64,000 bases of DNA from Nitrospira sp. (GTDB taxonomy: Bacteria > Nitrospirota > Thermodesulfovibrionia > UBA6902): NCBI GenBank assembly GCA_016784355.1, contig JADHUV010000007.1, positions 1 to 64,000 of the forward strand, written 5' to 3'. The position numbers were made by a program, and so were the translations under genes. How positions within the stretch are numbered: position 1 is the first letter of the stretch; the number at the start of each line of letters is the position of its first letter. Below are positions 1-64,000 of this stretch, piece after piece. The notes beneath the pieces are model-generated. The model worked only from the letters and a program-made list of their open reading frames with translations, ran no database searches and was not told where the DNA came from.

Positions 1-90
1 AGTACTCGTCTCACCGATCTCGACTTGATCTCAGATCGTAAAGTTCATCTAGCCAATGAAACAAAAATCATCCAGATCGTTGAGCGATGA
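1..90 (+). CDS. possible C-terminus of a cut-off gene
   Basis: A reading frame is open from the first base and stops with TGA at 88-90, giving 29 residues that look like ordinary charged protein sequence and end in QIVER. It runs against the direction of the neighbouring integron cassettes. It could be the end of a gene lying outside the window, perhaps a cassette gene in inverted orientation, or a chance open frame. No family is recognisable. Confidence 0.25.
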   Translation, partial: STRLTDLDLISDRKVHLANETKIIQIVER

Positions 91-130
91 TAAGCCATCT
101 TTTTATGAAAGCCTTTTATATCCTGAGTCC

Positions 131-261
131 TTATAACGCCTGAGTCAGTGAATCGAACCATGAAGCAAATCAGTGTACTGTATAGATACTTGCTTACAAA
201 TATAAATCGAGTACCCAATTAGCCCCCGCTGGTTAGATTTCACTGCACTCAATTGTTATGC
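131..261 (-). repeat. attC site of cassette 4
   Basis: The outer cores are TTATAAC (131-137) and GTTATGC (255-261). Inside them TGAGT plus CAGTGAA pairs with TTCACTG plus ACTCA, leaving one unpaired base on one arm, the usual extrahelical base that sets strand choice for the integrase. The site lies just past the stop codon of the lipoprotein gene. It is more divergent than the other three attC sites, and its left core does not fully fit GTTRRRY, so its neighbour may be an older cassette. Confidence 0.8.
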
Positions 262-268
262 ACTGATT

Positions 269-850
269 CTATCTATAACTTGTTGGATTCGGAACTTCAA
301 CGTATTTCCCATTGTCATTCTTTACATAATAGGTTCCGGACCCTTGAAGACCAACCACTGTAGTTTGCTGATACTTAGCTTCACCCCGAACATGCTGATT
401 TGCAATCTTGGTCCCATCAGATGTATCACGAACGATAATATCCAGATCAACCGCCCCTTCCGTTCTTTCAGAACGAGAAATTACAGGTACTCGTGAACCA
501 CCCCTGTCATTACCAGCACTATTTACAACCACTTCTAACATACGTTGAGCTTTGTCTTCGGATACTAATCGAGCACCAGCGTTTTCAGCTCTTGAACGCG
601 CTAAGTGGTCTATAAATCCCCTGTTTTGATCATCCACAAAACCAGATAGTTTGACAAATGTTGTCATACCGTCTAACGAAGATAGGTCTGCCGAATCAAT
701 AGCTTTCACACCTGCTATGCGAACAACATTTTGCGCAACTACAGAAACTAGTCCTGCCCCTCCTGTTTTTTGAGTTGTAGAACATCCAAGCAGCATCTGC
801 ATTGACATGCCTAAACATACTATCACTGCCAATATCAATTTTGATTTCAT
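269..850 (-). CDS. predicted lipoprotein of unknown function (cassette 4)
   Basis: The 193-residue product begins with a lysine-containing hydrophobic signal and a clear lipobox, LLGC, at about residues 20-23, so it should be lipidated and membrane anchored. The mature part is soluble, with a conserved-looking beta-rich segment (VDLDIIVRDTSDG) and a closing tail ending in NPTSYR. I do not recognise the family. A GAGAGGGG ribosome site lies 9 bases before the ATG. The gene is the only one in its cassette, between the attC core at 982-988 and its own attC at 131-261, with a leader of about 135 bases. It would depend on the integron promoter or on its own promoter inside that leader. Confidence 0.8.
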   Translation of the reverse strand: MKSKLILAVIVCLGMSMQMLLGCSTTQKTGGAGLVSVVAQNVVRIAGVKAIDSADLSSLDGMTTFVKLSGFVDDQNRGFIDHLARSRAENAGARLVSEDKAQRMLEVVVNSAGNDRGGSRVPVISRSERTEGAVDLDIIVRDTSDGTKIANQHVRGEAKYQQTTVVGLQGSGTYYVKNDNGKYVEVPNPTSYR

Positions 851-981
851 GTGAATACCCCTCTCTTTCTATTTTTGAAGTAAGTTTAACAACCCTTCTT
901 ATTCAGTAAATAATGTCTGTTCTAAGCAATTTCCTCCTTTCTCTTTTATTCCGAATATAGCCCTTCAGTGCAATCTGTAGA

Positions 982-1115
982 GCATAACGTGGAGCTGAGT
1001 GACGAGTACCACTGAAGCATAATAATAAGCCTCAAACTAATTTGAACATCTCTAAATATCGCTAGCTAAAAAAGCTCCCTGTGGTACTCGTTCAATCTCC
1101 AGCGTCTTGTTATGC
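982..1115 (-). repeat. attC site of cassette 3
   Basis: Cores GCATAAC (982-988) and GTTATGC (1109-1115) bound a long imperfect inverted repeat. Its inner arms include GACGAGTACCA and TGGTACTCGT. The stop codon of the LamG/PEP-CTERM gene (1110-1112) lies inside the right core, so gene and recombination site overlap. The arms are nearly identical to those of the attC sites at 2003-2134 and 2572-2704. Confidence 0.9.
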
Positions 1116-1925
1116 AATCTTTTTTCTTTTTATGTAACGTCTTCCTGCTAAAAGTGTTCCACCAGTGACAAAGAGGATAGAGCTTATTGGTTCGGGAACA
1201 ACAGACAATTGATTAACTTCAGAATCTGAAAGCGATCTATTATAAACCCTTACATCATCTATACTTCCTTTAAAATTGGCGGATTTGTTAAAAGCATAAG
1301 CACCTATTGTAAGCGGCCACCCATTATTAGAAATGCTACCTGTCGCAGATGATGTTGCAATTAAATTGCCATTAACAAAAAACTTTATTTGTGAACCATC
1401 GTAAACCTTGGCTAGAAAGTCATACGAATTGTAGCTAGGATTATGTAAACCTATACTATCGTTAAAACCAGGATTAGTCGAATCTGTGCTTAAATCATGA
1501 AATTGTCCACCGATTGTCCATTCAACATCATATTTCAAGTCTTGTTCTTGATGCAACAAGATTTCAATATTTCCTGGATTATCATGCTTTGAAATTATGT
1601 TGTATGATCTTCCAATTTCAGCATCAGCATCAGGCTTAACCCAGGCAGTCACAGTCATTTGCTGCCAGTTATTAAAATTTATATCACCGGAGATTATATA
1701 ATCATTAATTCCATCAAAATAATAGGCACTATTAGAGTTGCCAAATCTATCAACTGTTAAAGAAGCACCATGAACTGATCCGTTATAGCTATTTCCGCTT
1801 TCATCATTAGCATTACCTGAGAAGGGAAAGTATGCAATTAATCCGTCACTTAATCCGGCAAACGACGAGTTTACACATATAATACTCATGGTTAAAAACA
1901 GAACTATTAATATTGTCTTTTTCAT
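1110..1925 (-). CDS. LamG-type PEP-CTERM surface protein (cassette 3)
   Basis: The product is a secreted protein with an N-terminal signal ([13 protein letters not shown]), a single concanavalin-A-like/LamG domain over about residues 30-230 (motifs [32 protein letters not shown]), and a C-terminal PEP-CTERM tag (VPEPISS, hydrophobic stretch, GRRYIKRKK). LamG domains bind carbohydrate or protein ligands, and PEP-CTERM tags send proteins to an exosortase for surface or polysaccharide-associated display. An upstream ATG at 1940 exists, but the GGGGGAT ribosome site lies inside that extension, so I start at 1925. The tail is almost the same as that of the HAF protein in cassette 1, although the domains are unrelated. 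Confidence 0.88.
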
Positions 1926-2002
1926 TTCATTATCCCCCAAGATAAATTATTGTTAGGTTACTAAATTATTTACAGCGCTTCCTTTCCCTGTCTGAATTAT
2001 AT

Positions 2003-2134
2003 GCATAACGCAGAGTTGAGTGACGAGTACCATGAAATATATTAACGGGCTGAAAACCAATTTGAACTCCCGTAAATATTGAAAGCAAAAAAGGTCCCGC
2101 TGGTACTCGTTCAATCTCCAACGACTTGTTAAGC
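2003..2134 (-). repeat. attC site of cassette 2
   Basis: Cores GCATAAC (2003-2009) and GTTAAGC (2128-2134) flank arms containing GACGAGTACCA and TGGTACTCGTT. The variant core GTTAAGC matches the variant start of the same cassette at 2578-2572, as expected if both boxes were carried by one circular cassette. Confidence 0.9.
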
Positions 2135-2136
2135 GC

Positions 2137-2559
2137 CTAATTAAATTTATGTTTAAATACAATAGTTGATAAATGTACACCCAACAATATTCCAATCCCC
2201 AAACAGAGCGGCATCAATGAATCTAAAATAAACTTAGGATATTTAAACCATGTTTGAAGTGCTGAAATAGTTGATGAAATAATGAATATCCAGCTTGCAA
2301 AATGAAAGAAATGAACAGGCTGTTTCATAGAAAATGGATTGCCTTCCCAAGCTGATCTATGCCACGTCGGAGCAGATTTTTTATTTAATGCTTGGATCAT
2401 CAATATAAATTGTAATCCTAGTATTCCGAATATGACGGCTATCACTAATGCAGAGACATTTATCGGTGGATCAGCATGTTCTTTAATTGGTCCTGTCCAT
2501 AAAGTTATCAGCATAACTATAATGATTATCGCGCCCTTAATGTAGATCCATTTATTCAT
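2137..2559 (-). CDS. small four-helix membrane protein (cassette 2)
   Basis: A 140-residue integral membrane protein. Hydrophobic segments lie at about residues 7-22, 36-56, 84-104 and 112-132, joined by short polar loops; the middle loop contains PTWHRSAWEGNPF. No signal peptide or catalytic motif is seen and I do not recognise the family. The gene fills its cassette almost completely: the stop lies three bases from the attC core and the ATG only 18 bases from the cassette start. There is no ribosome site before the ATG, so translation may start further in or depend on the message of the cassette ahead. Confidence 0.7.
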   Translation of the reverse strand: MNKWIYIKGAIIIIVMLITLWTGPIKEHADPPINVSALVIAVIFGILGLQFILMIQALNKKSAPTWHRSAWEGNPFSMKQPVHFFHFASWIFIISSTISALQTWFKYPKFILDSLMPLCLGIGILLGVHLSTIVFKHKFN

Positions 2560-2571
2560 ATTGTTTTATTC

Positions 2572-2704
2572 GCTTAACGACTGAGTGACTGACGAGTACC
2601 ACTGAATCGTATTAACATGCTTAAAACTGATTTGCACGTCTCAAAATATTGCATGCTGAAAAAGCGTACTGTGGTACTCGTTCAAGTCCACTCGCTGGTT
2701 ATGC
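2572..2704 (-). repeat. attC site of cassette 1
   Basis: Cores GCTTAAC (2572-2578) and GTTATGC (2698-2704) with arms containing CGAGTACCA and TGGTACTCG. The GCATAAC reading of the right core on the minus strand is the complement of the GTTATGC at 3990-3984, which places the 5' end of cassette 1 and hence the attI junction. Confidence 0.9.
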
Positions 2705-2732
2705 GCCGTTCTTTTATGTAAAGCACTGTGTT

Positions 2733-2766
2733 GAGGTCGCACCTCCGTTTCTGGAGGTCCGACCTC
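2733..2766 (-). terminator. stem-loop between HAF gene and its attC
   Basis: A 14-bp stem with a single mismatch (arms 2733-2746 and 2753-2766, sharing GAGGTCG) encloses a six-base loop. It follows the stop codon of the HAF-repeat gene. It lacks a run of U, so it may act as a 3' stabilising or Rho-linked structure rather than a true intrinsic terminator. Confidence 0.45.
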
Positions 2767-2788
2767 GGCTTGTCTTTCGATCAACTGG

Positions 2789-3895
2789 CTATGCTTTTTT
2801 CTTTCTTCTTATATAACGTCGTCTTGCTAAAAGTGTTCCACCAGTAACAAAAAGGATAGAGCTTATTGGTTCTGGGACAACGGCAGGGGTCATCAAGAAG
2901 GCATGCGGTTGACCGCCTGTATAGCCTAATCCGACTATCTGGCCGAAGTTGTTAATATCATGGGCGTACTTCAATTCCCAGTCTGAGCCTGCTGGCAACA
3001 ACTCATTCAGGTCAGTCATTATGCCCCCGCTGTAAAAAAAGGCATGGGATGTATAGCCAGTTATATACGAGGATCCAACCACCTGTCCAGAGTCGTTAAT
3101 TCCACGGGCAGAACTCGATGTTCCGCCAAGAGTGCCAAGGTCTGTCATTACACCTCCGCTGTAAAGAAATGCACGATCTGAACCGTCTGTTGTGCGCCAG
3201 TAGCCAGCCACCTGTCCAGAGTTGTTGATATCTTCCGCAGCGCTCATTGATCCGCCAAGGGTTCCAAGGTCTGTCATTACATCCCCACTGTAAAGAAAGG
3301 CATGTGCGCTATTGCCAGTTGTATACGATATGCCAACCACCTGGCCAGAGTTGTTGATGCCATTGGCTACGCTAAAGTCAAAGCTCGATCCGCCAAGGGT
3401 TCCAAGGTCAGACATCACGCCCCCACTGTAAAGAATGGCATGGTCGGGAGAGCTAGTATTTTCTGACGAGCCAACCACCTGTCCAGCGTCGTTGATGGCA
3501 TAGGCACTACTACTACTCCATGATCCGCCAAGGGTTCCAAGGTCAGCCATCACGTCCCCGCTGTAAAGAAAGGCATGGCCTTGAGCGCCAATACCAGTGT
3601 ATGACCTGCCAACGACCTGTCCAGACTCGTTGATGCCTTCTGCATAGCTCGATGATCCGCCAAGGGTTCCAAGGTCAGTCATCACTCCCCCGCTATAAAG
3701 AAAAGCATGGCTTTGAGATCCAGTTGTATCTGAGTAGCCAACCACCTGTCCAGAATTGTTGATGCCTGTGGCATTACTCGATGATCCGCCAAGGGTACCG
3801 AGGTCAATGATTGAGTAATTAACTGCAAAAGCAGTATTAGTTACAAATAGAAAAGCCAAAAAACAAAACAAACTTATATTGATCCACTTCTTCAT
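2789..3895 (-). CDS. HAF-repeat PEP-CTERM protein (cassette 1)
   Basis: The product is a secreted 368-residue repeat protein. After a signal peptide (about residues 1-24) come at least six copies of a repeat of about 45 residues with the pattern HAFLYSGG.MTDLGTLGG and INNSGQVVG, the known HAF extracellular repeat, probably a beta-propeller-like fold. It ends in a PEP-CTERM tag (VPEPISS, hydrophobic helix, ARRRYIRRKK). An exosortase system would process it at the envelope. An AGGGAGGGAAG ribosome site precedes the ATG. It is the first cassette after attI, usually the best expressed position. Its tail nearly equals that of the LamG protein at 1110-1925. Ligand and role are unknown. Confidence 0.9.
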   Translation of the reverse strand: MKKWINISLFCFLAFLFVTNTAFAVNYSIIDLGTLGGSSSNATGINNSGQVVGYSDTTGSQSHAFLYSGGVMTDLGTLGGSSSYAEGINESGQVVGRSYTGIGAQGHAFLYSGDVMADLGTLGGSWSSSSAYAINDAGQVVGSSENTSSPDHAILYSGGVMSDLGTLGGSSFDFSVANGINNSGQVVGISYTTGNSAHAFLYSGDVMTDLGTLGGSMSAAEDINNSGQVAGYWRTTDGSDRAFLYSGGVMTDLGTLGGTSSSARGINDSGQVVGSSYITGYTSHAFFYSGGIMTDLNELLPAGSDWELKYAHDINNFGQIVGLGYTGGQPHAFLMTPAVVPEPISSILFVTGGTLLARRRYIRRKKKA

Positions 3896-4285
3896 TTTTA
3901 CTTCCCTCCCTAATAATCTTAAATTATGACCGCTAATGCGGCTGTATGTTCCTACACGTACAACTTGTATTCCATATTATTAAGCATAACAGTATATTAG
4001 ATTGAATCTCTAAATTATGAATATACATAGTGCTGCATAGTCCAGTAATTAAGGATTCAGTATAGTAATTGTAATCATTATTAAAAAAGAGTTTATTTGC
4101 ACTCGTTGTACATTTAATCCTCTGTTCATTCTTTGCGTTGCTATTTTGCTAGAGCCGTACTGATGACGTTTATTTTACATGCTTATCTGTAGATTTATCA
4201 ATTCAATGGTGCTATCCTTATTGAAACACTTCTGATTCTATCCACTTAGGCAGGGATTTATCTGAAAGTATTATGGGGGGACATT
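3896..4285. other. attI and integron control region
   Basis: This 390-base stretch between the first cassette and intI holds the attI crossover: minus-strand GTTATGC at 3990-3984, the same core found in the attC boxes and the exact partner of the GCATAAC box that ends cassette 1. The part from 3991 to 4285 is AT-rich and should contain integrase binding sites, the cassette promoter reading left and the intI promoter reading right. I cannot assign those individually. A GGGGGGAC ribosome site lies just before the intI start. Confidence 0.75.
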
Positions 4286-5653
4286 ATGGGTTTTACTAAG
4301 CGTGACAGTTGTGCGTTATTACCGAATGCTGATGTGCGGGCTTCTTATTCCGATTTTCTCAGAACTCGTTATATTCCGCAGAAAAGTATCAAGTGGTATC
4401 TGGACTGGATTTATCAATTTAACAGTTATGTACAAAATAAATCGATTTCAGAGATCGGGGCTTCGGATGTCCGGGCATTCCTTCAATATCTATCTCAAAA
4501 GGACAATATAGAACAATGGCAGATTGACGCGGCAAGGAAATCTTTCAGATTCTTTTTTAGAGATTTTCTCGATCTCTCCTGGGCACAGACTCAGGGTTCT
4601 AAATTGGCAAACAATAATATTTCTGATAAAAAAGCGTCTTTAAAACTTCCTTTTACTGAAATTCGTACTCAAACTTGTGAAACATCCAGTTCATATTCTC
4701 TCAGTGATGTGCTGGACAGACTCAAGGCTGAAATTCGTGTGCGCAATTATTCCATACGGACAGAGCAGTCATATTCTCAATGGGTCGTCCGTTTCATGAA
4801 GCATAATTGCAAGAAAGATCTGAACACCCTTACCTCTGCTGATGTGAAGATATACCTGGAGTATCTGGCTGTAAATCGGAATGTTGCAGCAAGCACGCAG
4901 AATCAGGCTTTAAATGCGCTGCTGTTTTTATTCGAACAGGTATTGCATCGGCAATTGGGTTCCCTTGGAGATTTTCAGCGTGCCCGCCGTCCCAAACACC
5001 TTCCAGTCGTACTCGCCAAGGGCGAGATTAAGATGCTTCTTGACGCTTTATCCGGCACTCACAGAATTATGGCAGGACTCCTGTACGGTGGAGGACTCAG
5101 ACTTATGGAATGCGTGCGCCTCAGGGTCAAGGACGTAGACTTTACCCTCAACCAGATTATGATAAGAGACGGCAAGGGGAAAAAGGATCGGGTAACCATG
5201 CTGCCGGACAGTTATAAATCAGCCCTCTGGGATCACCTGGAGCGCGTGAAAGTTTTACATGATAAGGATCTCTCTGAGGGGTACGGTAAGGTGTACCTTT
5301 GGGAGGCATTGGCCCGAAAGTTACGCAATGCTCCCAAAGAATGGATCTGGCAATTTGTCTTTCCTTCTGGAAGCTTTTCTGTTGATCCCAGATCTAAAGA
5401 AGTCAGGAGACATCATATCAATGAAACCGGGCTTCAGCGTTCGATAAAAATTGCTGCAACCAAGGTTGGCATAACCAAGCGCGTAACCTGCCACACCCTT
5501 CGTCATTCCTTTGCCACTCACCTGCTGGAATCCGGCTACGATATCCGTACGGTTCAGGAATTGCTCGGTCATAGTGATGTTTCAACTACAATGATTTACA
5601 CTCATGTGCTTAATAAACCGGGGCTGTCTGTAAGGAGTCCGGCAGATGGGTAG
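4286..5653 (+). CDS. intI: integron integrase (tyrosine recombinase) with N-terminal extension
   Basis: The 455-residue product catalyses attI x attC recombination. From about residue 145 it follows the IntI plan: core-binding domain ([18 protein letters not shown]), then the catalytic domain with Arg272 (GGGLRLME), an IntI-type insertion around residues 325-385 ([13 protein letters not shown]...RRHHI), His403-x-x-Arg406 (CHTLRH), [10 protein letters not shown], and nucleophile Tyr438 (MIYTHV). About 140 extra residues precede this, with what looks like a second SAM-like DNA-binding domain ([14 protein letters not shown]...FRFFFRDF), so the protein is clearly longer than the usual 320-340. 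It reads away from the cassettes, the normal arrangement. Confidence 0.93.
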
Positions 5654-5742
5654 GGAGATTACGTCTCAACTGATATCTTGAAAGAAAGTCATACAAAAGA
5701 GTACGAATTTGCTATGATAGAGAAAAATATAGGAGGAACCAA

Positions 5743-5967
5743 ATGTCCCTTAAAGTAAGCATAGTTATAGAAAAAGATGAACATGGATATTTTGCCTATT
5801 GTCCTGATCTTGAAGGCTGTCAAACGCAGGGTAATACTGTTGAAGAAGTAATGGCTAACATAAAAGAAGCTATTGAATTATACGTGGAAACTTTGTCAGA
5901 AGATGAAGTGCGAGAAGTTACGAGCAAAGAAATATTAACCACAACTTTAGAGGTTCAGGTTGCCTAA
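5743..5967 (+). CDS. hicB: HicB-type antitoxin
   Basis: The 74-residue product has the HicB fold signature: the start MSLKVSIVIEKDEHGYFAYCPDLEGCQTQG and a helix NIKEAIELYVE. HicB binds and neutralises the HicA mRNA interferase and normally represses the pair. A TATGAT -10 box (5713-5718) and an AGGAGG ribosome site (5731-5736) precede the ATG. The stop overlaps the start of hicA. HicB-first order is common among solo pairs next to mobile elements. This short form has no C-terminal DNA-binding domain. Confidence 0.88.
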   Translation: MSLKVSIVIEKDEHGYFAYCPDLEGCQTQGNTVEEVMANIKEAIELYVETLSEDEVREVTSKEILTTTLEVQVA

Positions 5968-6148
5968 ACTTCCGAGGCTTACCCCATCCGAAGCAGAAGC
6001 AATGATTATAAAAGCCGGATATGAATTAGTCCGAACTAAGGGCAGTCATCGTATATATATGAAGGGAAACAGAAGACTGGTGATCCCTTTTCATGCTGGC
6101 AAAGTCTTACATCCCAAGATTATTAAACAGATTTATAAGGGGATATAA
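5960..6148 (+). CDS. hicA: HicA-type toxin (mRNA interferase)
   Basis: The 62-residue product has the double-stranded-RNA-binding-like HicA fold with the catalytic histidine in GSHRIY and the closing pattern IPFHAGKVLHPKIIKQI. It cleaves mRNA when free of HicB. The start is a TTG that overlaps the last eight bases of hicB, consistent with translational coupling that keeps toxin below antitoxin. The pair sits directly behind intI and may stabilise the integron region. Confidence 0.88.
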   Translation: MPKLPRLTPSEAEAMIIKAGYELVRTKGSHRIYMKGNRRLVIPFHAGKVLHPKIIKQIYKGI

Positions 6149-6152
6149 GCTG

Positions 6153-6944
6153 TTATCTCAACGGATCACACGAATTGACCACATCCATGCCTTCTCCGGT
6201 TTTCTTTACTTTCGGCATGAGCATGAATTCATCTCTACAGGCATCAGGCCTGTAGGATTCCAGATCAAATACGCCAACGTGTTTTTCAAGGCGGCGTGCA
6301 AGGTGTGATAGTGAGAAGCTTATAGTCCAGAACCCTATTCCCATGATTGCATAGGCTGTATACATCTTGTCAGGATCTCTCTGACTTATAATTACTCCTG
6401 CCTGTGTCAGCTCTATAATACCGATGACAAAAACTGTTGAGGTGTCTTTAAACAGCGATACAAAAAAACTTAAAAAAGATGGGATCATTATCCTGAAGGC
6501 CTGCGGCAGGACTACGTAGCCCATGGCCTTGTACCTGGACATGCCTGTAGAAAGGGCCGCTTCAAGCTGACCTCTGGGGACGGCAATAATTCCGGCCCTG
6601 ACAATCTCGGCCTGGTATGCTGCCGCATAAAGACTCAGGGAGGCAACGGCGCTCCAGAAGAGTGTTACATAGTTACCGAAAATATACGGCAGAAAAAAGT
6701 ACATCCAGAAGATGATCATTAAGAGAGGAGTTGCTCGTATGATCTCGATAAAAAACATACTTGGGATCTTAATATATTTCCTGCAGGAAAGCCTGCTGTA
6801 TCCGGCGAGCGCTCCAACTCCGAAGCTAAATAAAACCGCAAGCAGCGCCAGGATAATATTAAGCGCAAGACCTCCCATATCGCCCTTAGGGTAGGGGCCA
6901 ATCAGGTAAAACCGGAGATTTTCTAATTGCGCTATAAAGTCCAT
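6153..6944 (-). CDS. amino-acid ABC transporter permease
   Basis: This is an inner-membrane permease of the His/Glu/Gln type (GltK/GlnP family), 263 residues with about five transmembrane helices. The cytoplasmic coupling loop reads YQAEIVRAGIIAVPRGQLEAA followed by GMSRYKAMGYVVLPQAFR, the EAA motif that docks on the ATPase. The tail after residue 230 is longer than usual and not conserved-looking. It is the last gene of a three-gene operon with the permease at 6952 and the ATPase at 7689, and it faces hicA tail to tail. Confidence 0.9.
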   Translation of the reverse strand: MDFIAQLENLRFYLIGPYPKGDMGGLALNIILALLAVLFSFGVGALAGYSRLSCRKYIKIPSMFFIEIIRATPLLMIIFWMYFFLPYIFGNYVTLFWSAVASLSLYAAAYQAEIVRAGIIAVPRGQLEAALSTGMSRYKAMGYVVLPQAFRIMIPSFLSFFVSLFKDTSTVFVIGIIELTQAGVIISQRDPDKMYTAYAIMGIGFWTISFSLSHLARRLEKHVGVFDLESYRPDACRDEFMLMPKVKKTGEGMDVVNSCDPLR

Positions 6945-6951
6945 AATCCGT

Positions 6952-7686
6952 TTACTGAATCTTTGAGTTCTTTTTAGCTGATACGTCTATCCTCAGCACT
7001 TTTTCCAGGGTAATAATAATTGCGCCCATGATACCTGCCAGACCCACATAAAACAGGGTTGCTATAGTGGTGGCCTCGATGCCGCGGAAGGTAATGGACT
7101 CAATGTTCTGAGTTGCCCATGTCAGTTCAGGCGCGCTGATAGCCATGCACAGTGAGGTGTTTTTAAAATTATGAACCATCCTTGTACCAAGCGGTGGGAG
7201 TGTCGCCCTGAACATCTGCGGCAGAAGGACATGTACGTACTGCTGCACACGACTGAGTCCGCTTGAAATGGCTGCCTCTCTCTGGCCGTGCGGGATTGAA
7301 AGCCTTCCGCTTCTCAATATATCTGAGACATATGAGGCATTATCTACGGTCAGTCCCGCTATACCAGCTACAACCGGATAATAAATGTAGCCGTTTAATG
7401 CCTGTCCCCATTCCTCAGGCAATAGTTCCGGAAAGATAAAGTAAAAGAATAGAATCCAGAACAGTCCTGGAACATTGCGGAATATTTCTACATAGAGCGT
7501 TCCCAGCGCCCTGAATACTGTTATGGTTGATATCCTTAATATTGCTACTATTGTACCGAGGACAAGCGAAAAAATGGTGGTGGCAGCCGCAAGTATAAGC
7601 GTAACCTTTATGCCCGTTACCAGCATGCCCAGGTACGGTTCCTGAAAAGGGATACTCCAGTCAAACTCGTAGCTTAACTCGAAAAT
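6952..7686 (-). CDS. amino-acid ABC transporter permease (second subunit)
   Basis: A GltJ/HisM-like permease with helices starting at about residue 25, the LYVEIFRNVPGLFWILFFYF segment and the coupling motif REAAISSGLSRVQQYVHVLLPQ. The first ATG is at 7626, but the frame stays open upstream and encodes FELSYEFDWSIPF, which matches the usual N-terminus of this family (a YxFDW-like segment before helix 1). No ATG, GTG or TTG lies there. An ATT codon at 7686-7684 sits six bases after a GAGGAGG ribosome site inside the end of the ATPase gene, so I propose a rare ATT start. The ATG at 7626 is the conservative alternative. Confidence 0.82.
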   Translation of the reverse strand: MFELSYEFDWSIPFQEPYLGMLVTGIKVTLILAAATTIFSLVLGTIVAILRISTITVFRALGTLYVEIFRNVPGLFWILFFYFIFPELLPEEWGQALNGYIYYPVVAGIAGLTVDNASYVSDILRSGRLSIPHGQREAAISSGLSRVQQYVHVLLPQMFRATLPPLGTRMVHNFKNTSLCMAISAPELTWATQNIESITFRGIEATTIATLFYVGLAGIMGAIIITLEKVLRIDVSAKKNSKIQ

Positions 7687-7688
7687 TT

Positions 7689-8450
7689 TCAGTCCTCCTC
7701 TTCCAGTGAATCATCAAAAATGGGTATATGAAATACATTACTCATAAATGCCCTGGTCCTTGGATGTTTGGGGTCTACAAAGATATCCGGCGGGACACCT
7801 ACTTCAAGTATCTCCCCGTCATCCATAAAGACTACCTTGTCCGCTACCTTCTGGGCAAACCCTATTTCATGAGTCACAACGACCATGGTCATTCCTTCTT
7901 TGGCAAGGGAGATCATGACATCAAGCACTTCATTTATCAATTCAGGATCAAGTGCTGAGGTAGGTTCGTCAAACAGCATGATTTTGGGTTCCATCGCAAG
8001 ACTTCTGGCGATAGCCACACGTTGTTGTTCACCGCCGGAAAGCTGTACAGGGTGTGCATCCCGTCTGTGAGTCAGGCCAACCTTTTCAAGCAGTTTATGC
8101 GCTCTTTCAGTTGCTTTTTCCTTACTTAGTCCTCTTACCTTTCGTGGTGCAAGCGTAATGTTGCCGACTGCTGTTTTGTGCGGGTAAAGATTGAAATGCT
8201 GAAATACCATACCTATCTCTGCCCTCAATGCGGTCAGATCTGTCTTAGGGTCAGACAGGTACATGCCGTCAACAATTATCTCGCCGTCATCAATCTGCTC
8301 CAGCTTGTTTATGGTTCTCAGTAAGGTGCTTTTGCCGGCGCCGCTTGGCCCGCATATGACTATAACCTCGCCTTTCGTAATCTCGAGGTTAATATTTTTC
8401 AGGACATGTGTATTATTAAACCACTTGTTGGCGCCGATAAACTTGATCAT
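7689..8450 (-). CDS. polar amino-acid ABC transporter ATP-binding protein
   Basis: A 253-residue ATPase of the GlnQ/GltL/HisP class that powers uptake through the two downstream permeases. It shows Walker A (GPSGAGKST, about residue 34), the Q-loop ([14 protein letters not shown]), signature [15 protein letters not shown], Walker B ([13 protein letters not shown]) and the switch histidine (VVVTHE). It leads the operon, and its stop lies two bases before the proposed ATT start of the next gene. No periplasmic binding-protein gene lies in this operon or next to it, so the receptor must be encoded elsewhere. Confidence 0.93.
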
Positions 8451-8577
8451 GATTTCCCACGTAGAATTGTGAAGTTTGCCAATTCCGGCAAATAGTATTA
8501 TTTCAAATATGTCCGGCCTTTGTCAATCAATAGGAGACGGACTGCTTGCGGATATTCTTTCCTCAGTGCAGTATTTC

Positions 8578-9063
8578 TTATATCTCCAGCACCTTTGCCT
8601 GAGTTGTTAAGGTATCAAATATCATTATTGTAGGTTTTTCCCCGAAACCATGAGCGGTTCCCGGGTTCAGAACAAGGGTATTGCCCACTTTTTCATTCCT
8701 GCAGGCGTGGGTATGACCGTACATCACCACATCGTATGTGCCGCATTTTATAAGCGCTTCTTTAAGCTGAGGTTCGCTTCCGTGGTAGCAGGCGATCTTC
8801 AGGCCGTCCTGCTGAAACTCGTGAAAGTCTCCCTTTAGTTCACCCCCGATGGCCTGAAAGGCGCTTACAAGACGAAACTTGTCACCATCATTATTACCGA
8901 ATATGCCCTGCATTCCCAGTCCCTGACAGAGACGTACTGAGTTAGGGTTTACGTAATCGCCCAGGTGCAGTACATAGGCTACACCCTGCTGCTTAAATAT
9001 TTCCGTAGACTTTAATATATTTTCATGGTGATCATGGGTGTCTGAGATTATTCCTATTTTCAT
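8578..9063 (-). CDS. YfcE/MJ0936-type metallophosphoesterase
   Basis: A 161-residue calcineurin-like phosphodiesterase. Metal ligands appear in order: D-x-H in SDTHDH (residues 7-9), the LGDYVN aspartate, GNND, the histidine in CYHGSE and the GHTH pair. The short form acts on small phosphodiesters or cyclic nucleotides in vitro, and its physiological substrate is usually unknown. It overlaps the 3' end of the upstream methyltransferase gene by 32 bases, so the two are probably co-transcribed. Confidence 0.9.
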   Translation of the reverse strand: MKIGIISDTHDHHENILKSTEIFKQQGVAYVLHLGDYVNPNSVRLCQGLGMQGIFGNNDGDKFRLVSAFQAIGGELKGDFHEFQQDGLKIACYHGSEPQLKEALIKCGTYDVVMYGHTHACRNEKVGNTLVLNPGTAHGFGEKPTIMIFDTLTTQAKVLEI

Positions 9064-9736
9064 CTGTACTGGTCTCTCCTTTTTGCAATTTATAAATCAT
9101 AAAACTTTCGGTTACGGTTTTTTCCATAGTTATTAACTGATGCTTCCATCCGTGTTCTTCTGCTATCTCAAGCGCCCTTGCATGCCGGGCCAGTGAAGAA
9201 TAGAGCATCTGAATATTTCCGCCGGGCAGAAGATATTGAGCTGCCTGACTGAAAAACCGTTTCATTATTTCCTTGCCGCCATCATAAAGGGCATGTTCAA
9301 AGTCATTTTTCGGGGTGCCTTCCAGATAGGGCGGATTGAATAATATTACATCAAACCTCATATTGGCAGTCAGAGGCGCAAAAAGGTCGCCGTGCAGGAT
9401 CGTGATCTTTGATTCAAGTCTGTTTGCGGCTACATTGATACGGGCATATTTCGCTGCCTCCGGGTTAATATCAATGGCGGTTACATGTGATGCGCGCGCA
9501 GCCGCGTTTATGGCCTGAATGCCTGATCCTGTTCCCATATCAAGGACCCGGTCACCCGATTGGATGATGGTATGGCCGGCCATATAAATGCTGGTGAAAA
9601 AATATTTAGGATTAAATACACCCTCTGATACCTCATAGGTCTTCCCGAGAAGTGTCATCCTGCGTTTGCCGAATTTCTGTACGGCCTTGATAAGGCTGAT
9701 TATGAAGGCTTGTTTTAATCTGAAGAAAAGGGACAC
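9032..9736 (-). CDS. class I SAM-dependent methyltransferase (HemK/PrmC-like)
   Basis: A 234-residue methyltransferase with motif I VLDMGTGSGIQAI (about residues 66-78), the acidic ITAIDINPEA-type loop and the NPPY motif (FNPPYLEG) typical of enzymes that methylate an amide or amino nitrogen. It is shorter than PrmC and lacks its N-terminal helical domain, so the substrate (protein glutamine, RNA base or small molecule) cannot be told. The start is GTG at 9736. It is coupled to the phosphoesterase downstream. Confidence 0.82.
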   Translation of the reverse strand: MSLFFRLKQAFIISLIKAVQKFGKRRMTLLGKTYEVSEGVFNPKYFFTSIYMAGHTIIQSGDRVLDMGTGSGIQAINAAARASHVTAIDINPEAAKYARINVAANRLESKITILHGDLFAPLTANMRFDVILFNPPYLEGTPKNDFEHALYDGGKEIMKRFFSQAAQYLLPGGNIQMLYSSLARHARALEIAEEHGWKHQLITMEKTVTESFMIYKLQKGETSTDENRNNLRHP

Positions 9737-9759
9737 GGTACGGTATCTGTCCGGCAGGA

Positions 9760-11028
9760 TCAGTATTTGTAGATTACCATGCCGGTAAGCAGTTTTGGAT
9801 AAAAATAAGTGGATTTAGGCGGCATGCGGTGCCCTGCCAGTGCGACCTCTTTCAGCTCATGGATCTTCGTGGAATTTAAAAAGAAGGCGGCCTCATAGGA
9901 TCCGCTTCGGGCGCGTTCCACTGTATCTGATGCCTCTTTTTCATATTCATAGTGATCAACCTTGAGTATTTTTTCAAATATGAAGCGGTGCAGCACTGAG
10001 ACGTCCAGACGCTTAAGGCACTCAGGCAGATTGAGTCCGAGATCTTTTCCATTATGAGACATTATATAGTATGCATCGGAGTTGGTCAGGTACATGCCGA
10101 AGGAGTGCTGTTTTTTCTTCATCTGCTCAAACATGTGCTTTCGGACCGCTTCCACAGGGGTGTCCGCTGCATCTATTCTTTCGATATCGAAAAACTCCTG
10201 CAGCGCCTCTTTGGGGTGGATATCGGAATCAATCTCCACGATTCGGTGAGTGGGCAGCAGGGTCAGGCCTTCTTCTTCCATATTGGACAGGAACATCAGC
10301 ACATAATTAAAGGGCTCATCGCCGGTCAGGCTTTTCCCCGCCTCGGCCATTTCCTTCTGAAATGCAAGGGCCGTTTCATAGCGATGATGCCCGTCAGCGA
10401 TAAATATGTCTCTGTCTGACATCTCGGCCCGTATGATTTCCATATCATCCTGTCCGGTTATCTTCCAGAGTGTGTGTATGCTGCCGTCTTCATCTACGGC
10501 TGAAATATACGGCTTATCGGCCGCGATCCTGTCCATGACTTCTGAGATTCCGGTCTTATGACTGCTGAACAGGGAAAAGATAGGACTGGTATTGGCCTGA
10601 CAGTAACGCATTATATTAAGTCTGTCGGATTTGGGCTTGGAATAAGTTTCCTCGTGAGGATGAATACTGCCTTTGGAGATTTCTTCAAGCTTGACCGCAC
10701 CGAGAAAGCCTCTTGTCCTTAGAGTTTGCCCCTCTAGTTCATAGCGAATTTCATAAAGGTAATAGCAGGGGTCTTTTTCAGCGGTTAATATGCCCTGCGT
10801 CAGCCAGTCTGATATATCGTTTGCCGCTCTGGTGTAGCGGTTGGTATCCTCATTATCATCGTCGCTGTCCTTACCGAAGTCGACCCTGACTATATTATTG
10901 GGACTTCTGCTGTACAGCTCGTTTTTAAATGCAGGCGTGATAACATCATATGGCGGCGCCATGATTTTTGAGGGATCCACCTTTTGGGGATCGTATAATA
11001 CACCTTTAAACGGACTTATAACTGCCAT
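9760..11028 (-). CDS. DUF1015 family protein
   Basis: The 422-residue protein matches DUF1015 along its length: N-terminal ISPFKGVLYDPQKV and MAPPYDVI, the central HPHEETYSKPKSDRL block, and the IADGHHRYETAL motif. The HPHE and GHHR motifs suggest a phosphotransfer or metal site. Some DUF1015 proteins are described as SerC-linked or as a free-serine kinase family, but function here is inferred only at family level. An AGGAG ribosome site precedes the ATG. It is transcribed with the two genes downstream. Confidence 0.85.
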   Translation of the reverse strand: MAVISPFKGVLYDPQKVDPSKIMAPPYDVITPAFKNELYSRSPNNIVRVDFGKDSDDDNEDTNRYTRAANDISDWLTQGILTAEKDPCYYLYEIRYELEGQTLRTRGFLGAVKLEEISKGSIHPHEETYSKPKSDRLNIMRYCQANTSPIFSLFSSHKTGISEVMDRIAADKPYISAVDEDGSIHTLWKITGQDDMEIIRAEMSDRDIFIADGHHRYETALAFQKEMAEAGKSLTGDEPFNYVLMFLSNMEEEGLTLLPTHRIVEIDSDIHPKEALQEFFDIERIDAADTPVEAVRKHMFEQMKKKQHSFGMYLTNSDAYYIMSHNGKDLGLNLPECLKRLDVSVLHRFIFEKILKVDHYEYEKEASDTVERARSGSYEAAFFLNSTKIHELKEVALAGHRMPPKSTYFYPKLLTGMVIYKY

Positions 11029-11128
11029 AATTTATGCTCCTGTGAAGTGATCGCTATATTAACATTGGCCCGTAAAAAATTTCAAATCCTGTTGCTTTTC
11101 AAATCGCGGCAAACTAAAATAAGAACCT

Positions 11129-11992
11129 ATGTCTGTATTACATAAATTATCTGATTATCTGCACTTAATTAAATTTTCTCATTCGGTGTTTGCCCTGCCG
11201 TTTGCGTTTACGGCCGCCCTTATTGCGGCCGACGGTATTCCGTCCATGGCTCAGATATTCTGGATAACCCTGGCTATGGTAGGCGGACGTTCCGGCGCTA
11301 TGGGTATGAACAGGATTATAGATAAAAAAATTGATTCCCTTAACCCCCGCACAAAAGACCGGGAGCTGCCTCGGGGGGTGATTACCTCGGGAGAGGCGTT
11401 TTTATTTACATTGTTTTCGTTTGCGGTGCTGGTCCTGGCCGCTTATCAGCTGAATCCTCTTTGTTTAATGCTCTCGCCTGTAGTGGTACTAATCCTTTTT
11501 TCATACTCCTATACCAAGCGCTTCACCTGGCTTTGCCATATCGTACTTGGTGTGACACTTGCACTTGCCCCCCTTGGGGCCTGGATTGCGGTGCGTGGTA
11601 CGTTCAGCATGGAAATACTGCCTCTTAGTCTTGCGATACTTTTCTGGGTGGCCGGTTTTGATGCACTGTACGGACTGCAGGATCTGGAGTTTGATAAAAA
11701 GCACGGACTTTACTCGATCCCCAGCAGATTCGGGGTTAAGGCCTCACTTTTAATCGCAAAGTGTCTGCATGTGGCCACGGTTATTCTTCTGATAAGCCTT
11801 ATCCCTGTTTTTGATCTTTCGTATTTTTATATGACTGGGATCGCCGCGGCTACAGGACTGCTTATATATGAACATTCGCTGCTGAAGGCCACAGACCTCA
11901 GCAGGCTTAATATGGCGTTTTTCAATATGAACGGCTATATAAGTGTCACGGTGTTTGTCTTTACACTGCTGGATTATACTGTACTGAAGTAA
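11129..11992 (+). CDS. UbiA-family prenyltransferase (menaquinone pathway, MqnP-like)
   Basis: A 287-residue polytopic enzyme that attaches a polyprenyl chain to an aromatic acceptor in the inner membrane. It carries both aspartate-rich motifs: NRIIDKKIDSLNPRTKDRELPRG (about residues 61-83) and DALYGLQDLEFDKKHGLYSIP (about 172-192). About eight hydrophobic segments follow the UbiA plan. The first motif with its preceding GAMGM resembles the MqnP enzymes of the futalosine menaquinone route more than UbiA of ubiquinone synthesis, which fits an anaerobe. It is a single gene divergent from the DUF1015 operon. Confidence 0.85.
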   Translation: MSVLHKLSDYLHLIKFSHSVFALPFAFTAALIAADGIPSMAQIFWITLAMVGGRSGAMGMNRIIDKKIDSLNPRTKDRELPRGVITSGEAFLFTLFSFAVLVLAAYQLNPLCLMLSPVVVLILFSYSYTKRFTWLCHIVLGVTLALAPLGAWIAVRGTFSMEILPLSLAILFWVAGFDALYGLQDLEFDKKHGLYSIPSRFGVKASLLIAKCLHVATVILLISLIPVFDLSYFYMTGIAAATGLLIYEHSLLKATDLSRLNMAFFNMNGYISVTVFVFTLLDYTVLK

Positions 11993-12021
11993 GCCGCCGA
12001 AGTTATGCCGGATTTAGGGAT

Positions 12022-12053
12022 TTGACTTTTTAGCAGGATAAATTTTATATAAT
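12022..12053 (+). promoter_or_regulatory. sigma-70-type promoter for the beta-propeller gene
   Basis: TTGACT (12022-12027) is followed after 17 bases by TTATAT (12045-12050); the overlapping TATAAT at 12048-12053 would give a 20-base spacer. Transcription would begin about 50 bases before the ATG at 12111. The call is by eye from consensus only. Confidence 0.5.
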
Positions 12054-12110
12054 AGGGCTGCAAATCACACTGGCCTCAATAAATAAATTAAAAAGGAAGG
12101 TTTATTCATT

Positions 12111-13097
12111 ATGAAAATCAGGGTATTTTTATCTTCAATCTTAGCAGTCTTGGTCGCTGTTGCTGCCGGAGGCGATGTCTCTGCCGCTTCAAAGCGCATC
12201 TATATTACCAATGCCGGAAACAATACCGTCTCGATACTGGATACTGCAACTAATGAGATAATCAATACTTTCAGAGTAGGTGTATGGCCTGCCGGTATTA
12301 CTATAGATGCTGCGGCTAACAGGGCATATGTAGCAAATTCAAGTCAGGCTGATAATACTATTTCTATCATTGACCTGGCGAGCAATTCTGTTCTTTCAAG
12401 TGTCAAGACCGGTCAGGGACCGATGAATACTGCGGTAAGTCCTGATGGCAAGTCTTTATATATAACTGATACGGAAGATAAGGCACAGACGGTCACTGTT
12501 ATTGATCTTGCTACGGGGAAGGAATCCGGCAAGCTTTCTGTAGGGACATCTCCCTTTGATCTGGCCTTTGTCGGAACAACCCTTTATGTAACAAATGCGG
12601 TTGACAGCACAGTGTCTGTGCTTGATACGGTCGGGGGCAGCGTGCTGGCGACCATTAAGGTATGCTCAACTCCCATAGGTATTGTTTATAATCCTGACAG
12701 CAAGCTGCTTTATGCTCCCTGTCACAGTGATTCTGCGGTAGCGGTTATTGATACTGCTACTAATACCCTTAAAAGCACTATCAAAGTAGGCGACAGGCCC
12801 TGGGGTGTTGCGCTGGACCGTAAAGGCGGTAAGGCTTATGTATCCAACAGGTACGGCAATGATGTCTCGGTTGTGGATCTGGCTACGAATGCTGTGACCG
12901 GTACTATTGCTGTTGGAAAAGAGCCGGTCAGCCTCACGGTGGATTCGTCAGGAAAAAAGTTGTATGTGGTTAATCATGCAGATGTGAGTCTCTCAATTGT
13001 GGATACGGTCTCAGGTGCAGTTACGGATACGGTGAAATTAACACCTTCTACTGACAGCGCCTATGCAGGTTCACCCTGGGATATCGCAATACATTAA
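12111..13097 (+). CDS. YVTN-family beta-propeller protein, secreted
   Basis: The 328-residue product has a cleavable signal (about residues 1-24, ending VSAAS) and about seven repeats of roughly 42 residues with the pattern YVTNxxxNTVSVIDxxTNxVxxTIxVGxxPxGIxxxPDG, the YVTN propeller. Such proteins occur in the periplasm or on the surface and mostly serve as binding scaffolds. No catalytic residues are evident. An AAGGAAGG ribosome site precedes the ATG. It runs tail to tail with lptG. Confidence 0.87.
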   Translation: MKIRVFLSSILAVLVAVAAGGDVSAASKRIYITNAGNNTVSILDTATNEIINTFRVGVWPAGITIDAAANRAYVANSSQADNTISIIDLASNSVLSSVKTGQGPMNTAVSPDGKSLYITDTEDKAQTVTVIDLATGKESGKLSVGTSPFDLAFVGTTLYVTNAVDSTVSVLDTVGGSVLATIKVCSTPIGIVYNPDSKLLYAPCHSDSAVAVIDTATNTLKSTIKVGDRPWGVALDRKGGKAYVSNRYGNDVSVVDLATNAVTGTIAVGKEPVSLTVDSSGKKLYVVNHADVSLSIVDTVSGAVTDTVKLTPSTDSAYAGSPWDIAIH

Positions 13098-13106
13098 AGC
13101 TGTTTA

Positions 13107-14177
13107 TTATTCCTGTATTTTGTAATAGAGAATACTGCCGGCCGTTCCGAAGATAATCGGGCTTATAAACGGGGCCAGGGCCGGCGGGATAAATCCGGTA
13201 AAACCAAGTGAGACGCTGATAGAGTAGAGCAGCCAGTAAAGTACACTTACGATAATTCCAAGACCGGCGGCTTTTATGCCGCCGCCCCATTTTGAGCTGA
13301 GAGAAAGCGCTAGCCCGAATACCACCATAACAAAGTTAATGACAGGGTACGCAAGCTTTTCATAAAGCCTTACTATGTATTTAATATTTTTAAACCCTGT
13401 CTTCTCCAGGCGCTGATAATATGAGTGCAGCTCCAGGAAATTCATTTCCTCAGGCCGCTTCATTTCCTTCTGAAATATCTCCGGGGACTCAAGCGCTGTT
13501 GAAGTCAGGTCAGCATGATGCGTGGCTATGCCTGTCTTGAAATCAAACACCGTAGCGTTTTTGAGCTGCCATATACCTTCTTTCCATATACCCTCTTGCG
13601 CTTCTATCCTTTTTTCCAGATTAAAGGAGCTGTCAAAGCTGAATATGCTTGTACGCAGGATCCTGTTATCTCCCTCGACAAAGCCATCTATGCGGATAAG
13701 ACTGCTGTCGATGCCCCGCAGCCACAGGGACTGTTCTCTCAGAGTGATTATATGGGACTGCTTCAATATCTTGATTTTCCTGATTTCTGTGGCCATTTTG
13801 GTTGCTGCAGGTACAAGTGTCTCCCCGAGCAGCAGTGCGGCCAGACTCATAATCACCCCTATAACCAGGTAGTAGGAGAAAAACTTTCTGGTACTGCAGC
13901 CGGAGGCCTTTATGGTCGTTATCTCACGGGCCTTCGAGGCAATGCCGATTGTTATCAGTATGGAAAATAGCGAAGCAAATGGCAGGGCATACATAAGAAC
14001 TCGCGGAGCCTGTAGCAATAAATATTGTACGACAAGTATTACAGGAGGATCAGCCGGATAAAACTCAGGGGCCTTATCAAAAAATTCTGCAATAACAGCT
14101 ATGGCCGTAAAACTCAGTATGAGAATTGCAAAATATTTAAAGAACTCTTTTAGAAAATGTTTTTTTAAGATAGTCAT
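13107..14177 (-). CDS. lptG: LPS export permease LptG
   Basis: A 356-residue YjgP/YjgQ-family permease. With LptF and the LptB ATPase (not in this window) it extracts lipopolysaccharide from the inner membrane for transport to the outer membrane. The plan is three N-terminal helices (starting about residues 12, 60 and 100), a periplasmic beta-jellyroll (about 130-260) and three C-terminal helices. It lies directly downstream of lptF, 18 bases apart, as one operon. Which of the two is LptF and which LptG is assigned from order and from weak sequence features. Confidence 0.85.
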   Translation of the reverse strand: MTILKKHFLKEFFKYFAILILSFTAIAVIAEFFDKAPEFYPADPPVILVVQYLLLQAPRVLMYALPFASLFSILITIGIASKAREITTIKASGCSTRKFFSYYLVIGVIMSLAALLLGETLVPAATKMATEIRKIKILKQSHIITLREQSLWLRGIDSSLIRIDGFVEGDNRILRTSIFSFDSSFNLEKRIEAQEGIWKEGIWQLKNATVFDFKTGIATHHADLTSTALESPEIFQKEMKRPEEMNFLELHSYYQRLEKTGFKNIKYIVRLYEKLAYPVINFVMVVFGLALSLSSKWGGGIKAAGLGIIVSVLYWLLYSISVSLGFTGFIPPALAPFISPIIFGTAGSILYYKIQE

Positions 14178-14195
14178 GATTTAAGCTGTTTTATG

Positions 14196-15275
14196 TCAGA
14201 AGCGTCTGACAGGTTTATCAATGTGTGCATAATAAGAAAATCCGGCTGCAACAACCCCGAATACTATATTGGCGGACCATCCGCCGAGCAGGGGCGATAA
14301 CTTGGAGGATTCTGCCATGCCCTGCCCCAGTATCAGAAGCACATAATAAAGAACCAGGATGCCGAGACTCAGGGAGAAACCGCCAAGACGCCCTATCTTT
14401 CCGGCCCTGCAGGCAATGGCCGGACCGAGGATGCCGAATATTAGACACGCAAAAGGCAGGGCAATCCTGCGATGCAGCTCTATTGCCCATTCGCGGTTAT
14501 CTTTTCTCTGATCCCAGAGATCTGAGGTAAGCACCTCCTCGGTCTTTAACTGCTTTGAGCTCTCAAGTCCGGCTTTAAGTACAAAGTCGTAATCGGAAAA
14601 GGTAATTTCGGTTGAGCTGTTTTCCTTGTAGGTGTGTATACGGCCGTTATGAAGGCTCAGACGTATAGTTTCCATATCCGTACTTGATTTGACATGGCCT
14701 CGCTCCGCCACGATCATTACGGGTTCTTTCGTGGCAGCATCTGCCTCCCTGTATATAAATATTCCCTTAAACTCATCCTCATTGGAGATATCTTTTACAA
14801 ATATGACAGTATTCTTAAAGACATCCGAGAAGGTTTTCTCCTCAAAGGTCATGGAGGCCTTCTTTACGATGGTCTCATATATAGTGCGCTTCAGGGCCTG
14901 CATGCTTATCGGCATCAGGTACAGGCTCACAAACATAAGCAGGAGTACGCAGATGGCCGAAAAAATTATCGGCGCCCTGGATATGGAAAGGAAGTTCATT
15001 CCGGAAGCTTTCAAAACTATAAGCTCGCTGTCAGCAGACATCCGGCCGTAAGTAAGGAAGATCGCAATGAGTATCGCCATCGGCATCGACAGCAGGAGCA
15101 GGGAGGGCTGGATATATATAAAGATCTTCAACACATCTGCCAGATCAGCGCCTCGTCCCATAAACAGTCTGGCCAGGCGTATGAATTTCTCCATAAACAA
15201 AATGACTGAAAGTGAGAGAATAATCACGCCCGCATTTCGCGTTATCTCCGCAGACATATTTTTTTGAATGATCAT
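14196..15275 (-). CDS. lptF: LPS export permease LptF
   Basis: A 359-residue YjgP/YjgQ-family permease with the same 3 + jellyroll + 3 topology. Characteristic segments are LLLSMPMAILIAIFLTYGRMSADSELI and GMNFLSISRAPI near the second and third helices, and RRIALPFACLIFGILGPAIACRAG at the fourth. It forms the membrane heterodimer with LptG. Its presence shows a diderm cell with LPS or a related glycolipid. Confidence 0.85.
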   Translation of the reverse strand: MIIQKNMSAEITRNAGVIILSLSVILFMEKFIRLARLFMGRGADLADVLKIFIYIQPSLLLLSMPMAILIAIFLTYGRMSADSELIVLKASGMNFLSISRAPIIFSAICVLLLMFVSLYLMPISMQALKRTIYETIVKKASMTFEEKTFSDVFKNTVIFVKDISNEDEFKGIFIYREADAATKEPVMIVAERGHVKSSTDMETIRLSLHNGRIHTYKENSSTEITFSDYDFVLKAGLESSKQLKTEEVLTSDLWDQRKDNREWAIELHRRIALPFACLIFGILGPAIACRAGKIGRLGGFSLSLGILVLYYVLLILGQGMAESSKLSPLLGGWSANIVFGVVAAGFSYYAHIDKPVRRF

Positions 15276-15412
15276 TTTTTAGACGCCTAAAGATAAAAAG
15301 TTAACAGCCCGACTCTGAATTGACTGATAATTATAAACGATTCGCCGGTTCAAAGGTAAGCAGTGCCTGACATATCTGGATTTGCCAGTGTAGATGGCCT
15401 ATAATATTCCCT

Positions 15413-15895
15413 ATGAATATCTTCAGAATTATGAAATTCGGCCTGTTGGTCCTGCTGCTCCTTGCAGGCAGTATATCAGGTTCTGTCACGGCCCAGGTGA
15501 GACACATCAACCCTCCCGCAATTATCCCGCCGCCGAGACCTGTTCAGAATGTCTTTATCAGGTGGACACCCTCCAAAGTGCGGGATGCGCTGCGTGAGGA
15601 GGGACTTGAGGCGGCAGACATTCAGGATGGCTTTACCGTTGGACCTGATGGTGCAAAAGAGAGTATTTTTTTTATTATGCCTTCTTTTGGTCAAAATACA
15701 GGAGGGGTGATTGCGAGTTTTTCTTCGGATAAAAAGGTATCCGACTCCGTTCGCTACTATTTATCCATGAATGATGATTCTGATACGCCGGGCTGGTGGG
15801 TGTTTAAGAACGCCAATATTATGCTGCTGGTAAGCGGCCGGGTTCCTGAAATGACTGCCAGAAAATATCAGCGCGTGCTTCAATCAATGAAGTAG
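15413..15895 (+). CDS. secreted protein of unknown function
   Basis: The 160-residue product has a signal peptide ending at about residue 28 (SVTAQ), a short proline-rich linker (NPPAIIPPPRPV), then a soluble domain that alternates a helix (SKVRDALREEGLE) with strands and ends in a helix (TARKYQRVLQSMK). I do not recognise the family. It stands alone between lptF (divergent) and the cobalamin adenosyltransferase gene (convergent). Confidence 0.72.
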   Translation: MNIFRIMKFGLLVLLLLAGSISGSVTAQVRHINPPAIIPPPRPVQNVFIRWTPSKVRDALREEGLEAADIQDGFTVGPDGAKESIFFIMPSFGQNTGGVIASFSSDKKVSDSVRYYLSMNDDSDTPGWWVFKNANIMLLVSGRVPEMTARKYQRVLQSMK

Positions 15896-15911
15896 CAGAA
15901 TAAACGGGGGA

Positions 15912-16439
15912 TTAAAACTCTATCCCCTTTCTAGCGGGAATGCCTCGGGTATAGGGGTGCTTTATCATTTTCATCTCGGTCACATAATCTGCCAGTGATA
16001 TAAGTTCTGCAGGTGCCCCCCGGCCGGTAAAGATCAGCTCCATTTTCTCCGGCTTTGCCGAAATAATTTTTTCAGCCGCCGCCATTCCTGCATAACCGCC
16101 TCCGAGCACTGTACAGAACTCATCCAGCACGGCAAGATCGTATTCTCCGCTCCGGATCATTAATATGGATTCCTCCACCGCAGACTCTATGGATTTTTCC
16201 AGGTCATCAAGTGTAACTGAAGGGTCAAACAACGGGGTGGTCTGGTCTGGGAATTTAATGACCTTTATCCCTAGCTTTTCAGCTGAATTCAGTTCGCCCG
16301 AACTTTTTGTCCTGCTTTTAAGAAACTGCAAAATAAGTACACGCCTCCCCTGTCCTGCAGCCCTCACTGCAAGTCCGAAGGATGCAGTGGTCTTGCCCTT
16401 GCCCTCGCCGGTATTTATATGTATCAGCCCCTTAGACAT
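15912..16439 (-). CDS. cob(I)alamin adenosyltransferase (CobA/CobO/BtuR type)
   Basis: The 175-residue enzyme transfers the adenosyl group of ATP to cobalt in cobalamin or its precursor. It shows the P-loop INTGEGKGKTTASFG near the N-terminus, the VLILQFLKS strand, the YDLAVLDEFCTVLGGG segment and the GRGAPAELISLADYVTEM motif close to the end. Adenosylcobalamin use is consistent with the corrinoid-activator-like gene at 21181. It is followed in the same direction by nothing and preceded by the DUF1456 gene 16 bases upstream, so the two may share a message. Confidence 0.9.
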   Translation of the reverse strand: MSKGLIHINTGEGKGKTTASFGLAVRAAGQGRRVLILQFLKSRTKSSGELNSAEKLGIKVIKFPDQTTPLFDPSVTLDDLEKSIESAVEESILMIRSGEYDLAVLDEFCTVLGGGYAGMAAAEKIISAKPEKMELIFTGRGAPAELISLADYVTEMKMIKHPYTRGIPARKGIEF

Positions 16440-16454
16440 AATATATGTTTATAT

Positions 16455-16937
16455 TTAAACGTCTCCGCGATATTTCAGCTGCAGACCTTTTAAAAAGTTA
16501 CGCAGGATCTGATCTTTGCAGGGGCGGTAGTGTTTGTGGTCATGTTTTCGGAAGAAAGCACTTAATTCGTGCTTACTGATACTCATATCCACCTGATCCA
16601 TTATCTGCAATATGTCTTCGGCCTGCAGGTTTAAGGCGATTTTCAATTTCCTGAAAATAATATTGTTATTGACACGCTGCTCCGGCTTTGGCTGCGGCCC
16701 TTCTTTTTTGCCTCGTTTATCAATTATTAAGCCATTGAGAAAAATCGCCAATTGCCTATCGGTACAGTTCTGATAATTAAGATCATCATCTTTTTTTAAC
16801 CAGTCGCTGATATCCTCCCGGGTTACCTCATAATCGGCCAGGCCGAATAAAGAGATCATTTTTGAATCATCAAAGTCAAAGGTGAAGCGGATACGGCGTA
16901 AGATATCGTTATTGGTCACAAGAATTCTCCGCGGCAA
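16455..16937 (-). CDS. DUF1456 (YehS-like) protein
   Basis: The 160-residue protein is built of two homologous halves of about 65 residues. The first has NNDILRRIRFTFDFDD, ISDWLKKDDD and LAIFLNGLIIDKRG; the second has NNIIFRKLKIALNL, LSAFFRKHDHKHYRPC and LRNFLKGLQLKYRG. This duplication defines DUF1456. Function is unknown in the family. It lies between the carbonic anhydrase and the adenosyltransferase genes. Confidence 0.85.
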   Translation of the reverse strand: MPRRILVTNNDILRRIRFTFDFDDSKMISLFGLADYEVTREDISDWLKKDDDLNYQNCTDRQLAIFLNGLIIDKRGKKEGPQPKPEQRVNNNIIFRKLKIALNLQAEDILQIMDQVDMSISKHELSAFFRKHDHKHYRPCKDQILRNFLKGLQLKYRGDV

Positions 16938-16984
16938 TGAATTGCCTTGTGGTATAGAGTGATTTATATTTGCAGGTCAAGGTA

Positions 16985-17614
16985 CTATTTTGTCCTTTGA
17001 GTCTCTGCTGCTTCGTCAAGATTGGTAATGCACTCTTTTAGATCCTTTAATATGCCGTCTTCAATGCTGTATATCCAGCCGTGCACTGCCAAATCTCTTC
17101 CATCTGTCCATGCACGCTGTACGACGGTGGTGTTGCAAATATTGGCTACCTGATCAATAACATTGAGCTCGCATAATAAGTTGATTTTGTCTTTCTCTGT
17201 CGGAAGGGAATCAATCCGGGTTTTATTAGCGCGGTGGAGATCCTTGATATTGCGCAGCCAGTTATCAATTAATCCATGATCTTTGTTGTCCATTGCGGTT
17301 TGAATCCCGCCGCAGCCATAATGACCGCATACAATAATATGTTTTACTTTCAATACTTCTACGGCGTATTGAATTACAGAAAGACAGTTAAGGTCTGTAT
17401 GTATGACGAGGTTGGCAATATTGCGGTGAACAAATATTTCACCCGGCGGCATATCAACGATTTCATTGGCAGGCACCCGACTGTCTGAGCAGCCAATCCA
17501 TAAGTACTCCGGACTCTGCTGTTTTGAAAGGCGTAAAAAGAAATCAGGGTCAGCCTTTTTCAGATTTTCCGCCCAGCTGATATTTTGTGCAAAAAGATTG
17601 TTCAGAATTTTCAT
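16985..17614 (-). CDS. beta-class carbonic anhydrase
   Basis: A 209-residue zinc enzyme interconverting CO2 and bicarbonate. The zinc ligands are visible: Cys in GCSDSRVPANEI (about residue 42) with its Asp-Arg dyad, and His and Cys in CGHYGCGGI (about residues 97-103). The NIANLV and DGRDLAVHGWIYSI segments match the plant/proteobacterial type. Length is normal. It would supply bicarbonate for carboxylases. It reads leftward with DUF1456 downstream. Confidence 0.93.
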   Translation of the reverse strand: MKILNNLFAQNISWAENLKKADPDFFLRLSKQQSPEYLWIGCSDSRVPANEIVDMPPGEIFVHRNIANLVIHTDLNCLSVIQYAVEVLKVKHIIVCGHYGCGGIQTAMDNKDHGLIDNWLRNIKDLHRANKTRIDSLPTEKDKINLLCELNVIDQVANICNTTVVQRAWTDGRDLAVHGWIYSIEDGILKDLKECITNLDEAAETQRTK

Positions 17615-17730
17615 ATTAATTTATTATTCCATGGAATTTATTTAATGGGTTCTATTATATACTTTTTGAGAATATGTCTGTACAAAGACCCCGCCTTACA
17701 GACTGTGTGAAAATGAAAAACCAATACACT

Positions 17731-17990
17731 GTCATTCTGAATTCAGTTCAGAATCTAGTCGTTAAGGGGATTCCGGATCAAGTCCGGAATGACAGGCATG
17801 GCCAGGACGTGTCTTAAGTTAGCACCTTATCAAAACATGTCATTCTGAATTTAGCTCAGAATCTAGTTGTTATGGGGATTCCGGATCAAGCCCGGAATGA
17901 CAGGCATGGCTGGGACGTGTCTTAAGTTAGCACCTTATCAAAACATGTCATTCTGAATTTAGTTCAGAATCTAGTTGTTCTCGGGATCTC
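17731..17990. repeat. 108-bp tandem repeat, about 2.4 copies
   Basis: The segment starting GTCATTCTGAATT recurs at 17731, 17839 and 17947, an exact 108-bp period. Each unit holds two nested hairpin elements: TCTGAAT...GTTCAGA and ATTCCGGATCAAG/TCCGGAAT. Copies differ at only a few bases. There is no coding potential. Such units resemble dispersed intergenic palindromic repeats. It fills the space between the carbonic anhydrase promoter and the tRNA gene. Confidence 0.85.
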
Positions 17991-18032
17991 GAGTCGAGTC
18001 GATTCCAACCTGAATCAATTTAATGAGGAAAA

Positions 18033-18107
18033 TGGAGCGGGCGACGAGATTCGAACTCGCGACCCTCAGCTTGGGAAGCTGAAACTCTACCACTGAGTTA
18101 CGCCCGC
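18033..18107 (-). tRNA. tRNA-Gly (anticodon CCC)
   Basis: On the minus strand the acceptor GCGGGCG (18107-18101) pairs with CGCCCGC (18043-18037). A D-arm with AGTGGTAGAGT, the anticodon arm TCAGC-TTCCCAA-GCTGA and the T-arm GCGAG-TTCGAAT-CTCGT all fold. Loop position 34-36 is CCC, which reads GGG glycine codons. The discriminator is followed by an encoded CCA at 18035-18033. Confidence 0.95.
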
Positions 18108-18240
18108 ATCCAGAGGGATATTTTATATGTACATCTGTTTGTATTGCAAGGAAGGCAGCATTACCGGGGACTAAAGTTTTGCAGGATATACCCGAAATAT
18201 ATTGGTAGCTGCATAATAGCTAAATCCTGGAGGATAGAAA

Positions 18241-18411
18241 ATGAAAAAACGTTTTATGTTGTTCTTATGTATTTTATTTACGGTAATGTCTCTTGCCGGT
18301 TTATACGGTTGCGGAAGCAGCGCAGCGACTGCGGTAGGGGCACATGGCGCCACAGGCAACCCACTGCCTCAGCCTAGCGTAGATTGCGGGGGTGCGGCAT
18401 GCATAAGTTAA
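18241..18411 (+). CDS. small lipoprotein of unknown function
   Basis: A 56-residue frame starts with ATG behind a strong GGAGGAT ribosome site. It encodes a lysine-rich hydrophobic signal followed by a lipobox LYGC (cysteine about residue 24), then a short Gly/Ala/Pro-rich tail with two more cysteines near the end (DCGGAACIS). It is too short to assign to a family. Its end overlaps the possible upstream starts of the secreted protein that follows, suggesting co-expression. Confidence 0.7.
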   Translation: MKKRFMLFLCILFTVMSLAGLYGCGSSAATAVGAHGATGNPLPQPSVDCGGAACIS

Positions 18412-18425
18412 AAAGTAAAGAGATC

Positions 18426-19460
18426 ATGAAAAAAGCTATTTTAATATTTACTTCACTTATCCTGGCACTTACATGTCTCATGCCTTTAGCAGACAGGGCA
18501 GAAGCTCAAATTAGTACTGTCCTTGACCAGAACGAAATGATTCGCTTTATGTACTGGCTCGTAAACGGCCCTCCTGGCGGGACATACCCTACAGGTTTAA
18601 GCGGCCCGGATGAAGGGTTTCTCGGGATGATCCGTGATTTGACCGGTGTGAATGCCCTCGGCGGCGGACTGGCGGATGCGGGATATACCGAGTGCTCTTT
18701 GATTCCTGATACCGGCTCGGCAGAAATGGTAGACACTGAAGGGACGTGGACCATGACCTTTGCTACCCCGATAATGACCATTCCGACTGGATACCCGGGT
18801 GGCGGCGGCAACTATGCCAAGCGTGTTGAGGTGCAGTTTGATGGCACACTTTTTATGTATATAGAGTTTGAATGTGACTCTGAAGCGGGATGGATACGTT
18901 TTTTTGAGCCCATGGAACCTGCTGCTACTGCCCGAAATATAGAAGTCTATTATGATACGACAGATTCTGATAATACCATGCTGGAATTGTACATGTATTA
19001 TGAGCCAGGTGTTGCACCGACTCTTCAGGAATATTTCATGGCCAAATTCAGCACAGCAGCAAATGGTATTTACAATATATGGATTACCCGCTCTGGCTAT
19101 GAGGATCAGGGCAGCGGTCCTACATGGAGTGGTTTCAGGACGGTGATTCATGGAAGTACTGCCTTGACAGGGCCTGGTGCTGGAGGGGTGGCAAATGCTT
19201 TTATATTTCAAGGACTTGTTACCGAGACCTCTACTGCTGTTACAGCAGACACAGGTACTGTTTTCACTGGTGATATTGACTGCATTGACTTTAATGGTGG
19301 CGGGACAGCGTTGGATGCCGGTCCATCAACAACTGATACATGCACAGCTAATTCCCTGACACTTTCAGAGGCAGGTGCGCCTATTCTTGACGGAACAGGG
19401 GATTTTAGCGTGAACTGGGTTACTACTTCTATTGAAGGGGCCATGACAACGCTCCCATAG
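18426..19460 (+). CDS. secreted protein of unknown function
   Basis: The product of about 344 residues starts with a signal peptide (MKKAILIFTSLILAL...RAEAQ). The mature part is rich in Gly, Thr, Ser and Asp and poor in Lys, which suggests a beta-rich extracellular or outer-membrane-associated protein; a segment reads WITRSGYEDQGSGPTWSGFR. I chose the ATG at 18426 because it begins a standard signal; earlier ATG codons at 18384 and 18399 would put a charged stretch in front of it. No known domain is recognised. A strong terminator follows. Confidence 0.75.
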   Translation: MKKAILIFTSLILALTCLMPLADRAEAQISTVLDQNEMIRFMYWLVNGPPGGTYPTGLSGPDEGFLGMIRDLTGVNALGGGLADAGYTECSLIPDTGSAEMVDTEGTWTMTFATPIMTIPTGYPGGGGNYAKRVEVQFDGTLFMYIEFECDSEAGWIRFFEPMEPAATARNIEVYYDTTDSDNTMLELYMYYEPGVAPTLQEYFMAKFSTAANGIYNIWITRSGYEDQGSGPTWSGFRTVIHGSTALTGPGAGGVANAFIFQGLVTETSTAVTADTGTVFTGDIDCIDFNGGGTALDAGPSTTDTCTANSLTLSEAGAPILDGTGDFSVNWVTTSIEGAMTTLP

Positions 19461-19475
19461 CAACTGTAAAAACTA

Positions 19476-19526
19476 CCCTGCCTCTTTACCTGAGATATTC
19501 ACGGTGAAGAGGCAGGGATTTTTTTG
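19476..19526 (+). terminator. intrinsic terminator
   Basis: CCCTGCCTCTT (19476-19486) pairs with AAGAGGCAGGG further on, and the stem is followed by a run of seven T at the end. It closes the small-lipoprotein/secreted-protein unit. Confidence 0.88.
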
Positions 19527-19570
19527 TTTAATTAAAATAGATTTCCTACGGGGATTATTTAATATTCATG

Positions 19571-19873
19571 CTACTGATACTCGATAATCTTTCCCGCTAT
19601 CGAATATTCCCGATCAGAAGGCATGACCCGTATCACCTCGACCTTTGCCTGCATGGGTGAAAAGGCTTTTTTATGATTACCAAGCGTCACCAGGACTGAA
19701 TCTCCGGGTGTGAGATTGCCCTCAGTTGTAAATAGTATTCCGGAATGGCTCAAATTTTTACAAAAGGCTTTATACTGATTATCTCCATCTGTCATAGTAT
19801 ATGTCATATCTGCTTCCACCTTCATCCTCGGATAGTCTCTTTTTTCGCTATATGCGGATCCTATATTTTGCAT
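19571..19873 (-). CDS. PilZ-domain protein
   Basis: A 100-residue single-domain protein with the c-di-GMP binding signature: the RxxxR-like KRDYPRM near residue 12 and the (D/N)xSxxG motif NLSHSG at about 40. It should sense cyclic di-GMP and act on motility or exopolysaccharide. A TTG-started extension to 19891 exists, but the AGGAGG ribosome site lies inside it, five bases before the ATG at 19873, so I use that start. Confidence 0.87.
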   Translation of the reverse strand: MQNIGSAYSEKRDYPRMKVEADMTYTMTDGDNQYKAFCKNLSHSGILFTTEGNLTPGDSVLVTLGNHKKAFSPMQAKVEVIRVMPSDREYSIAGKIIEYQ

Positions 19874-20059
19874 TCCTACCTCCTGTTGCAATATTTCTGT
19901 TAATTATACCATATGACCGCCCTGAGAAAGGACTGAATTATATGGCAAATCGCCTTGGAACATTATTAATATTTGCAATGCATGGGGCATCTTCTTTATG
20001 ATATTTTCAGCCTTAAGGGTATTTGACCGGGGTAAACTACTCTTTATATGAAAGGATAA

Positions 20060-21184
20060 ATGAAAATGGAAAAAATATTTGAGATATCAAAAATAAACAA
20101 TCTGGAATTGCAAAACCGTTTTGTCCGTTCGGCTACCTGGGAGGGAATGGCCGATGAACAGGGTTTTTGCACAGACAAATTGAGCCGCACAATGGTAAAC
20201 CTTGCAAAAGGCGGGGTCGGTCTTATTATTACCGGACATCTTTATGTCCAGCAGGTGGGGCAGGCGAGTCCGTTTCAGTTGGCGATTTATGAGGATAAAT
20301 TTATCGATGAATTAAAGGCCATGACGGATGAGGTGCATTATGCCGGAGGCAAAATAATTGCACAGATTGCGCATGCCGGATGTCAGGGCAGCGCAAAGAT
20401 GAGCGGGCTTGAACCTGTAGGCCCTTCGGTTCTTCAGGTCAATGGCAAGGCACTGTGCCGGGAGATGACAACTGAGGAGATTAATGTCCTGATCCAGGAC
20501 TTTACTGCTGCGGCTGTAAGGGCTAAGACTGCAGGCTTTGATGGAGTTCAGCTGCATGGGGCACACGGGTACCTGTTTAATCAGTTTCTCTCGGGCTTTT
20601 ACAACAAGAGGACAGATGAGTATGGTGGAAGCCTTCAAAACAGGATGAGGGCACTGCTGGCGACATTAAGGGCAATAAGGGCAGCGGTAGGCGATACATT
20701 CCCGATAATGATAAAGCTTAATTCCGAGGACTTTCTTGATGGCGGCCTTACAAGGGAGGATGTAATTGATATTGCAGCGATCCTGGAAAAAGAAGGCATC
20801 GATGCTATTGAATATAGCGGAGGAACTATCCAGTCCGATAAAAAACTCGTGCCGGTCAGGGTGGGCAGGATTGAAAAAGAAAATGAGGCCTTTTATCGCG
20901 AGGCTGCGGCGCAGTATAAAAAACGGATTAAGGTGCCTTTACTGCTTGTCGGCGGGATCAGATCCTTTGAGACGGCTGAGGCAGTTATTAATGAGGGGAT
21001 TGCAGACTATATATCAATGAGCCGGCCCTTTATCCGCGAGCCTGAGCTGATTAATACCTGGCAGTCCGGCGAGCGCAGTCCGGCCGCCTGCATTTCGTGT
21101 AATGCCTGTTTCAGGCCCGGGGTCAAGGGTGAGGGCATATACTGTGTTGCTAAAGAGAAAGAGGAGCAGAAAAAAACGGACTAG
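20060..21184 (+). CDS. Old Yellow Enzyme-type NADH:flavin oxidoreductase
   Basis: A 374-residue FMN TIM-barrel enzyme with the usual N-terminal NRFVRSATWEG, the active-site GVQLHGAHGYLFNQFLS and KRTDEYGGS segments, and a C-terminal FMN phosphate region (VGGIRS...YISMSRPFIREP). It ends with a cysteine cluster (CISCNACF...YC) like the 4Fe-4S ligands of 2,4-dienoyl-CoA and enoate reductases, but the NAD(P)-binding domains of those larger enzymes are missing. The substrate is not predictable. It converges with the ASKHA gene and overlaps its end by four bases. Confidence 0.9.
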   Translation: MKMEKIFEISKINNLELQNRFVRSATWEGMADEQGFCTDKLSRTMVNLAKGGVGLIITGHLYVQQVGQASPFQLAIYEDKFIDELKAMTDEVHYAGGKIIAQIAHAGCQGSAKMSGLEPVGPSVLQVNGKALCREMTTEEINVLIQDFTAAAVRAKTAGFDGVQLHGAHGYLFNQFLSGFYNKRTDEYGGSLQNRMRALLATLRAIRAAVGDTFPIMIKLNSEDFLDGGLTREDVIDIAAILEKEGIDAIEYSGGTIQSDKKLVPVRVGRIEKENEAFYREAAAQYKKRIKVPLLLVGGIRSFETAEAVINEGIADYISMSRPFIREPELINTWQSGERSPAACISCNACFRPGVKGEGIYCVAKEKEEQKKTD

Positions 21185-22695
21185 GCCCGGAGCAGTTCAG
21201 GGTTAGTATGAGGAATAAACATACCGCCCTGAAACTCTTTCATAAATTCAGGATCATCATGCATGTGTTTGTAGGTTATTTTATCGATTATAGAGTCTTC
21301 CTGCTGCAGAAGTGAACTGTCCTGAATTATCATGAGGGCCCCGAGTAAGGAAGTATTGCCTACGGGTGAAATTCTGTCAGCCGGCCACTCTGGAAGCATG
21401 CCTATTGCAGAGGCCTTGCCCGCATTAATGCCGTTACCGAGCGCCCCGGCGACATAGACTTTGCTTATATCCCTGAATTGAAGCCCTACTGAACGAAGCA
21501 GTACAAGCAGTAGTGTAAACATGGCAGCCTTTGATCTGAGAAAGTTGTCTATCTCGGGCTGAGAGATTACGAGTGTCCCGTCCGGTGCGCAGGGCAGTGT
21601 ATAAAAATGGCAGTTCTCATTTTTACCTACCCCGGGAGAATCTGTATTAAGCTGACCGTCCCTGCCGATTATCTCTGCTTTATAAAGTTCATAAATAAGA
21701 CTAACCATTCCCGAGCCGCAAATACCGTTAGGAGGGGTGTTGTCAAAGGTGCTGCACTCCATTACTGAATCGTGTATATTCAGATCGTAAATTATTCCAC
21801 TGTCCGCCCTTTTACCTATACCGGCGATGCCTTCTTCCAGGGCAGGGCCTGCAGCACCAGCACCCACTAAAAGCCAGTCTTTACAGCCGATTACGACCTC
21901 TGCATTAGTGCCGACATCTATCAGCATGCAGGGTTCCTCTGCTAAGTGAATGCCGGTAGCCAATATACCCGCGATAATATCTCCGCCAACGTAACTGCCT
22001 GCATTCGGAAGCACATAAACAAGGCCCTCGACATTAATATTCAGGCCGATTTCTGAGGCCCTGCAGAATCCAGGTTGTCTGGCAACAGGGGTAAAGGGCT
22101 CTACCGGGATGGTGCTGATATCCAGCCCCAGCAGGAAATGGCTCATCACGGTATTACCTGCGGCTACAAGAGCGTGAACATTGCTGGTATCTATACCGGC
22201 ATCTGCACACAGCGTATTTATTATTGCATTAACGCCCTGGTTAAGGGCCTGATATACTTCCTCAGCCCTCCCGCCCATACAGTGGTGCATGCGTGTCATG
22301 ATATCTGAGCCGAACTGGATCTGGAGATTTTCTTCTTTGGCACTTGCCGCTACCGTCTTAGAAACATTGTCGTATAATTCCGCAACGAGATTGGTTGTCC
22401 CGATATCCAGAGCAATAGAGTAACTCTTAACCGTCCCGGTATCAATAAGTTTGTGCCTCTCTCCGAGAACGCCGACAACACATGCGATTGTTTCCTGCTG
22501 GAAAGAGGATGCTTTCCTTAATACTTCAAGCGGGATTTCGAGCCTGTTTAGTTTAAGCGAGTCTCTTATGCGCTGGTCATACGCCCGTCTATCAATCTCC
22601 GAGGGTGGCGGGATAATGATATTGCAAATTGATATCAGTGGTTTCAAGATAATTCTTTTAGAATTAACCGTAGCGAAGTTTGAGTATAAGCACAA
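21181..22695 (-). CDS. RACo/RamA-like ASKHA protein (corrinoid reductive activator type)
   Basis: This is a DUF4445-type protein with the ASKHA ATPase fold: phosphate-1 ALDIGTTNLVAELYD (about residues 94-108), NTVMSHFLLG, phosphate-2 MLIDVGTNAEVVIG and the adenosine motif VYVAGALGNGINAGKA. Relatives reactivate corrinoid methyltransferases by ATP-driven reduction of Co(II). Those carry an N-terminal 2Fe-2S ferredoxin domain and a C-terminal iron-sulfur region; here only a linker (NIIIPPPSEIDRRAYDQRI) precedes the ASKHA core. The ATG at 22695 overlaps the upstream gene by 32 bases; a TTG at 22647 is an alternative. No corrinoid protein gene lies nearby. Confidence 0.82.
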   Translation of the reverse strand: MCLYSNFATVNSKRIILKPLISICNIIIPPPSEIDRRAYDQRIRDSLKLNRLEIPLEVLRKASSFQQETIACVVGVLGERHKLIDTGTVKSYSIALDIGTTNLVAELYDNVSKTVAASAKEENLQIQFGSDIMTRMHHCMGGRAEEVYQALNQGVNAIINTLCADAGIDTSNVHALVAAGNTVMSHFLLGLDISTIPVEPFTPVARQPGFCRASEIGLNINVEGLVYVLPNAGSYVGGDIIAGILATGIHLAEEPCMLIDVGTNAEVVIGCKDWLLVGAGAAGPALEEGIAGIGKRADSGIIYDLNIHDSVMECSTFDNTPPNGICGSGMVSLIYELYKAEIIGRDGQLNTDSPGVGKNENCHFYTLPCAPDGTLVISQPEIDNFLRSKAAMFTLLLVLLRSVGLQFRDISKVYVAGALGNGINAGKASAIGMLPEWPADRISPVGNTSLLGALMIIQDSSLLQQEDSIIDKITYKHMHDDPEFMKEFQGGMFIPHTNPELLRA

Positions 22696-22927
22696 AGATA
22701 GCCATTAATAAAGATATTCCATTGGCAATCATAATCGGCATGGAGCCAATCAGAAATCCGTATACGGTCCAAAGGAATATGCCGGTCGCAAGTATAAGAT
22801 ACATCCCGAGCGAAATGCTGCTTGTTTCCTTCGTCTTCATAGTTTTTGAGACCTGGGGAATAAAAGACAGGGTAGTGCATGTACCCGCCACCAGTCCTAT
22901 AAAGGAGATGTAATCAATATTTATCAT
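22664..22927 (-). CDS. SemiSWEET-type sugar transporter (PQ-loop)
   Basis: An 87-residue three-helix membrane protein with the SemiSWEET motif order: GLVAGTCTTLSFIPQVSKTMKTK (PQ motif in helix 1), SSISLGMYLILATGIFLWTVYGFLIG (helix 2), and a third helix before the C-terminus. It forms homodimers that pass small sugars down a gradient. It overlaps the start of the ASKHA gene downstream. Confidence 0.9.
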   Translation of the reverse strand: MINIDYISFIGLVAGTCTTLSFIPQVSKTMKTKETSSISLGMYLILATGIFLWTVYGFLIGSMPIMIANGISLLMAIFVLILKLRYG

Positions 22928-22965
22928 TATGGCTCGATATTATATTTATTAGTAAACTCAATTGT

Positions 22966-23433
22966 TTAAAATATTGTTATAAGACGGTCAATGGAATTAT
23001 TAAGACTTTTTGATACGGTCAGAAGCATCCCCTTCATTAAAGCCGTGCTGCAGGAGGGGTGTTCAAGTGTAAGACGGTCAAAATTATTTTTGGTTATTAT
23101 AACTATACATACGCTTTCAAGGGCAACTGCCGTTGTCGATCTGGGAGTGTCATCCAGGACAGACATTGCCCCTATATATGATCCTCTGCCGTATATTCCG
23201 AGTACTACTTTATTGGCCTTAAATTCTGTTTCTCTGGTGACCTGAACCTTGCCTGAAACAATGAATGCAGCATAATCTCCCGGTTCACCCTCTTTCCATA
23301 CAGTAGTATTGGCTGGCAGGGTTTTACATGTAAAAAAATGCGCTACTGTCTTTAGCTCGTCTTCCTTAAGAAAGGAAAACACACTTGGGTTATTTACCAT
23401 GCAGGTGCATAGTCCTGCATATACATCAGTCAT
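22966..23433 (-). CDS. cyclic-nucleotide-binding domain protein without HTH
   Basis: The 155-residue product consists of one cNMP-binding (Crp effector) domain, with GEPGDYAAFIVSGKVQV and GRGSYIGAMSVLDDTPRSTTAVALE forming the phosphate-binding cassette. The helix that follows (ALMKGMLLTVSKSLNNSIDRL) ends the protein where Crp-type factors would have a DNA-binding domain. It is therefore a ligand sensor or partner protein. The conserved Arg of PRSTTA is consistent with nucleotide binding. Confidence 0.82.
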   Translation of the reverse strand: MTDVYAGLCTCMVNNPSVFSFLKEDELKTVAHFFTCKTLPANTTVWKEGEPGDYAAFIVSGKVQVTRETEFKANKVVLGIYGRGSYIGAMSVLDDTPRSTTAVALESVCIVIITKNNFDRLTLEHPSCSTALMKGMLLTVSKSLNNSIDRLITIF

Positions 23434-23561
23434 ACTCTGATCCTTAAGCCTGTGAACATTAATAGTTTACCGGTCTTGAAGTTACTTGTAAGCATTTACT
23501 ATACACTAAGATCCGAAAAGTGTGAAAGAGACTGTGCATCACCATCTCAGGTAAGTACCGG

Positions 23562-24137
23562 TTATGCCTTTATATCAATAACAGAGCCGCCCAGTTTGCC
23601 GATATGGGCATCCATGAGTTCCAGCGCACGGTTCAGCGTACTATGACTTATATCCGGGAGTTCGCCGCCGAACATACTTTGAGCCTCTTTAAAGCCCTGG
23701 ATTATACCCTCTCTTGCGGCACGGAGTCCTTCTGTGCTTTCCCCGGCCAACGAGCTGGCAAATTCAAAGATCCTCTGTGCAGTCTGCTCAATGCCGAAAT
23801 ATCCGTCTGCGCTGACAAGTGCCTCTGCCTCTTCCTGTGACAGTTCTGTTACGGGTTTGTCATTGTAGAAAAATTGGGAAAGGTCCAGTTTTGAAACATC
23901 TGCGGATTGGTCAAGCGCGGACTGGGTAGAGAAGGTTTTTTTTGTCTCTATTTGAATTTTTAGATTTAGCTCTATAATCATCTTGCTGGTTTCTGCGGCC
24001 TGACCCGCAACTGTCCTGTCAGCGATGATTTTGCCGCCCTCAGTCTTTTCAGAGGATTTTTCCTTATTCTCGATTTTTTTCTCGTTGTTCTGATGAAGAT
24101 AGGGACGATTACTATTAATACTTGTGATACTCGACAT
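23562..24137 (-). CDS. DUF5610-like protein of unknown function
   Basis: The 191-residue product has a disordered, charged N-terminus (about 1-50, EKKIENKEKSSEK) and a conserved C-terminal helical part: LVSADGYFGIEQTAQRIFEFASSLAG, a GIIQGFKEAQSMFGGELPDIS segment and a final helix ending in an IDIKA tail. Relatives are annotated as DUF5610 or, misleadingly, as hydrogenase-4 component G, and often occur near flagellar or surface genes. No signal peptide. Function unknown. Confidence 0.65.
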   Translation of the reverse strand: MSSITSINSNRPYLHQNNEKKIENKEKSSEKTEGGKIIADRTVAGQAAETSKMIIELNLKIQIETKKTFSTQSALDQSADVSKLDLSQFFYNDKPVTELSQEEAEALVSADGYFGIEQTAQRIFEFASSLAGESTEGLRAAREGIIQGFKEAQSMFGGELPDISHSTLNRALELMDAHIGKLGGSVIDIKA

Positions 24138-24314
24138 GGCGACACCCCCAGGTTTTGAAAAGATGCAGCAGCGCTTTCGGCTGATGATTATATTATGATT
24201 GATATGGAGTTTTTTAGAAAGCTTATTTTGTAAGTATCAATAGGATCTTGCAACTGGGTTGAAGCATTAAGTAAGATAATTACTATAAAATTTGACTACA
24301 GGAGATAACTTATT

Positions 24315-24782
24315 ATGCTGAGTAATATAAGAAAGTTTTATCAGGAGTTCATTGGTTATCAGGATGAAGGTGACGGCGGTCTGTCCGAGCACTCTCTACA
24401 GGTTGCTACGGCCGCGCTGCTGGTTGAGATGATGAGGGCGGATTCAAAAATCACTGAGGAAGAGATGCAGATAATTAATGGAACAATTCGCTCCCGCTTT
24501 AAGCTTTCGGAGAAAGAGGCTGCCTCTTTGATGACTCTAGCCGGAGAAAAGATATGGCAGGCAACCGGTTATTATGAGTTTACATCCATTATGAATAAGG
24601 GTTTTACTTACCAGAATAAGGTCAGGGTAGTTGAGCAGTTATGGGAAGTTGCTTATGCCGATGCTGTCTTAGATAAATATGAGGAGCATGCAGTACGTCA
24701 TATTGCTGATCTTATGCATGTGGAGCACAAGGATTTCATCGCTGCCAAGCTGCGTGTTAAGCATAAGCTGGATCAAGCTTAG
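24315..24782 (+). CDS. TerB-family protein
   Basis: A 155-residue all-helical protein matching the TerB/DjlA-type domain: LLVEMMRADSKITEEEMQII, then KEAASLMTLAGEKI and an LWEVAYADAVLDKYEEHAVRHIADLM segment with the acidic metal-binding pattern. TerB proteins are linked to tellurite and membrane stress, but the role of single-gene forms is unclear. It follows a GGAG ribosome site and stands alone. Confidence 0.87.
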   Translation: MLSNIRKFYQEFIGYQDEGDGGLSEHSLQVATAALLVEMMRADSKITEEEMQIINGTIRSRFKLSEKEAASLMTLAGEKIWQATGYYEFTSIMNKGFTYQNKVRVVEQLWEVAYADAVLDKYEEHAVRHIADLMHVEHKDFIAAKLRVKHKLDQA

Positions 24783-24851
24783 TTACGCAAAGTCTCAGGG
24801 ACTGGCAACACAACCTCATTTAATGGCGCCTAAAGCTGATAACTATCTGTT

Positions 24852-25043
24852 TTAATGTATTTTTTTAACTCTGCCTATTTCTCCACTTTCAAGGCGAACC
24901 TTTATGCCATGAGTATGGACCTCTGACTTCGTTAGTATATTTTTTATGATACCTTCGGTGAGGATACCGCTTCGCTGGTCTTTTTTCAGCACTATACTGA
25001 CCGTTAATCCGGGTTGCAACGCAGAACGCTTAGTCCCTTCCAT
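24852..25043 (-). CDS. YwbE-family small protein
   Basis: A 63-residue protein with the YwbE/DUF2196 pattern: LQPGLTVSIVLKKDQRSGILTEGIIKNILT, followed by HTHGIKVRLESGEIGRVKKI. The family is a small beta-barrel-like domain probably related to KOW/SH3-type nucleic-acid or ribosome-binding folds. Function unknown. No clear ribosome site precedes the ATG. Confidence 0.85.
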   Translation of the reverse strand: MEGTKRSALQPGLTVSIVLKKDQRSGILTEGIIKNILTKSEVHTHGIKVRLESGEIGRVKKIH

Positions 25044-25111
25044 ATGCAGTCAGTCTAATAAAATTGAAGAATTTCCAGATAATCATTAAGAGATGAGTTA
25101 TTTGAGGGGAA

Positions 25112-25143
25112 ATAAAAAAGCAGGTCCCTGAAGGGACCTGCTT
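25112..25143 (-). terminator. intrinsic terminator of the cold-shock gene
   Basis: A perfect 12-bp stem (AAGCAGGTCCCT/AGGGACCTGCTT) with a two-base loop lies just after the cold-shock gene and is followed on the minus strand by TTTTTATTT. Confidence 0.9.
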
Positions 25144-25150
25144 CCGGAGT

Positions 25151-25354
25151 TTACAGTTTAACGATGTTAACTGCTTTGAGGCCTTTGTCGCCTTCTACGA
25201 CATCGTAACTTACAGCGTCCCCTTCTCCCAGGTTTTTAAACCCGTCGCCCTGAATTTCTGAATAGTGAGCGAATACGTCTGCACCACCATCTTCCTGTGT
25301 GATAAATCCAAAACCCTTGGATTCGTTGAACCATTTAACAGTTCCGTTTGCCAT
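25151..25354 (-). CDS. cold-shock-domain protein (CspA family)
   Basis: A 67-residue OB-fold RNA chaperone with RNP1 KGFGFIT and RNP2 VFAHYSEI, starting [11 protein letters not shown]. It binds single-stranded RNA and DNA. A GAAGGAGGTAG ribosome site precedes the ATG. A separate hairpin with a T-run lies about 55 bases upstream, so the leader may be short. Confidence 0.96.
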
Positions 25355-25404
25355 TCTTTACTACCTCCTTCAGTTTAAGCAGATGCTCCTTAGGGCACCA
25401 CCTT

Positions 25405-25440
25405 TAAAAAAAAGCCACAAAGGTTAAAGTCTTTGTGGCT
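25405..25440 (-). terminator. intrinsic terminator upstream of the cold-shock gene
   Basis: AGCCACAAAG and CTTTGTGGCT form a 10-bp stem, followed on the minus strand by eight T. It ends transcription coming from the DUF3786 gene about 110 bases upstream, or it could act as an attenuator in a long cold-shock leader. Confidence 0.82.
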
Positions 25441-25547
25441 ACGTGTGACAAAAAACTTCTAACTGAATTTAATCATGGCATCTTCTGATATAAATGTCAA
25501 CACCTGTTTTTAATATTTTTTTTAGATAATCAATTGAGGGACTATCT

Positions 25548-26357
25548 CTATAAAGACAACAGCGCAGGAATAAGTTCCTCATGCCTCGATATAATTTTTT
25601 TAAACATCTCAACCATGCCTCTTGCCAGGACATAGACTGAGTGAGAATCAAGATAGCGGCTCGTCGAGCTGTCCAGGAGGATCCGGAGTTTTGATTCGAA
25701 CTGATCTTCAGGCCTCCAGTAAAGAATCAGAAAAGGCACTCTGGGCAGAGGATGAATAACTCGGGCATAGTCCGCGCTAAAGCCTTTTGCGGGGGAACTT
25801 CCGAAGATTTCAAGGAGATTGAAAAAAAGATCCGTGTGGGCATCAGCAAGCTGCCTCATCGGATCCTCGCATCGTCTTTGTATATATTGTTCCATAGTCA
25901 AGCCGCCGGGAAGCTCCTCAAAAGCTACCCATTTACCCGTCAAACCCCCGCTTCCTCCGGCCAGTATATATTTTAGCAAAGGCATCACAACCCATTGGTT
26001 TATATGGATCTGGGACTTGATCTCACCGAAAGGGGTTATGAGGAATTCCTTTCCGAAACACCTTATCTGCAGGTCATCTCCTTTAATTTCTGCTCCCAGT
26101 CCCTCGGCAATCAAGCTGAAGTTCATTCCCTCAATTGCCTTTTTCATCGGGGCAATAGTCAATGCCAGATCTTCATCCTGATCTCTTGTAATCACGTGCC
26201 CCGCAAGTCTTTCAAACTGCTCTTTGCTTATAAACGGGCAGTCCTGCAGTAAACTATTTTCATTCGTAACGGCTAATGCAAAAGCCATACAGGTGGGCAG
26301 TCCGCACTTTCTGCAGTTTGATTTATTTAGAATTTTATAAATATCTATGTGGTTCAT
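25548..26357 (-). CDS. DUF3786 protein with N-terminal 4Fe-4S motif
   Basis: The 269-residue protein starts with a cluster-binding motif, NCRKCGLPTCMAFALAV followed by DCPF, the four-cysteine arrangement seen in the corrinoid iron-sulfur protein gamma subunit and in nitrogenase-like partners. The rest is a DUF3786 domain (IRCFGKEFLITPFGEI; YILAGGSGGLTGKWVAFEELPGG; PFLILYWRPEDQFESKLRILLD). Families of this kind are typical of anaerobes using corrinoid or C1 chemistry. Function is unknown, and it stands as a single gene. Confidence 0.85.
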   Translation of the reverse strand: MNHIDIYKILNKSNCRKCGLPTCMAFALAVTNENSLLQDCPFISKEQFERLAGHVITRDQDEDLALTIAPMKKAIEGMNFSLIAEGLGAEIKGDDLQIRCFGKEFLITPFGEIKSQIHINQWVVMPLLKYILAGGSGGLTGKWVAFEELPGGLTMEQYIQRRCEDPMRQLADAHTDLFFNLLEIFGSSPAKGFSADYARVIHPLPRVPFLILYWRPEDQFESKLRILLDSSTSRYLDSHSVYVLARGMVEMFKKIISRHEELIPALLSL

Positions 26358-26456
26358 ATTTAATAGGTATCACCTGTTGTTTTCATATTATATCTGATGT
26401 GAAGAGTGAATAATATTCTCATCTACAGATGCCTTCGAATGCGAGGGGAAAGGAGG

Positions 26457-27389
26457 TCAGTTTTGCAGGGTTACCAGAAAACTCAGACCGGTTTCATCTT
26501 TTGTAATTGCCATAACACTTTCAGAAAATCCCGCATCAGTAACAAGTTTGCGGAGCCCTTCTTCTGTCCTGTAATTCAGGCGCCAGTCTGCAAGCTGCTC
26601 CATCCACACTCTGAAAGGATTGTTGTCAACGACATTTGTAAAAAATAGTCTGCCGCCCGGTTTAAGCATAGAGAGTTTTACATGTTTAAGAAAAAAGGCG
26701 ATATGCTTATCCGACATGTGATCAAACAGGCCACCTGTCACTATAAGATCGAAAGGGCCCAGGGCTTCGACTTTTCTGATTGCCTGTATAATATTGCCAC
26801 TAATAAATTGCACGCCTGCAATGTCAGCCAGGCGGTCGCCTGAGAGCTTCAGGGCATCGTCATCTATATCATTGATAACCAATTCAAGCGGCTTTTCAAT
26901 AATGAATTCCTTGATATCCATTATATCCCTGCATCCGCCGCACCCGACCGAAAGAATTTTCACGGGGCGCTCGTTATTCAGGACGGCATCCAGTATAATC
27001 CTCGATTGTGTGTGCAGTTTATTTCTGTGCTGCTGTGCGATTGCGGAGTTAAGGGCATACTCTTCTATGAAATACTCTACAGTGCCGTATAGCGATTTAT
27101 TTTCAAGGCTGCATATGTACTCAACCGTCTCAAAGTCGCCAGGATACTGCCTGGGCCATTCCTGAAGCCGTTTTACAAATACAGACCTGCTGTGCAGTTC
27201 TCTTGCCGGGGCCACGGCTCTTGCTATCTCTTCTTCTGAACAGCCGTTTTTTTCAGCATCCAGGATTGTATAGCAAAGAGCATGCATAGCGGCCACAACC
27301 CTGTGGTACAGTTGATGACTGCCGTCCGTAATTTCGTCTTGCAGTGCCATTAATGCGGAAACGCTTTTATGTAAATTGTCCATTATCAA
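26457..27389 (-). CDS. class I SAM-dependent methyltransferase
   Basis: The 310-residue product has a helical N-terminal domain of about 125 residues, then a Rossmann methyltransferase with motif I ILSVGCGGCRDI (about 152-163), the acidic strand end NDIDDDALKLS, GPFDLIVTGGLFDHM and a LKPGGRLFFTNV post-motif. The layout resembles enzymes such as PhcB that methylate 3-hydroxy fatty acids for signalling, but the substrate cannot be read from the sequence. Start could be the third codon (MDN). Confidence 0.75.
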   Translation of the reverse strand: MIMDNLHKSVSALMALQDEITDGSHQLYHRVVAAMHALCYTILDAEKNGCSEEEIARAVAPARELHSRSVFVKRLQEWPRQYPGDFETVEYICSLENKSLYGTVEYFIEEYALNSAIAQQHRNKLHTQSRIILDAVLNNERPVKILSVGCGGCRDIMDIKEFIIEKPLELVINDIDDDALKLSGDRLADIAGVQFISGNIIQAIRKVEALGPFDLIVTGGLFDHMSDKHIAFFLKHVKLSMLKPGGRLFFTNVVDNNPFRVWMEQLADWRLNYRTEEGLRKLVTDAGFSESVMAITKDETGLSFLVTLQN

Positions 27390-27542
27390 TCAGGGTGCTG
27401 CAAAAATGAGTGAGATTATAAATAATTAAGCAGGCTTTTATATTATTACAGGTATCATTATTATTTCAATGGACAGGGCAAAAAGATCGAAAAGGGATAT
27501 ATTGCATAATATGAAATTAAGCGATACAATTCACCAAAAAGT

Positions 27543-27959
27543 ATGACTATATTTCCTTTATCAGCAAAATTTCTGATTTTCATTCATGTCTGCATATCTC
27601 TTGTGGGTCTAATAACTCATATTAAGCTTCACCCCGTGACGGAGAGCCTGTATTTTTTGTGGGCCTCGCCCATAAGCTTATTCAGCCTCGTGGTAATTTC
27701 CATGCTTTACACCAGGCCTTCGACGGTTGCGTGGGGGTATATGTTTAATGCAGGAACCATCATAATCGGTACTGTCGGCATGCTGTATTTTTTCCTGCTG
27801 AGTATTGAGCGCCCGATTGTTATTGCACATCTCCTTTCAGAATCACCGCTGCCCGGCATAATACTCTTATGGGTTAAGCTGCCGCTCGCCCATCTTATAC
27901 TTAACAAAATGAAGCCTATTGAAAAAAGAGTTCAGGAAAGCAAGTGCAAAGAGGCATAG
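27543..27959 (+). CDS. small four-helix membrane protein paired with a ferric-reductase-like gene
   Basis: A 138-residue membrane protein with four hydrophobic segments (about 8-24, 36-56, 66-88, 100-118) and several histidines in or near helices (IHVCISLVGLITHIKLH), which could bind haem. No family is recognised. Its end overlaps the next gene by 16 bases, so the two are translationally coupled and may form one membrane redox unit. Confidence 0.7.
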   Translation: MTIFPLSAKFLIFIHVCISLVGLITHIKLHPVTESLYFLWASPISLFSLVVISMLYTRPSTVAWGYMFNAGTIIIGTVGMLYFFLLSIERPIVIAHLLSESPLPGIILLWVKLPLAHLILNKMKPIEKRVQESKCKEA

Positions 27960-29320
27960 GAAAGTCCATAGACCTTCCCGAAGGCCTTTCTCCTTTTGCG
28001 AGAGTAGCGGGAGGCCTTGTACTTGCACTGCTGTTTTGTGCATTACTGCTCGGCGCGGCCTCTATTCCGTTTGTGTATGAGAAGGGCTCCATCCTGTATA
28101 AGTTCGGAGCGGATAAAGTTTTTTTGCGTGCAGGCAAGGTGGTCGGGATCTCGGCGGCTGTGCTCCTTTTACTTCAACTGGTTTTAAGCGGCCGGATCAA
28201 GGTTTTGGACAGGATATTTGCGCTTAACCGTCTATATAGATTTCACCGTATTAATGCCGTTGTATTAAGCGTGCTCGCGCTGCTGCATCCGCTCCTTGTA
28301 TTTGCGCCGGAGGATTTAAGAAGTTTCCCGCTGCAGCTGCAGTACTGGCCTGAGATGCTCGGTGCGGTCTTGCTCATACTAATAGCGCTTCTTAGTGCAA
28401 CCGCATTGTGGAGAATTTTTCTGGAGTTTAATTTTCAGCGCTGGCTGGTCTTTCACAGGGGCGCGGCCTTTATTGCGGTTGTGATGCTAATTTTTCATAT
28501 CCTCTATGGCAGCGAGGTCTTTGAAACCGGCACACCCCGAATGATCGTATTGCTGACAGCGGGTGCATATATGTCACTTTTTTTACGAGTCAAACTCAAA
28601 CCGCTGTTTGCAAGGATGCAGCCTTTTGCCGTTTCAAAGGTAATGATGGCGGGCAAAGATGCAGTAATGGTTGAGGTCGTTGCGAGCGGCCGGAAGACCT
28701 TTCAATATGCTCCAGGTCAATTCGTTTTTATAACATTTAAATCCGGGGCGCTTTCTGGCGAGGAGCACCCCTTTACAATATCCTCTTCTCCGACGCGCCC
28801 GGAAAACCTGCAGTTTACCATCAGGTGCAGCGGCGACTGGACCTCCATGCTGACATTACTCCGGCCGGGTGAGAAGGCATATATTGACGGCCCCTACGGC
28901 AGGTTCAGTTACAGGCTTATGCAGGGCTATGAGGAATACATCATGATAGCCGGCGGCATAGGCATCACTCCAATGCTCAGCATGATACGACATATGGCTG
29001 ATTGCAGGGCCAATGTGAAGATAACGCTTCTATGGAGTAACCGTACACTTCAGGATGTGGTATATGCCGCTGAGCTAATAGAGCTGGAGCGCCGGTTAAG
29101 TGGGTTGAGGATTATTCACATTATTACACGCGGCCCTGACGGTACTTCTACCGGAGACAGGCTGAATCGTGAGAGACTGCAATCAGGACTCTCAGGATGC
29201 AGTCGTGAAGTTCCGGCGTTTATTTGCGGACCTGACAGGATGATGCAGGAGGTCAGGCAGTCTCTTGTTTCCATGGGTTATCACAGGGGGCGTATTTTTA
29301 CTGAGCGTTTCGGATTGTAG
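27944..29320 (+). CDS. ferric-reductase-like transmembrane flavoprotein
   Basis: The 458-residue product combines a six-helix ferric-reductase/NOX-type membrane domain (about 20-215) with a C-terminal FAD/NAD(P) reductase module. Haem-ligand candidates lie in FHRINAVVLSVLALLHP and FHRGAAFIAVVMLIFH. The FAD motif is HPFTISSSPT and the nucleotide region starts IAGGIGITPMLSMI, ending ICGPDRMMQEV and the closing ERF. It would pass electrons from cytosolic NAD(P)H across the membrane to ferric iron or another acceptor. It is coupled to the small membrane protein upstream and followed by yceI. Confidence 0.87.
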   Translation: MQRGIGKSIDLPEGLSPFARVAGGLVLALLFCALLLGAASIPFVYEKGSILYKFGADKVFLRAGKVVGISAAVLLLLQLVLSGRIKVLDRIFALNRLYRFHRINAVVLSVLALLHPLLVFAPEDLRSFPLQLQYWPEMLGAVLLILIALLSATALWRIFLEFNFQRWLVFHRGAAFIAVVMLIFHILYGSEVFETGTPRMIVLLTAGAYMSLFLRVKLKPLFARMQPFAVSKVMMAGKDAVMVEVVASGRKTFQYAPGQFVFITFKSGALSGEEHPFTISSSPTRPENLQFTIRCSGDWTSMLTLLRPGEKAYIDGPYGRFSYRLMQGYEEYIMIAGGIGITPMLSMIRHMADCRANVKITLLWSNRTLQDVVYAAELIELERRLSGLRIIHIITRGPDGTSTGDRLNRERLQSGLSGCSREVPAFICGPDRMMQEVRQSLVSMGYHRGRIFTERFGL

Positions 29321-29402
29321 TATGCAGATATGAAAACTTATGATATTATTTCAAAACAATACAGATATGCTCAATATAATTTTCTATAACAGGAGGTGTT
29401 AC

Positions 29403-29999
29403 ATGATGAAGAGATTATTTTTTATTGTCGTGGCCGTCATGATCAGCTTAATAGGGGCCGGACAGTCCTTTGCCGCCAATGAGTTGTCTTTTGATTCGGC
29501 ACACTCGCGATTCTATTTTACAATAAACCATATATTTTCAAAGGTCATCGGTCATTTCGAGGAATTTTCAGGCACAATTATGTTTGATCCTGACAATCTT
29601 GCTGCCAGCCGAATGGACATTGATATTGAGGCCAAGAGTATTGATACTGATATTCGCAAGAGAGATAATCATCTACGCTCTGAAGATTTTTTTGAGGTCA
29701 ATAAATACCCGCTCATTACCTTTAGGAGTAAGCGCATTTCTCACCTTGGAGGTAATCAGTATGAGGTCAAGGGCGAGTTTACGATAAAGGATGTGAAAAA
29801 GACGGTGACACTGCCGCTTACCTACTTCGGAACGAAGGATAACCCGTTTAATAAAGACCAGCTTGTAGTAGGTTTTGAGGTAAATCTAACGATTGACCGC
29901 CTGCAATATAATGTGGGCAGCGGCAAGTTTTACAATCTCGGAGTAGCCGGCAAGGACGTTGACATCCTGGTCTCTCTGGAAATGTTTAGTGATAAATAA
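29403..29999 (+). CDS. YceI-family periplasmic lipid-binding protein
   Basis: A protein of about 198 residues with a signal peptide (MMKRLFFIVVAVMIS...SFAAN) and the YceI lipocalin-like barrel: LSFDSAHSRFYFTINH, MDIDIEAKSIDTDI, RDNHLRSEDFFEVNKYP and a DILVSLE ending. YceI proteins bind polyisoprenoid or amide lipids in the periplasm. I use the ATG at 29403, eight bases after AGGAGG, not the open frame beginning at 29340. Confidence 0.92.
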   Translation: MMKRLFFIVVAVMISLIGAGQSFAANELSFDSAHSRFYFTINHIFSKVIGHFEEFSGTIMFDPDNLAASRMDIDIEAKSIDTDIRKRDNHLRSEDFFEVNKYPLITFRSKRISHLGGNQYEVKGEFTIKDVKKTVTLPLTYFGTKDNPFNKDQLVVGFEVNLTIDRLQYNVGSGKFYNLGVAGKDVDILVSLEMFSDK

Positions 30000-30001
30000 A
30001 C

Positions 30002-30029
30002 AAAAGACCGGCCTAACGACCGGTCTTTT
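30002..30029. terminator. bidirectional terminator
   Basis: AAAAGACCGG (30002-30011) and CCGGTCTTTT (30020-30029) form a 10-bp stem with T-runs on both strands. It separates the converging yceI and citrate synthase genes. Confidence 0.9.
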
Positions 30030-30047
30030 GTTTGATAAACTTATTGA

Positions 30048-31379
30048 CTATCGATTTTGTAACGGGACATAACTGCTTGAGCCTGAGAGAGAAGATATGT
30101 ATGAAGGGCGCATCAGGCGACCCTGTAAAATTTCCTCAATTCTATGAGCCGCCCAGCCTGTAACTCTAGCCATAGCAAAGATCGGGGTGTAAAGTTCTTT
30201 AGGTATGCCAAGCATGCTGTAGACAAAGCCGGAATAAAAATCCACATTCGGGCAGACTTTTTTCCCCTTCTTTTTGTTTATTATGCCTACCGCCAATTTC
30301 GATACTTTATCGTAAAGATGGTATTCATCAAGGCGCCCTGCCCTTTCCGCTAGCATATAAGCCTTCTTTTTCAGTATAGGCTCCCTGGGATCAGATACGG
30401 TATATACCGCATGGCCCATACCGTAGATCTTGCCTGAACCGTCATGCTGTTTCTTATCAAGAACGTCCGTCAGGTATGCTGATATTTCTTTGTCATCTGT
30501 CCAGTCTTTAAGCTTGGCCTTCATATCATCCATCATATCGATAACCGCTTCGGAGGCACCGCCGTGCAGATATCCTGACAAAGAGGCTATCCCCGCACAG
30601 ATAGCCATATATGTGTCTGTCTGAGTAGAGGATACGGTCCTGACGCTGAATGTCGAGTTGTTACCTCCTCCATGTTCTGCGTGCAGAATTAAGGCGATAT
30701 CAAATATTGCAGCTGCTTCTTTATCAGGGATCTTTCCATTTAGCATGTATAGAAAATTCTCTGCAGTGGATAATGCAGGATCCGGTTCAAGCAGCATAGG
30801 CTCCTCATCTTCTCCTACACAGTTCACATTATAGTTATATGCAATAATGGTCGGAAATTTTGCAATCAGGTCAACACATTGACTGGTGACATCTGAGATA
30901 TCGGTTGATTTAGGGTTTTTATCAAAGCGGTGCAGCGAGGATACCACTCCGTGAAGTGCGCCCATCTGGTCATCATTTTTTGAAGTGAATTGCAGAATCT
31001 TCTTGGCTGTTTCAGGCAGTGCCCTTCTTGACGACAACTCAGCAGAGAAGCCTTCCAAATCTTCTACGGTCGGCAGTTCGCCTGTCAAAAGCATATACGC
31101 TGTCTCTTCAAAACCGAACCTGTTATCCTGTTCAACGTTTTCTACTATATCCTTTACATTGTATCCGCAGTAGATTAACTGGCCAGGGATGGCAACATCC
31201 TGTCCTTTTTCATTTTTACCATATCCAAGAACCTGCCCCTTGCTGGTAATTCCAGCCACTACCCCTTTGCCATTAAGATTTCTCAGGCCAAGTTTTACGT
31301 TCTTTTTCTTGACGATTTCCATATCAAGACCATCATGCTCAAGCTCTAGACGTATTATTTTTTCCAGTAAATTTTCCAT
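30048..31379 (-). CDS. citrate synthase
   Basis: A product of about 443 residues condensing acetyl-CoA and oxaloacetate. Citrate synthase blocks are present: the AEHGGGNNSTFSVRTVSST segment with the first catalytic histidine, the CoA-binding GYLHGGASEAVIDMM, the second histidine in YGMGHAVYTVSDPRE, and NVDFYSGFVYSMLGIP with the catalytic aspartate. The N-terminal 70 residues are longer than in the archaeal-type enzymes. A 2-methylcitrate synthase role cannot be excluded. The ATG at 31379 follows CAGGAGGGA. Confidence 0.92.
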   Translation of the reverse strand: MENLLEKIIRLELEHDGLDMEIVKKKNVKLGLRNLNGKGVVAGITSKGQVLGYGKNEKGQDVAIPGQLIYCGYNVKDIVENVEQDNRFGFEETAYMLLTGELPTVEDLEGFSAELSSRRALPETAKKILQFTSKNDDQMGALHGVVSSLHRFDKNPKSTDISDVTSQCVDLIAKFPTIIAYNYNVNCVGEDEEPMLLEPDPALSTAENFLYMLNGKIPDKEAAAIFDIALILHAEHGGGNNSTFSVRTVSSTQTDTYMAICAGIASLSGYLHGGASEAVIDMMDDMKAKLKDWTDDKEISAYLTDVLDKKQHDGSGKIYGMGHAVYTVSDPREPILKKKAYMLAERAGRLDEYHLYDKVSKLAVGIINKKKGKKVCPNVDFYSGFVYSMLGIPKELYTPIFAMARVTGWAAHRIEEILQGRLMRPSYISSLSGSSSYVPLQNR

Positions 31380-31687
31380 GTTCCCTCCTGAAGATATCAT
31401 CTGCATGCATTAATAAAATGCATAGATAACATTTTGCACTTACTTGTTGTAATTAGTTTCCGTTTGCAAAAGTGATTGAAATGTCCTTATTTATTCAATA
31501 GTACATTCCGGCATTTATATACTCATCACGAATGACCTGAGCAAGAGTACGGCATTTAATGATTATGAGCAAAATAGTATAGCATTTGTGGTCATTTTTG
31601 TGCATTCAAGCTTGAGCAATCAAAAATTACATAAAAATGCTCCCTGCGTTCACACTGTAACATCCTGTCCTCCCCTCTAAGCATCCT

Positions 31688-31710
31688 ACATTAATGTCGA
31701 ACATTAATGT
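31688..31710. promoter_or_regulatory. palindromic operator (type ACA-N4-TGT-CGA-ACA-N4-TGT)
   Basis: Two copies of the palindrome ACATTAATGT are separated by CGA, forming a perfect 10+3+10 inverted repeat. A site with the same build and 19 of 23 identical bases lies in the nifH-nifA spacer (48727-48749). Here it is centred about 103 bases upstream of the predicted sigma-54 start for the Fis-like gene, where an enhancer site would lie. The cognate protein is unknown. Confidence 0.65.
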
Positions 31711-31723
31711 CTTATACCAAACA
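31708..31723. promoter_or_regulatory. candidate NifA upstream activator site TGT-N10-ACA
   Basis: TGT (31708-31710) and ACA (31721-31723) with exactly ten bases between match the classical NifA enhancer. It lies 79-94 bases upstream of the predicted transcription start, a usual distance. It shares its TGT with the palindromic operator, so both factors might compete. A short pattern like this can also occur by chance. Confidence 0.5.
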
Positions 31724-31775
31724 AATAGGGAGATATAAATTAGCATGAATATCAATATTTCAATAAGTTACGCCC

Positions 31776-31791
31776 TGGCACGCATTTCGCT
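31776..31791 (+). promoter_or_regulatory. sigma-54 promoter of the Fis-like gene
   Basis: TGGCACGCATTTCGCT fits the -24/-12 consensus TGGCACRNNNNTTGCW with one mismatch (TCGC for TTGC). Transcription should start near 31802, only four bases before the ATG at 31806, which would give a nearly leaderless message. Confidence 0.65.
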
Positions 31792-31805
31792 AATAGAAGA
31801 GTACT

Positions 31806-31994
31806 ATGGTGTTACTGAAAAAGGAAATAGAGGCTTATGAAAAGGAAACAATCATGACAGCATTGAAAGAATGCGGCTGGGTACAGTCAGCAGCTGCAAG
31901 GCAAATAGGTATTAGTGAAAGAACAATGAGGTACAAGATTAAAAAATACGGCATTGAAAAGGGAGGTGTGTCTACTTCAGAAAAACAGCAGTAA
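31806..31994 (+). CDS. stand-alone Fis-type helix-turn-helix protein (NifA C-terminal-domain-like)
   Basis: A 62-residue protein that is only a Fis-type DNA-binding domain: LKECGWVQSAAARQIGISERTMRYKIKKYGI. It closely resembles the C-terminus of the NifA encoded at 48946 (NGWVQARAARELGITQRQIGYKIKKYGI), so it could bind the same sites without carrying the AAA+ activator domain. It may be a DNA-binding antagonist or helper of NifA, or the remnant of a lost enhancer-binding protein. It is the first gene before the porin-amt-glnB genes and has its own sigma-54 promoter. AGAAGAG lies before the ATG but would be mostly outside a message starting at 31802. Confidence 0.8.
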   Translation: MVLLKKEIEAYEKETIMTALKECGWVQSAAARQIGISERTMRYKIKKYGIEKGGVSTSEKQQ

Positions 31995-32034
31995 CAAAAC
32001 AGTTATTTATAAACACTAAAAACAGGAGAAGAAG

Positions 32035-32802
32035 ATGAAGAAGATATTGAGTATTACAGCGGTTATCATGGTTATGGCGGCATTTTTTGTTGCAGCGCCA
32101 GTAAAGGCAGAAGAAGGCCCGGCAGTATCAGGCAGTGCCGGTGCAGATTTTATGAGTCATTATATATGGAGGGGCCAGAGACTCAGTGACGGATTTGTTA
32201 TTCAGCCTACAGTAGGCATTACCTATGGCGGCTTTGGTGCAAATATCTGGTCAAACTGGGACGATACAGTTGCCGGTCTTACTGACGGCGGAGTGACAGA
32301 GACTGATTACACCCTTAACTATACCTTTGCTAAGGACAAGTTCGGGTTTGATATCGGACTTATTTTCTATACCTTCAAGGGCGGCGGCGATACACAGGAA
32401 GTCTATGCGGCAGTTAGTTATGACACCCTTCTTTCTCCTTCAGTGGCTGTATACTGGGATTTTGATGAAGGTGACGGCGGTTTCATCTCGGCCTCAATCG
32501 GACACTCCCTGCCTCTTCCCGGCGGAATGGCGCTTGACCTGGGAGCATCAGCGAGTATGAATCTGGATCATGCCTACCTGGGCACAGATTCAGCGGGTAA
32601 GACGTTTACTGATCTATATAATGCTGACATAAAGGCCTCAATGACCATTCCGGTTACAAAGAACATATCGGTCACGCCTATGGTAGCGGCAAGCATGTCT
32701 CTCAGTGATGATGCTGAGGCAGCCCTTAAGGGTCTTGATGCAACAGGCCAGGCCGATGACAGCTATGTATACGGCGGAGTAAATCTCTCGCTTAGTTTCT
32801 AA
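32035..32802 (+). CDS. TorF-family putative porin
   Basis: The 255-residue product has a signal peptide (residues 1-23, VKAEE) and the TorF outer-membrane signature: GSAGADFMSHYIWRGQRLSDG, alternating amphipathic strands throughout, and a final strand ending in LSLSF with terminal Phe, as recognised by the Bam machinery. It is located eight bases before amt and preceded by AGGAGAAG, so it probably lets ammonium or another nitrogen compound through the outer membrane. Channel specificity is inferred only from context. Confidence 0.85.
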   Translation: MKKILSITAVIMVMAAFFVAAPVKAEEGPAVSGSAGADFMSHYIWRGQRLSDGFVIQPTVGITYGGFGANIWSNWDDTVAGLTDGGVTETDYTLNYTFAKDKFGFDIGLIFYTFKGGGDTQEVYAAVSYDTLLSPSVAVYWDFDEGDGGFISASIGHSLPLPGGMALDLGASASMNLDHAYLGTDSAGKTFTDLYNADIKASMTIPVTKNISVTPMVAASMSLSDDAEAALKGLDATGQADDSYVYGGVNLSLSF

Positions 32803-32810
32803 AGGAGGTA

Positions 32811-34139
32811 GTGAAAATGAAAAAGCTGATTTTAATATTAATGACATTGATGCTGTTTCCGGCAGGTACTGCCTTTGCAGAAGAGACTGCAGCACCGACA
32901 CTGGGTCTGACGGTCAACAACCTGTGGATGATGGTGGCAACATTTCTTGTGTTCATCATGCACCTGGGCTTTGCCTCACTGGAGGCAGGCCTGACTCAGT
33001 CAAAAAATACCGTAAATATTCTGTTTAAAAACGTAATGGTGCCGGCAATAGGGCTTTTGACCTACGCATGGGTCGGCTTTAACCTGATGTATCCCGGTGC
33101 CTTTAACGGCGTTATAGGATTTGCAGGATTCGGTCTGCCCTTTCCAACGGTTGCAGGGGCCCTGGATCTGTCATACAATGCTAATTATACCTACTGGACG
33201 GATTTTCTCTTTCAGGGCATGTTTGCGGCGACTGCTGCCACGATAGTCTCCGGTGCTGTGGCTGAGAGGATTAAGCTAAACTCCTTTCTAGTGTTCGCAG
33301 CTGTCTTTGTAGGTCTTGTATATCCGGTTGTCGGCTCCTGGAAATGGGGCGGCGGTTGGCTTGATAAGCTTGGCTTTTATGATTTTGCAGGCTCTACTCT
33401 CGTTCACTCCGTGGGCGGTTGGGGTGCGCTGATTGGTGCTATCATGCTGGGCGCAAGGAAGGGCAAGTTTGCAAACGGCAGGACCAATCCCATACCGGGG
33501 CACAGTATGCCCCTTGCTACTATCGGGGTGTTTCTGCTCTGGCTTGGCTGGTTTGGATTTAATGGCGGCTCAGTTTTAAGTGCAGACCCGGCACTGGTTT
33601 CACTTACGCTGGTTACGACCTGCATTGCAGCAGCCGCAGGAATCGTAGGGGCCATGATCGTCTCATCAATGATTTCTAAAAAACCCGATCTTTCCATGGT
33701 CTTAAACGGATGTCTGGCCGGACTTGTGGGTATTACCGCTGGTGCTGATCAGATGGGCCTTGGTTCATCTTTCTGGATAGGTCTTATAGCCGGTGCAGTA
33801 GTAGTAGTCTCGGTTATGATGTTTGACAAGCTGAAAGTAGATGATCCTGTCGGTGCGATCTCTGTTCACCTTGTGTGCGGTGTATGGGGTACACTGGCAG
33901 TCGGACTTTTCGGAGCAAAGGCAGGCATGAAACAGCTTGGTGTGCAGCTGCTTGGAGTAGGCGCCTATGGTCTTGCAACTGCCCTGGCAGCGGTGCTGAT
34001 ATTCGGCATTATTAAGGCCACAATGGGACTGCGCGTCTCGGAAGAAGAGGAAGTTGAGGGTCTAGATCTAGGTGAGCACGGAATGGAGGCCTATCCTGAT
34101 CTGGGTCTCAGCGCCACTTCAAAGGGAATGGGGTTTTAA
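32811..34139 (+). CDS. amtB: ammonium transporter Amt (copy 1)
   Basis: A 442-residue Amt/Mep/Rh channel with an N-terminal signal (ending FAEET) and eleven helices. Family landmarks: the FLVFIMHLGFASLEAGLTQSKNT segment, the TDFLFQGMFAATAATIVSGAVAERIK pore region, VVGSWKWGGGWLDKLGFYDFAGSTLVHSVGG and AISVHLVCGVWGTLAVGLFG with twin-histidine positions. It imports ammonium and is blocked by P-II binding. The P-II gene follows 31 bases on, the standard amtB-glnK pair. GGAGG precedes the ATG. Confidence 0.95.
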   Translation: MKMKKLILILMTLMLFPAGTAFAEETAAPTLGLTVNNLWMMVATFLVFIMHLGFASLEAGLTQSKNTVNILFKNVMVPAIGLLTYAWVGFNLMYPGAFNGVIGFAGFGLPFPTVAGALDLSYNANYTYWTDFLFQGMFAATAATIVSGAVAERIKLNSFLVFAAVFVGLVYPVVGSWKWGGGWLDKLGFYDFAGSTLVHSVGGWGALIGAIMLGARKGKFANGRTNPIPGHSMPLATIGVFLLWLGWFGFNGGSVLSADPALVSLTLVTTCIAAAAGIVGAMIVSSMISKKPDLSMVLNGCLAGLVGITAGADQMGLGSSFWIGLIAGAVVVVSVMMFDKLKVDDPVGAISVHLVCGVWGTLAVGLFGAKAGMKQLGVQLLGVGAYGLATALAAVLIFGIIKATMGLRVSEEEEVEGLDLGEHGMEAYPDLGLSATSKGMGF

Positions 34140-34158
34140 AAAGCAGATATGCCAATAA

Positions 34159-34509
<351 letters not shown>

Positions 34510-34545
34510 ATGAATGTTCGCGATAAGCATTCATTTACTCCCTCC

Positions 34546-34573
34546 GCCGCCCCTGTCTGACAGCAGGGGCGGC
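34546..34573. terminator. GC-rich stem-loop after the first P-II gene
   Basis: GCCGCCCCTG (34546-34555) pairs with CAGGGGCGGC (34564-34573) around an eight-base loop. There is no T-run, so termination would need another factor, or the hairpin may protect the message end of the first amt-glnB unit. Confidence 0.5.
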
Positions 34574-34590
34574 CACTATAGTTAAATTGA

Positions 34591-36524
<1,934 letters not shown>

Positions 36525-36561
36525 AAAAATTACATGAATCTTAGAGCTGAGCAACGCAGAG

Positions 36562-37236
36562 ATGACAACAGTATTAATTGTTAAAAATATAGCAACTGAA
36601 GGCCCGGGAACAATAGCAGATTACCTGAAGGAAAAGGCTATTCCGTATCAGGTACTGAACATGTATGAACCCGGTGAGATGCCTGATATCAGACCCTTTA
36701 CTCACCTAGTAATAATGGGTGGTCCTATGGCTGTATATGAGACAGACCAGTTTCCCTATCTGCACATTGAGGCAGCTCTTATAAGATCCTTTATAAAACA
36801 GCGTAAGCCGGTACTTGGTATTTGTCTTGGATCACAACTGATAGCCTCTGCACTGGATGCAAAGGTATATGCCGGAGGAACTCAGGAGATAGGCTGGAGT
36901 ACAGTTGAGATCACGGCAGAGGGGATGACTGACAAGGTTTTTTCAAGTTTGGGACTGGAGACTGCTGAGGTGTTTCAGTGGCATGGAGACACATTTGATA
37001 TCCCAAAAAAATCAGTCCTGCTTGCTTCGTCATCATTATATACAAATCAGGCCTTCAGGTACGGCAGCAATGTCTACGGCCTGCAGTTTCATATCGAGGT
37101 ATCGCCAGAGATTATTGAGGAGTGGTTCACTTCTAACCCGGGAGTGAATCTTGCGGCGATGCTTGACCATGCTAATAAGATATATCCCGACTACAGGGAA
37201 AGGGCTCAATTGTTTTATGAGAGATTTTTTGCTTAA
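36562..37236 (+). CDS. class I glutamine amidotransferase-like protein
   Basis: A 224-residue free-standing GATase1 domain resembling the glutaminase part of GMP synthase: LVIMGGPMAVYE, nucleophile Cys in VLGICLGSQLIASAL (about residue 94), and the His-Glu pair in GLQFHIEVSPE (about 172-174). The complete triad suggests glutamine hydrolysis or a gamma-glutamyl transfer on an unknown substrate. It lies between amt copy 2 and glnA, so a link with glutamine metabolism is likely. Confidence 0.87.
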   Translation: MTTVLIVKNIATEGPGTIADYLKEKAIPYQVLNMYEPGEMPDIRPFTHLVIMGGPMAVYETDQFPYLHIEAALIRSFIKQRKPVLGICLGSQLIASALDAKVYAGGTQEIGWSTVEITAEGMTDKVFSSLGLETAEVFQWHGDTFDIPKKSVLLASSSLYTNQAFRYGSNVYGLQFHIEVSPEIIEEWFTSNPGVNLAAMLDHANKIYPDYRERAQLFYERFFA

Positions 37237-37259
37237 GATTGAAGCTGCGAGAAGTAACC

Positions 37260-37276
37260 CCCGGCTTGCCGGGTTT
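37260..37276 (+). terminator. weak stem-loop before glnA
   Basis: CCCGGC and GCCGGG form a six-base-pair stem with a TT loop followed by TTT. It may terminate the amidotransferase message or thin out read-through into glnA. Confidence 0.4.
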
Positions 37277-37336
37277 AAAGATTTCAATCAGATCTGTATA
37301 GATTGGACAAACTATAACCTTTAAGGAGGAAGTGCA

Positions 37337-38749
37337 ATGACACCACAGGATGCAATAAAACTGGCCAAGGAAAATAATGCTGTGATGGTGGACTATAAGT
37401 TCATCGATTTCCCGGGCATATGGCAAAATTTTTCAGTACCTATCAGTGAGCTGGATGAATCAATATTTGAGGATGGTCTCGGTTTTGATGGATCTTCAAT
37501 CCGAGGATGGGCGGCAATTCAGTCATCAGATATGCTGATGATACCTGATGCCTCGACCGCGATAATGGACCCTTTCCGGGAATACCCGACTCTAAGCCTT
37601 GTTTGTAATATTATTGATCCGATCACAAAAGAGCCTTACACCAGAGATCCGCGCTTTATCGCTCAGAAATCGATCCAGTACTTGAAATCCACAGGAATCG
37701 GTGATACTGCTTTTTTTGGTCCGGAAGCAGAGTTTTTCCTTTTTGATGATGTTCGCTTTGACCAGAACTCCCATAGCGGTTATTACTTCCTTGATTCACG
37801 TGAAGGAATCTGGAACTCCGGCCTTGATGAAGGTCCAAACCTTGGATACAGACCCAGACATAAAGAAGGCTATTTCCCCACAGCTCCGACGGACCAGTTT
37901 GAGGACATAAGGACAGAGATGTGTATGATTATGCAGCAGTGCGGTATTCATATTGAGGCACAGCATCATGAGGTTGCTACCGGCGGTCAGGCTGAGATTG
38001 ATATGCGTTTTGCCCCTCTTGTAGAGCAGGCAGACAAGGTAATGCTGTTTAAGTATATCGTCAGAAATGTTGCATATGCCCACGGGTTAAGTGCGACCTT
38101 TATGCCGAAACCCCTCTTTGGTGATAACGGAAGCGGCATGCACGTTCACCAGAGCATATGGAAAGACGGCAAGCCTCTGTTTGGAGGAAATGGTTATGCC
38201 GGACTCAGCGAGATGGCAATGCATTATATGGGCGGCATCATGAAACACGCCCGCTCTCTTGCCGCACTGACAAACCCGACAACCAACTCCTACAAGAGAC
38301 TGGTTCCCGGATATGAAGCACCGGTTAATATTGCTTATTCCGCGAGAAACCGTTCTGCATCCTTGAGGATTCCCATGTACTCAATGTCTCCTAAGGCCAA
38401 GAGAGTTGAGGTGCGTTTCCCTGATCCATCCTGCAATCCTTATCTGGCATTTGCCGCAATGCTGATGGCAGGTCTTGATGGTATTGAAAACAAGATAGAT
38501 CCGGGTGAACCTATGGACAAGGATCTCTATGAACTTCCGCCGGAAGAACTGGCAAATGTACCGCAGATGCCGGGTTCTCTTGATGAGGCCATGAACGCGC
38601 TTGAAGAAGATCATGAGTACCTGCTTAAAGGTAATGTCTTTACAGAAGACGCAATCACAAGATGGATCTCGTACAAAAGAGAGAATGAGATTGATGCCCT
38701 CAGGTTAAGACCTCATCCACATGAGTTCTTTATGTATTACGATCTATAA
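37337..38749 (+). CDS. glnA: glutamine synthetase, type I
   Basis: The 470-residue enzyme makes glutamine from glutamate, ammonia and ATP as a dodecamer. Landmarks: [31 protein letters not shown], the ammonium-site [29 protein letters not shown] and the adenylylation tyrosine in [10 protein letters not shown], so it is of the GlnE-regulated beta type. AAGGAGGAAG precedes the ATG. It assimilates ammonium brought in by the two Amt proteins or made by nitrogenase. A strong terminator follows. Confidence 0.97.
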
Positions 38750-38762
38750 AGTATGATATGTC

Positions 38763-38801
38763 ATAAGGGCCCCGGTCGTAAGGCCGGGGCCCTTATTTTT
38801 T
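38763..38801 (+). terminator. intrinsic terminator of glnA
   Basis: ATAAGGGCCCCGG and CCGGGGCCCTTAT form a 13-bp stem with an eight-base loop, followed by TTTTT. Confidence 0.93.
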
Positions 38802-38825
38802 GAATACAGCTATCCGGAGGGATTT

Positions 38826-40322
38826 ATGAAAGGGACTGATATCATCAGCCATGAACTGCATCATGAAATACTTGGCTCCATAATAGACAGAGACGAAATT
38901 ACTCCCTATCTGTTATTGCGTACCACTGATTATAAAAGTGCTCTTGCTCAGGCTTCAAAAATGCTGGCTAACAGGGGGTTTGATATCTCTGATGATCATG
39001 TGCTTGAAAAAGATGAAAAGGCACGCGCATTAAGATATATTGAACAGGCTTATAAGTATTGCTTTCAGTTTTTGTTTCCGGTTATTCGTACGCAACTGGG
39101 AAAACTCGAAGCACTTCAGTCTGATTGTATGCCGTTATACAGGGACGCCCTGAAATCGCTACTCTGTATAGAGCAGGGCATGTCTGACACAGACTTCAGA
39201 GATTTTATAATGGAAGATCCAAGGCATGTTTTATTAGTAGCCTCCTCTCGTAAATATCCCGGAGTACTCAAAGGTTATCGTGAGCAGGAAAGAATGGTCC
39301 CGCCTAAATGGCAGCAGCTTGCATGTTCACTTTTAAAAGTAGCCTATCTGATTAAATCTATTGAAGAGGACAGTCAGGATGTTAATGATTATGCGCAGCT
39401 CGGACTTTTTTTACGTCAGGAGAGGCAGAGTCTAGGAGATGTCTATAACTATGACTGGCTTCACCCGGAGCATCTGCCTCAGAATGAGCCTGCCAGAAGG
39501 GCATATGTTAAGCTCTCCACTTTTTTCCATAAGCTGAAATCTTCGGTGAAATATAATATCGCACGAGAATGCATGATATTTGACAGCGGTGACGGGGTGG
39601 AAATTGAGCTTGAAAAAATAGCCTCTCGCCTTAAAAGTCCGGAAAGTATGTTTACCAAACTTGGAAAGGATATCGAAGGTGAAGCCCATAATATCAGGGA
39701 TATGCTTGCCATAACCTTTATACTTAAAGACCGCAATGATACTCTGAAGCTCTTCCATGCCCTTCAGAAACAGGGTGTAATTCTTCAGGAAAATACCCTC
39801 TCGCCTTCCATTACACAGACGCTCTTCAATGATGCTGATGCGATGAAAGAGGCCGTAAGAATACTTATGAAAAGTTTACAGCGCAGTGAGGGTACTGAGC
39901 CGGAAATAGATGACACCGAGCTTGCAGAAAATACCGAAAAGTTCTTTCAGGCACTCAATGTTAATACACGGAAAAACCAACATTCCTCAGCAGGTCACAG
40001 TAAATTTCAGTGCAAACTGAATTTCTCAATCCCGATACACAGAAACGCAGCCACCAACAAGATCATGATTCCCGGCACTGCTACATACCGCAAACGCAAT
40101 GAAATAAAAAAGGTCACAGAGCAGCATACGCTCGCGGTTGAGTTGCGGATATCTGATGAACAAAGCTGGCTGGCCTCAGAACAAAAAGGCGATTCTCACC
40201 ATGAGGCCTACAAATTCAGACAACTGCTCACGGTGATTAACAGGACTTTCTCCGGGCAGTTTCTGTTCCCGGAAGAAATGATAAAAAAACTCAGGCAGGA
40301 TCAGGCAGTGCTTTTTCAGTGA
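38826..40322 (+). CDS. TIGR04552-like protein with RelA/SpoT-like region, function unknown
   Basis: The 498-residue protein is soluble and mostly helical in its first half. Its central part (about 255-320: IASRLKSPESMFTKLGKDIEGEA, then IRDMLAITFILKDRNDTLKLFHALQ) has the order of charged residues of a RelA/SpoT-type nucleotidyltransferase domain (R.K...S...K, then IrDmlaitfi). A later stretch (KFQCKLNFSIP...VAVELRISDEQSW-like) could complete the fold. It resembles the TIGR04552 family of unknown function. Its place after glnA suggests a role in nitrogen metabolism, by inference only. A fragment resembling its 3' end occurs at 57256-57303. Confidence 0.6.
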   Translation: MKGTDIISHELHHEILGSIIDRDEITPYLLLRTTDYKSALAQASKMLANRGFDISDDHVLEKDEKARALRYIEQAYKYCFQFLFPVIRTQLGKLEALQSDCMPLYRDALKSLLCIEQGMSDTDFRDFIMEDPRHVLLVASSRKYPGVLKGYREQERMVPPKWQQLACSLLKVAYLIKSIEEDSQDVNDYAQLGLFLRQERQSLGDVYNYDWLHPEHLPQNEPARRAYVKLSTFFHKLKSSVKYNIARECMIFDSGDGVEIELEKIASRLKSPESMFTKLGKDIEGEAHNIRDMLAITFILKDRNDTLKLFHALQKQGVILQENTLSPSITQTLFNDADAMKEAVRILMKSLQRSEGTEPEIDDTELAENTEKFFQALNVNTRKNQHSSAGHSKFQCKLNFSIPIHRNAATNKIMIPGTATYRKRNEIKKVTEQHTLAVELRISDEQSWLASEQKGDSHHEAYKFRQLLTVINRTFSGQFLFPEEMIKKLRQDQAVLFQ

Positions 40323-40384
40323 TATTTGCGGCAAGGTTATTTATGTCCTTAAAAGTGTACATACAGCCCTCTCCATAAATACAC

Positions 40385-41146
40385 TTAAGCCATAAAAACT
40401 TTTCGCCCCAGAAATATAATCGCCACAATTATAACCGCCCCGAGGACTCTCTGCATGGTGCTCGGTTTATATTTAATAGCGCCCAGAAAAGATCCTGCCA
40501 GACTGCCTGCCAATACCGCAATTATGGGCAGAATGATCTGTGAGAGGTCTATTGAATTAAATTGAAGACGGGCAGTCAACCCGGAGAGAGAGTTTAGAAA
40601 TATAAATATAGCACCGCAGGCCGCTGCCTCCTTTTCTGTCCCCAGTCCAAGTACTATTATCAGGGGGACAAGATATATACCGCCTCCAATACCTACAATA
40701 CCGGCAATAAGACCCAGGATTGAGCCTGCAATTATTGAAATGATTGTCTTGCCGGCCGCTGAAATATTGAGTTTAATTGTCGTGTCCTTCCAGACATATA
40801 TACGCAGCGCAACAAAAAAAAGCGTTCCGAGAAGTATCCAGTAAAAGAGTTCTTTGGGAAGTCTCAGGGAACCGCCCAGATATGACATGGGTATGGATGA
40901 GACAAGAAAGGGTAAAAGCAGCTTAAGCCGCGCATGACCGGACCGGATAAAATTAAGACTGCCGACAGAAGTCACCAGAAGGTTCAGTGTTAACGAGATC
41001 AAAGGAATAGCGACAGTGCTTACACCGAAGATAGCCATAAGTGCCGTATAGGATGAACCTCCTCCCAGTCCGACTGAGGAGTAGGTAAAGGCAATAGCAA
41101 AAAAAATCGGTGCTAATATATAGGGTGATATAATAATATCTTCCAT
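40385..41146 (-). CDS. TauE/SafE-family anion exporter
   Basis: A 253-residue membrane protein with eight hydrophobic segments in two homologous halves: SSVGLGGGSSYTALMAIFGVS in the first and GLIAGIVGIGGGIYLVPLIIVLG in the second. These glycine-rich motifs define the TauE/SafE (DUF81) family, which moves sulfite, sulfoacetate or similar anions. It is a single gene between the glnA region and the nif operon end. Confidence 0.9.
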   Translation of the reverse strand: MEDIIISPYILAPIFFAIAFTYSSVGLGGGSSYTALMAIFGVSTVAIPLISLTLNLLVTSVGSLNFIRSGHARLKLLLPFLVSSIPMSYLGGSLRLPKELFYWILLGTLFFVALRIYVWKDTTIKLNISAAGKTIISIIAGSILGLIAGIVGIGGGIYLVPLIIVLGLGTEKEAAACGAIFIFLNSLSGLTARLQFNSIDLSQIILPIIAVLAGSLAGSFLGAIKYKPSTMQRVLGAVIIVAIIFLGRKVFMA

Positions 41147-41321
41147 GTTATATCTCCTCTGATAAAGTTATTCAGTTAGTCATAGAAAACGATAAACTGT
41201 CATTTTCTAACCAGCTCGTCATCTGTCGACTTGATCGGGAGATCCAGACATCAGATTAATTTAGTAAAAATAAAGGCCAGGTGATAATTGTGATACAACC
41301 CCTAAACCGGAGGATGCCACA

Positions 41322-41543
41322 TTACTTCCACCAGATCTGCCTTTTGGCCGGATTACCGATCAAATCAAAGGAATCTCCAGATTCATTTAAAACCGCATCA
41401 AATTCTTCCCTGGTGAACTCATACCCTTCCCCGGAAGCAAAGGCAATAAAATCATCCTTCGTTTTAAGGGCGTCATAGCGCATTCTTATTGCTTCATTAT
41501 TACCACCTGCAATTAATAGTTCTTCAACATTTTTCTTTGGCAT
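41322..41543 (-). CDS. Nif11-domain small protein at the end of the nif operon
   Basis: The 73-residue product matches the Nif11 / Nif11-like leader-peptide domain: ...YDALKTKDDFIAFASGEGYEFTREEFDAVL. The family was first seen in nif clusters, and its members elsewhere are leader peptides of ribosomally made natural products; the C-terminal part here (SFDLIGNPAKRQIWWK) is not cysteine-rich, so no modified peptide is predicted. I start at the ATG 41543 behind GGAGAG, not at 41582. It is the last gene of the nifH operon. Confidence 0.8.
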   Translation of the reverse strand: MPKKNVEELLIAGGNNEAIRMRYDALKTKDDFIAFASGEGYEFTREEFDAVLNESGDSFDLIGNPAKRQIWWK

Positions 41544-41568
41544 AGCAACTCTCCTTTTTTTGCGCCGA

Positions 41569-41585
41569 CAGCTGTCGGACACAGG
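41569..41585. promoter_or_regulatory. palindrome related to the nif operator, inside the operon
   Basis: CCGACAGCTGTCGG is a 14-base perfect palindrome that extends into TGTCGGACA on one side, the same nine-base block found in the operator at 34607-34651. It lies between the 115-residue gene and the Nif11 gene, where it could be an internal control point or an mRNA hairpin. Confidence 0.4.
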
Positions 41586-41600
41586 TTTGTAGACGTTTAG

Positions 41601-41948
41601 TTAATCCTTTTTCTCAGGCATATCAGCTGTGTGCTTTTTAAAAAACTTCAAGTTTATATTCGCGGCATCACCCTGCGTTATACTGTAAAAGCCGCCTTCT
41701 GAAATCGTGATTTCTTTATCAGCCGCAGCCGACTTCAGCGCTGCAATTGAATCCTTGATCTCATCAATATCTGCTTCAATATTTTTATGCAAAAGGATTT
41801 TGTCAGCCTTTGCGGTAAATTGCAGAAGAAAGGCGTTATGCTCCATAAAGACTATATCCTCATAGGCATATGAGACTTTCATTGGAACTGTGCCTGTGCT
41901 GACGGATTCTACAAGTCCCATAATCGTACCTAATGGATATATTGGCAT
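41601..41948 (-). CDS. unknown protein of the nif operon (115 aa)
   Basis: Not recognised. The first half is beta-rich (MPIYPLGTIMGLVESVST, VSYAYEDIVFMEHNAFLLQF), followed by a helix (IDEIKDSIAALKSAAAD) and a final strand region with a Lys/Asp-rich end. It has no signal peptide and no cysteine. GGAGAAGG precedes the ATG. Its position between nif-linked genes on one strand implies expression with nitrogenase. Confidence 0.7.
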   Translation of the reverse strand: MPIYPLGTIMGLVESVSTGTVPMKVSYAYEDIVFMEHNAFLLQFTAKADKILLHKNIEADIDEIKDSIAALKSAAADKEITISEGGFYSITQGDAANINLKFFKKHTADMPEKKD

Positions 41949-42022
41949 CGCCTTCTCCTTTGCATAACCCTTCAGTTAAATAATGGTCAGCTTTTTTGAA
42001 TGTTAAGTTTCAAGCAACTCTA

Positions 42023-42268
42023 TTACTCGCCTGCTGATATAGTTCTTATAGTAATGATTCCGCTCCAGTCGTAATAAGAGTTGACAGCACGATTCTCTGT
42101 CGTCTCTTCGGTGATTCTCAAAAATTCTTCACCGATAAAAATAACTGCTTTTTCCAAAACCTTTCCCTCATTAATTTGCAGCGAGAGACCTTTTCTCAAT
42201 TTTCTTGACATGGTGCCGTGTACCGGCATAGATGCATATTCAAAAATCTTTTCCCAGGTTGCCTTCAT
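42023..42268 (-). CDS. unknown small protein of the nif operon (81 aa)
   Basis: Not recognised. A basic N-terminal half (HGTMSRKLRKGLSLQINEGKVLEKAV) is followed by IFIGEEFLRITEETTENRAVNSYYDWSGI. The ATG at 42268 has an AAGGAG ribosome site; the upstream ATG at 42310 has none. No cysteines and no membrane segment. Confidence 0.65.
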   Translation of the reverse strand: MKATWEKIFEYASMPVHGTMSRKLRKGLSLQINEGKVLEKAVIFIGEEFLRITEETTENRAVNSYYDWSGIITIRTISAGE

Positions 42269-42345
42269 GACTATCTCCTTTTTCAACTCTTTTTTAGATG
42301 TAAACTTCAACTTTAATTATCTTCAACTAATCAGACTGCTGCAAT

Positions 42346-42777
42346 CTATGCTGCTACAAGGCTTTGCAGTCTCTGTGCTATTTGCAGCATCCCGGGGATT
42401 TCTTCCTTCTCCGGGGGTGTGATTCTGAAACCATCCAGGTCGCAGATATCCTGATATTGATCCATCGTGAGCAGGCCTTCTCTTAATTCGTCAAGGGCAG
42501 AGGGGAAGGTCTCATCCATCGCCTCTACCAGATCCTTCATTGTATGGTTATATGGCAAGGCCCCATGCTGCATCAGGGCTGCCATAATGAATTTTTCAAT
42601 TCCCATAGCAATAAGGTTGTACAGAATCTCAGGCGTAAAAATCGCACGCTTTTTCTCATAGGCTCCGAGTGCGGTCTTTAAGAAGCTGTTTCCATCTTTC
42701 AGGTAATCCTCCCAGCCGCCAATGGGTTGTCTGGCAGGATCACCTATTTTAATTACATCAGATGAAATCATAGTCAT
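42346..42777 (-). CDS. HEPN-like helical protein of the nif operon
   Basis: The 143-residue product is largely helical; YEKKRAIFTPEILYNLIAMGIEKFIMAALM, then HTMKDLVEAMDETFPS has the look of a HEPN-type four-helix bundle, without the RxxxxH catalytic motif. A role in nitrogenase maturation or protection can only be guessed from position. The ATG at 42777 follows AAAGGGG; the frame extends to 42822. Confidence 0.6.
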   Translation of the reverse strand: MTMISSDVIKIGDPARQPIGGWEDYLKDGNSFLKTALGAYEKKRAIFTPEILYNLIAMGIEKFIMAALMQHGALPYNHTMKDLVEAMDETFPSALDELREGLLTMDQYQDICDLDGFRITPPEKEEIPGMLQIAQRLQSLVAA

Positions 42778-42787
42778 ACCCCTTTCT

Positions 42788-43090
42788 TTAAGTGATAAGG
42801 TGATCGGCCGGGGGTGTTCCATCCTGCAGGCCGTCTAAAATTGAATCGATTACTTCTTCACTGCTTACTCCCTTAAACCACCAGTTCTCGGGCTGAATAA
42901 CCACTATCGGTCCGCTCTCACATTGCTTGAGACAAGTGGTGGCTGTTACCATACAGTCGAGATCACGATCCAGAATTTCTTCTTCCAGATACTGCAGGAA
43001 GCCTTCTGTCTGTTTGTGGCAGATGCCTTTTTTGTCGCCCGCCACCCGAAAACTTTGACAGACTATGATTTGTCTTTTAGGTGTTGCCAT
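42788..43090 (-). CDS. thioredoxin-fold 2Fe-2S ferredoxin
   Basis: A 100-residue ferredoxin of the thioredoxin-like type: VCQSFRVAGDKKGIC supplies the first two cysteines and TTCLKQCESGPIVVIQPENWWF the second pair, as in the 2Fe ferredoxins common in nif clusters. Proteins of this family have been linked with electron supply to nitrogenase or with conformational protection. It lies directly after the nifX-like gene. Confidence 0.87.
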   Translation of the reverse strand: MATPKRQIIVCQSFRVAGDKKGICHKQTEGFLQYLEEEILDRDLDCMVTATTCLKQCESGPIVVIQPENWWFKGVSSEEVIDSILDGLQDGTPPADHLIT

Positions 43091-43182
43091 TGTCTTGCTC
43101 CTTCTGTTATTCCGCCTTTTACTGACGAATAAAGTTGATAGTTAATCTTTATTAGTTATCACGTAACCATTAGAGTTTATGT

Positions 43183-43536
43183 TCAGCCGTACTCCTGCAT
43201 TTTTCTGTCAAGGATTATCTCAACAGGTCTTTTGATACTGCCTTCTGTAATGAAAACATCAATCCCGCGGTCCTCAAGAATCTTAATCGGTTTAGATCCT
43301 GCTCCGGAAGTTAAAATGGCCAGGCAGTCATTCAGTACATCCGCAAGTGCCTCCCAGCGTGTTTCTCCTCCTCCCTTTTCAGGTGCGGTCCGTGTATCCA
43401 GCAAGTGTATACAGCCGTTTCTTCCCGGGCCAAAGATCAGGAAATGCGTCGCCTGTCCGATATGCAGGTTCACTGTAGTGCCATTAAAACTGGCAACCGC
43501 TACATTAGATCTTTTTATACATGCGCTTTGCATCAT
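43183..43536 (-). CDS. NifX/NafY-type cofactor-binding protein
   Basis: The 117-residue product is a single NifX/NifB-C-terminal domain: VAVASFNGTTVNLHIGQATHFLIFG with the conserved histidine, then LLDTRTAPEKGGGETRWEALADVLNDCLAILTSGAGSKPIKILEDRGIDVFITEG. Such domains hold FeMo-cofactor or its precursor during assembly. It follows nifK by 19 bases. Confidence 0.88.
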   Translation of the reverse strand: MMQSACIKRSNVAVASFNGTTVNLHIGQATHFLIFGPGRNGCIHLLDTRTAPEKGGGETRWEALADVLNDCLAILTSGAGSKPIKILEDRGIDVFITEGSIKRPVEIILDRKMQEYG

Positions 43537-43555
43537 CTGGCTATCCTTTATTTTT

Positions 43556-44929
43556 TTATAGCACTAACTCAAATTCCTGTTCTTTTGCATCACGGTCAAG
43601 ACGATCCATCAGTACTCCGAGCATTTTTTCCAGCAGCCTGATCCCGCCCTTATATCCAACCGTTGGGAAATACTGATGTCCCTGACGGTCAAGGATTGGG
43701 AAACCCCACCGGACATATGGAATATCTTCATCACGGGCAATATATTTGCAGTAGGTATTGCCCATTATAAGATCTACTGGTTCATTCTGGATCCACTGAT
43801 GAAGCAGAAACATATCGCCGCCTGCCTTGACATTAACCTCATAGGGCATATCCTTTGTGATTTCCCTGATACGTTTTTCAAACTTCTTGCCCGATGTACC
43901 GGTTACAATGTGTATCGGCTGCATATCGAGGGTTACAAGAAACTCAGTCATGGCAATCAGCTGATCCGGGTCGCCTACAAGAGCAACTTTTTTCTGAAAA
44001 AGATACTGGTGCATATCGGAAATCATATCTACCAACTGACCGCGCTCACTGCTAATTTCATCAGGAATATTAACTCCCGCAATAATCCGCAGGGCATCAA
44101 TAAATCTGTCAGTTGCCTTCAACCCGAAGGGCATATCCAGCACACTGCAGGGCACCTTACAGCTTTTATCGAGCCAGCGGGCAGCATCAGCGGAGCACCA
44201 TTCTCCCAGAGCCAGAGTCCCTTTGGAATCACCGGCAGACCTAAGTTGCTCCATGGTAGTACCCCCATCAGGAAACATCTTGTACTCGCCGGACAGCGGT
44301 CCATTTAAGATGCCTGATGTATCGGGAAAGAGTATGCTCTCTACACCTATGAGCTTGACCATGCGTTTAATCTCTTCCATATCAGAGGGCTCTACCCAGC
44401 CGGGAATAATATTAAGTTTATGATTTTTTTTACCCGTGGGCTCGGCTACCTTTGCCATGGATGTGACCATATTGGAAAAACCCGTGACGTGAGAGCCTAC
44501 GTAGCTTGGGGTAGAGGCACTTATAACATATTTACCTTTAGGAATCTTACCTTCCGTATGGGCTTTTTTTGTTATTTGAGGCAAATCATCCCCGATTGTC
44601 TCTGAGAGGCATGTAGTATGAACTGCTATGACCTCCGGCTCGTAAACAGAGAAAATATTGGTAATGGACTGCATCATGTTTGCCTGGCCGCCAAATACAG
44701 AGGCGCCCTCGGTAAAGGCACTTGTGCTGGCAGAGACGGGCTCTTTGTAATGTCTTATCAGGGTGCTTCTGTGGTAAGAGCAGCACCCCTGTGAACCGTG
44801 ACTGTGCGGCAGACAACCATGTATGCCCAGAGATGCGTACATGGCACCTATAGGCTGGCATGTCTTGGCCGGGTTAATCATCAGGGCCTTGCGTTCAGTA
44901 ATTTTTTTCGGTGTATGACGTAATAACAT
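43556..44929 (-). CDS. nifK: nitrogenase molybdenum-iron protein beta chain
   Basis: A 457-residue subunit of the MoFe protein, of the short form without the N-terminal extension found in aerobes. P-cluster ligands: NPAKTCQPIGA, HGSQGCCSYHR and HTTCLSETIGDD. The conserved PSYVGSHVTGFSNM segment is present. Together with NifD it forms the alpha2-beta2 protein that reduces N2. It lies 110 bases after nifD, behind GGAGG. The P-cluster ligand set looks complete. Confidence 0.96.
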   Translation of the reverse strand: MLLRHTPKKITERKALMINPAKTCQPIGAMYASLGIHGCLPHSHGSQGCCSYHRSTLIRHYKEPVSASTSAFTEGASVFGGQANMMQSITNIFSVYEPEVIAVHTTCLSETIGDDLPQITKKAHTEGKIPKGKYVISASTPSYVGSHVTGFSNMVTSMAKVAEPTGKKNHKLNIIPGWVEPSDMEEIKRMVKLIGVESILFPDTSGILNGPLSGEYKMFPDGGTTMEQLRSAGDSKGTLALGEWCSADAARWLDKSCKVPCSVLDMPFGLKATDRFIDALRIIAGVNIPDEISSERGQLVDMISDMHQYLFQKKVALVGDPDQLIAMTEFLVTLDMQPIHIVTGTSGKKFEKRIREITKDMPYEVNVKAGGDMFLLHQWIQNEPVDLIMGNTYCKYIARDEDIPYVRWGFPILDRQGHQYFPTVGYKGGIRLLEKMLGVLMDRLDRDAKEQEFELVL

Positions 44930-45039
44930 TGTATCCTCCTTGTTCTATTTACTTTAAATGGATAGCGCGCCTTTTCCTGTGCTGCGGCCTCAGGTTAGGG
45001 CGATCGCCTGCAACAAAAAATCTTTACTGCCAGCAGTTA

Positions 45040-46680
45040 TTACTCCCAGCAATAGCTGGCAGTCAACTGCGGGTTTTCCTGCCATGGGGCCTTCATGTAA
45101 CTCCAGACCTTACTGTTTACAAGGCGATCGATTTCCTGATAGAAATTAATAGCACCCTGAAAACCCGCATAGGGTCCGCCGGAATCGTAACTGTGAAGCT
45201 GCTTCATGGGCACACCCAGTTTCTGCACTGAAAACTTTTCTTTAATACCTGCACAGAAGATATCAGGTTTCATCATTTCTACGAGTTTCTCGGCTTCGTA
45301 CTGATTTAAATCATCAATGATGAGAGTGCCTTCCGCCATTTCAGGAATGAGGCCGTCATACTCTTTAAACTTATACCCCGCATCTTCCAGGGCCTTCATC
45401 TCCTCAACAGACTTCCGTGGATTGTAACGAGTCTCATCTGCTTCGACTTCAATCTCTTCAATGTTGCGGCTGTCCGCATCCACTTTCAAAGTCGGCAGTA
45501 CATGGCGGCCTTCGTAATCATCACGGTGTGCAAATTCGTATCCGGCAGAAATAGTCTTCATTCCCATTTCTTTAAAGAGTTCCTGATAATGGTGAGCCCT
45601 GGAGCCGCCGACAAATATCATGGCGGTTTTACCTTCTGTTCTGCTGCGGACATCCTTTCTGACAGCCTCAACAGCCGGCATCTCCTCTGCAATGACCTTC
45701 TCCACTGTCTTTATCAGCTTCTTATCCCCGAAATACTCTGCAATCTTTCGCAGGGATTTAGCTGTTGCGTCTGCTCCGGTAAAGTTAACCTTTATCCACG
45801 GAATGCCGTATTTTGTCTCCAGCATATCGGCCACATAATTGATAGACCTATGACACATGACGGCATTCAGGTCAGCGGTATGTGCGGAGGCGAACTGGTC
45901 ATAAGTCGAGTTGCCGGAAAAGGTTGAGATGGCTGTAATTCCGCACTTTTCGAAAATCCGGTCAATTTCAAAACCATCACCGCCTATGTTGTATTCTCCC
46001 AGCAGATTGATTTTAAATTTACCGGGCTTTACAGCATCATTTTCACCGACTATGTGCTTAAACACCTGATTGTTTGCTATGTGATGTCCCGCGGACTGAG
46101 AGACCCCTTTATAGCCTTCGCAGCTGAAGGCATAGACATTACAATCGCCAAACTTTTCTTTCATGTTTCTGGTTACCGTGTGAATGTCATCACCAATAAG
46201 CCCTACCGGGCAGGTAGCGAAGACTGCTATGGACTTTGGATGAAAGAGATCATAGGCCTCCTGAATGGCCTCGGTGAGTTTTTTTTCACCGCCAAAAATT
46301 ATATCCTGATCCTGCATGTCCGTTGAAAAACAATAGGTCATGTAGTTCTCTCCGTCAGGTCCGGCATCGGTCTGGTTACGCCGGGTGAGCCAGGAATAAA
46401 AAGAACATCCGATAGGCCCGTGCGTTATGTTGACGATATCACGGGTTGGACCCATAATAACTCCCTTGCAGCCGGCGTAGGTACAGCCCCGCATTGAGAT
46501 TATTCCCGGGATGGTGCGTATATTCGCTGAAATCTCCGGTGTTTCATTTTCCAGAGCCTCATTTATTAATATCTGCTTGGCACGCTTGCGGGCTACCTTT
46601 GGCGGATATTTATTGAGGAGTTCAGCTTTCACATCAACGGGATCCCACTGAACGAGTTTTTTCTTTATATTAATTGCCAT
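45040..46680 (-). CDS. nifD: nitrogenase molybdenum-iron protein alpha chain
   Basis: A subunit of 546 residues. P-cluster cysteines are in GCTYAGCKGVIMGPTRDI, HGPIGCSFYSW and ATCPVGLIGDD. The FeMo-cofactor ligands are the cysteine in AVMCHRSINY and the histidine in LHSYDSGGPYAGF. It is longer than the aerobic form because of an insertion around residues 385-440, usual for anaerobe-type NifD. I start at the ATG 46680 behind AAGGAG; the frame runs open to 46752 into nifI2. Order nifI2-nifD is typical of switch-off-regulated anaerobic nitrogenases. Confidence 0.96.
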   Translation of the reverse strand: MAINIKKKLVQWDPVDVKAELLNKYPPKVARKRAKQILINEALENETPEISANIRTIPGIISMRGCTYAGCKGVIMGPTRDIVNITHGPIGCSFYSWLTRRNQTDAGPDGENYMTYCFSTDMQDQDIIFGGEKKLTEAIQEAYDLFHPKSIAVFATCPVGLIGDDIHTVTRNMKEKFGDCNVYAFSCEGYKGVSQSAGHHIANNQVFKHIVGENDAVKPGKFKINLLGEYNIGGDGFEIDRIFEKCGITAISTFSGNSTYDQFASAHTADLNAVMCHRSINYVADMLETKYGIPWIKVNFTGADATAKSLRKIAEYFGDKKLIKTVEKVIAEEMPAVEAVRKDVRSRTEGKTAMIFVGGSRAHHYQELFKEMGMKTISAGYEFAHRDDYEGRHVLPTLKVDADSRNIEEIEVEADETRYNPRKSVEEMKALEDAGYKFKEYDGLIPEMAEGTLIIDDLNQYEAEKLVEMMKPDIFCAGIKEKFSVQKLGVPMKQLHSYDSGGPYAGFQGAINFYQEIDRLVNSKVWSYMKAPWQENPQLTASYCWE

Positions 46681-46702
46681 TGTTATTCTCCTTGTTATCA
46701 GT

Positions 46703-47077
46703 TTAGGTGATTGCTTTTTTTCCACTCTCACCTGTTCGTAGACGGACAGCATCGCTCAGCGGCAAGACATATACCTTGCCGTCTCCGGCAAGTCCCGTCT
46801 GATTCGTATTGATAATTGTCTCAACCACACAATCGACCCGACTGTCTTCCACGACTACGGTTACAATACGTTTTGGATAGAGCTTGCCTTTCTCACCCAG
46901 CAGGGAAGCGGCTTCCTCATAACCCTGTTCAGCGCCTGCCAGAACCTCACGACTGGCAAAGCCTTTACCTCGGCCATGAGCTTCATGGGCAAAAAATGCA
47001 TCAATTCCACAATCGGTCAGGGCCTGCTTGGTCTGATTCATCATATTGATTCTCACAACGGCGATCACCTCTTTCAT
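46703..47077 (-). CDS. nifI2: P-II-like nitrogenase regulator NifI2
   Basis: A 124-residue P-II relative: KEVIAVVRINMMNQTKQALTDCGIDAFFAHEAHGRGKG, a T-loop region lacking the usual uridylylation tyrosine, and TGLAGDGKVYVLPLSDAVRLRTGE. With NifI1 it forms a complex that binds the MoFe protein and stops catalysis when fixed nitrogen is plentiful, known from Methanococcus. Its start overlaps the end of nifI1 by four bases. Confidence 0.94.
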   Translation of the reverse strand: MKEVIAVVRINMMNQTKQALTDCGIDAFFAHEAHGRGKGFASREVLAGAEQGYEEAASLLGEKGKLYPKRIVTVVVEDSRVDCVVETIINTNQTGLAGDGKVYVLPLSDAVRLRTGESGKKAIT

Positions 47078-47430
47078 GCCGTGACCTCCTCTGCCGCAGA
47101 GCCTTCTTTCACACCGGAACTGATTGTATAGGCTTCAAGTACTTCACTTATAAATATTTTTCCGTCACCAAAAGCGCCCTTTTCTCCGGACCGGCCGGTT
47201 TTCATGATAGTATCGATTACAAAGGTTTTATCTGCATCTTCGATCACGCTCATAAGCATCACTTTAGGCAGTTCGTCATAGGTTACTTCACCAATTTTGA
47301 TCCCGCGCTGCTTGCCGCGGCCTGCGACAGAGTATTTTGTTATAGACGGAAACCCTGCCTCCATAAGTGCCGCAAGGATTGCATCTGCTCTTTCTGGTCT
47401 TACTATCGCTCTTATCATTATCATTTGCAT
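47074..47430 (-). CDS. nifI1: P-II-like nitrogenase regulator NifI1
   Basis: A P-II relative of 116-118 residues: IRAIVRPERADAILAALMEAGFPSITKYSVAGRGKQRGIKIGE, then TGRSGEKGAFGDGKIFISEV. It is the ligand-sensing partner of NifI2 (2-oxoglutarate and ATP). The first ATG is only three bases after AAGGAG; the second, at 47424, has better spacing. It lies 140 bases after nifH. Confidence 0.94.
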   Translation of the reverse strand: MQMIMIRAIVRPERADAILAALMEAGFPSITKYSVAGRGKQRGIKIGEVTYDELPKVMLMSVIEDADKTFVIDTIMKTGRSGEKGAFGDGKIFISEVLEAYTISSGVKEGSAAEEVTA

Positions 47431-47572
47431 TTCTCCTTATTCTTTTTTAGAGTCGTTGTATAAGTAATTTCACGCCCTAAGCCCTTCACCTGGGCCCGTT
47501 CTCACTGGATGACTACTCTCCTTTAAAACAACTGCCGACTTTACAGCCAATAAATACGTTGTCAGGTATTGC

Positions 47573-48430
<858 letters not shown>

Positions 48431-48512
48431 TTACCAGTTTAAATTAATATCCAAGACTGCCTATTGCAGCTTTCATATAATGACTTTTTAACAGAGTTCT
48501 GCAACAACTTAT

Positions 48513-48528
48513 TGCAAGGCCCGTGCCA
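48513..48528 (-). promoter_or_regulatory. sigma-54 promoter of the nifH operon
   Basis: Read on the minus strand the site is TGGCACGGGCCTTGCA, an exact match to TGGCACRNNNNTTGCW. Transcription should start near 48502. Confidence 0.9.
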
Positions 48529-48725
48529 CTTTAGTTTTGAAAAATTAATATGTTTAATATCAGCAAGTTAAGTGATAAAATGAGCATTGACTCTTGCAAA
48601 TTCAGAAAAACTTGAAATGAAGAGAAGTTTACAAAAAGGTAGGGGCATAACCAATTATGTATAAATATATGTTGCCGACAATGCGCTTTGACTCTCTATT
48701 TATCTTTTTATTGAGAGGCTGCGTA

Positions 48726-48750
48726 TACACTATTGTCGAACAATAGTGTA
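48726..48750. promoter_or_regulatory. palindromic operator between nifH and nifA
   Basis: A perfect 11-bp inverted repeat around CGA; the inner arm is ACACTATTGT. Its build ACA-N4-TGT-CGA-ACA-N4-TGT and most of its bases equal those of the site at 31688. It lies about 225-250 bases upstream of the nifH start and about 195-220 upstream of the nifA start, so it could serve both. Confidence 0.65.
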
Positions 48751-48917
48751 AGTATGCATATAATAATGTCGTTAATATTAAAAGCTGCCTTACCCCTTTA
48801 AAAGAGAATGCAGGATAGATAAATATTTATACACAGCGCTGTCAGGCCCTTATATCATTAGGCTTACGTGAAGCTTCAGGCACCAATACGAATGCTCTGC
48901 AGGGCAAGTACTCACCC

Positions 48918-48933
48918 TGGCATACAACTTGCT
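48918..48933 (+). promoter_or_regulatory. sigma-54 promoter of nifA
   Basis: TGGCATACAACTTGCT matches the -24/-12 consensus with a perfect TTGCT and correct spacing. The start is predicted near 48944, two bases before the first ATG of nifA (48946), so the message would be leaderless. A sigma-54 promoter on nifA implies auto-activation or control by another enhancer-binding protein. Confidence 0.75.
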
Positions 48934-48945
48934 TCTTAATTGATT

Positions 48946-50592
48946 ATGATGAAAAAAACTAATCTCAATTGCGGTGAAAATAATACAGAAAAAAACAACC
49001 AGACCAGCTCTGTGAAAACTCCTGAGGTACAGGCACTATACCGTATAGCCCAGTTAGTGGGTTCCGCTGCGGAGCTTGAAGTAACCTTGTCGGAGATCCT
49101 GAAAATACTGCATGATACACTTTTTATGGAACGGGCTTCAATTGTGCTTCTGGATGAAGCAGGCGAGAATTTAACAATCAAAGCCTGTTACGGACTTACG
49201 AATGAGGAAAGAAAACGTGGGGTGTACAACCTTGATGAAGGTGTCATAGGTAAGGTATACAGTTCTAAATCGCCCTTTGTAGTTCCGGATATTAAAAGTG
49301 AACCACTTTTTTTAAATCGCACTCAGGCCCGTTCAATCAGTAAAGGCAATATTGCATTTATAGGTGTCCCCATTCTGCTAAGAAATAAACCGGTAGGTGT
49401 GTTCACTGTTGACCGTCTGTTTGCCTCTGAGGTCTCATACACGGAGGACGTACATTTTATTACGGTAGTTTCTACCCTTATTGCACAGTTTATCGAGCTT
49501 AATAAAGTCATCAAACAGAAGGAGGATGTATGGCTTGAAGAAAACAGAAACCTCAGGGCCCAGCTGGACAAGCGCTACAGTCGTCATAATATTATTGGGC
49601 AGTCCAAGGTAATGAGGGAAGTATTTCAACTGATCGACAGGGTTGCGCCAAGTACTGCAACGGCCCTGCTTCTGGGTGAATCAGGAACAGGCAAAGAACT
49701 GGTAGCGCAGGCTATTCATCACTCCGGGCCGAGGATCAAAGCACCCTTTATACAGCTTAATTGCGCGGCAGTACCGGAGACCTTGATAGAAAGCGAACTC
49801 CTGGGCCACGAAAAAGGCGCCTTCACCGGTGCAACATTCATGAAAAAAGGCCGCTTTGAATTAGCGAATGGCGGCACACTGTTTCTTGATGAGATTGGTG
49901 AGTTACCTTTAAATCTGCAGGCTAAATTGCTGCGCGTTTTACAGGAGAAGAACTTTGAGCGTCTCGGGGGGACAGAAACAATATCCGTAGATGTCAGAAT
50001 AATTGCAGCTACAAATATTAATCTTGAAGAAGCCGTCGCTCAGGGCCTCTTTAGGGCTGACCTTTATTACCGCCTAAATGTATTACCAATATTGCTGCCC
50101 CCATTACGCGACAGGGTAGAGGATATTCCACTGCTTCTGGATTTTTTCCTGCGGGAGAGCAATGAACGTAACGGAAAAATAATGCAGTTTTCACGGGATG
50201 CCGTTGAATTTTTAAAAGGTTACATCTGGCCCGGAAACGTACGTGAAATGCAGAATCTCGTTGAGAGAATGGTGATTATCACGGATCATGAAATCTGCAG
50301 GGTAAGTGATTTGCCCTCAGTTATGATTGCCGAACCGGAGAGGCCTGCAATTCAAGAACTTCCGCACCCGGTAAATATTTCCATAAAGGAAGACTCCCCT
50401 GAGACACCCGTTAATTCAAAGTCATCTTTGAAAGACAGGGAAAAAGAAATCGTAGAAGCAGCCATGCAGAGAAACGGCTGGGTGCAGGCACGCGCCGCGC
50501 GTGAACTCGGTATCACTCAGCGTCAGATCGGGTATAAAATCAAGAAGTACGGGATTATTATGCCGGAGCATATTTGCATAAAAAACGACTGA
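48946..50592 (+). CDS. nifA: nitrogen-fixation transcriptional activator NifA
   Basis: The activator has about 548 residues: GAF domain (about 35-175), AAA+ domain (about 208-440) with Walker A GESGTGKE, the sigma-54 contact GAFTGA, Walker B GGTLFLDEIGELP and the R-finger region, then a Fis-type HTH (GWVQARAARELGITQRQIGYKIKKYG). It drives sigma-54 promoters of nif genes. The CxxxxC linker of oxygen-sensing NifA proteins is not seen, and no nifL is nearby; NifI/P-II or the GAF ligand may provide control. No ribosome site lies before the ATG pair at 48946/48949, matching a leaderless message. Confidence 0.92.
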   Translation: MMKKTNLNCGENNTEKNNQTSSVKTPEVQALYRIAQLVGSAAELEVTLSEILKILHDTLFMERASIVLLDEAGENLTIKACYGLTNEERKRGVYNLDEGVIGKVYSSKSPFVVPDIKSEPLFLNRTQARSISKGNIAFIGVPILLRNKPVGVFTVDRLFASEVSYTEDVHFITVVSTLIAQFIELNKVIKQKEDVWLEENRNLRAQLDKRYSRHNIIGQSKVMREVFQLIDRVAPSTATALLLGESGTGKELVAQAIHHSGPRIKAPFIQLNCAAVPETLIESELLGHEKGAFTGATFMKKGRFELANGGTLFLDEIGELPLNLQAKLLRVLQEKNFERLGGTETISVDVRIIAATNINLEEAVAQGLFRADLYYRLNVLPILLPPLRDRVEDIPLLLDFFLRESNERNGKIMQFSRDAVEFLKGYIWPGNVREMQNLVERMVIITDHEICRVSDLPSVMIAEPERPAIQELPHPVNISIKEDSPETPVNSKSSLKDREKEIVEAAMQRNGWVQARAARELGITQRQIGYKIKKYGIIMPEHICIKND

Positions 50593-51020
50593 GGGTTTTT
50601 GCCAATTAAAGATTCCCTTATAGACTTCATCCAGGTCAATTGGAGGATATCTATTGTCGGCAAAGAAACTGAACAAATCCGCTCCCTGAAGATATATTAA
50701 TAAAAAGATTGCTTGAATAAAACTCATATGAATGCACGAGCACTCGGACAGTAACACATAAATACCCAATCGTTTCATCTTCTTCCCCAAAGCCTCCCCG
50801 CTTATGATTCAATCTTCTGCAGTGCTTATTCTGTTATAGTTGTCCCTCTGAAGACCTGTCATCATTTCTGTCTTGTCCTTGCTTTACGTTATGGCTATTA
50901 CTTTTGTCTTGCTGACTCCGCTGTCTATATTAGATGGAGAGTGTTCGATGTGTGTTGATGCGTTAAAAGTGCTGATGTCATTTCCTGAATTTATAACATA
51001 TGAAATGTTAGAGTTTAAAT
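50593..51020. other. intergenic region after nifA
   Basis: I see no gene here. ATTGTCGGCAA at 50653-50663 resembles half of the nif operator core. No intrinsic terminator with a clear stem and T-run is visible just after nifA, so transcripts may run on or end by Rho. Confidence 0.5.
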
Positions 51021-51329
51021 ATGATTACTAGAAAATGTCCTTATTGCAAGGATAAAAGCGTTACATATCGTCAATTGTTCATGCACATATTTTTTTCAAA
51101 GAGTTTTTTTTGTGAAAGCTGTGGACATGGAGTTATGCCTATGCCGGGAATGGTTCATGTTATTCTGGTTAATATCGTGGCAGTGGCAGCGCTCTGGGGC
51201 GGAATCATGGCTGCTTACATTTATGAGAGTTGGTTGATTTTTATTATTAGCATAAGTGTATCCCTATCTATTGCAAAATCACTTAAGTTTTTTGGTAGGT
51301 TGATCAGCATGCCGAAGAAGCAAATGTAA
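51021..51329 (+). CDS. small zinc-ribbon membrane protein
   Basis: The 102-residue product begins with two CxxC pairs (RKCPYCKDK and FFCESCGHG) that would form a zinc ribbon, followed by two membrane helices (about 43-65 and 70-90) and a basic end (MPKKQM). Similar small proteins are annotated only as hypothetical. It faces nifV tail to tail. Confidence 0.65.
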   Translation: MITRKCPYCKDKSVTYRQLFMHIFFSKSFFCESCGHGVMPMPGMVHVILVNIVAVAALWGGIMAAYIYESWLIFIISISVSLSIAKSLKFFGRLISMPKKQM

Positions 51330-51517
51330 ATATGGGTGGTGTCTATAATTGAAAAGTAGAGTAATAAACGGATATAAGGACAAGCAGCCTTCTTTATGGA
51401 ATAAGGTAAGTAAATGGCAATGGGAGCATCTGTGACTGGTGGTGTACGGGGTCAGATCTTTAATCGTAGCAGCCATAAGCAATCAACGACAAGAGTTCAT
51501 TTAAAAGCTAATATTTC

Positions 51518-52621
51518 TCATTGGCAGAGCTCAACAATCTCCTTATCGAACAGTGGTCTTCCAAGCCGTCCTGCCTTTTCCCTGAAAGCGGGAAAGAGCT
51601 CTTCCAGTTTTTCAGGAGACAGACGTATTTGTAAGTGATTGAGGCGGCCGGATAAACTGTTTCTCCCTATTTTCGCACCATACAAAAGACGCCTCACTGC
51701 TCCAACTTGCTTTGGATTGTAGGGTTCATATGTTGAGTGCTCCCTATTCAGTCCCTGCAGATGCATGCCCGTTTCACAGGTAAATATATTATCGCCTATA
51801 ATCGGGTGGTGCTGATCAATGGCTTTTGCTGCTGCCTCGCTTACCAGAGAACATAGAGGCCTTAGCTTTTCAGTACGGTACGTCCACCCTGCCTTAAGCG
51901 TAAAAAAACCTGCAAGCTCTTCCAGGCGCGCATTCCCCGCTCTTTCCCCTAAGCCCAGTACAGTGGCATCGGCCCACTGCGCCCCTGCCTGCAGTGCAGA
52001 TATGGCATTTGCTGTTGCCATCCCAAAATCATTATGAGTATGAACACCGATTTCCATGCCATAGGCATTAATTCCCTGCAAGGTATTAATCATTTCCATA
52101 GGGGTGGCAATGCCGACTGTATCGGCTATACGGATTCTCTGTGCGCCCTTTTCGGAGGCAATCTTAATTATTTCCTGCAAAAAACATGGATCTGCACGTG
52201 TTGCATCTTCAAGGCCGAGCGAGATTTTTTTAAAGCCGATATTACTTGCATACTTAAGTGAGTCAATAAGAGTCTGCCTTATCCATGGCCTGTTTTTACC
52301 GAGTTTCTTTTCAATATGCAGATCAGACACCGGGATGGAAAGAGAGATAATATCCGGGTTTAATTGTGCTGCATATTTTATATCTTCTAAATTGCAGCGT
52401 GACCATAATGAAAGTGATACCTCCGGGGTTATCTCCCTGCTTTCTTTCATTAGCCGGCAAAGCTCACCATCAAAGCGTGTTGCAATGCCAAGCTCAATCT
52501 CTTCGATTCCGACCAGAGCAAGTCCTCTGACTATTGCAAGCTTCTGCGCAAAAGAGAAATTAACTCCCACTGTCTGCGAGCCTTCTCTTAGCGTGGTATC
52601 AATAATGCCTTTCATATTCAT
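51518..52621 (-). CDS. nifV: homocitrate synthase
   Basis: A 367-residue member of the DRE-TIM metallolyase family: the start IIDTTLREGSQTVGVNFS with metal-binding aspartate, GLEDATRAD, and IGVHTHNDFGMATANAISALQAGAQWADATVLGLGERAGNARLEE with the metal-binding histidines. It condenses acetyl-CoA and 2-oxoglutarate to homocitrate, the organic part of FeMo-cofactor. Sequence alone does not exclude a related citramalate or isopropylmalate activity, but its place after nifE-N-B-X strongly supports NifV. It is the last gene of this operon. Confidence 0.92.
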   Translation of the reverse strand: MNMKGIIDTTLREGSQTVGVNFSFAQKLAIVRGLALVGIEEIELGIATRFDGELCRLMKESREITPEVSLSLWSRCNLEDIKYAAQLNPDIISLSIPVSDLHIEKKLGKNRPWIRQTLIDSLKYASNIGFKKISLGLEDATRADPCFLQEIIKIASEKGAQRIRIADTVGIATPMEMINTLQGINAYGMEIGVHTHNDFGMATANAISALQAGAQWADATVLGLGERAGNARLEELAGFFTLKAGWTYRTEKLRPLCSLVSEAAAKAIDQHHPIIGDNIFTCETGMHLQGLNREHSTYEPYNPKQVGAVRRLLYGAKIGRNSLSGRLNHLQIRLSPEKLEELFPAFREKAGRLGRPLFDKEIVELCQ

Positions 52622-52634
52622 AGATCATCCCTTC

Positions 52635-52946
52635 CTAGACCTTGATGTCTCTCACTGCTCCTGAATAAATTACCGGCTCTATCCCTAGCGCCTTGAGGGC
52701 CTGAGCAGGTTCATCGCCAATTTTTGTAATGAAAAGTTTTTCACATCCCTTTAACACCTTCCCGACCGCCATGAAACGCTTTTCATCAAAGGCATGACCT
52801 TTCTGGGCAGGTGCATAGGGCTCTACATCGATTTCATTTATCAGCTCGATGGATTCAGGCGCGGCGTTATACACAGAAAACTTCCTCGCCTTCCCAAAGT
52901 GCTCGTTTACAGTAATGCCGTCTGTCGTAGCAATCGCTATTTTCAT
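52635..52946 (-). CDS. NifX/NifB-type dinitrogenase cofactor-binding protein
   Basis: The 103-residue product is one NifX-like domain: IAIATTDGITVNEHFGKARKFSVYN with the conserved histidine, GHAFDEKRFMAVGKVLKGCEKLFITKIGDEPAQALKALGIEPVIYSGA. It should carry NifB-cofactor or FeMo-cofactor between NifB and NifEN. It differs clearly from the copy after nifK (43183). It lies between nifB and nifV. Confidence 0.88.
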   Translation of the reverse strand: MKIAIATTDGITVNEHFGKARKFSVYNAAPESIELINEIDVEPYAPAQKGHAFDEKRFMAVGKVLKGCEKLFITKIGDEPAQALKALGIEPVIYSGAVRDIKV

Positions 52947-52973
52947 ATTTGTCTCCTTACTATAAAACTATTT

Positions 52974-54260
52974 TCAAGAACATCCCCCGCCGCTCCCGGC
53001 ACATTCAGTCTTGCTGGTACAGGAGACCTCACGGGCTTTCATAGCCGTTAGACCCGCCGTATTGTTATTAAAGGCGGCCTCAAGACCCATCTCAATAAAG
53101 CCATTCATGACATAGGTCTGCACTCCGTACTTGGCGAGTACTTTTTGGGGAGTAGCACCTATACCGCTTACTAATATGGCGCTGCAGTCTACAAGTATCC
53201 TGGCAAGATGCAGCCAGCGTGTCGGGCCGCATCCCCGCTTTGGGGTCTCACGTTCTTCAATGAGTTTTAAAACGTTGTTATCGCGGGACCATATCTGCAC
53301 TGTTTCAGCTTCACCCAGGTGCTGATTAATCAGAATACCTTCCAGTGTAGCAACTGCGATGTACGGCCGTCCGCTGGTTTTTTTCGAGGGGACAGGCAAT
53401 TTTGCAGCATCGGAAAGACATGTCCGCATCTCATCCGTACGGTCCTGACCAAGGAGTCCTACCGCATCTGCCCGGCAGCGGGTACAATGACGCATCTGCG
53501 GAAGATACTTTTCAGCTTCTTTACGCAGGGCATCCATCTGCGTCTTATCCGGTTCAAGAATAGCTTCAAAAGGAGTATCTACGTTAGGCAATAAGGCCAT
53601 GCAGTTTAAGAGGTCAACTCCCAGGCTCTTCATTTTTTGGGCTACCTCAACAACATGATGATCATTTATGCCGGGCACCACAATGGTGTTAATCTTAACC
53701 GTAATTCCGGCAGCTTTCAACTTTACAATTGCATCGAGCTGACGGGCCAGTAGCAATTTAGCTGCCTGCAGACCCTTATGAATTACCTTCCCTTCACTGA
53801 CCCAGCCGTAGATCTTTTGACTGATTTCAGGGTTCACCGCATTAACGGTAATCGTTACATGAGAGACTCCTATTTGAGCAATCTCATCAATATGCTTAGC
53901 TATGGCAAAGCCATTACTGGAGAGACAAAGCAGGAGATCAGGAAAACGTTTCCGTATCAGTCGCATTGTCTGCAAGGTCTCCTCCGGATTAGCAAAGGGG
54001 TCTCCGGGTCCCGCAATACCAACAACAGTTATACGGGGCTCTTTTTCCAGTACCTTTTCAACGTAGCTCAGGGCCTGCGAAGGCGAGAGAATGCTGCTGG
54101 TTACGCCGGGACGGGACTCATTAACGCAATCAAATTTTCTATTACAGTAATTACATTTTATATTGCATTTCGGCGCGACCGGCAGGTGTATGCGGCCGAA
54201 CTGCCCTTTCACTTCACCATTAAAACAGGGATGCTTGCTCAAGTCTCTGGGCGTATTCAT
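52974..54260 (-). CDS. nifB: FeMo-cofactor biosynthesis radical SAM protein NifB
   Basis: A 428-residue protein with a radical SAM core holding the cluster motif CNIKCNYC followed by NRKFDC, GIAGPGDPFANPEETLQTM, and VKINTIVVPGINDHHV, and then a fused NifX-like domain (about 300-405, IAVATLEGILINQHLGEAETVQIW). It makes NifB-co, the 8Fe-9S-carbide core. Further cluster-binding cysteines are in MRHCTRCRADA. The end is cysteine/glycine-rich (CAGSGGGC). Confidence 0.96.
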   Translation of the reverse strand: MNTPRDLSKHPCFNGEVKGQFGRIHLPVAPKCNIKCNYCNRKFDCVNESRPGVTSSILSPSQALSYVEKVLEKEPRITVVGIAGPGDPFANPEETLQTMRLIRKRFPDLLLCLSSNGFAIAKHIDEIAQIGVSHVTITVNAVNPEISQKIYGWVSEGKVIHKGLQAAKLLLARQLDAIVKLKAAGITVKINTIVVPGINDHHVVEVAQKMKSLGVDLLNCMALLPNVDTPFEAILEPDKTQMDALRKEAEKYLPQMRHCTRCRADAVGLLGQDRTDEMRTCLSDAAKLPVPSKKTSGRPYIAVATLEGILINQHLGEAETVQIWSRDNNVLKLIEERETPKRGCGPTRWLHLARILVDCSAILVSGIGATPQKVLAKYGVQTYVMNGFIEMGLEAAFNNNTAGLTAMKAREVSCTSKTECAGSGGGCS

Positions 54261-54326
54261 ATGTTCTCCTATACCAGCAATAAGGCTAATTTATTATGCG
54301 ACTCCAGCAGAGCTGTGATGCGGCTC

Positions 54327-55688
54327 TTACATATAGCTGTAGCCGGTTTCTGATTCGCGTTGTTTCTTCTCAAGCAGGGTATTGGCAATAGTATCAAACA
54401 ACTGCTGAGCACCCTGATATCCGATATGCAGTATGCGCTGACCGCCTATGCGGTCATGAACAGGAAAGCCGACCCTGACAATCGGGATATTATTTTTTCT
54501 TGCCACCTGATAGCCTTTGCTGTGACCGATAAGTATATCCGGCTTCAGCTCTGCTGCCAGTTTTTCAATTTCATAAAAGTCCATACCTTCCGCGATCTCC
54601 GGAGTCTCCGAAACAAGGCCCTTGCATACTTCTTTTATGGCTGCTTCCAGTTTTCCGGATTTCCCACCTGAAGCACACAGGACAGGCTGGACACCTATTT
54701 CAGCGAGGAAAGAGGTTAAGCCGATAACCAGATCTTCCTCACCGTAGACAATGGCCCGTTTACCGAAAACATATTTATGACCATCTGCGAGAGAGTCTAT
54801 AAGTCGGCCTCGCTGATTTTCATAGACTGCGGGTGTACTCTGGCCGGTAATATGGTTAAGTGTCTTAAAAAATTTATCTGTCTCTCTCAGGCCAATGGGC
54901 ATACCCAGGCGATGATGCTCAAGGCCAAAATTTTCTTTCAGCAGCAGTCCGGCCGAATCACTCTCAGCAATAGTCCAGCCAAGCTCAATTACAGCTGCCG
55001 AACTTCCAAGCTTTTCAATACTCTGAATCGTGGTGCCGCCACGGGGAATTTTTTCATATTCCAAAAGTGCGGGACCATCCAGGGTCTCAGATATATCCGG
55101 CAGGATTGTAAACGGGACCTTGTAACGGCCGCTGATATCTTTTAAGCTGCGGATATCCTCCGGGGACAGGAGACCGGGAAGAATTGCAAGCTCGTTTGTC
55201 CGTTCTTCAGTTTCTTTTGTAAGCGCTTTTACCAACTCCCTGATCGCGGCATGAAAACCTTCCATGTGCGTACCACTGTAAGAAGGTGTTGAAACTGAGA
55301 CTAAAAGAGGTATCCCGGACTCTCCCTGCGTCATTGCTCTGTACTCATTTAAAAGCTGGGGCAGATCATCCCCGATTGTTTCCGTCAGACAGGTACTGGC
55401 TATTCCGATAAGCTGCGGGTGAAATTTCTCGGTTACATTTTTGATCCCCTGTTTTAAGTTAGGGCCGCCTCCGAAAATTGCATGCTTCTCACCGAGTGAG
55501 GACGATGCAATATCCATAGGCTCATTGAAATGACTGATAATGTAACGGCGCATATAGGTTGCACAGCCCTGCGAACCGTGAAGAAAAGGCACTGTGCCTT
55601 CTATGCCGCGGAAGGCAAGTGTGGCCCCCAGTGGTTTGCAAAGTTTACAGGCATTGGTCGTTGATACAAAGTTGGGCATTTTACTCAT
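54327..55688 (-). CDS. nifN: FeMo-cofactor scaffold protein NifN
   Basis: A 453-residue paralogue of NifK that pairs with NifE to form the scaffold on which FeMo-cofactor matures. It shows FVSTTNACKLCKPLGATLAFRGIEGTVPFLHGSQGCATYMRRYIISHFNEP and STCLTETIGDDLPQ. It overlaps the end of nifE by eight bases. Confidence 0.93.
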   Translation of the reverse strand: MSKMPNFVSTTNACKLCKPLGATLAFRGIEGTVPFLHGSQGCATYMRRYIISHFNEPMDIASSSLGEKHAIFGGGPNLKQGIKNVTEKFHPQLIGIASTCLTETIGDDLPQLLNEYRAMTQGESGIPLLVSVSTPSYSGTHMEGFHAAIRELVKALTKETEERTNELAILPGLLSPEDIRSLKDISGRYKVPFTILPDISETLDGPALLEYEKIPRGGTTIQSIEKLGSSAAVIELGWTIAESDSAGLLLKENFGLEHHRLGMPIGLRETDKFFKTLNHITGQSTPAVYENQRGRLIDSLADGHKYVFGKRAIVYGEEDLVIGLTSFLAEIGVQPVLCASGGKSGKLEAAIKEVCKGLVSETPEIAEGMDFYEIEKLAAELKPDILIGHSKGYQVARKNNIPIVRVGFPVHDRIGGQRILHIGYQGAQQLFDTIANTLLEKKQRESETGYSYM

Positions 55689-57039
55689 CTTTAGTTACCT
55701 CCACGCGCGGCATAAATCTCCATACCGGACTCATAACCGAGCCGTAGACTTCCCTGGCAAAGTTCAGCATGCCGATGAATCCGGCCAGAACCTCTTTGCG
55801 TTCATGATTGTGGTCGCAGAAGGCGACGCCGAGTTTATAGGCTATAGGTCTTTCCTTGACACCGCCTACAAAGATATCTACATTTTTCTCCTGAAGAAAA
55901 GAGGAAAGCTCCATAGGGTTGGAGTCATCAACTATGATCGTTCCAGGGTCAGTAATTTCCTGCAGTTCCTTATATTCAGAGGCAGTGCCGGTCTGTGATC
56001 CAACCATTACCACATCCATCCCGAGGATCCTGAAGGCCTTAACTAAAGAGAAGGCCTTGAAAGCACCGCCTACATATATCGCGGCCTTCTTGCCTGTGAG
56101 GGCCTTCCGGTATTCCTGAATCTGAGGGTACACTTTCTCAAGCTCATCCTTTACAACCAGCCTGGCCTTACGTCTCATCTCATCATCATTGAAATGTTCT
56201 GCCACGGCATAAATAGACTCTGCCATATCTTCAATCCCAAAATAGGAAACCCGTATGACAGGCGTGCCGTATTCCTTTTTCATCATATCGGCCAGCGTCA
56301 TGGTTGCGCCTGAGCACTGAACTACATTAAGCGCTGCCCCGTGCGCCCTTTTGATATCCTCAACCCGGCCGTCCCCGGTAATATTGGCAACTACATTAAC
56401 TCCGATTCGCTCGTACATCTCGCGAATCATCCATATCTCTCCCGCAAGATTAAAGTCACCAAGGATATTAATACTCTTTTCTGGAATTCCTGATATGTCG
56501 CCCGTCCCGACTAAACGGAACATTGCATTACAGGCTGCTCGATATCCTTCACGCTTATTACCTTTAAAGCCTTCTGACTTAACGGGAAGAACCGGGATAT
56601 TTTTCTCTTCGGAGACCTTCTTGCATACTGCCTCCAGGTCATCTCCAATAAGGCCGACAATACAGGTGGAATAGACAAAGGCCGCCTTCGGCTGATGTCG
56701 TTCAATAAGTTCGTCCAGGGCTGCCGCAAGCTTTTTTTCTCCCCCGAAAATTACATCTATTTCCTGCAGATCCGTGGAAAAGCTCAGACGATGCAGTTCC
56801 GGACCGGAGGACAGGGCCCCGCGAATATCCCATGTGTATACAGCACAACCGATAGGCCCGTGAACTAGATGAAGGGCATCGGCTATCGGGTAGAGCACAA
56901 CTCGCGAGCCGCAGAATACACAGGCCCGCTGACTGACCGCGCCGGCCGTACTTTCTTTGTCGCAGGAAATCGCAAGATCTGAACCCTCTACTTTACGAAT
57001 TATCTGGCTCTGTCTGTCTTTCAGGGCATCTTTATGCAT
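55681..57039 (-). CDS. nifE: FeMo-cofactor scaffold protein NifE
   Basis: A NifD paralogue of about 452 residues: CVFCGSRVVLYPIADALHLVHGPIGCAVYTWDIRG, FSTDLQEIDVIFGGEKKL, YSTCIVGLIGDDLE, and AALNVVQCSGATMTLADMMKKEYGTP with the cofactor cysteine. I start at the ATG 57039 behind AAGGAAG; an earlier ATG at 57069 adds only a basic stretch. It is the first gene of the E-N-B-X-V operon. Confidence 0.94.
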   Translation of the reverse strand: MHKDALKDRQSQIIRKVEGSDLAISCDKESTAGAVSQRACVFCGSRVVLYPIADALHLVHGPIGCAVYTWDIRGALSSGPELHRLSFSTDLQEIDVIFGGEKKLAAALDELIERHQPKAAFVYSTCIVGLIGDDLEAVCKKVSEEKNIPVLPVKSEGFKGNKREGYRAACNAMFRLVGTGDISGIPEKSINILGDFNLAGEIWMIREMYERIGVNVVANITGDGRVEDIKRAHGAALNVVQCSGATMTLADMMKKEYGTPVIRVSYFGIEDMAESIYAVAEHFNDDEMRRKARLVVKDELEKVYPQIQEYRKALTGKKAAIYVGGAFKAFSLVKAFRILGMDVVMVGSQTGTASEYKELQEITDPGTIIVDDSNPMELSSFLQEKNVDIFVGGVKERPIAYKLGVAFCDHNHERKEVLAGFIGMLNFAREVYGSVMSPVWRFMPRVEVTKDE

Positions 57040-57093
57040 GGTGTCTTCCTTTAGTTTTTTCTTATGCAATCAGGTCATTTATAGTTTGTACTT

Positions 57094-57109
57094 TGCAACT
57101 GTTATGCCA
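57094..57109 (-). promoter_or_regulatory. sigma-54 promoter of the nifE operon
   Basis: On the minus strand TGGCATAACAGTTGCA fits the consensus with a perfect TTGCA element. The start is predicted near 57083, giving a leader of about 44 bases. Confidence 0.82.
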
Positions 57110-57187
57110 ACCTCGAATTAATTAAGTTTTGTCAATTAATACGGATTGTTAGAGATAGGTGAGCGGGATTTACAGAAAAATGACGTT

Positions 57188-57203
57188 TGTGCTGAACTAA
57201 ACA
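57188..57203. promoter_or_regulatory. NifA upstream activator site TGT-N10-ACA
   Basis: TGT (57188-57190) and ACA (57201-57203) with exactly ten bases between lie 105-120 bases upstream of the predicted nifE start, the classical enhancer distance. Confidence 0.7.
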
Positions 57204-57209
57204 ATAAGG

Positions 57210-57303
57210 AATGAAATGTTACAATTTTGCGACTGCAGCGGAGGATTTCAAATCACGCAGGATCAGGCAGAACTTTTTCAGTAAGGTGGTTATCTTTGTC
57301 CTG
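57210..57303 (+). repeat. mosaic of two repeated fragments
   Basis: The first half (57210-57255) matches 60606-60651: 23 bases starting AATGAAATGTTACAATTTTG are identical and similarity continues further. The second half (57256-57303, with GCAGGATCAGGCAG then CTTTTTCAGT) matches the 3' end of the gene at 38826-40322 and the bases just beyond it. In frame the segment reads as a 22-residue peptide (MLQFCDCS to ELFQ). It looks like debris of duplicated DNA. Confidence 0.6.
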
Positions 57304-57356
57304 AATTGAGTCTAATTTAATATTGTTATATTCAGATTTTTACAGATGGGTCCCGC

Positions 57357-58604
57357 TTATAAACTCCAGACCTTATTAAGCGGTACGGCAAGTAATAAAG
57401 GATCTCCAAAAGACAGGATATCCCTTCCTGCGTATAAAACAAGGCCGCCCTGAAAGTCTTTGCCGCATTGTTCAGCAAGGCGTACAAGACCCTTTAGATC
57501 TTTCCTGTTAACTGTCTGTGACGCCTTTACTTCAATGCCCCAGGTCTTACGCCCTTTTGTAATTACGAGATCCACTTCCACTTTATCCTTATCTCGATAA
57601 TGAAAAAATCGAAGATTGGGATCTGTCCAACCAGCCTGAGCAATTACCTGCTGGACTACGAAGGACTCAAGCAGATGCCCCATGTTCTCACGCTTGTCCA
57701 TCCAGTCCGCCGCTTGCAGATCCGCGAGGGTTGCAGCAATTCCGCTGTCTATTAAGTGTATCTTGGGTGTCTTGATCAGGCGTCTGGCAGAGTTTTTATG
57801 CCAGGCGGGTAAACGGCGTATAAGAAAAAGTCTTTCGAGAATCGACAGATAATGATCAACCGTTGTTCGATGAATTCCCAGAGCATTGCCAATACCGGAG
57901 GCATTCAGCAGGCTGGCAGAGCGGTAGGCCAGCAGTTCCATTAATCGGGCAAGCTCATCACCGTCTTTTACACGGGCAACATCCTGCACATCACGCTCAA
58001 TAATGGATTTTAAATACTGCCGATGCCACTGGCGGGCTCTTTGCGGAGATCGGGTCAAAGGCTCGGGATAACCTCCTTCAATTAATCGCTCCGGCAGATT
58101 ACGGCCTTCCCTCTTCTGTTTTCCAGGGATTTCCGGCTTCAAGCTGCCCTTGAGAAACATACTCAGAAAAGCCCCCGGCATACTGTCCTTCTCCGACTCC
58201 GAAAGCGGATACAGCTGAATGACCTCCATGCGTCCTGCTAACGACTCGGAAACCTTTGGCAATAACAGCAGGTTGGCCGAGCCTGTAAGAATAAAGCGGC
58301 CCGGTTTGCGGTCATTGTCCACAGACTGTTTAATAGCAGGCAGCAGTGCGGGTACCCGTTGTACCTCATCAATGGTCACTTCCGATGGCAGGCTCTCAAT
58401 AAAGCCGGAGGGATCATTGTGAGCAACATGAAAGTAATTGTTATCATCCAGGCTTATATAAGCCCGGGCAGGGGCAATCATCTGAACCAGAGTTGTCTTG
58501 CCGCTTTGACGCGGACCGAGCAGACAAACTACCGGCGTGTCAGCCAGTGCATCCCTTATACTTGCAGTTATACTTCGGGGCAGCCTTTGATCTTTATCGT
58601 CCAT
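57357..58604 (-). CDS. AAA-14/DUF4143 ATPase
   Basis: A 415-residue protein with a P-loop ATPase domain (VVCLLGPRQSGKTTLVQ, about 25-41; Walker B VTIDEVQRVP; sensor FILTGSANLLLLP) and a C-terminal DUF4143 domain with a winged-helix part (LLNASGIGNALGIHRTTVDHYLSILERLFLI) and a nuclease-like fold (FFHYRDKDKVEVDLVI...WGIEVKAS). Such genes are widespread, often near mobile DNA, and poorly understood. The upstream region carries three 23-bp direct repeats that overlap the start codon, suggesting self-control. Confidence 0.9.
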   Translation of the reverse strand: MDDKDQRLPRSITASIRDALADTPVVCLLGPRQSGKTTLVQMIAPARAYISLDDNNYFHVAHNDPSGFIESLPSEVTIDEVQRVPALLPAIKQSVDNDRKPGRFILTGSANLLLLPKVSESLAGRMEVIQLYPLSESEKDSMPGAFLSMFLKGSLKPEIPGKQKREGRNLPERLIEGGYPEPLTRSPQRARQWHRQYLKSIIERDVQDVARVKDGDELARLMELLAYRSASLLNASGIGNALGIHRTTVDHYLSILERLFLIRRLPAWHKNSARRLIKTPKIHLIDSGIAATLADLQAADWMDKRENMGHLLESFVVQQVIAQAGWTDPNLRFFHYRDKDKVEVDLVITKGRKTWGIEVKASQTVNRKDLKGLVRLAEQCGKDFQGGLVLYAGRDILSFGDPLLLAVPLNKVWSL

Positions 58605-58656
58605 TTGTCGAATACTAACACGTCCAATTGTCGGTTGTCAATGCGTCTAATTGTCG
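58598..58656. promoter_or_regulatory. three 23-bp-spaced direct repeats over the ATPase start
   Basis: CGTCCATTTGTCG (58598-58610), CGTCCAATTGTCG (58621-58633) and CGTCTAATTGTCG (58644-58656) recur at exactly 23-base steps, about two helical turns, with the ten bases between them not conserved. The first covers the ATG of the ATPase gene. The layout is that of an iteron-type operator bound cooperatively by a repressor. Confidence 0.75.
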
Positions 58657-58760
58657 AATTATAGCTCGCCAATTTCGAAATACAGCAAGTTTTGAGTGCT
58701 TATTTTTCTTAGGTTAGATGAAGGGTTCAGGTACATGAAGATGCCGTCAACTTGGCGCCT

Positions 58761-58940
58761 TTACCAGTCAATTTGAGGATACTGTGTCAGTAATGAGCCG
58801 CTGGTTATTTTATCTATGTTTTTCAGACTTTCACCGATAGCAATAAGCATCATGCAGATCGCATCCAGTTTATCCAGTCCTTCATCAGAGAGACGAAAGT
58901 CGTTAGGAGTTTTGATTGTTTCAAACCGTCTGATTATTCT
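58761..58940 (-). pseudogene. remnant of a HepT-like (DUF86) toxin gene
   Basis: A 59-codon open frame without a start codon encodes FETIKTPNDFRLSDEGLDKL then DAICMMLIAIGESLKNIDKI and ends QYPQIDW, which closely matches the middle of HepT/DUF86 HEPN-type RNases. The frame is bounded by stop codons on both sides: TAA replaces the codons after DW, so the RxxxxH catalytic region is missing, and the N-terminus is absent. No MntA partner is present. Confidence 0.75.
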
Positions 58941-59038
58941 TTATGCTGCAGTCAAGATTTGAGATAAAACTTCGACTGTCAGCGCCTTGTAGAGAACACA
59001 TAAACTGTCCGGTTAAAATTAGCGCTAAAGGAGTGCTA

Positions 59039-59230
59039 ATGATTAAACGGACAGAAGTACTACAGGAGGTACAGAAGATGAGATTTACAGAGACGTATGA
59101 GGGATGGCAAAAAGGAAGGCTGAAGCAGGAAGAGGCAGCGAGTCTTCTTGGTGTATGCGACAGAACATTCAGACGGTATCTGGTTAGATATGAATAGGAC
59201 GGACTGGCGGAGTCTACTAGACTTAACTCA
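59039..59230 (+). pseudogene. transposase fragment (ISNCY/IS1202-like N-terminus)
   Basis: From the ATG at 59039, behind AAAGGAG, the frame gives MIKRTEVLQEV, then FTETYEGWQKGRLKQEEAA and SLLGVCDRTFRRYLVRYE, the helix-turn-helix start of IS1202-type transposases. A TAG at 59195-59197 interrupts it; the frame continues briefly with DGLAES as in relatives and then dissolves. The remaining 350 residues are absent, so the element is dead. The bases just before may be an old terminal repeat. Confidence 0.78.
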
Positions 59231-59560
59231 TTTATTAATAATTATAAGATGGCTGGAGCGTGGGGGAATCGAAACATAAAGCGAGGCTTTTTTAGACTTA
59301 TTAATAAACAAGTTATAAGGCTTAGAATCATTCTGTTCACGGTTTGTTCACGGTTTGTTCACGGTTTTAGTTTCACTAACGGTTACTAAAATCCTCAATT
59401 AGATTGTGCAGCTTCTTCTCTACAAGCAGGAACCTTATATCGCTCCAGATACTTATAATCGGTTATCGTCAGAAATTATTGTTTCCGGAATCATTGAGTG
59501 CACTCCCTCCTGACGTTCAGATGATTCCGGCCTCCCTCTTTTTTTTGCCGCACTTTTAAT
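59231..59560. other. non-coding debris between transposase and avd
   Basis: No gene is seen. It contains three copies of the 11-bp unit GTTCACGGTTT (59335-59367) and a 10-bp inverted repeat CCGGAATCAT/ATGATTCCGG near 59487-59530. If the neighbouring avd belongs to a retroelement, the template repeat and reverse transcriptase would be expected about here, but I find no A-rich copy of the variable region and no RT frame. Confidence 0.6.
59335..59367. repeat. 11-bp tandem repeat, three copies
   Basis: GTTCACGGTTT occurs three times in direct succession without change. It is in non-coding sequence; no function is suggested. Confidence 0.8.
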
Positions 59561-59887
59561 TCATCCCTCGTTCTGTCTGCCAACCATATTTATCTCTTCG
59601 ATAGCATACTGAAAGGACTTGAAGCTTTTAAAAGCCCTGACCTCCTTGCAGAGCCTGACAAGGATTACAAGCTCCTCGATCTTCTCACGTAATTCCAGAA
59701 GGCACGACAGCCTGTCTTTTGTGGAATTGGCCTTTACGATCAGGCTTACTATCTCGCGGCTCTTGTTGCGAAGCTCTGTGCCAAGGGTATACATATGATA
59801 CCGGCTGAACCCGGCCACAACCTTCTCAAAATGGACCGCTACATCCATCGCCTTCTTGTATATCGGAAGATGTTCATACCGGGCCAT
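59561..59887 (-). CDS. Avd-like four-helix-bundle protein of diversity-generating retroelements
   Basis: The 108-residue product matches the accessory variability determinant family: MARYEHLPIYKKAMDVAVHFEKVV, FSRYHMYTLGTELRNKSREI, LLELREKIEELVILVRLCKEV and EEINMVGRQNEG. Avd is a positively charged pentamer that binds the retroelement RNA and reverse transcriptase during mutagenic homing. Relatives usually continue NEGWLKS; here the Trp position is TGA, so the last few residues may be lost. No RT or template repeat lies nearby, so this is an orphan. It follows a candidate target gene on the same strand. Confidence 0.8.
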   Translation of the reverse strand: MARYEHLPIYKKAMDVAVHFEKVVAGFSRYHMYTLGTELRNKSREIVSLIVKANSTKDRLSCLLELREKIEELVILVRLCKEVRAFKSFKSFQYAIEEINMVGRQNEG

Positions 59888-59980
59888 CGCTTATTCTATT
59901 CTCTAAAAAATTTTATGAGAAGCAGGGGGTCTCCCCCTGCACCCCCAAAAGCAAAGTGCCAAAGCACTCAAATCACCAAA

Positions 59981-60607
59981 TTACCCACGCCGTCTCATTA
60001 ATTTCCTGCGCGCCACCATTACCACTCCGCCTACTCCAAACAGTATCATCGACACCGGCTCAGGTGCGACGGCGACGGAAACATCGCCGGGACGAACAGC
60101 AATGGCGTAGAGGCTGACGCCCTTACGGTGGCTGGTCTGGCGGCCGCTGCCGATATTGAAGAGCCACGCGACGCGTGGATCGGCGGAATACTCCGTACCC
60201 GAAAAGTAGTTGGTCGCCTGCAGATTCTGAAAATCACCGGTGTTAGAGAGGCCATAACCTGTTGTCGGATAACCAACGTTTCCCAACTCTGTATAGTACA
60301 AATGCCCCATCTCGCTATCGGTGCAGTTGCCTGAACAAGGTCCTGACCCATCCTGGTTTAACGCCGTTGGCAGTCGCCAGTCATCAATAATAGTCCCTCC
60401 GAAATCTACCGTCAATCCATCTGCCCAGTTCATCATACTCTGCCAATTACCGTAGTTAGAATAATCGTACCACGTGATATCAAAGTCTGTATCATAGATA
60501 AGCTGGTTTCCAAGACTGTCTGTTCCGAGGTTGTGTAGTGCCGCATTTGCCTGCACTGAATATGCTAAGACCATTACTAATACTACAATACTTACTACGA
60601 AATGCAA
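59981..60607 (-). CDS. DUF1566/Lcl-like PEP-CTERM protein, possible DGR target
   Basis: The product, of about 208 residues from the TTG at 60607, has a signal (VVSIVVLVMVLAYSVQANA), a DUF1566-like C-type-lectin-related domain (DTDFDITWYDYSNY; DWRLPTALNQDGSGPCSGNCTDSEMGHLYYTELG) and a C-terminal segment SGTEY...VAWLFNIGSGRQ...YAIAVRPGDV, then a PEP-CTERM tag (APEPVSMILFGVGGV...RRKLMRRR). In retroelement targets that segment is the variable region. Codons there are mostly NNC (CGC GTC, CTC TTC AAT ATC, AGC, CAC, GTC AGC CTC TAC), as left by adenine mutagenesis of AAC codons. The frame is open to 60802, but that part overlaps the divergent gene. Confidence 0.82.
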   Translation of the reverse strand: MHFVVSIVVLVMVLAYSVQANAALHNLGTDSLGNQLIYDTDFDITWYDYSNYGNWQSMMNWADGLTVDFGGTIIDDWRLPTALNQDGSGPCSGNCTDSEMGHLYYTELGNVGYPTTGYGLSNTGDFQNLQATNYFSGTEYSADPRVAWLFNIGSGRQTSHRKGVSLYAIAVRPGDVSVAVAPEPVSMILFGVGGVVMVARRKLMRRRG

Positions 60608-60665
60608 TGAAATGTTACAATTTTGCGATTGTAGCGAAGAATATCGAATTGTGTATAATATTCCT

Positions 60666-61712
60666 GTGGATAAAACTGCCGACACTTCAGGAGGATCCCG
60701 TTTTCTCGTAACCGCTGCTGCCTTTGTTGTGGTGGTTGCCGGCATGAGGGCGGCCGAGTCGCTTCTGGTGCCGTTTCTAATCTCAATATTTATAGCTGTC
60801 ATATGTCTTCCGCCGTTATACTGGCTTCAGAAAAAAAAGATCCCTTCAGGGATTGCCATATTAATCGTTATTATCGGGATAGCGTGTGCGGGCGTGCTAA
60901 TGACCGCATTGATTGGTACCTCGCTGGATGACTTTGTAAAAGATGTGCCTGTGTATCAGGCCAGTCTAAAGGAAAAGGCAGTGGATATTCTGACGTGGTT
61001 TGAGGGGATAGGGATTGAGGTACCGCGACAGAAGGTGCTGGATGCCTTTAATCCCGGAGCTGCCATGAAGCTCGTAGCTGGCTTATTTTCACGTATAACG
61101 GGCGTGTTTGCCAATACTTTTCTTATCCTTATGACGGTTATCTTTATACTTCTTGAGGCGTCTGCCATATCAGGCAAACTAAAGGCTCTTTCACGCAGGC
61201 GGGAATCTCCCGGTAAGGGCTTCGAAAAATTTACCGGAGATATTAACAGGTATATGGCTATCAAGACAGGAACCAGTCTGCTGACCGGGGTATGTGTGGC
61301 TGCATGGCTTGCGGTGCTTGGGCTAAACTATCCGCTTCTTTGGGGTACACTCGCTTTTCTGCTTAACTTTGTTCCGAATATTGGCTCGATCCTTGCTGCG
61401 ATACCGGCAATTCTTTTGGCCCTCATACAGTTCGGGACCTTTAAGACTCTGCTTATTGCAGCCGGCTATTTTGTGGTCAACACAGTGGTTGGAAGTATTA
61501 TAGAACCGAAGGTCATGGGCAAAGGGTTAGGTCTTTCTCCTTTAGTTGTCTTCCTGTCTCTTGTCTTCTGGGGCTGGGTGCTCGGCCCTGTCGGGATGCT
61601 GTTATCAGTTCCGCTTACTATGACAGTCAAGATTGCACTGGACAGCAGTGAGGACACGCGGCACATTGGTGTATTGCTCGGGCCGGATCCGTCTGAATCA
61701 GCTTCAGGGTAA
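60666..61712 (+). CDS. AI-2E/PerM-family transporter
   Basis: A membrane protein of about 348 residues with eight hydrophobic segments and the family landmarks AAESLLVPFLISIFIAVICLPP near the start, LNYPLLWGTLAFLLNFVPNIGSILAAIPA, and VGSIIEPKVMGKGLGLSPLVVFLSLVFWGWVLGPVGMLLSVPLT. Members export autoinducer-2 or act as Na+/H+ antiporters; the substrate here is unknown. I choose the GTG at 60666, just after a TATAAT box (60654-60659), rather than the ATG at 60531, which lies inside the opposite gene. This implies a very short or missing leader. Confidence 0.83.
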   Translation: MDKTADTSGGSRFLVTAAAFVVVVAGMRAAESLLVPFLISIFIAVICLPPLYWLQKKKIPSGIAILIVIIGIACAGVLMTALIGTSLDDFVKDVPVYQASLKEKAVDILTWFEGIGIEVPRQKVLDAFNPGAAMKLVAGLFSRITGVFANTFLILMTVIFILLEASAISGKLKALSRRRESPGKGFEKFTGDINRYMAIKTGTSLLTGVCVAAWLAVLGLNYPLLWGTLAFLLNFVPNIGSILAAIPAILLALIQFGTFKTLLIAAGYFVVNTVVGSIIEPKVMGKGLGLSPLVVFLSLVFWGWVLGPVGMLLSVPLTMTVKIALDSSEDTRHIGVLLGPDPSESASG

Positions 61713-61752
61713 GATGACGAATTTTTTCCCTTCGTAATTCGTATATCGTCAA

Positions 61753-61803
61753 TCGGGATTCGTCAATTTTTTTTTAGGCATAAAGAAAAGTGACGAATCC
61801 CGA
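61753..61803. terminator. inverted repeat between the transporter and the rhodanese gene
   Basis: TCGGGATTCGTCA (61753-61765) and TGACGAATCCCGA (61791-61803) form a perfect 13-bp stem around an A/T-rich loop with a run of nine T. It sits where two converging genes end and probably blocks read-through. Confidence 0.6.
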
Positions 61804-61818
61804 GTGACAAATGACGAA

Positions 61819-62136
61819 CTAAAGAACCGGAAACCCTGCACTCTTCCATGCCTCAACTCCGCCAAGTAGAGCTTTTGTATTTGCAAAACCCTGAGTTTTA
61901 TATTCCCCGGCCCGACCGGCCGCGCTGCCTTCTGATGGTCAGGCTCAATAAAATATAATTTCCTGCTCCTTTGCAAGTGAGGGTGTTTTTTGAATGAACT
62001 GTTCAAGGGATAAAGCACCCTCAAGCCTCATCTTATCGAAACGGGCTTCGCTGTCATAGGCACAGACTAGCAGCGCAGCGTGTTCTGTCATATTCCATTT
62101 TGCTTCTTCGGGGGTGATTCGCGGGATAAGATTCAT
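61819..62136 (-). CDS. rhodanese-like selenoprotein with UxU active site (two in-frame UGA)
   Basis: One frame runs from ATG 62136 to TAG 61819, broken only by TGA at 61945-61947 (codon 64) and 61939-61941 (codon 66). Read through, it is a 105-residue rhodanese-like protein: ITPEEAKWNM, LLVCAYDSEARF, KMRLEGALSLEQF, EIIFY-U-A-U-PSEGSAA, then AGEYKTQGFANTKALLGGVEAWKSAGFPVL. Relatives have Cys-x-Cys (IIFYCAC) where the two TGA codons lie, and the family is rich in such active-site cysteines. Both halves are intact and in frame, which argues against decay. A SECIS-like hairpin follows. Role: sulfur or selenium transfer or redox. Confidence 0.8.
61905..61947 (-). promoter_or_regulatory. candidate bacterial SECIS element
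   Basis: On the message, CGGCC-GGUCG-GGCCG (positions 61922-61908) forms a five-base-pair apical stem with a GGUCG loop. It begins 22 bases after the first UGA and 16 after the second. Bacterial SECIS hairpins place a GGU-containing loop roughly 16-37 bases downstream of the selenocysteine UGA, so one hairpin could serve both codons. Confidence 0.6.
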
Positions 62137-62319
62137 CTGGACTCCTTTAATATAGATAAAGTTTCCTTATTGAATATGTGTTTACGTTTGCATATTTTCT
62201 CAGAAGCAAGGCGTTCTGTCAATCCGGAGTGTGTGCTAATCTGACATTGGTCATATTGCATTCCCTCACTGCTCCATTATAATGAAACTAGAGGAGGCGG
62301 TGATGGTACCGTTATTGAT

Positions 62320-62865
62320 ATGAGAAAAGTTTCAGCCATAATTTTATTAGCTACGATTTTGGTTATAAGCCCAGGTTTAAGTCAAGGTGAAAGCCCTGAA
62401 AAGGTATTAAATAATCAGCATTCAATTGAAAAACCGGCAAAGGAGGAACTTATGAAACAGTTAACCCCTATTCAGTACAAGGTAACACAGGAGAATGGCA
62501 CGGAGCCGGCTTATAATAATGAATACTGGGATAATAAGCGGGAAGGCATATACGTTGATATCGTATCAGGAGAACCGCTTTTCATATCTACAGATAAATA
62601 TAAGTCCGGAACAGGCTGGCCTAGTTTCACAAGGCCGTTAGAGCCTGAAAATATAGTAGAAAAGGAAGATAATAGTTTCTTTTCACGCCGTACAGAGGTA
62701 AGAAGCCGGAAAGGCGACTCGCATCTGGGTCATGTATTTTCTGACGGCCCCGCGCCTACCGGTCTTCGCTACTGCATGAATTCGGCAGCTATGCGGTTTA
62801 TACCAAAAGAAGAAATGGAAAAAGAGGGTTATGGGCAGTACCTGAAAAGATTTTCCGAAAAATAA
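62320..62865 (+). CDS. msrB: peptide-methionine (R)-S-oxide reductase, exported
   Basis: A 181-residue protein with an N-terminal signal (residues 1-23, ending QGES) and an MsrB domain: [63 protein letters not shown] and the catalytic cysteine in [12 protein letters not shown]. The zinc-binding CxxC pairs of many MsrB proteins are missing. The signal suggests repair of oxidised methionine in envelope proteins. A conserved [10 protein letters not shown] Met start at 62452 would give a cytoplasmic form. Confidence 0.92.
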
Positions 62866-62921
62866 GTTACTTGCGGCTTAAACTCGGCAGATAAAGTTTT
62901 AGGGGGGTGTTGCCGATAATC

Positions 62922-62965
62922 ATTACATGCATCAGGCGCATGTAATATGCGATTATGCTTTTTTG
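62922..62965 (+). terminator. stem-loop after msrB
   Basis: ATTACATGC (62922-62930) pairs with GCATGTAAT (62938-62946); a TTTTTT run follows at 62959-62964 after about 12 bases. Probably the terminator of msrB, though the T-run is not immediate. Confidence 0.55.
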
Positions 62966-63019
62966 CAGTAGAGGCCGTGCATTAAACCCTTAATTTTAAG
63001 TTATGGTGTCCAGATAAAG

Positions 63020-64000
63020 ATGCAGGATTCGATTAATCACAGGGGAAGTATATTGCATGCACCGCCCGGGCAGTCTGAGGTGCGCGATATGATTGCACAA
63101 TATCTGCCGCCTGCGAGGGTTCCCCGCTCGGTCAGGATTATTACAGATACCTCAGATTTTTTTCGTGTAGATTATGATGATGTGGTTATGCTGAACGGGC
63201 TTCTTTATCTGATCAGAAACTACAAGCGTGAGGGCCGGTTCGGTATAAGTGATCAGCCTAAGTTCTGGGTAAAATCAGCCATTGATCTGCAGGACGGTTC
63301 GGTCAAGATAATCAAGATGGTTTACCATGAAAAGTTCACCTCCAGCGTGGGCAATATTACCTTTGACTGCTTCAGAAGCCCGAAAAAAGAAGCAAGAATT
63401 CTTACCCTTGTCAAGGGGCATCAAAGCTTTATGCAGGGCTATGGAGTCGAAGATTCTGTGGGCAATGTAATCAGGGTAATAGATTTAATAAAGGGTCCGA
63501 CTATAGAAGATTATGTTCTTACGCTCGGGGATGATCATGAGGATTATTTCTACAATCACTTCCCTTTAATGCTGCAGGAATATACAGAGCTCGTTAAGGC
63601 AATAAAATTTCTGCATAAAAACGGGGAAAAACATGGGGATATAAGGCGCGACCATGTATTTAAAGATGCTGCTTCCGGTGATTATAAATGGATAGACTTT
63701 GATTTTAATTATATGCACAAAGAAAACATGTTCGGGTATGACCTGTTTGGACTGGGCAATATACTGGCATACCTGACCGGACGGGGTGATGTGACTACTC
63801 AGGAACTTCGCAAAGCCGACAATAGCATTTTTCGTAGTCTTGCCCCTGATGACCTGAATATTATTTTTAATAACAGAGTAGTAAACCTGAAAAAAGTATA
63901 CCCATATATACCGGAAGTGCTAAATATTGTGCTAATGCATTTTTCCACTGGAGCTCATATTTTCTATGATAATGTGGATCAACTGCTGCAGGATCTCGAT
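63020..64000 (+). CDS. protein-kinase-fold protein, cut by the window end
   Basis: An open frame from ATG 63020 continues past the last base (327 codons seen). It contains a kinase-like core: GHQSFMQGYGVEDS and RVIDLIKGPTIEDYVLTL in the N-lobe/hinge area, LVKAIKFLHKNGEKHGDIRRDHVF as the catalytic loop (HGDIRRDHV, with D and an H in place of the usual N), and WIDFDFNY as the DFG-like metal loop. The order fits small-molecule or Ser/Thr kinases of the atypical bacterial kind. The substrate and C-terminus are unknown. Confidence 0.72.
   Translation, partial: MQDSINHRGSILHAPPGQSEVRDMIAQYLPPARVPRSVRIITDTSDFFRVDYDDVVMLNGLLYLIRNYKREGRFGISDQPKFWVKSAIDLQDGSVKIIKMVYHEKFTSSVGNITFDCFRSPKKEARILTLVKGHQSFMQGYGVEDSVGNVIRVIDLIKGPTIEDYVLTLGDDHEDYFYNHFPLMLQEYTELVKAIKFLHKNGEKHGDIRRDHVFKDAASGDYKWIDFDFNYMHKENMFGYDLFGLGNILAYLTGRGDVTTQELRKADNSIFRSLAPDDLNIIFNNRVVNLKKVYPYIPEVLNIVLMHFSTGAHIFYDNVDQLLQDLD

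Follow-up and report, generated by a model that had tools for sequence, protein, structure and literature searches.

Five rhodanese forms (UxxS, UxxG twice, CxU and UxxxxU) are found among the 119 families of the 2026 inventory of prokaryotic selenoproteins (PMC13188914). The nearest of these is the 'rhodanese-like form 3' (NF041203, rhodanese_LYCAU; PMC13188914 Table 1), a CxU protein with a single selenocysteine (Sec) which shares with the protein described here the fold, the second Sec, a CxCPxE-type loop and the register of the SECIS. The two differ in that the LYC-x-U motif of NF041203 is FYUAU in our protein, where the second Sec is aligned and the first Sec replaces the Cys, and in that NF041203 has an N-terminal extension and a DVR motif whereas our protein has neither, with LLVCAY in place of DVR and a score of 52.6 bits against a cut-off of 115. 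Some UxU homologues (L141, L155 and L161) do pass the NF041203 cut-off and some such proteins may therefore already be annotated under that name. TsoB (NF045694), a rhodanese/DsbD fusion, is likewise rhodanese-related with two Sec, but these are spaced as UxxxxU within a DsbD-like fusion of 572 positions, against which our protein reaches 11.1 bits (cut-off 805). The UxxU diselenide selenoproteins (Shchedrina 2007, cited in PMC2398784) also hold two nearby Sec able to form a Se-Se bond, but belong to another protein family and separate their Secs by two residues instead of one. The all-Cys counterparts of our protein are the CxC rhodaneses of Nitrospirota (e.g. L207 and L209; YCTCPNE...), which are without Sec and for the most part belong to other families within the phylum. 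The 119 entries of the inventory include no UxU rhodanese and a full-text search of open-access papers for UxU together with rhodanese found none. We conclude that the protein is a real double-Sec variant, so far overlooked, within a kind of selenoprotein that is already known.

The reading frame and its hairpin

The gene lies on the minus strand of a 64,000-nucleotide stretch of a Nitrospira sp. contig, hereafter the window, with the following features.

61819..62136, minus strand: coding sequence of the UxU rhodanese selenoprotein, 105 aa, from translation, alignment and PF00581; stop codon TAG at 61819-61821
61945..61947, minus strand: first Sec codon UGA, residue 64; follows the 'FY' strand, aligns with the catalytic Cys canonical in rhodaneses and is Cys in CxU and CxC relatives
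61939..61941, minus strand: second Sec codon UGA, residue 66; every CxU and UxU relative has Sec here
61908..61922, minus strand: bSECIS hairpin CGGCC-GGUCG-GGCCG, 5-bp stem CGGCC/GGCCG and loop GGUCG, from folding and from register and covariation in 47 genes
62062..62064, minus strand: codon of Cys25 in LLVCAY, the motif that replaces DVR in the window clade, from alignment
62142..62148, minus strand: Shine-Dalgarno AAAGGAG, 5 nt upstream of the ATG, read directly
62194..62222, minus strand: candidate promoter-like site TTGACA-17-GAAAAT with TG preceding the second hexamer, from a consensus scan only
61735..61821, no strand assigned: inverted repeat with imperfect 40-nt arms that are 80% complementary, with T/A runs

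Read from 62136 to 61819 with TGA as Sec, the frame gives the 105 residues MNLIPRITPEEAKWNMTEHAALLVCAYDSEARFDKMRLEGALSLEQFIQKTPSLAKEQEIIFYUAUPSEGSAAGRAGEYKTQGFANTKALLGGVEAWKSAGFPVL, with no other stop or frameshift besides the two UGAs. The preliminary description of this DNA had placed two in-frame TGAs exactly at both cysteines of the CxC motif, within a frame intact before and after them, and had proposed an alignment with Cys-containing homologues. That alignment matches codon 64 to Cys in CxU and CxC relatives and codon 66 to Cys in CxC relatives, and the frame reads on to the TAG. Also borne out is its statement that ordinary annotation would yield a truncated product and a spurious frame, as under table 11 only a 63-aa frame (61945-62136) and an overlapping spurious 91-aa frame (61749-62024) are recovered. 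Other frames of the window use TGA as a stop in the usual way (9 of 41 long frames), so the recoding of UGA at this gene is local. The inverted repeat overlaps the stop codon of the gene, between it and a convergent AI-2E-exporter-like gene, and is probably a two-way terminator. Elsewhere in the window are an msrB-like gene with a signal-like N-terminus (62320-62865), divergent from the UxU gene, and what by eye is a nitrogenase-like cluster (NifK, NifD, NifH, NifV, NifB, NifN and NifE; 43556-57069).

The product matches the PF00581 profile with 29.4 bits (cut-off 22.2) and its AlphaFold model (pLDDT 93) has a rhodanese fold, with rhodaneses in the top rows of the PDB structure matches listed. 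No solved CxC structure is found among the PDB matches for which alignments were listed. In the alignment U64 sits at the start of the rhodanese active-site loop, the position of the catalytic Cys or Sec, and the DVR (CH2A-like) motif, which is common in rhodaneses if not strictly defining, is absent from the window clade, with VCAY instead. Escherichia coli GlpE (PDB 1gmx; TM 0.80) is like our protein a single-domain rhodanese fold, but is a thiosulfate sulfurtransferase with one active-site Cys and a shorter loop. We take the catalytic Cys of GlpE to correspond in position to U64.

The published bSECIS model calls for a loop of 3-9 nt, a stem of 4-16 bp, a G in the first two loop bases, a distance of 16-37 nt from the UGA and an MFE of at most -7.5 (PMC13188914). 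The window hairpin, with its 5-nt loop starting 21 nt past the second UGA and 27 nt past the first, its 5 bp and its energy of -9.1 kcal/mol when folded alone, satisfies these constraints for both UGAs, in agreement with the earlier proposal that it lies at the right distance to serve as SECIS. The hairpin was compared in 47 distinct UxU genes, the window gene included. Of these, 45 share one register in which all five inner pairs can form, against 4.7±2.0 in synonymous-codon shuffles, of which the largest value in 1000 was 12, and amino acids alone are thus insufficient to explain the hairpin. Covariation reaches 0.507, with 70 compensatory cells, compared with 0.212 in shuffled genes (none of 500 shuffles attains the observed value) and with 0.07-0.16, at most 0.164, in a control with the partners slid. 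The same register is found in 33 of 40 CxU relatives in Nitrospirota. Five bases can pair in the SECIS register in 10 of 19 CxC genes as well, mostly close kin, which indicates that part of the hairpin signal is set by the amino acids, a component addressed by the synonymous-shuffle control. In single-sequence folds, the 56 nt around the window hairpin prefer other pairing that takes in the region of the second UGA and, with the 5' flank, are not unusually stable (z -0.94).

Taken from sequence, the gene very probably encodes a double-Sec protein (U64-A-U66) decoded by SelB and tRNA-Sec, and we infer that Sec is inserted at both sites in vivo. Both UGAs would be decoded by the ordinary bacterial SelB/tRNA-Sec system guided by one SECIS hairpin, and the gene is a small natural system in which to ask if two UGAs that almost adjoin can be decoded with one SECIS and SelB.

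Distribution and evolution of the UxU form

We searched 85k genomes (257 Gb) with a degenerate pattern of 47 bases derived from [IV]F[FY]-UGA-x-UGA-[PH]-x-E, for which by our own estimate about one match is expected by chance. It matched 47 loci, all 47 of them rhodanese frames through both UGAs, and occurs once in the window (0.00 expected). These loci span at least nine phyla and by record titles include Nitrospirota, Nitrospinota, Methylomirabilota, Chloroflexota, Acidobacteria, Deltaproteobacteria lineages, Poribacteria, Planctomycetota and Synergistales. The preliminary description had regarded a double-Sec rhodanese as a rarity, a view that this spread does not sustain: the form is not a one-off, and it adds a two-Sec active site to the selenoprotein repertoire in genes that annotation truncates. 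Across 38 sequences (the window protein and 37 UxU homologues) the invariant columns are F62, U64, U66, E69, A76, G83, G92 and G93, the last four of which lie further downstream of both UGAs. In two UxU rhodaneses of Synergistales (L177:593-910 and L181:3812-4129) an extra Cys near the C-terminus (DLVCE and DLICK) stands directly before an in-frame TGA.

Relatives show CxC, CxU and UxU sites, with CxU intermediates common. The pattern scan found CxU in 18 of 396 Nitrospirota genomes and UxC in none of the 396, and this absence suggests that the second position acquires Sec first. A tree for which both site residues were masked gives the window clade a support of 99; its 28 rows (21 UxU and 7 CxU) are distinguished by LLVCAY where DVR would stand. 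Over the whole tree at least four changes into and out of UxU are required by well supported branches, so that C and U swap repeatedly at the first site. The evolutionary route would then lead from CxC and CxU to UxU, with the second site, it seems, gaining Sec before the first. The natural CxC, CxU and UxU versions among these relatives allow the gain from a second selenium in a rhodanese to be compared.

Candidate functions of the two selenocysteines

The predicted product is a cytoplasmic single-domain rhodanese-fold selenoprotein with two Sec, and we put at about even the chance that its two selenols pair in a catalytic role on sulfane sulfur or selenium. At the rhodanese site one selenol would accept sulfane sulfur or zero-valent selenium and the other would attack, freeing HS- or HSe- and leaving a Se-Se bond, and a thioredoxin-type reductant would reopen that bond, the net result being a two-Sec sulfane-chalcogen transferase/reductase. 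Cys25 is a possible third chalcogen if, as we suppose, it lies near the active site. More broadly and more tentatively, double-Sec rhodaneses may make up an unlisted class of wide occurrence, in which one SECIS suffices to decode both UGAs, one codon apart, and the encoded Se-Se bond across one residue would form a reductive sulfane-S/Se(0) centre.

The genomic context of these genes is a redox one in several cases. Two loci, one from a Syntrophobacteria MAG and one from an unclassified bacterium (L155:1196-2845 and L142:6543-7913), join a UxU domain to a multihaem c-type cytochrome, and UxU domains of the window clade are fused to a YHS (seleno)protein domain, NF041384 (L150:3520-4209 and L182:1810-2628), which in L150 is over the NCBIfam cut-off and just below Pfam's YHS cut-off. 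Such fusions, which we count in favour of the paired-selenol reading as well, together with the divergent msrB-like gene beside the window gene and an invariant acidic Glu69, with no Arg, in the active-site loop, fit a protein that is no carrier at all and uses the fold as a scaffold, its UxU site alternating between the diselenol and the diselenide state in the reduction of peroxides, disulfides or metals. Glu69 in place of Arg also argues against anionic substrates such as thiosulfate or arsenate. We consider this dithiol/diselenol redox role rather unlikely, as the first Sec falls exactly at the sulfur-carrying Cys of rhodaneses, the fold is intact, and the loci examined show no recurring peroxidase or reductase partner next to it. 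In a clustering of the neighbourhoods no neighbour family recurs beyond four loci once the rhodanese itself is set aside, and no neighbouring gene in the loci examined names a substrate.

A role in selenium delivery, whereby the protein would bring selenium as perselenide to SelD and so feed its own synthesis pathway, appears improbable. Rhodanese perselenide is cited as a possible delivery form (Ogasawara 2001) in PMC5877670, SelD is encoded in the genome and a CxU relative lies ~6 kb from selA-selB in one related genome (G021), but selD or selA recurs as a neighbour in none of the loci examined and relatives with selB are often without the gene.

Selenocysteine machinery in the genome

SelB is over the cut-off in 42 of 46 UxU genomes compared with 2 of 14 control genomes, and among 47 genomes of the window's order selB is found in 40, selA in 42, selD in 40 and tRNA-Sec over the cut-off in 34. 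The window's own MAG comprises 88 contigs and is 91.8% complete. The preliminary description had named selA, selB, selC and selD as the genes to look for and had held that a lack of selB/selC would refute a selenoprotein. Of the four, selD is present and itself has a Sec UGA, placed at the canonical AAGU site, while selA, selB and tRNA-Sec (selC) were not found in the assembly. Eight RF01852 matches coincide with genes for tRNA-Ser, Leu, Tyr, Trp and Gly and were rejected, as were the selB candidates, whose scores and frame lengths fit IF2, TypA, LepA and EF-G.

The lack of selB and selC is thus literally true of the assembly, but we judge a gap in a 92%-complete MAG to be the better reading. 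The opposite view, that Sec decoding has been lost and the gene is either decaying or now stops after 63 aa at its first UGA, draws on these same three absences and seems to us very improbable. The MAG retains of tuf only two 22-residue tuf-like stubs, evidently broken, and the gene adjoining selB in two relatives (G019 and G021) is missing from it too, the latter being weak evidence as the search was without a positive control. In relatives selA and selB adjoin, sometimes with selC (3.6 kb in G043), so that a single gap would remove all three. Further, three intact UGA genes (selD and two UxU genes) with hairpins persist in the MAG, the UxU frame having no additional stop or frameshift. Given the Sec UGA of selD, the second UxU gene and the frequency of selB both in the order and among UxU genomes, an assembly gap is the most likely though unproven explanation. 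In the sel loci of four other genomes (G016, G019, G014 and G018; loci L285, L286, L287 and L288) no tRNA-Sec was found despite the presence of selA/selB; two of these genomes, G016 and G019, are single contigs, and the tRNA-Sec may lie elsewhere in all four.

Sequencing errors at the TGAs, or a genome-wide reading of TGA as another amino acid, are ruled out for practical purposes by the recurrence of both TGAs across dozens of independent genomes, by their alignment with Cys in relatives, by the covarying hairpin and by the use of TGA as a stop in the long frames of the window.

The second UxU rhodanese of the MAG (G000:C1:24292-24597; L039, L188:3410-3778) has the same hairpin and starts with a signal-like N-terminal segment. 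In an annotation this protein would end at FVFY.
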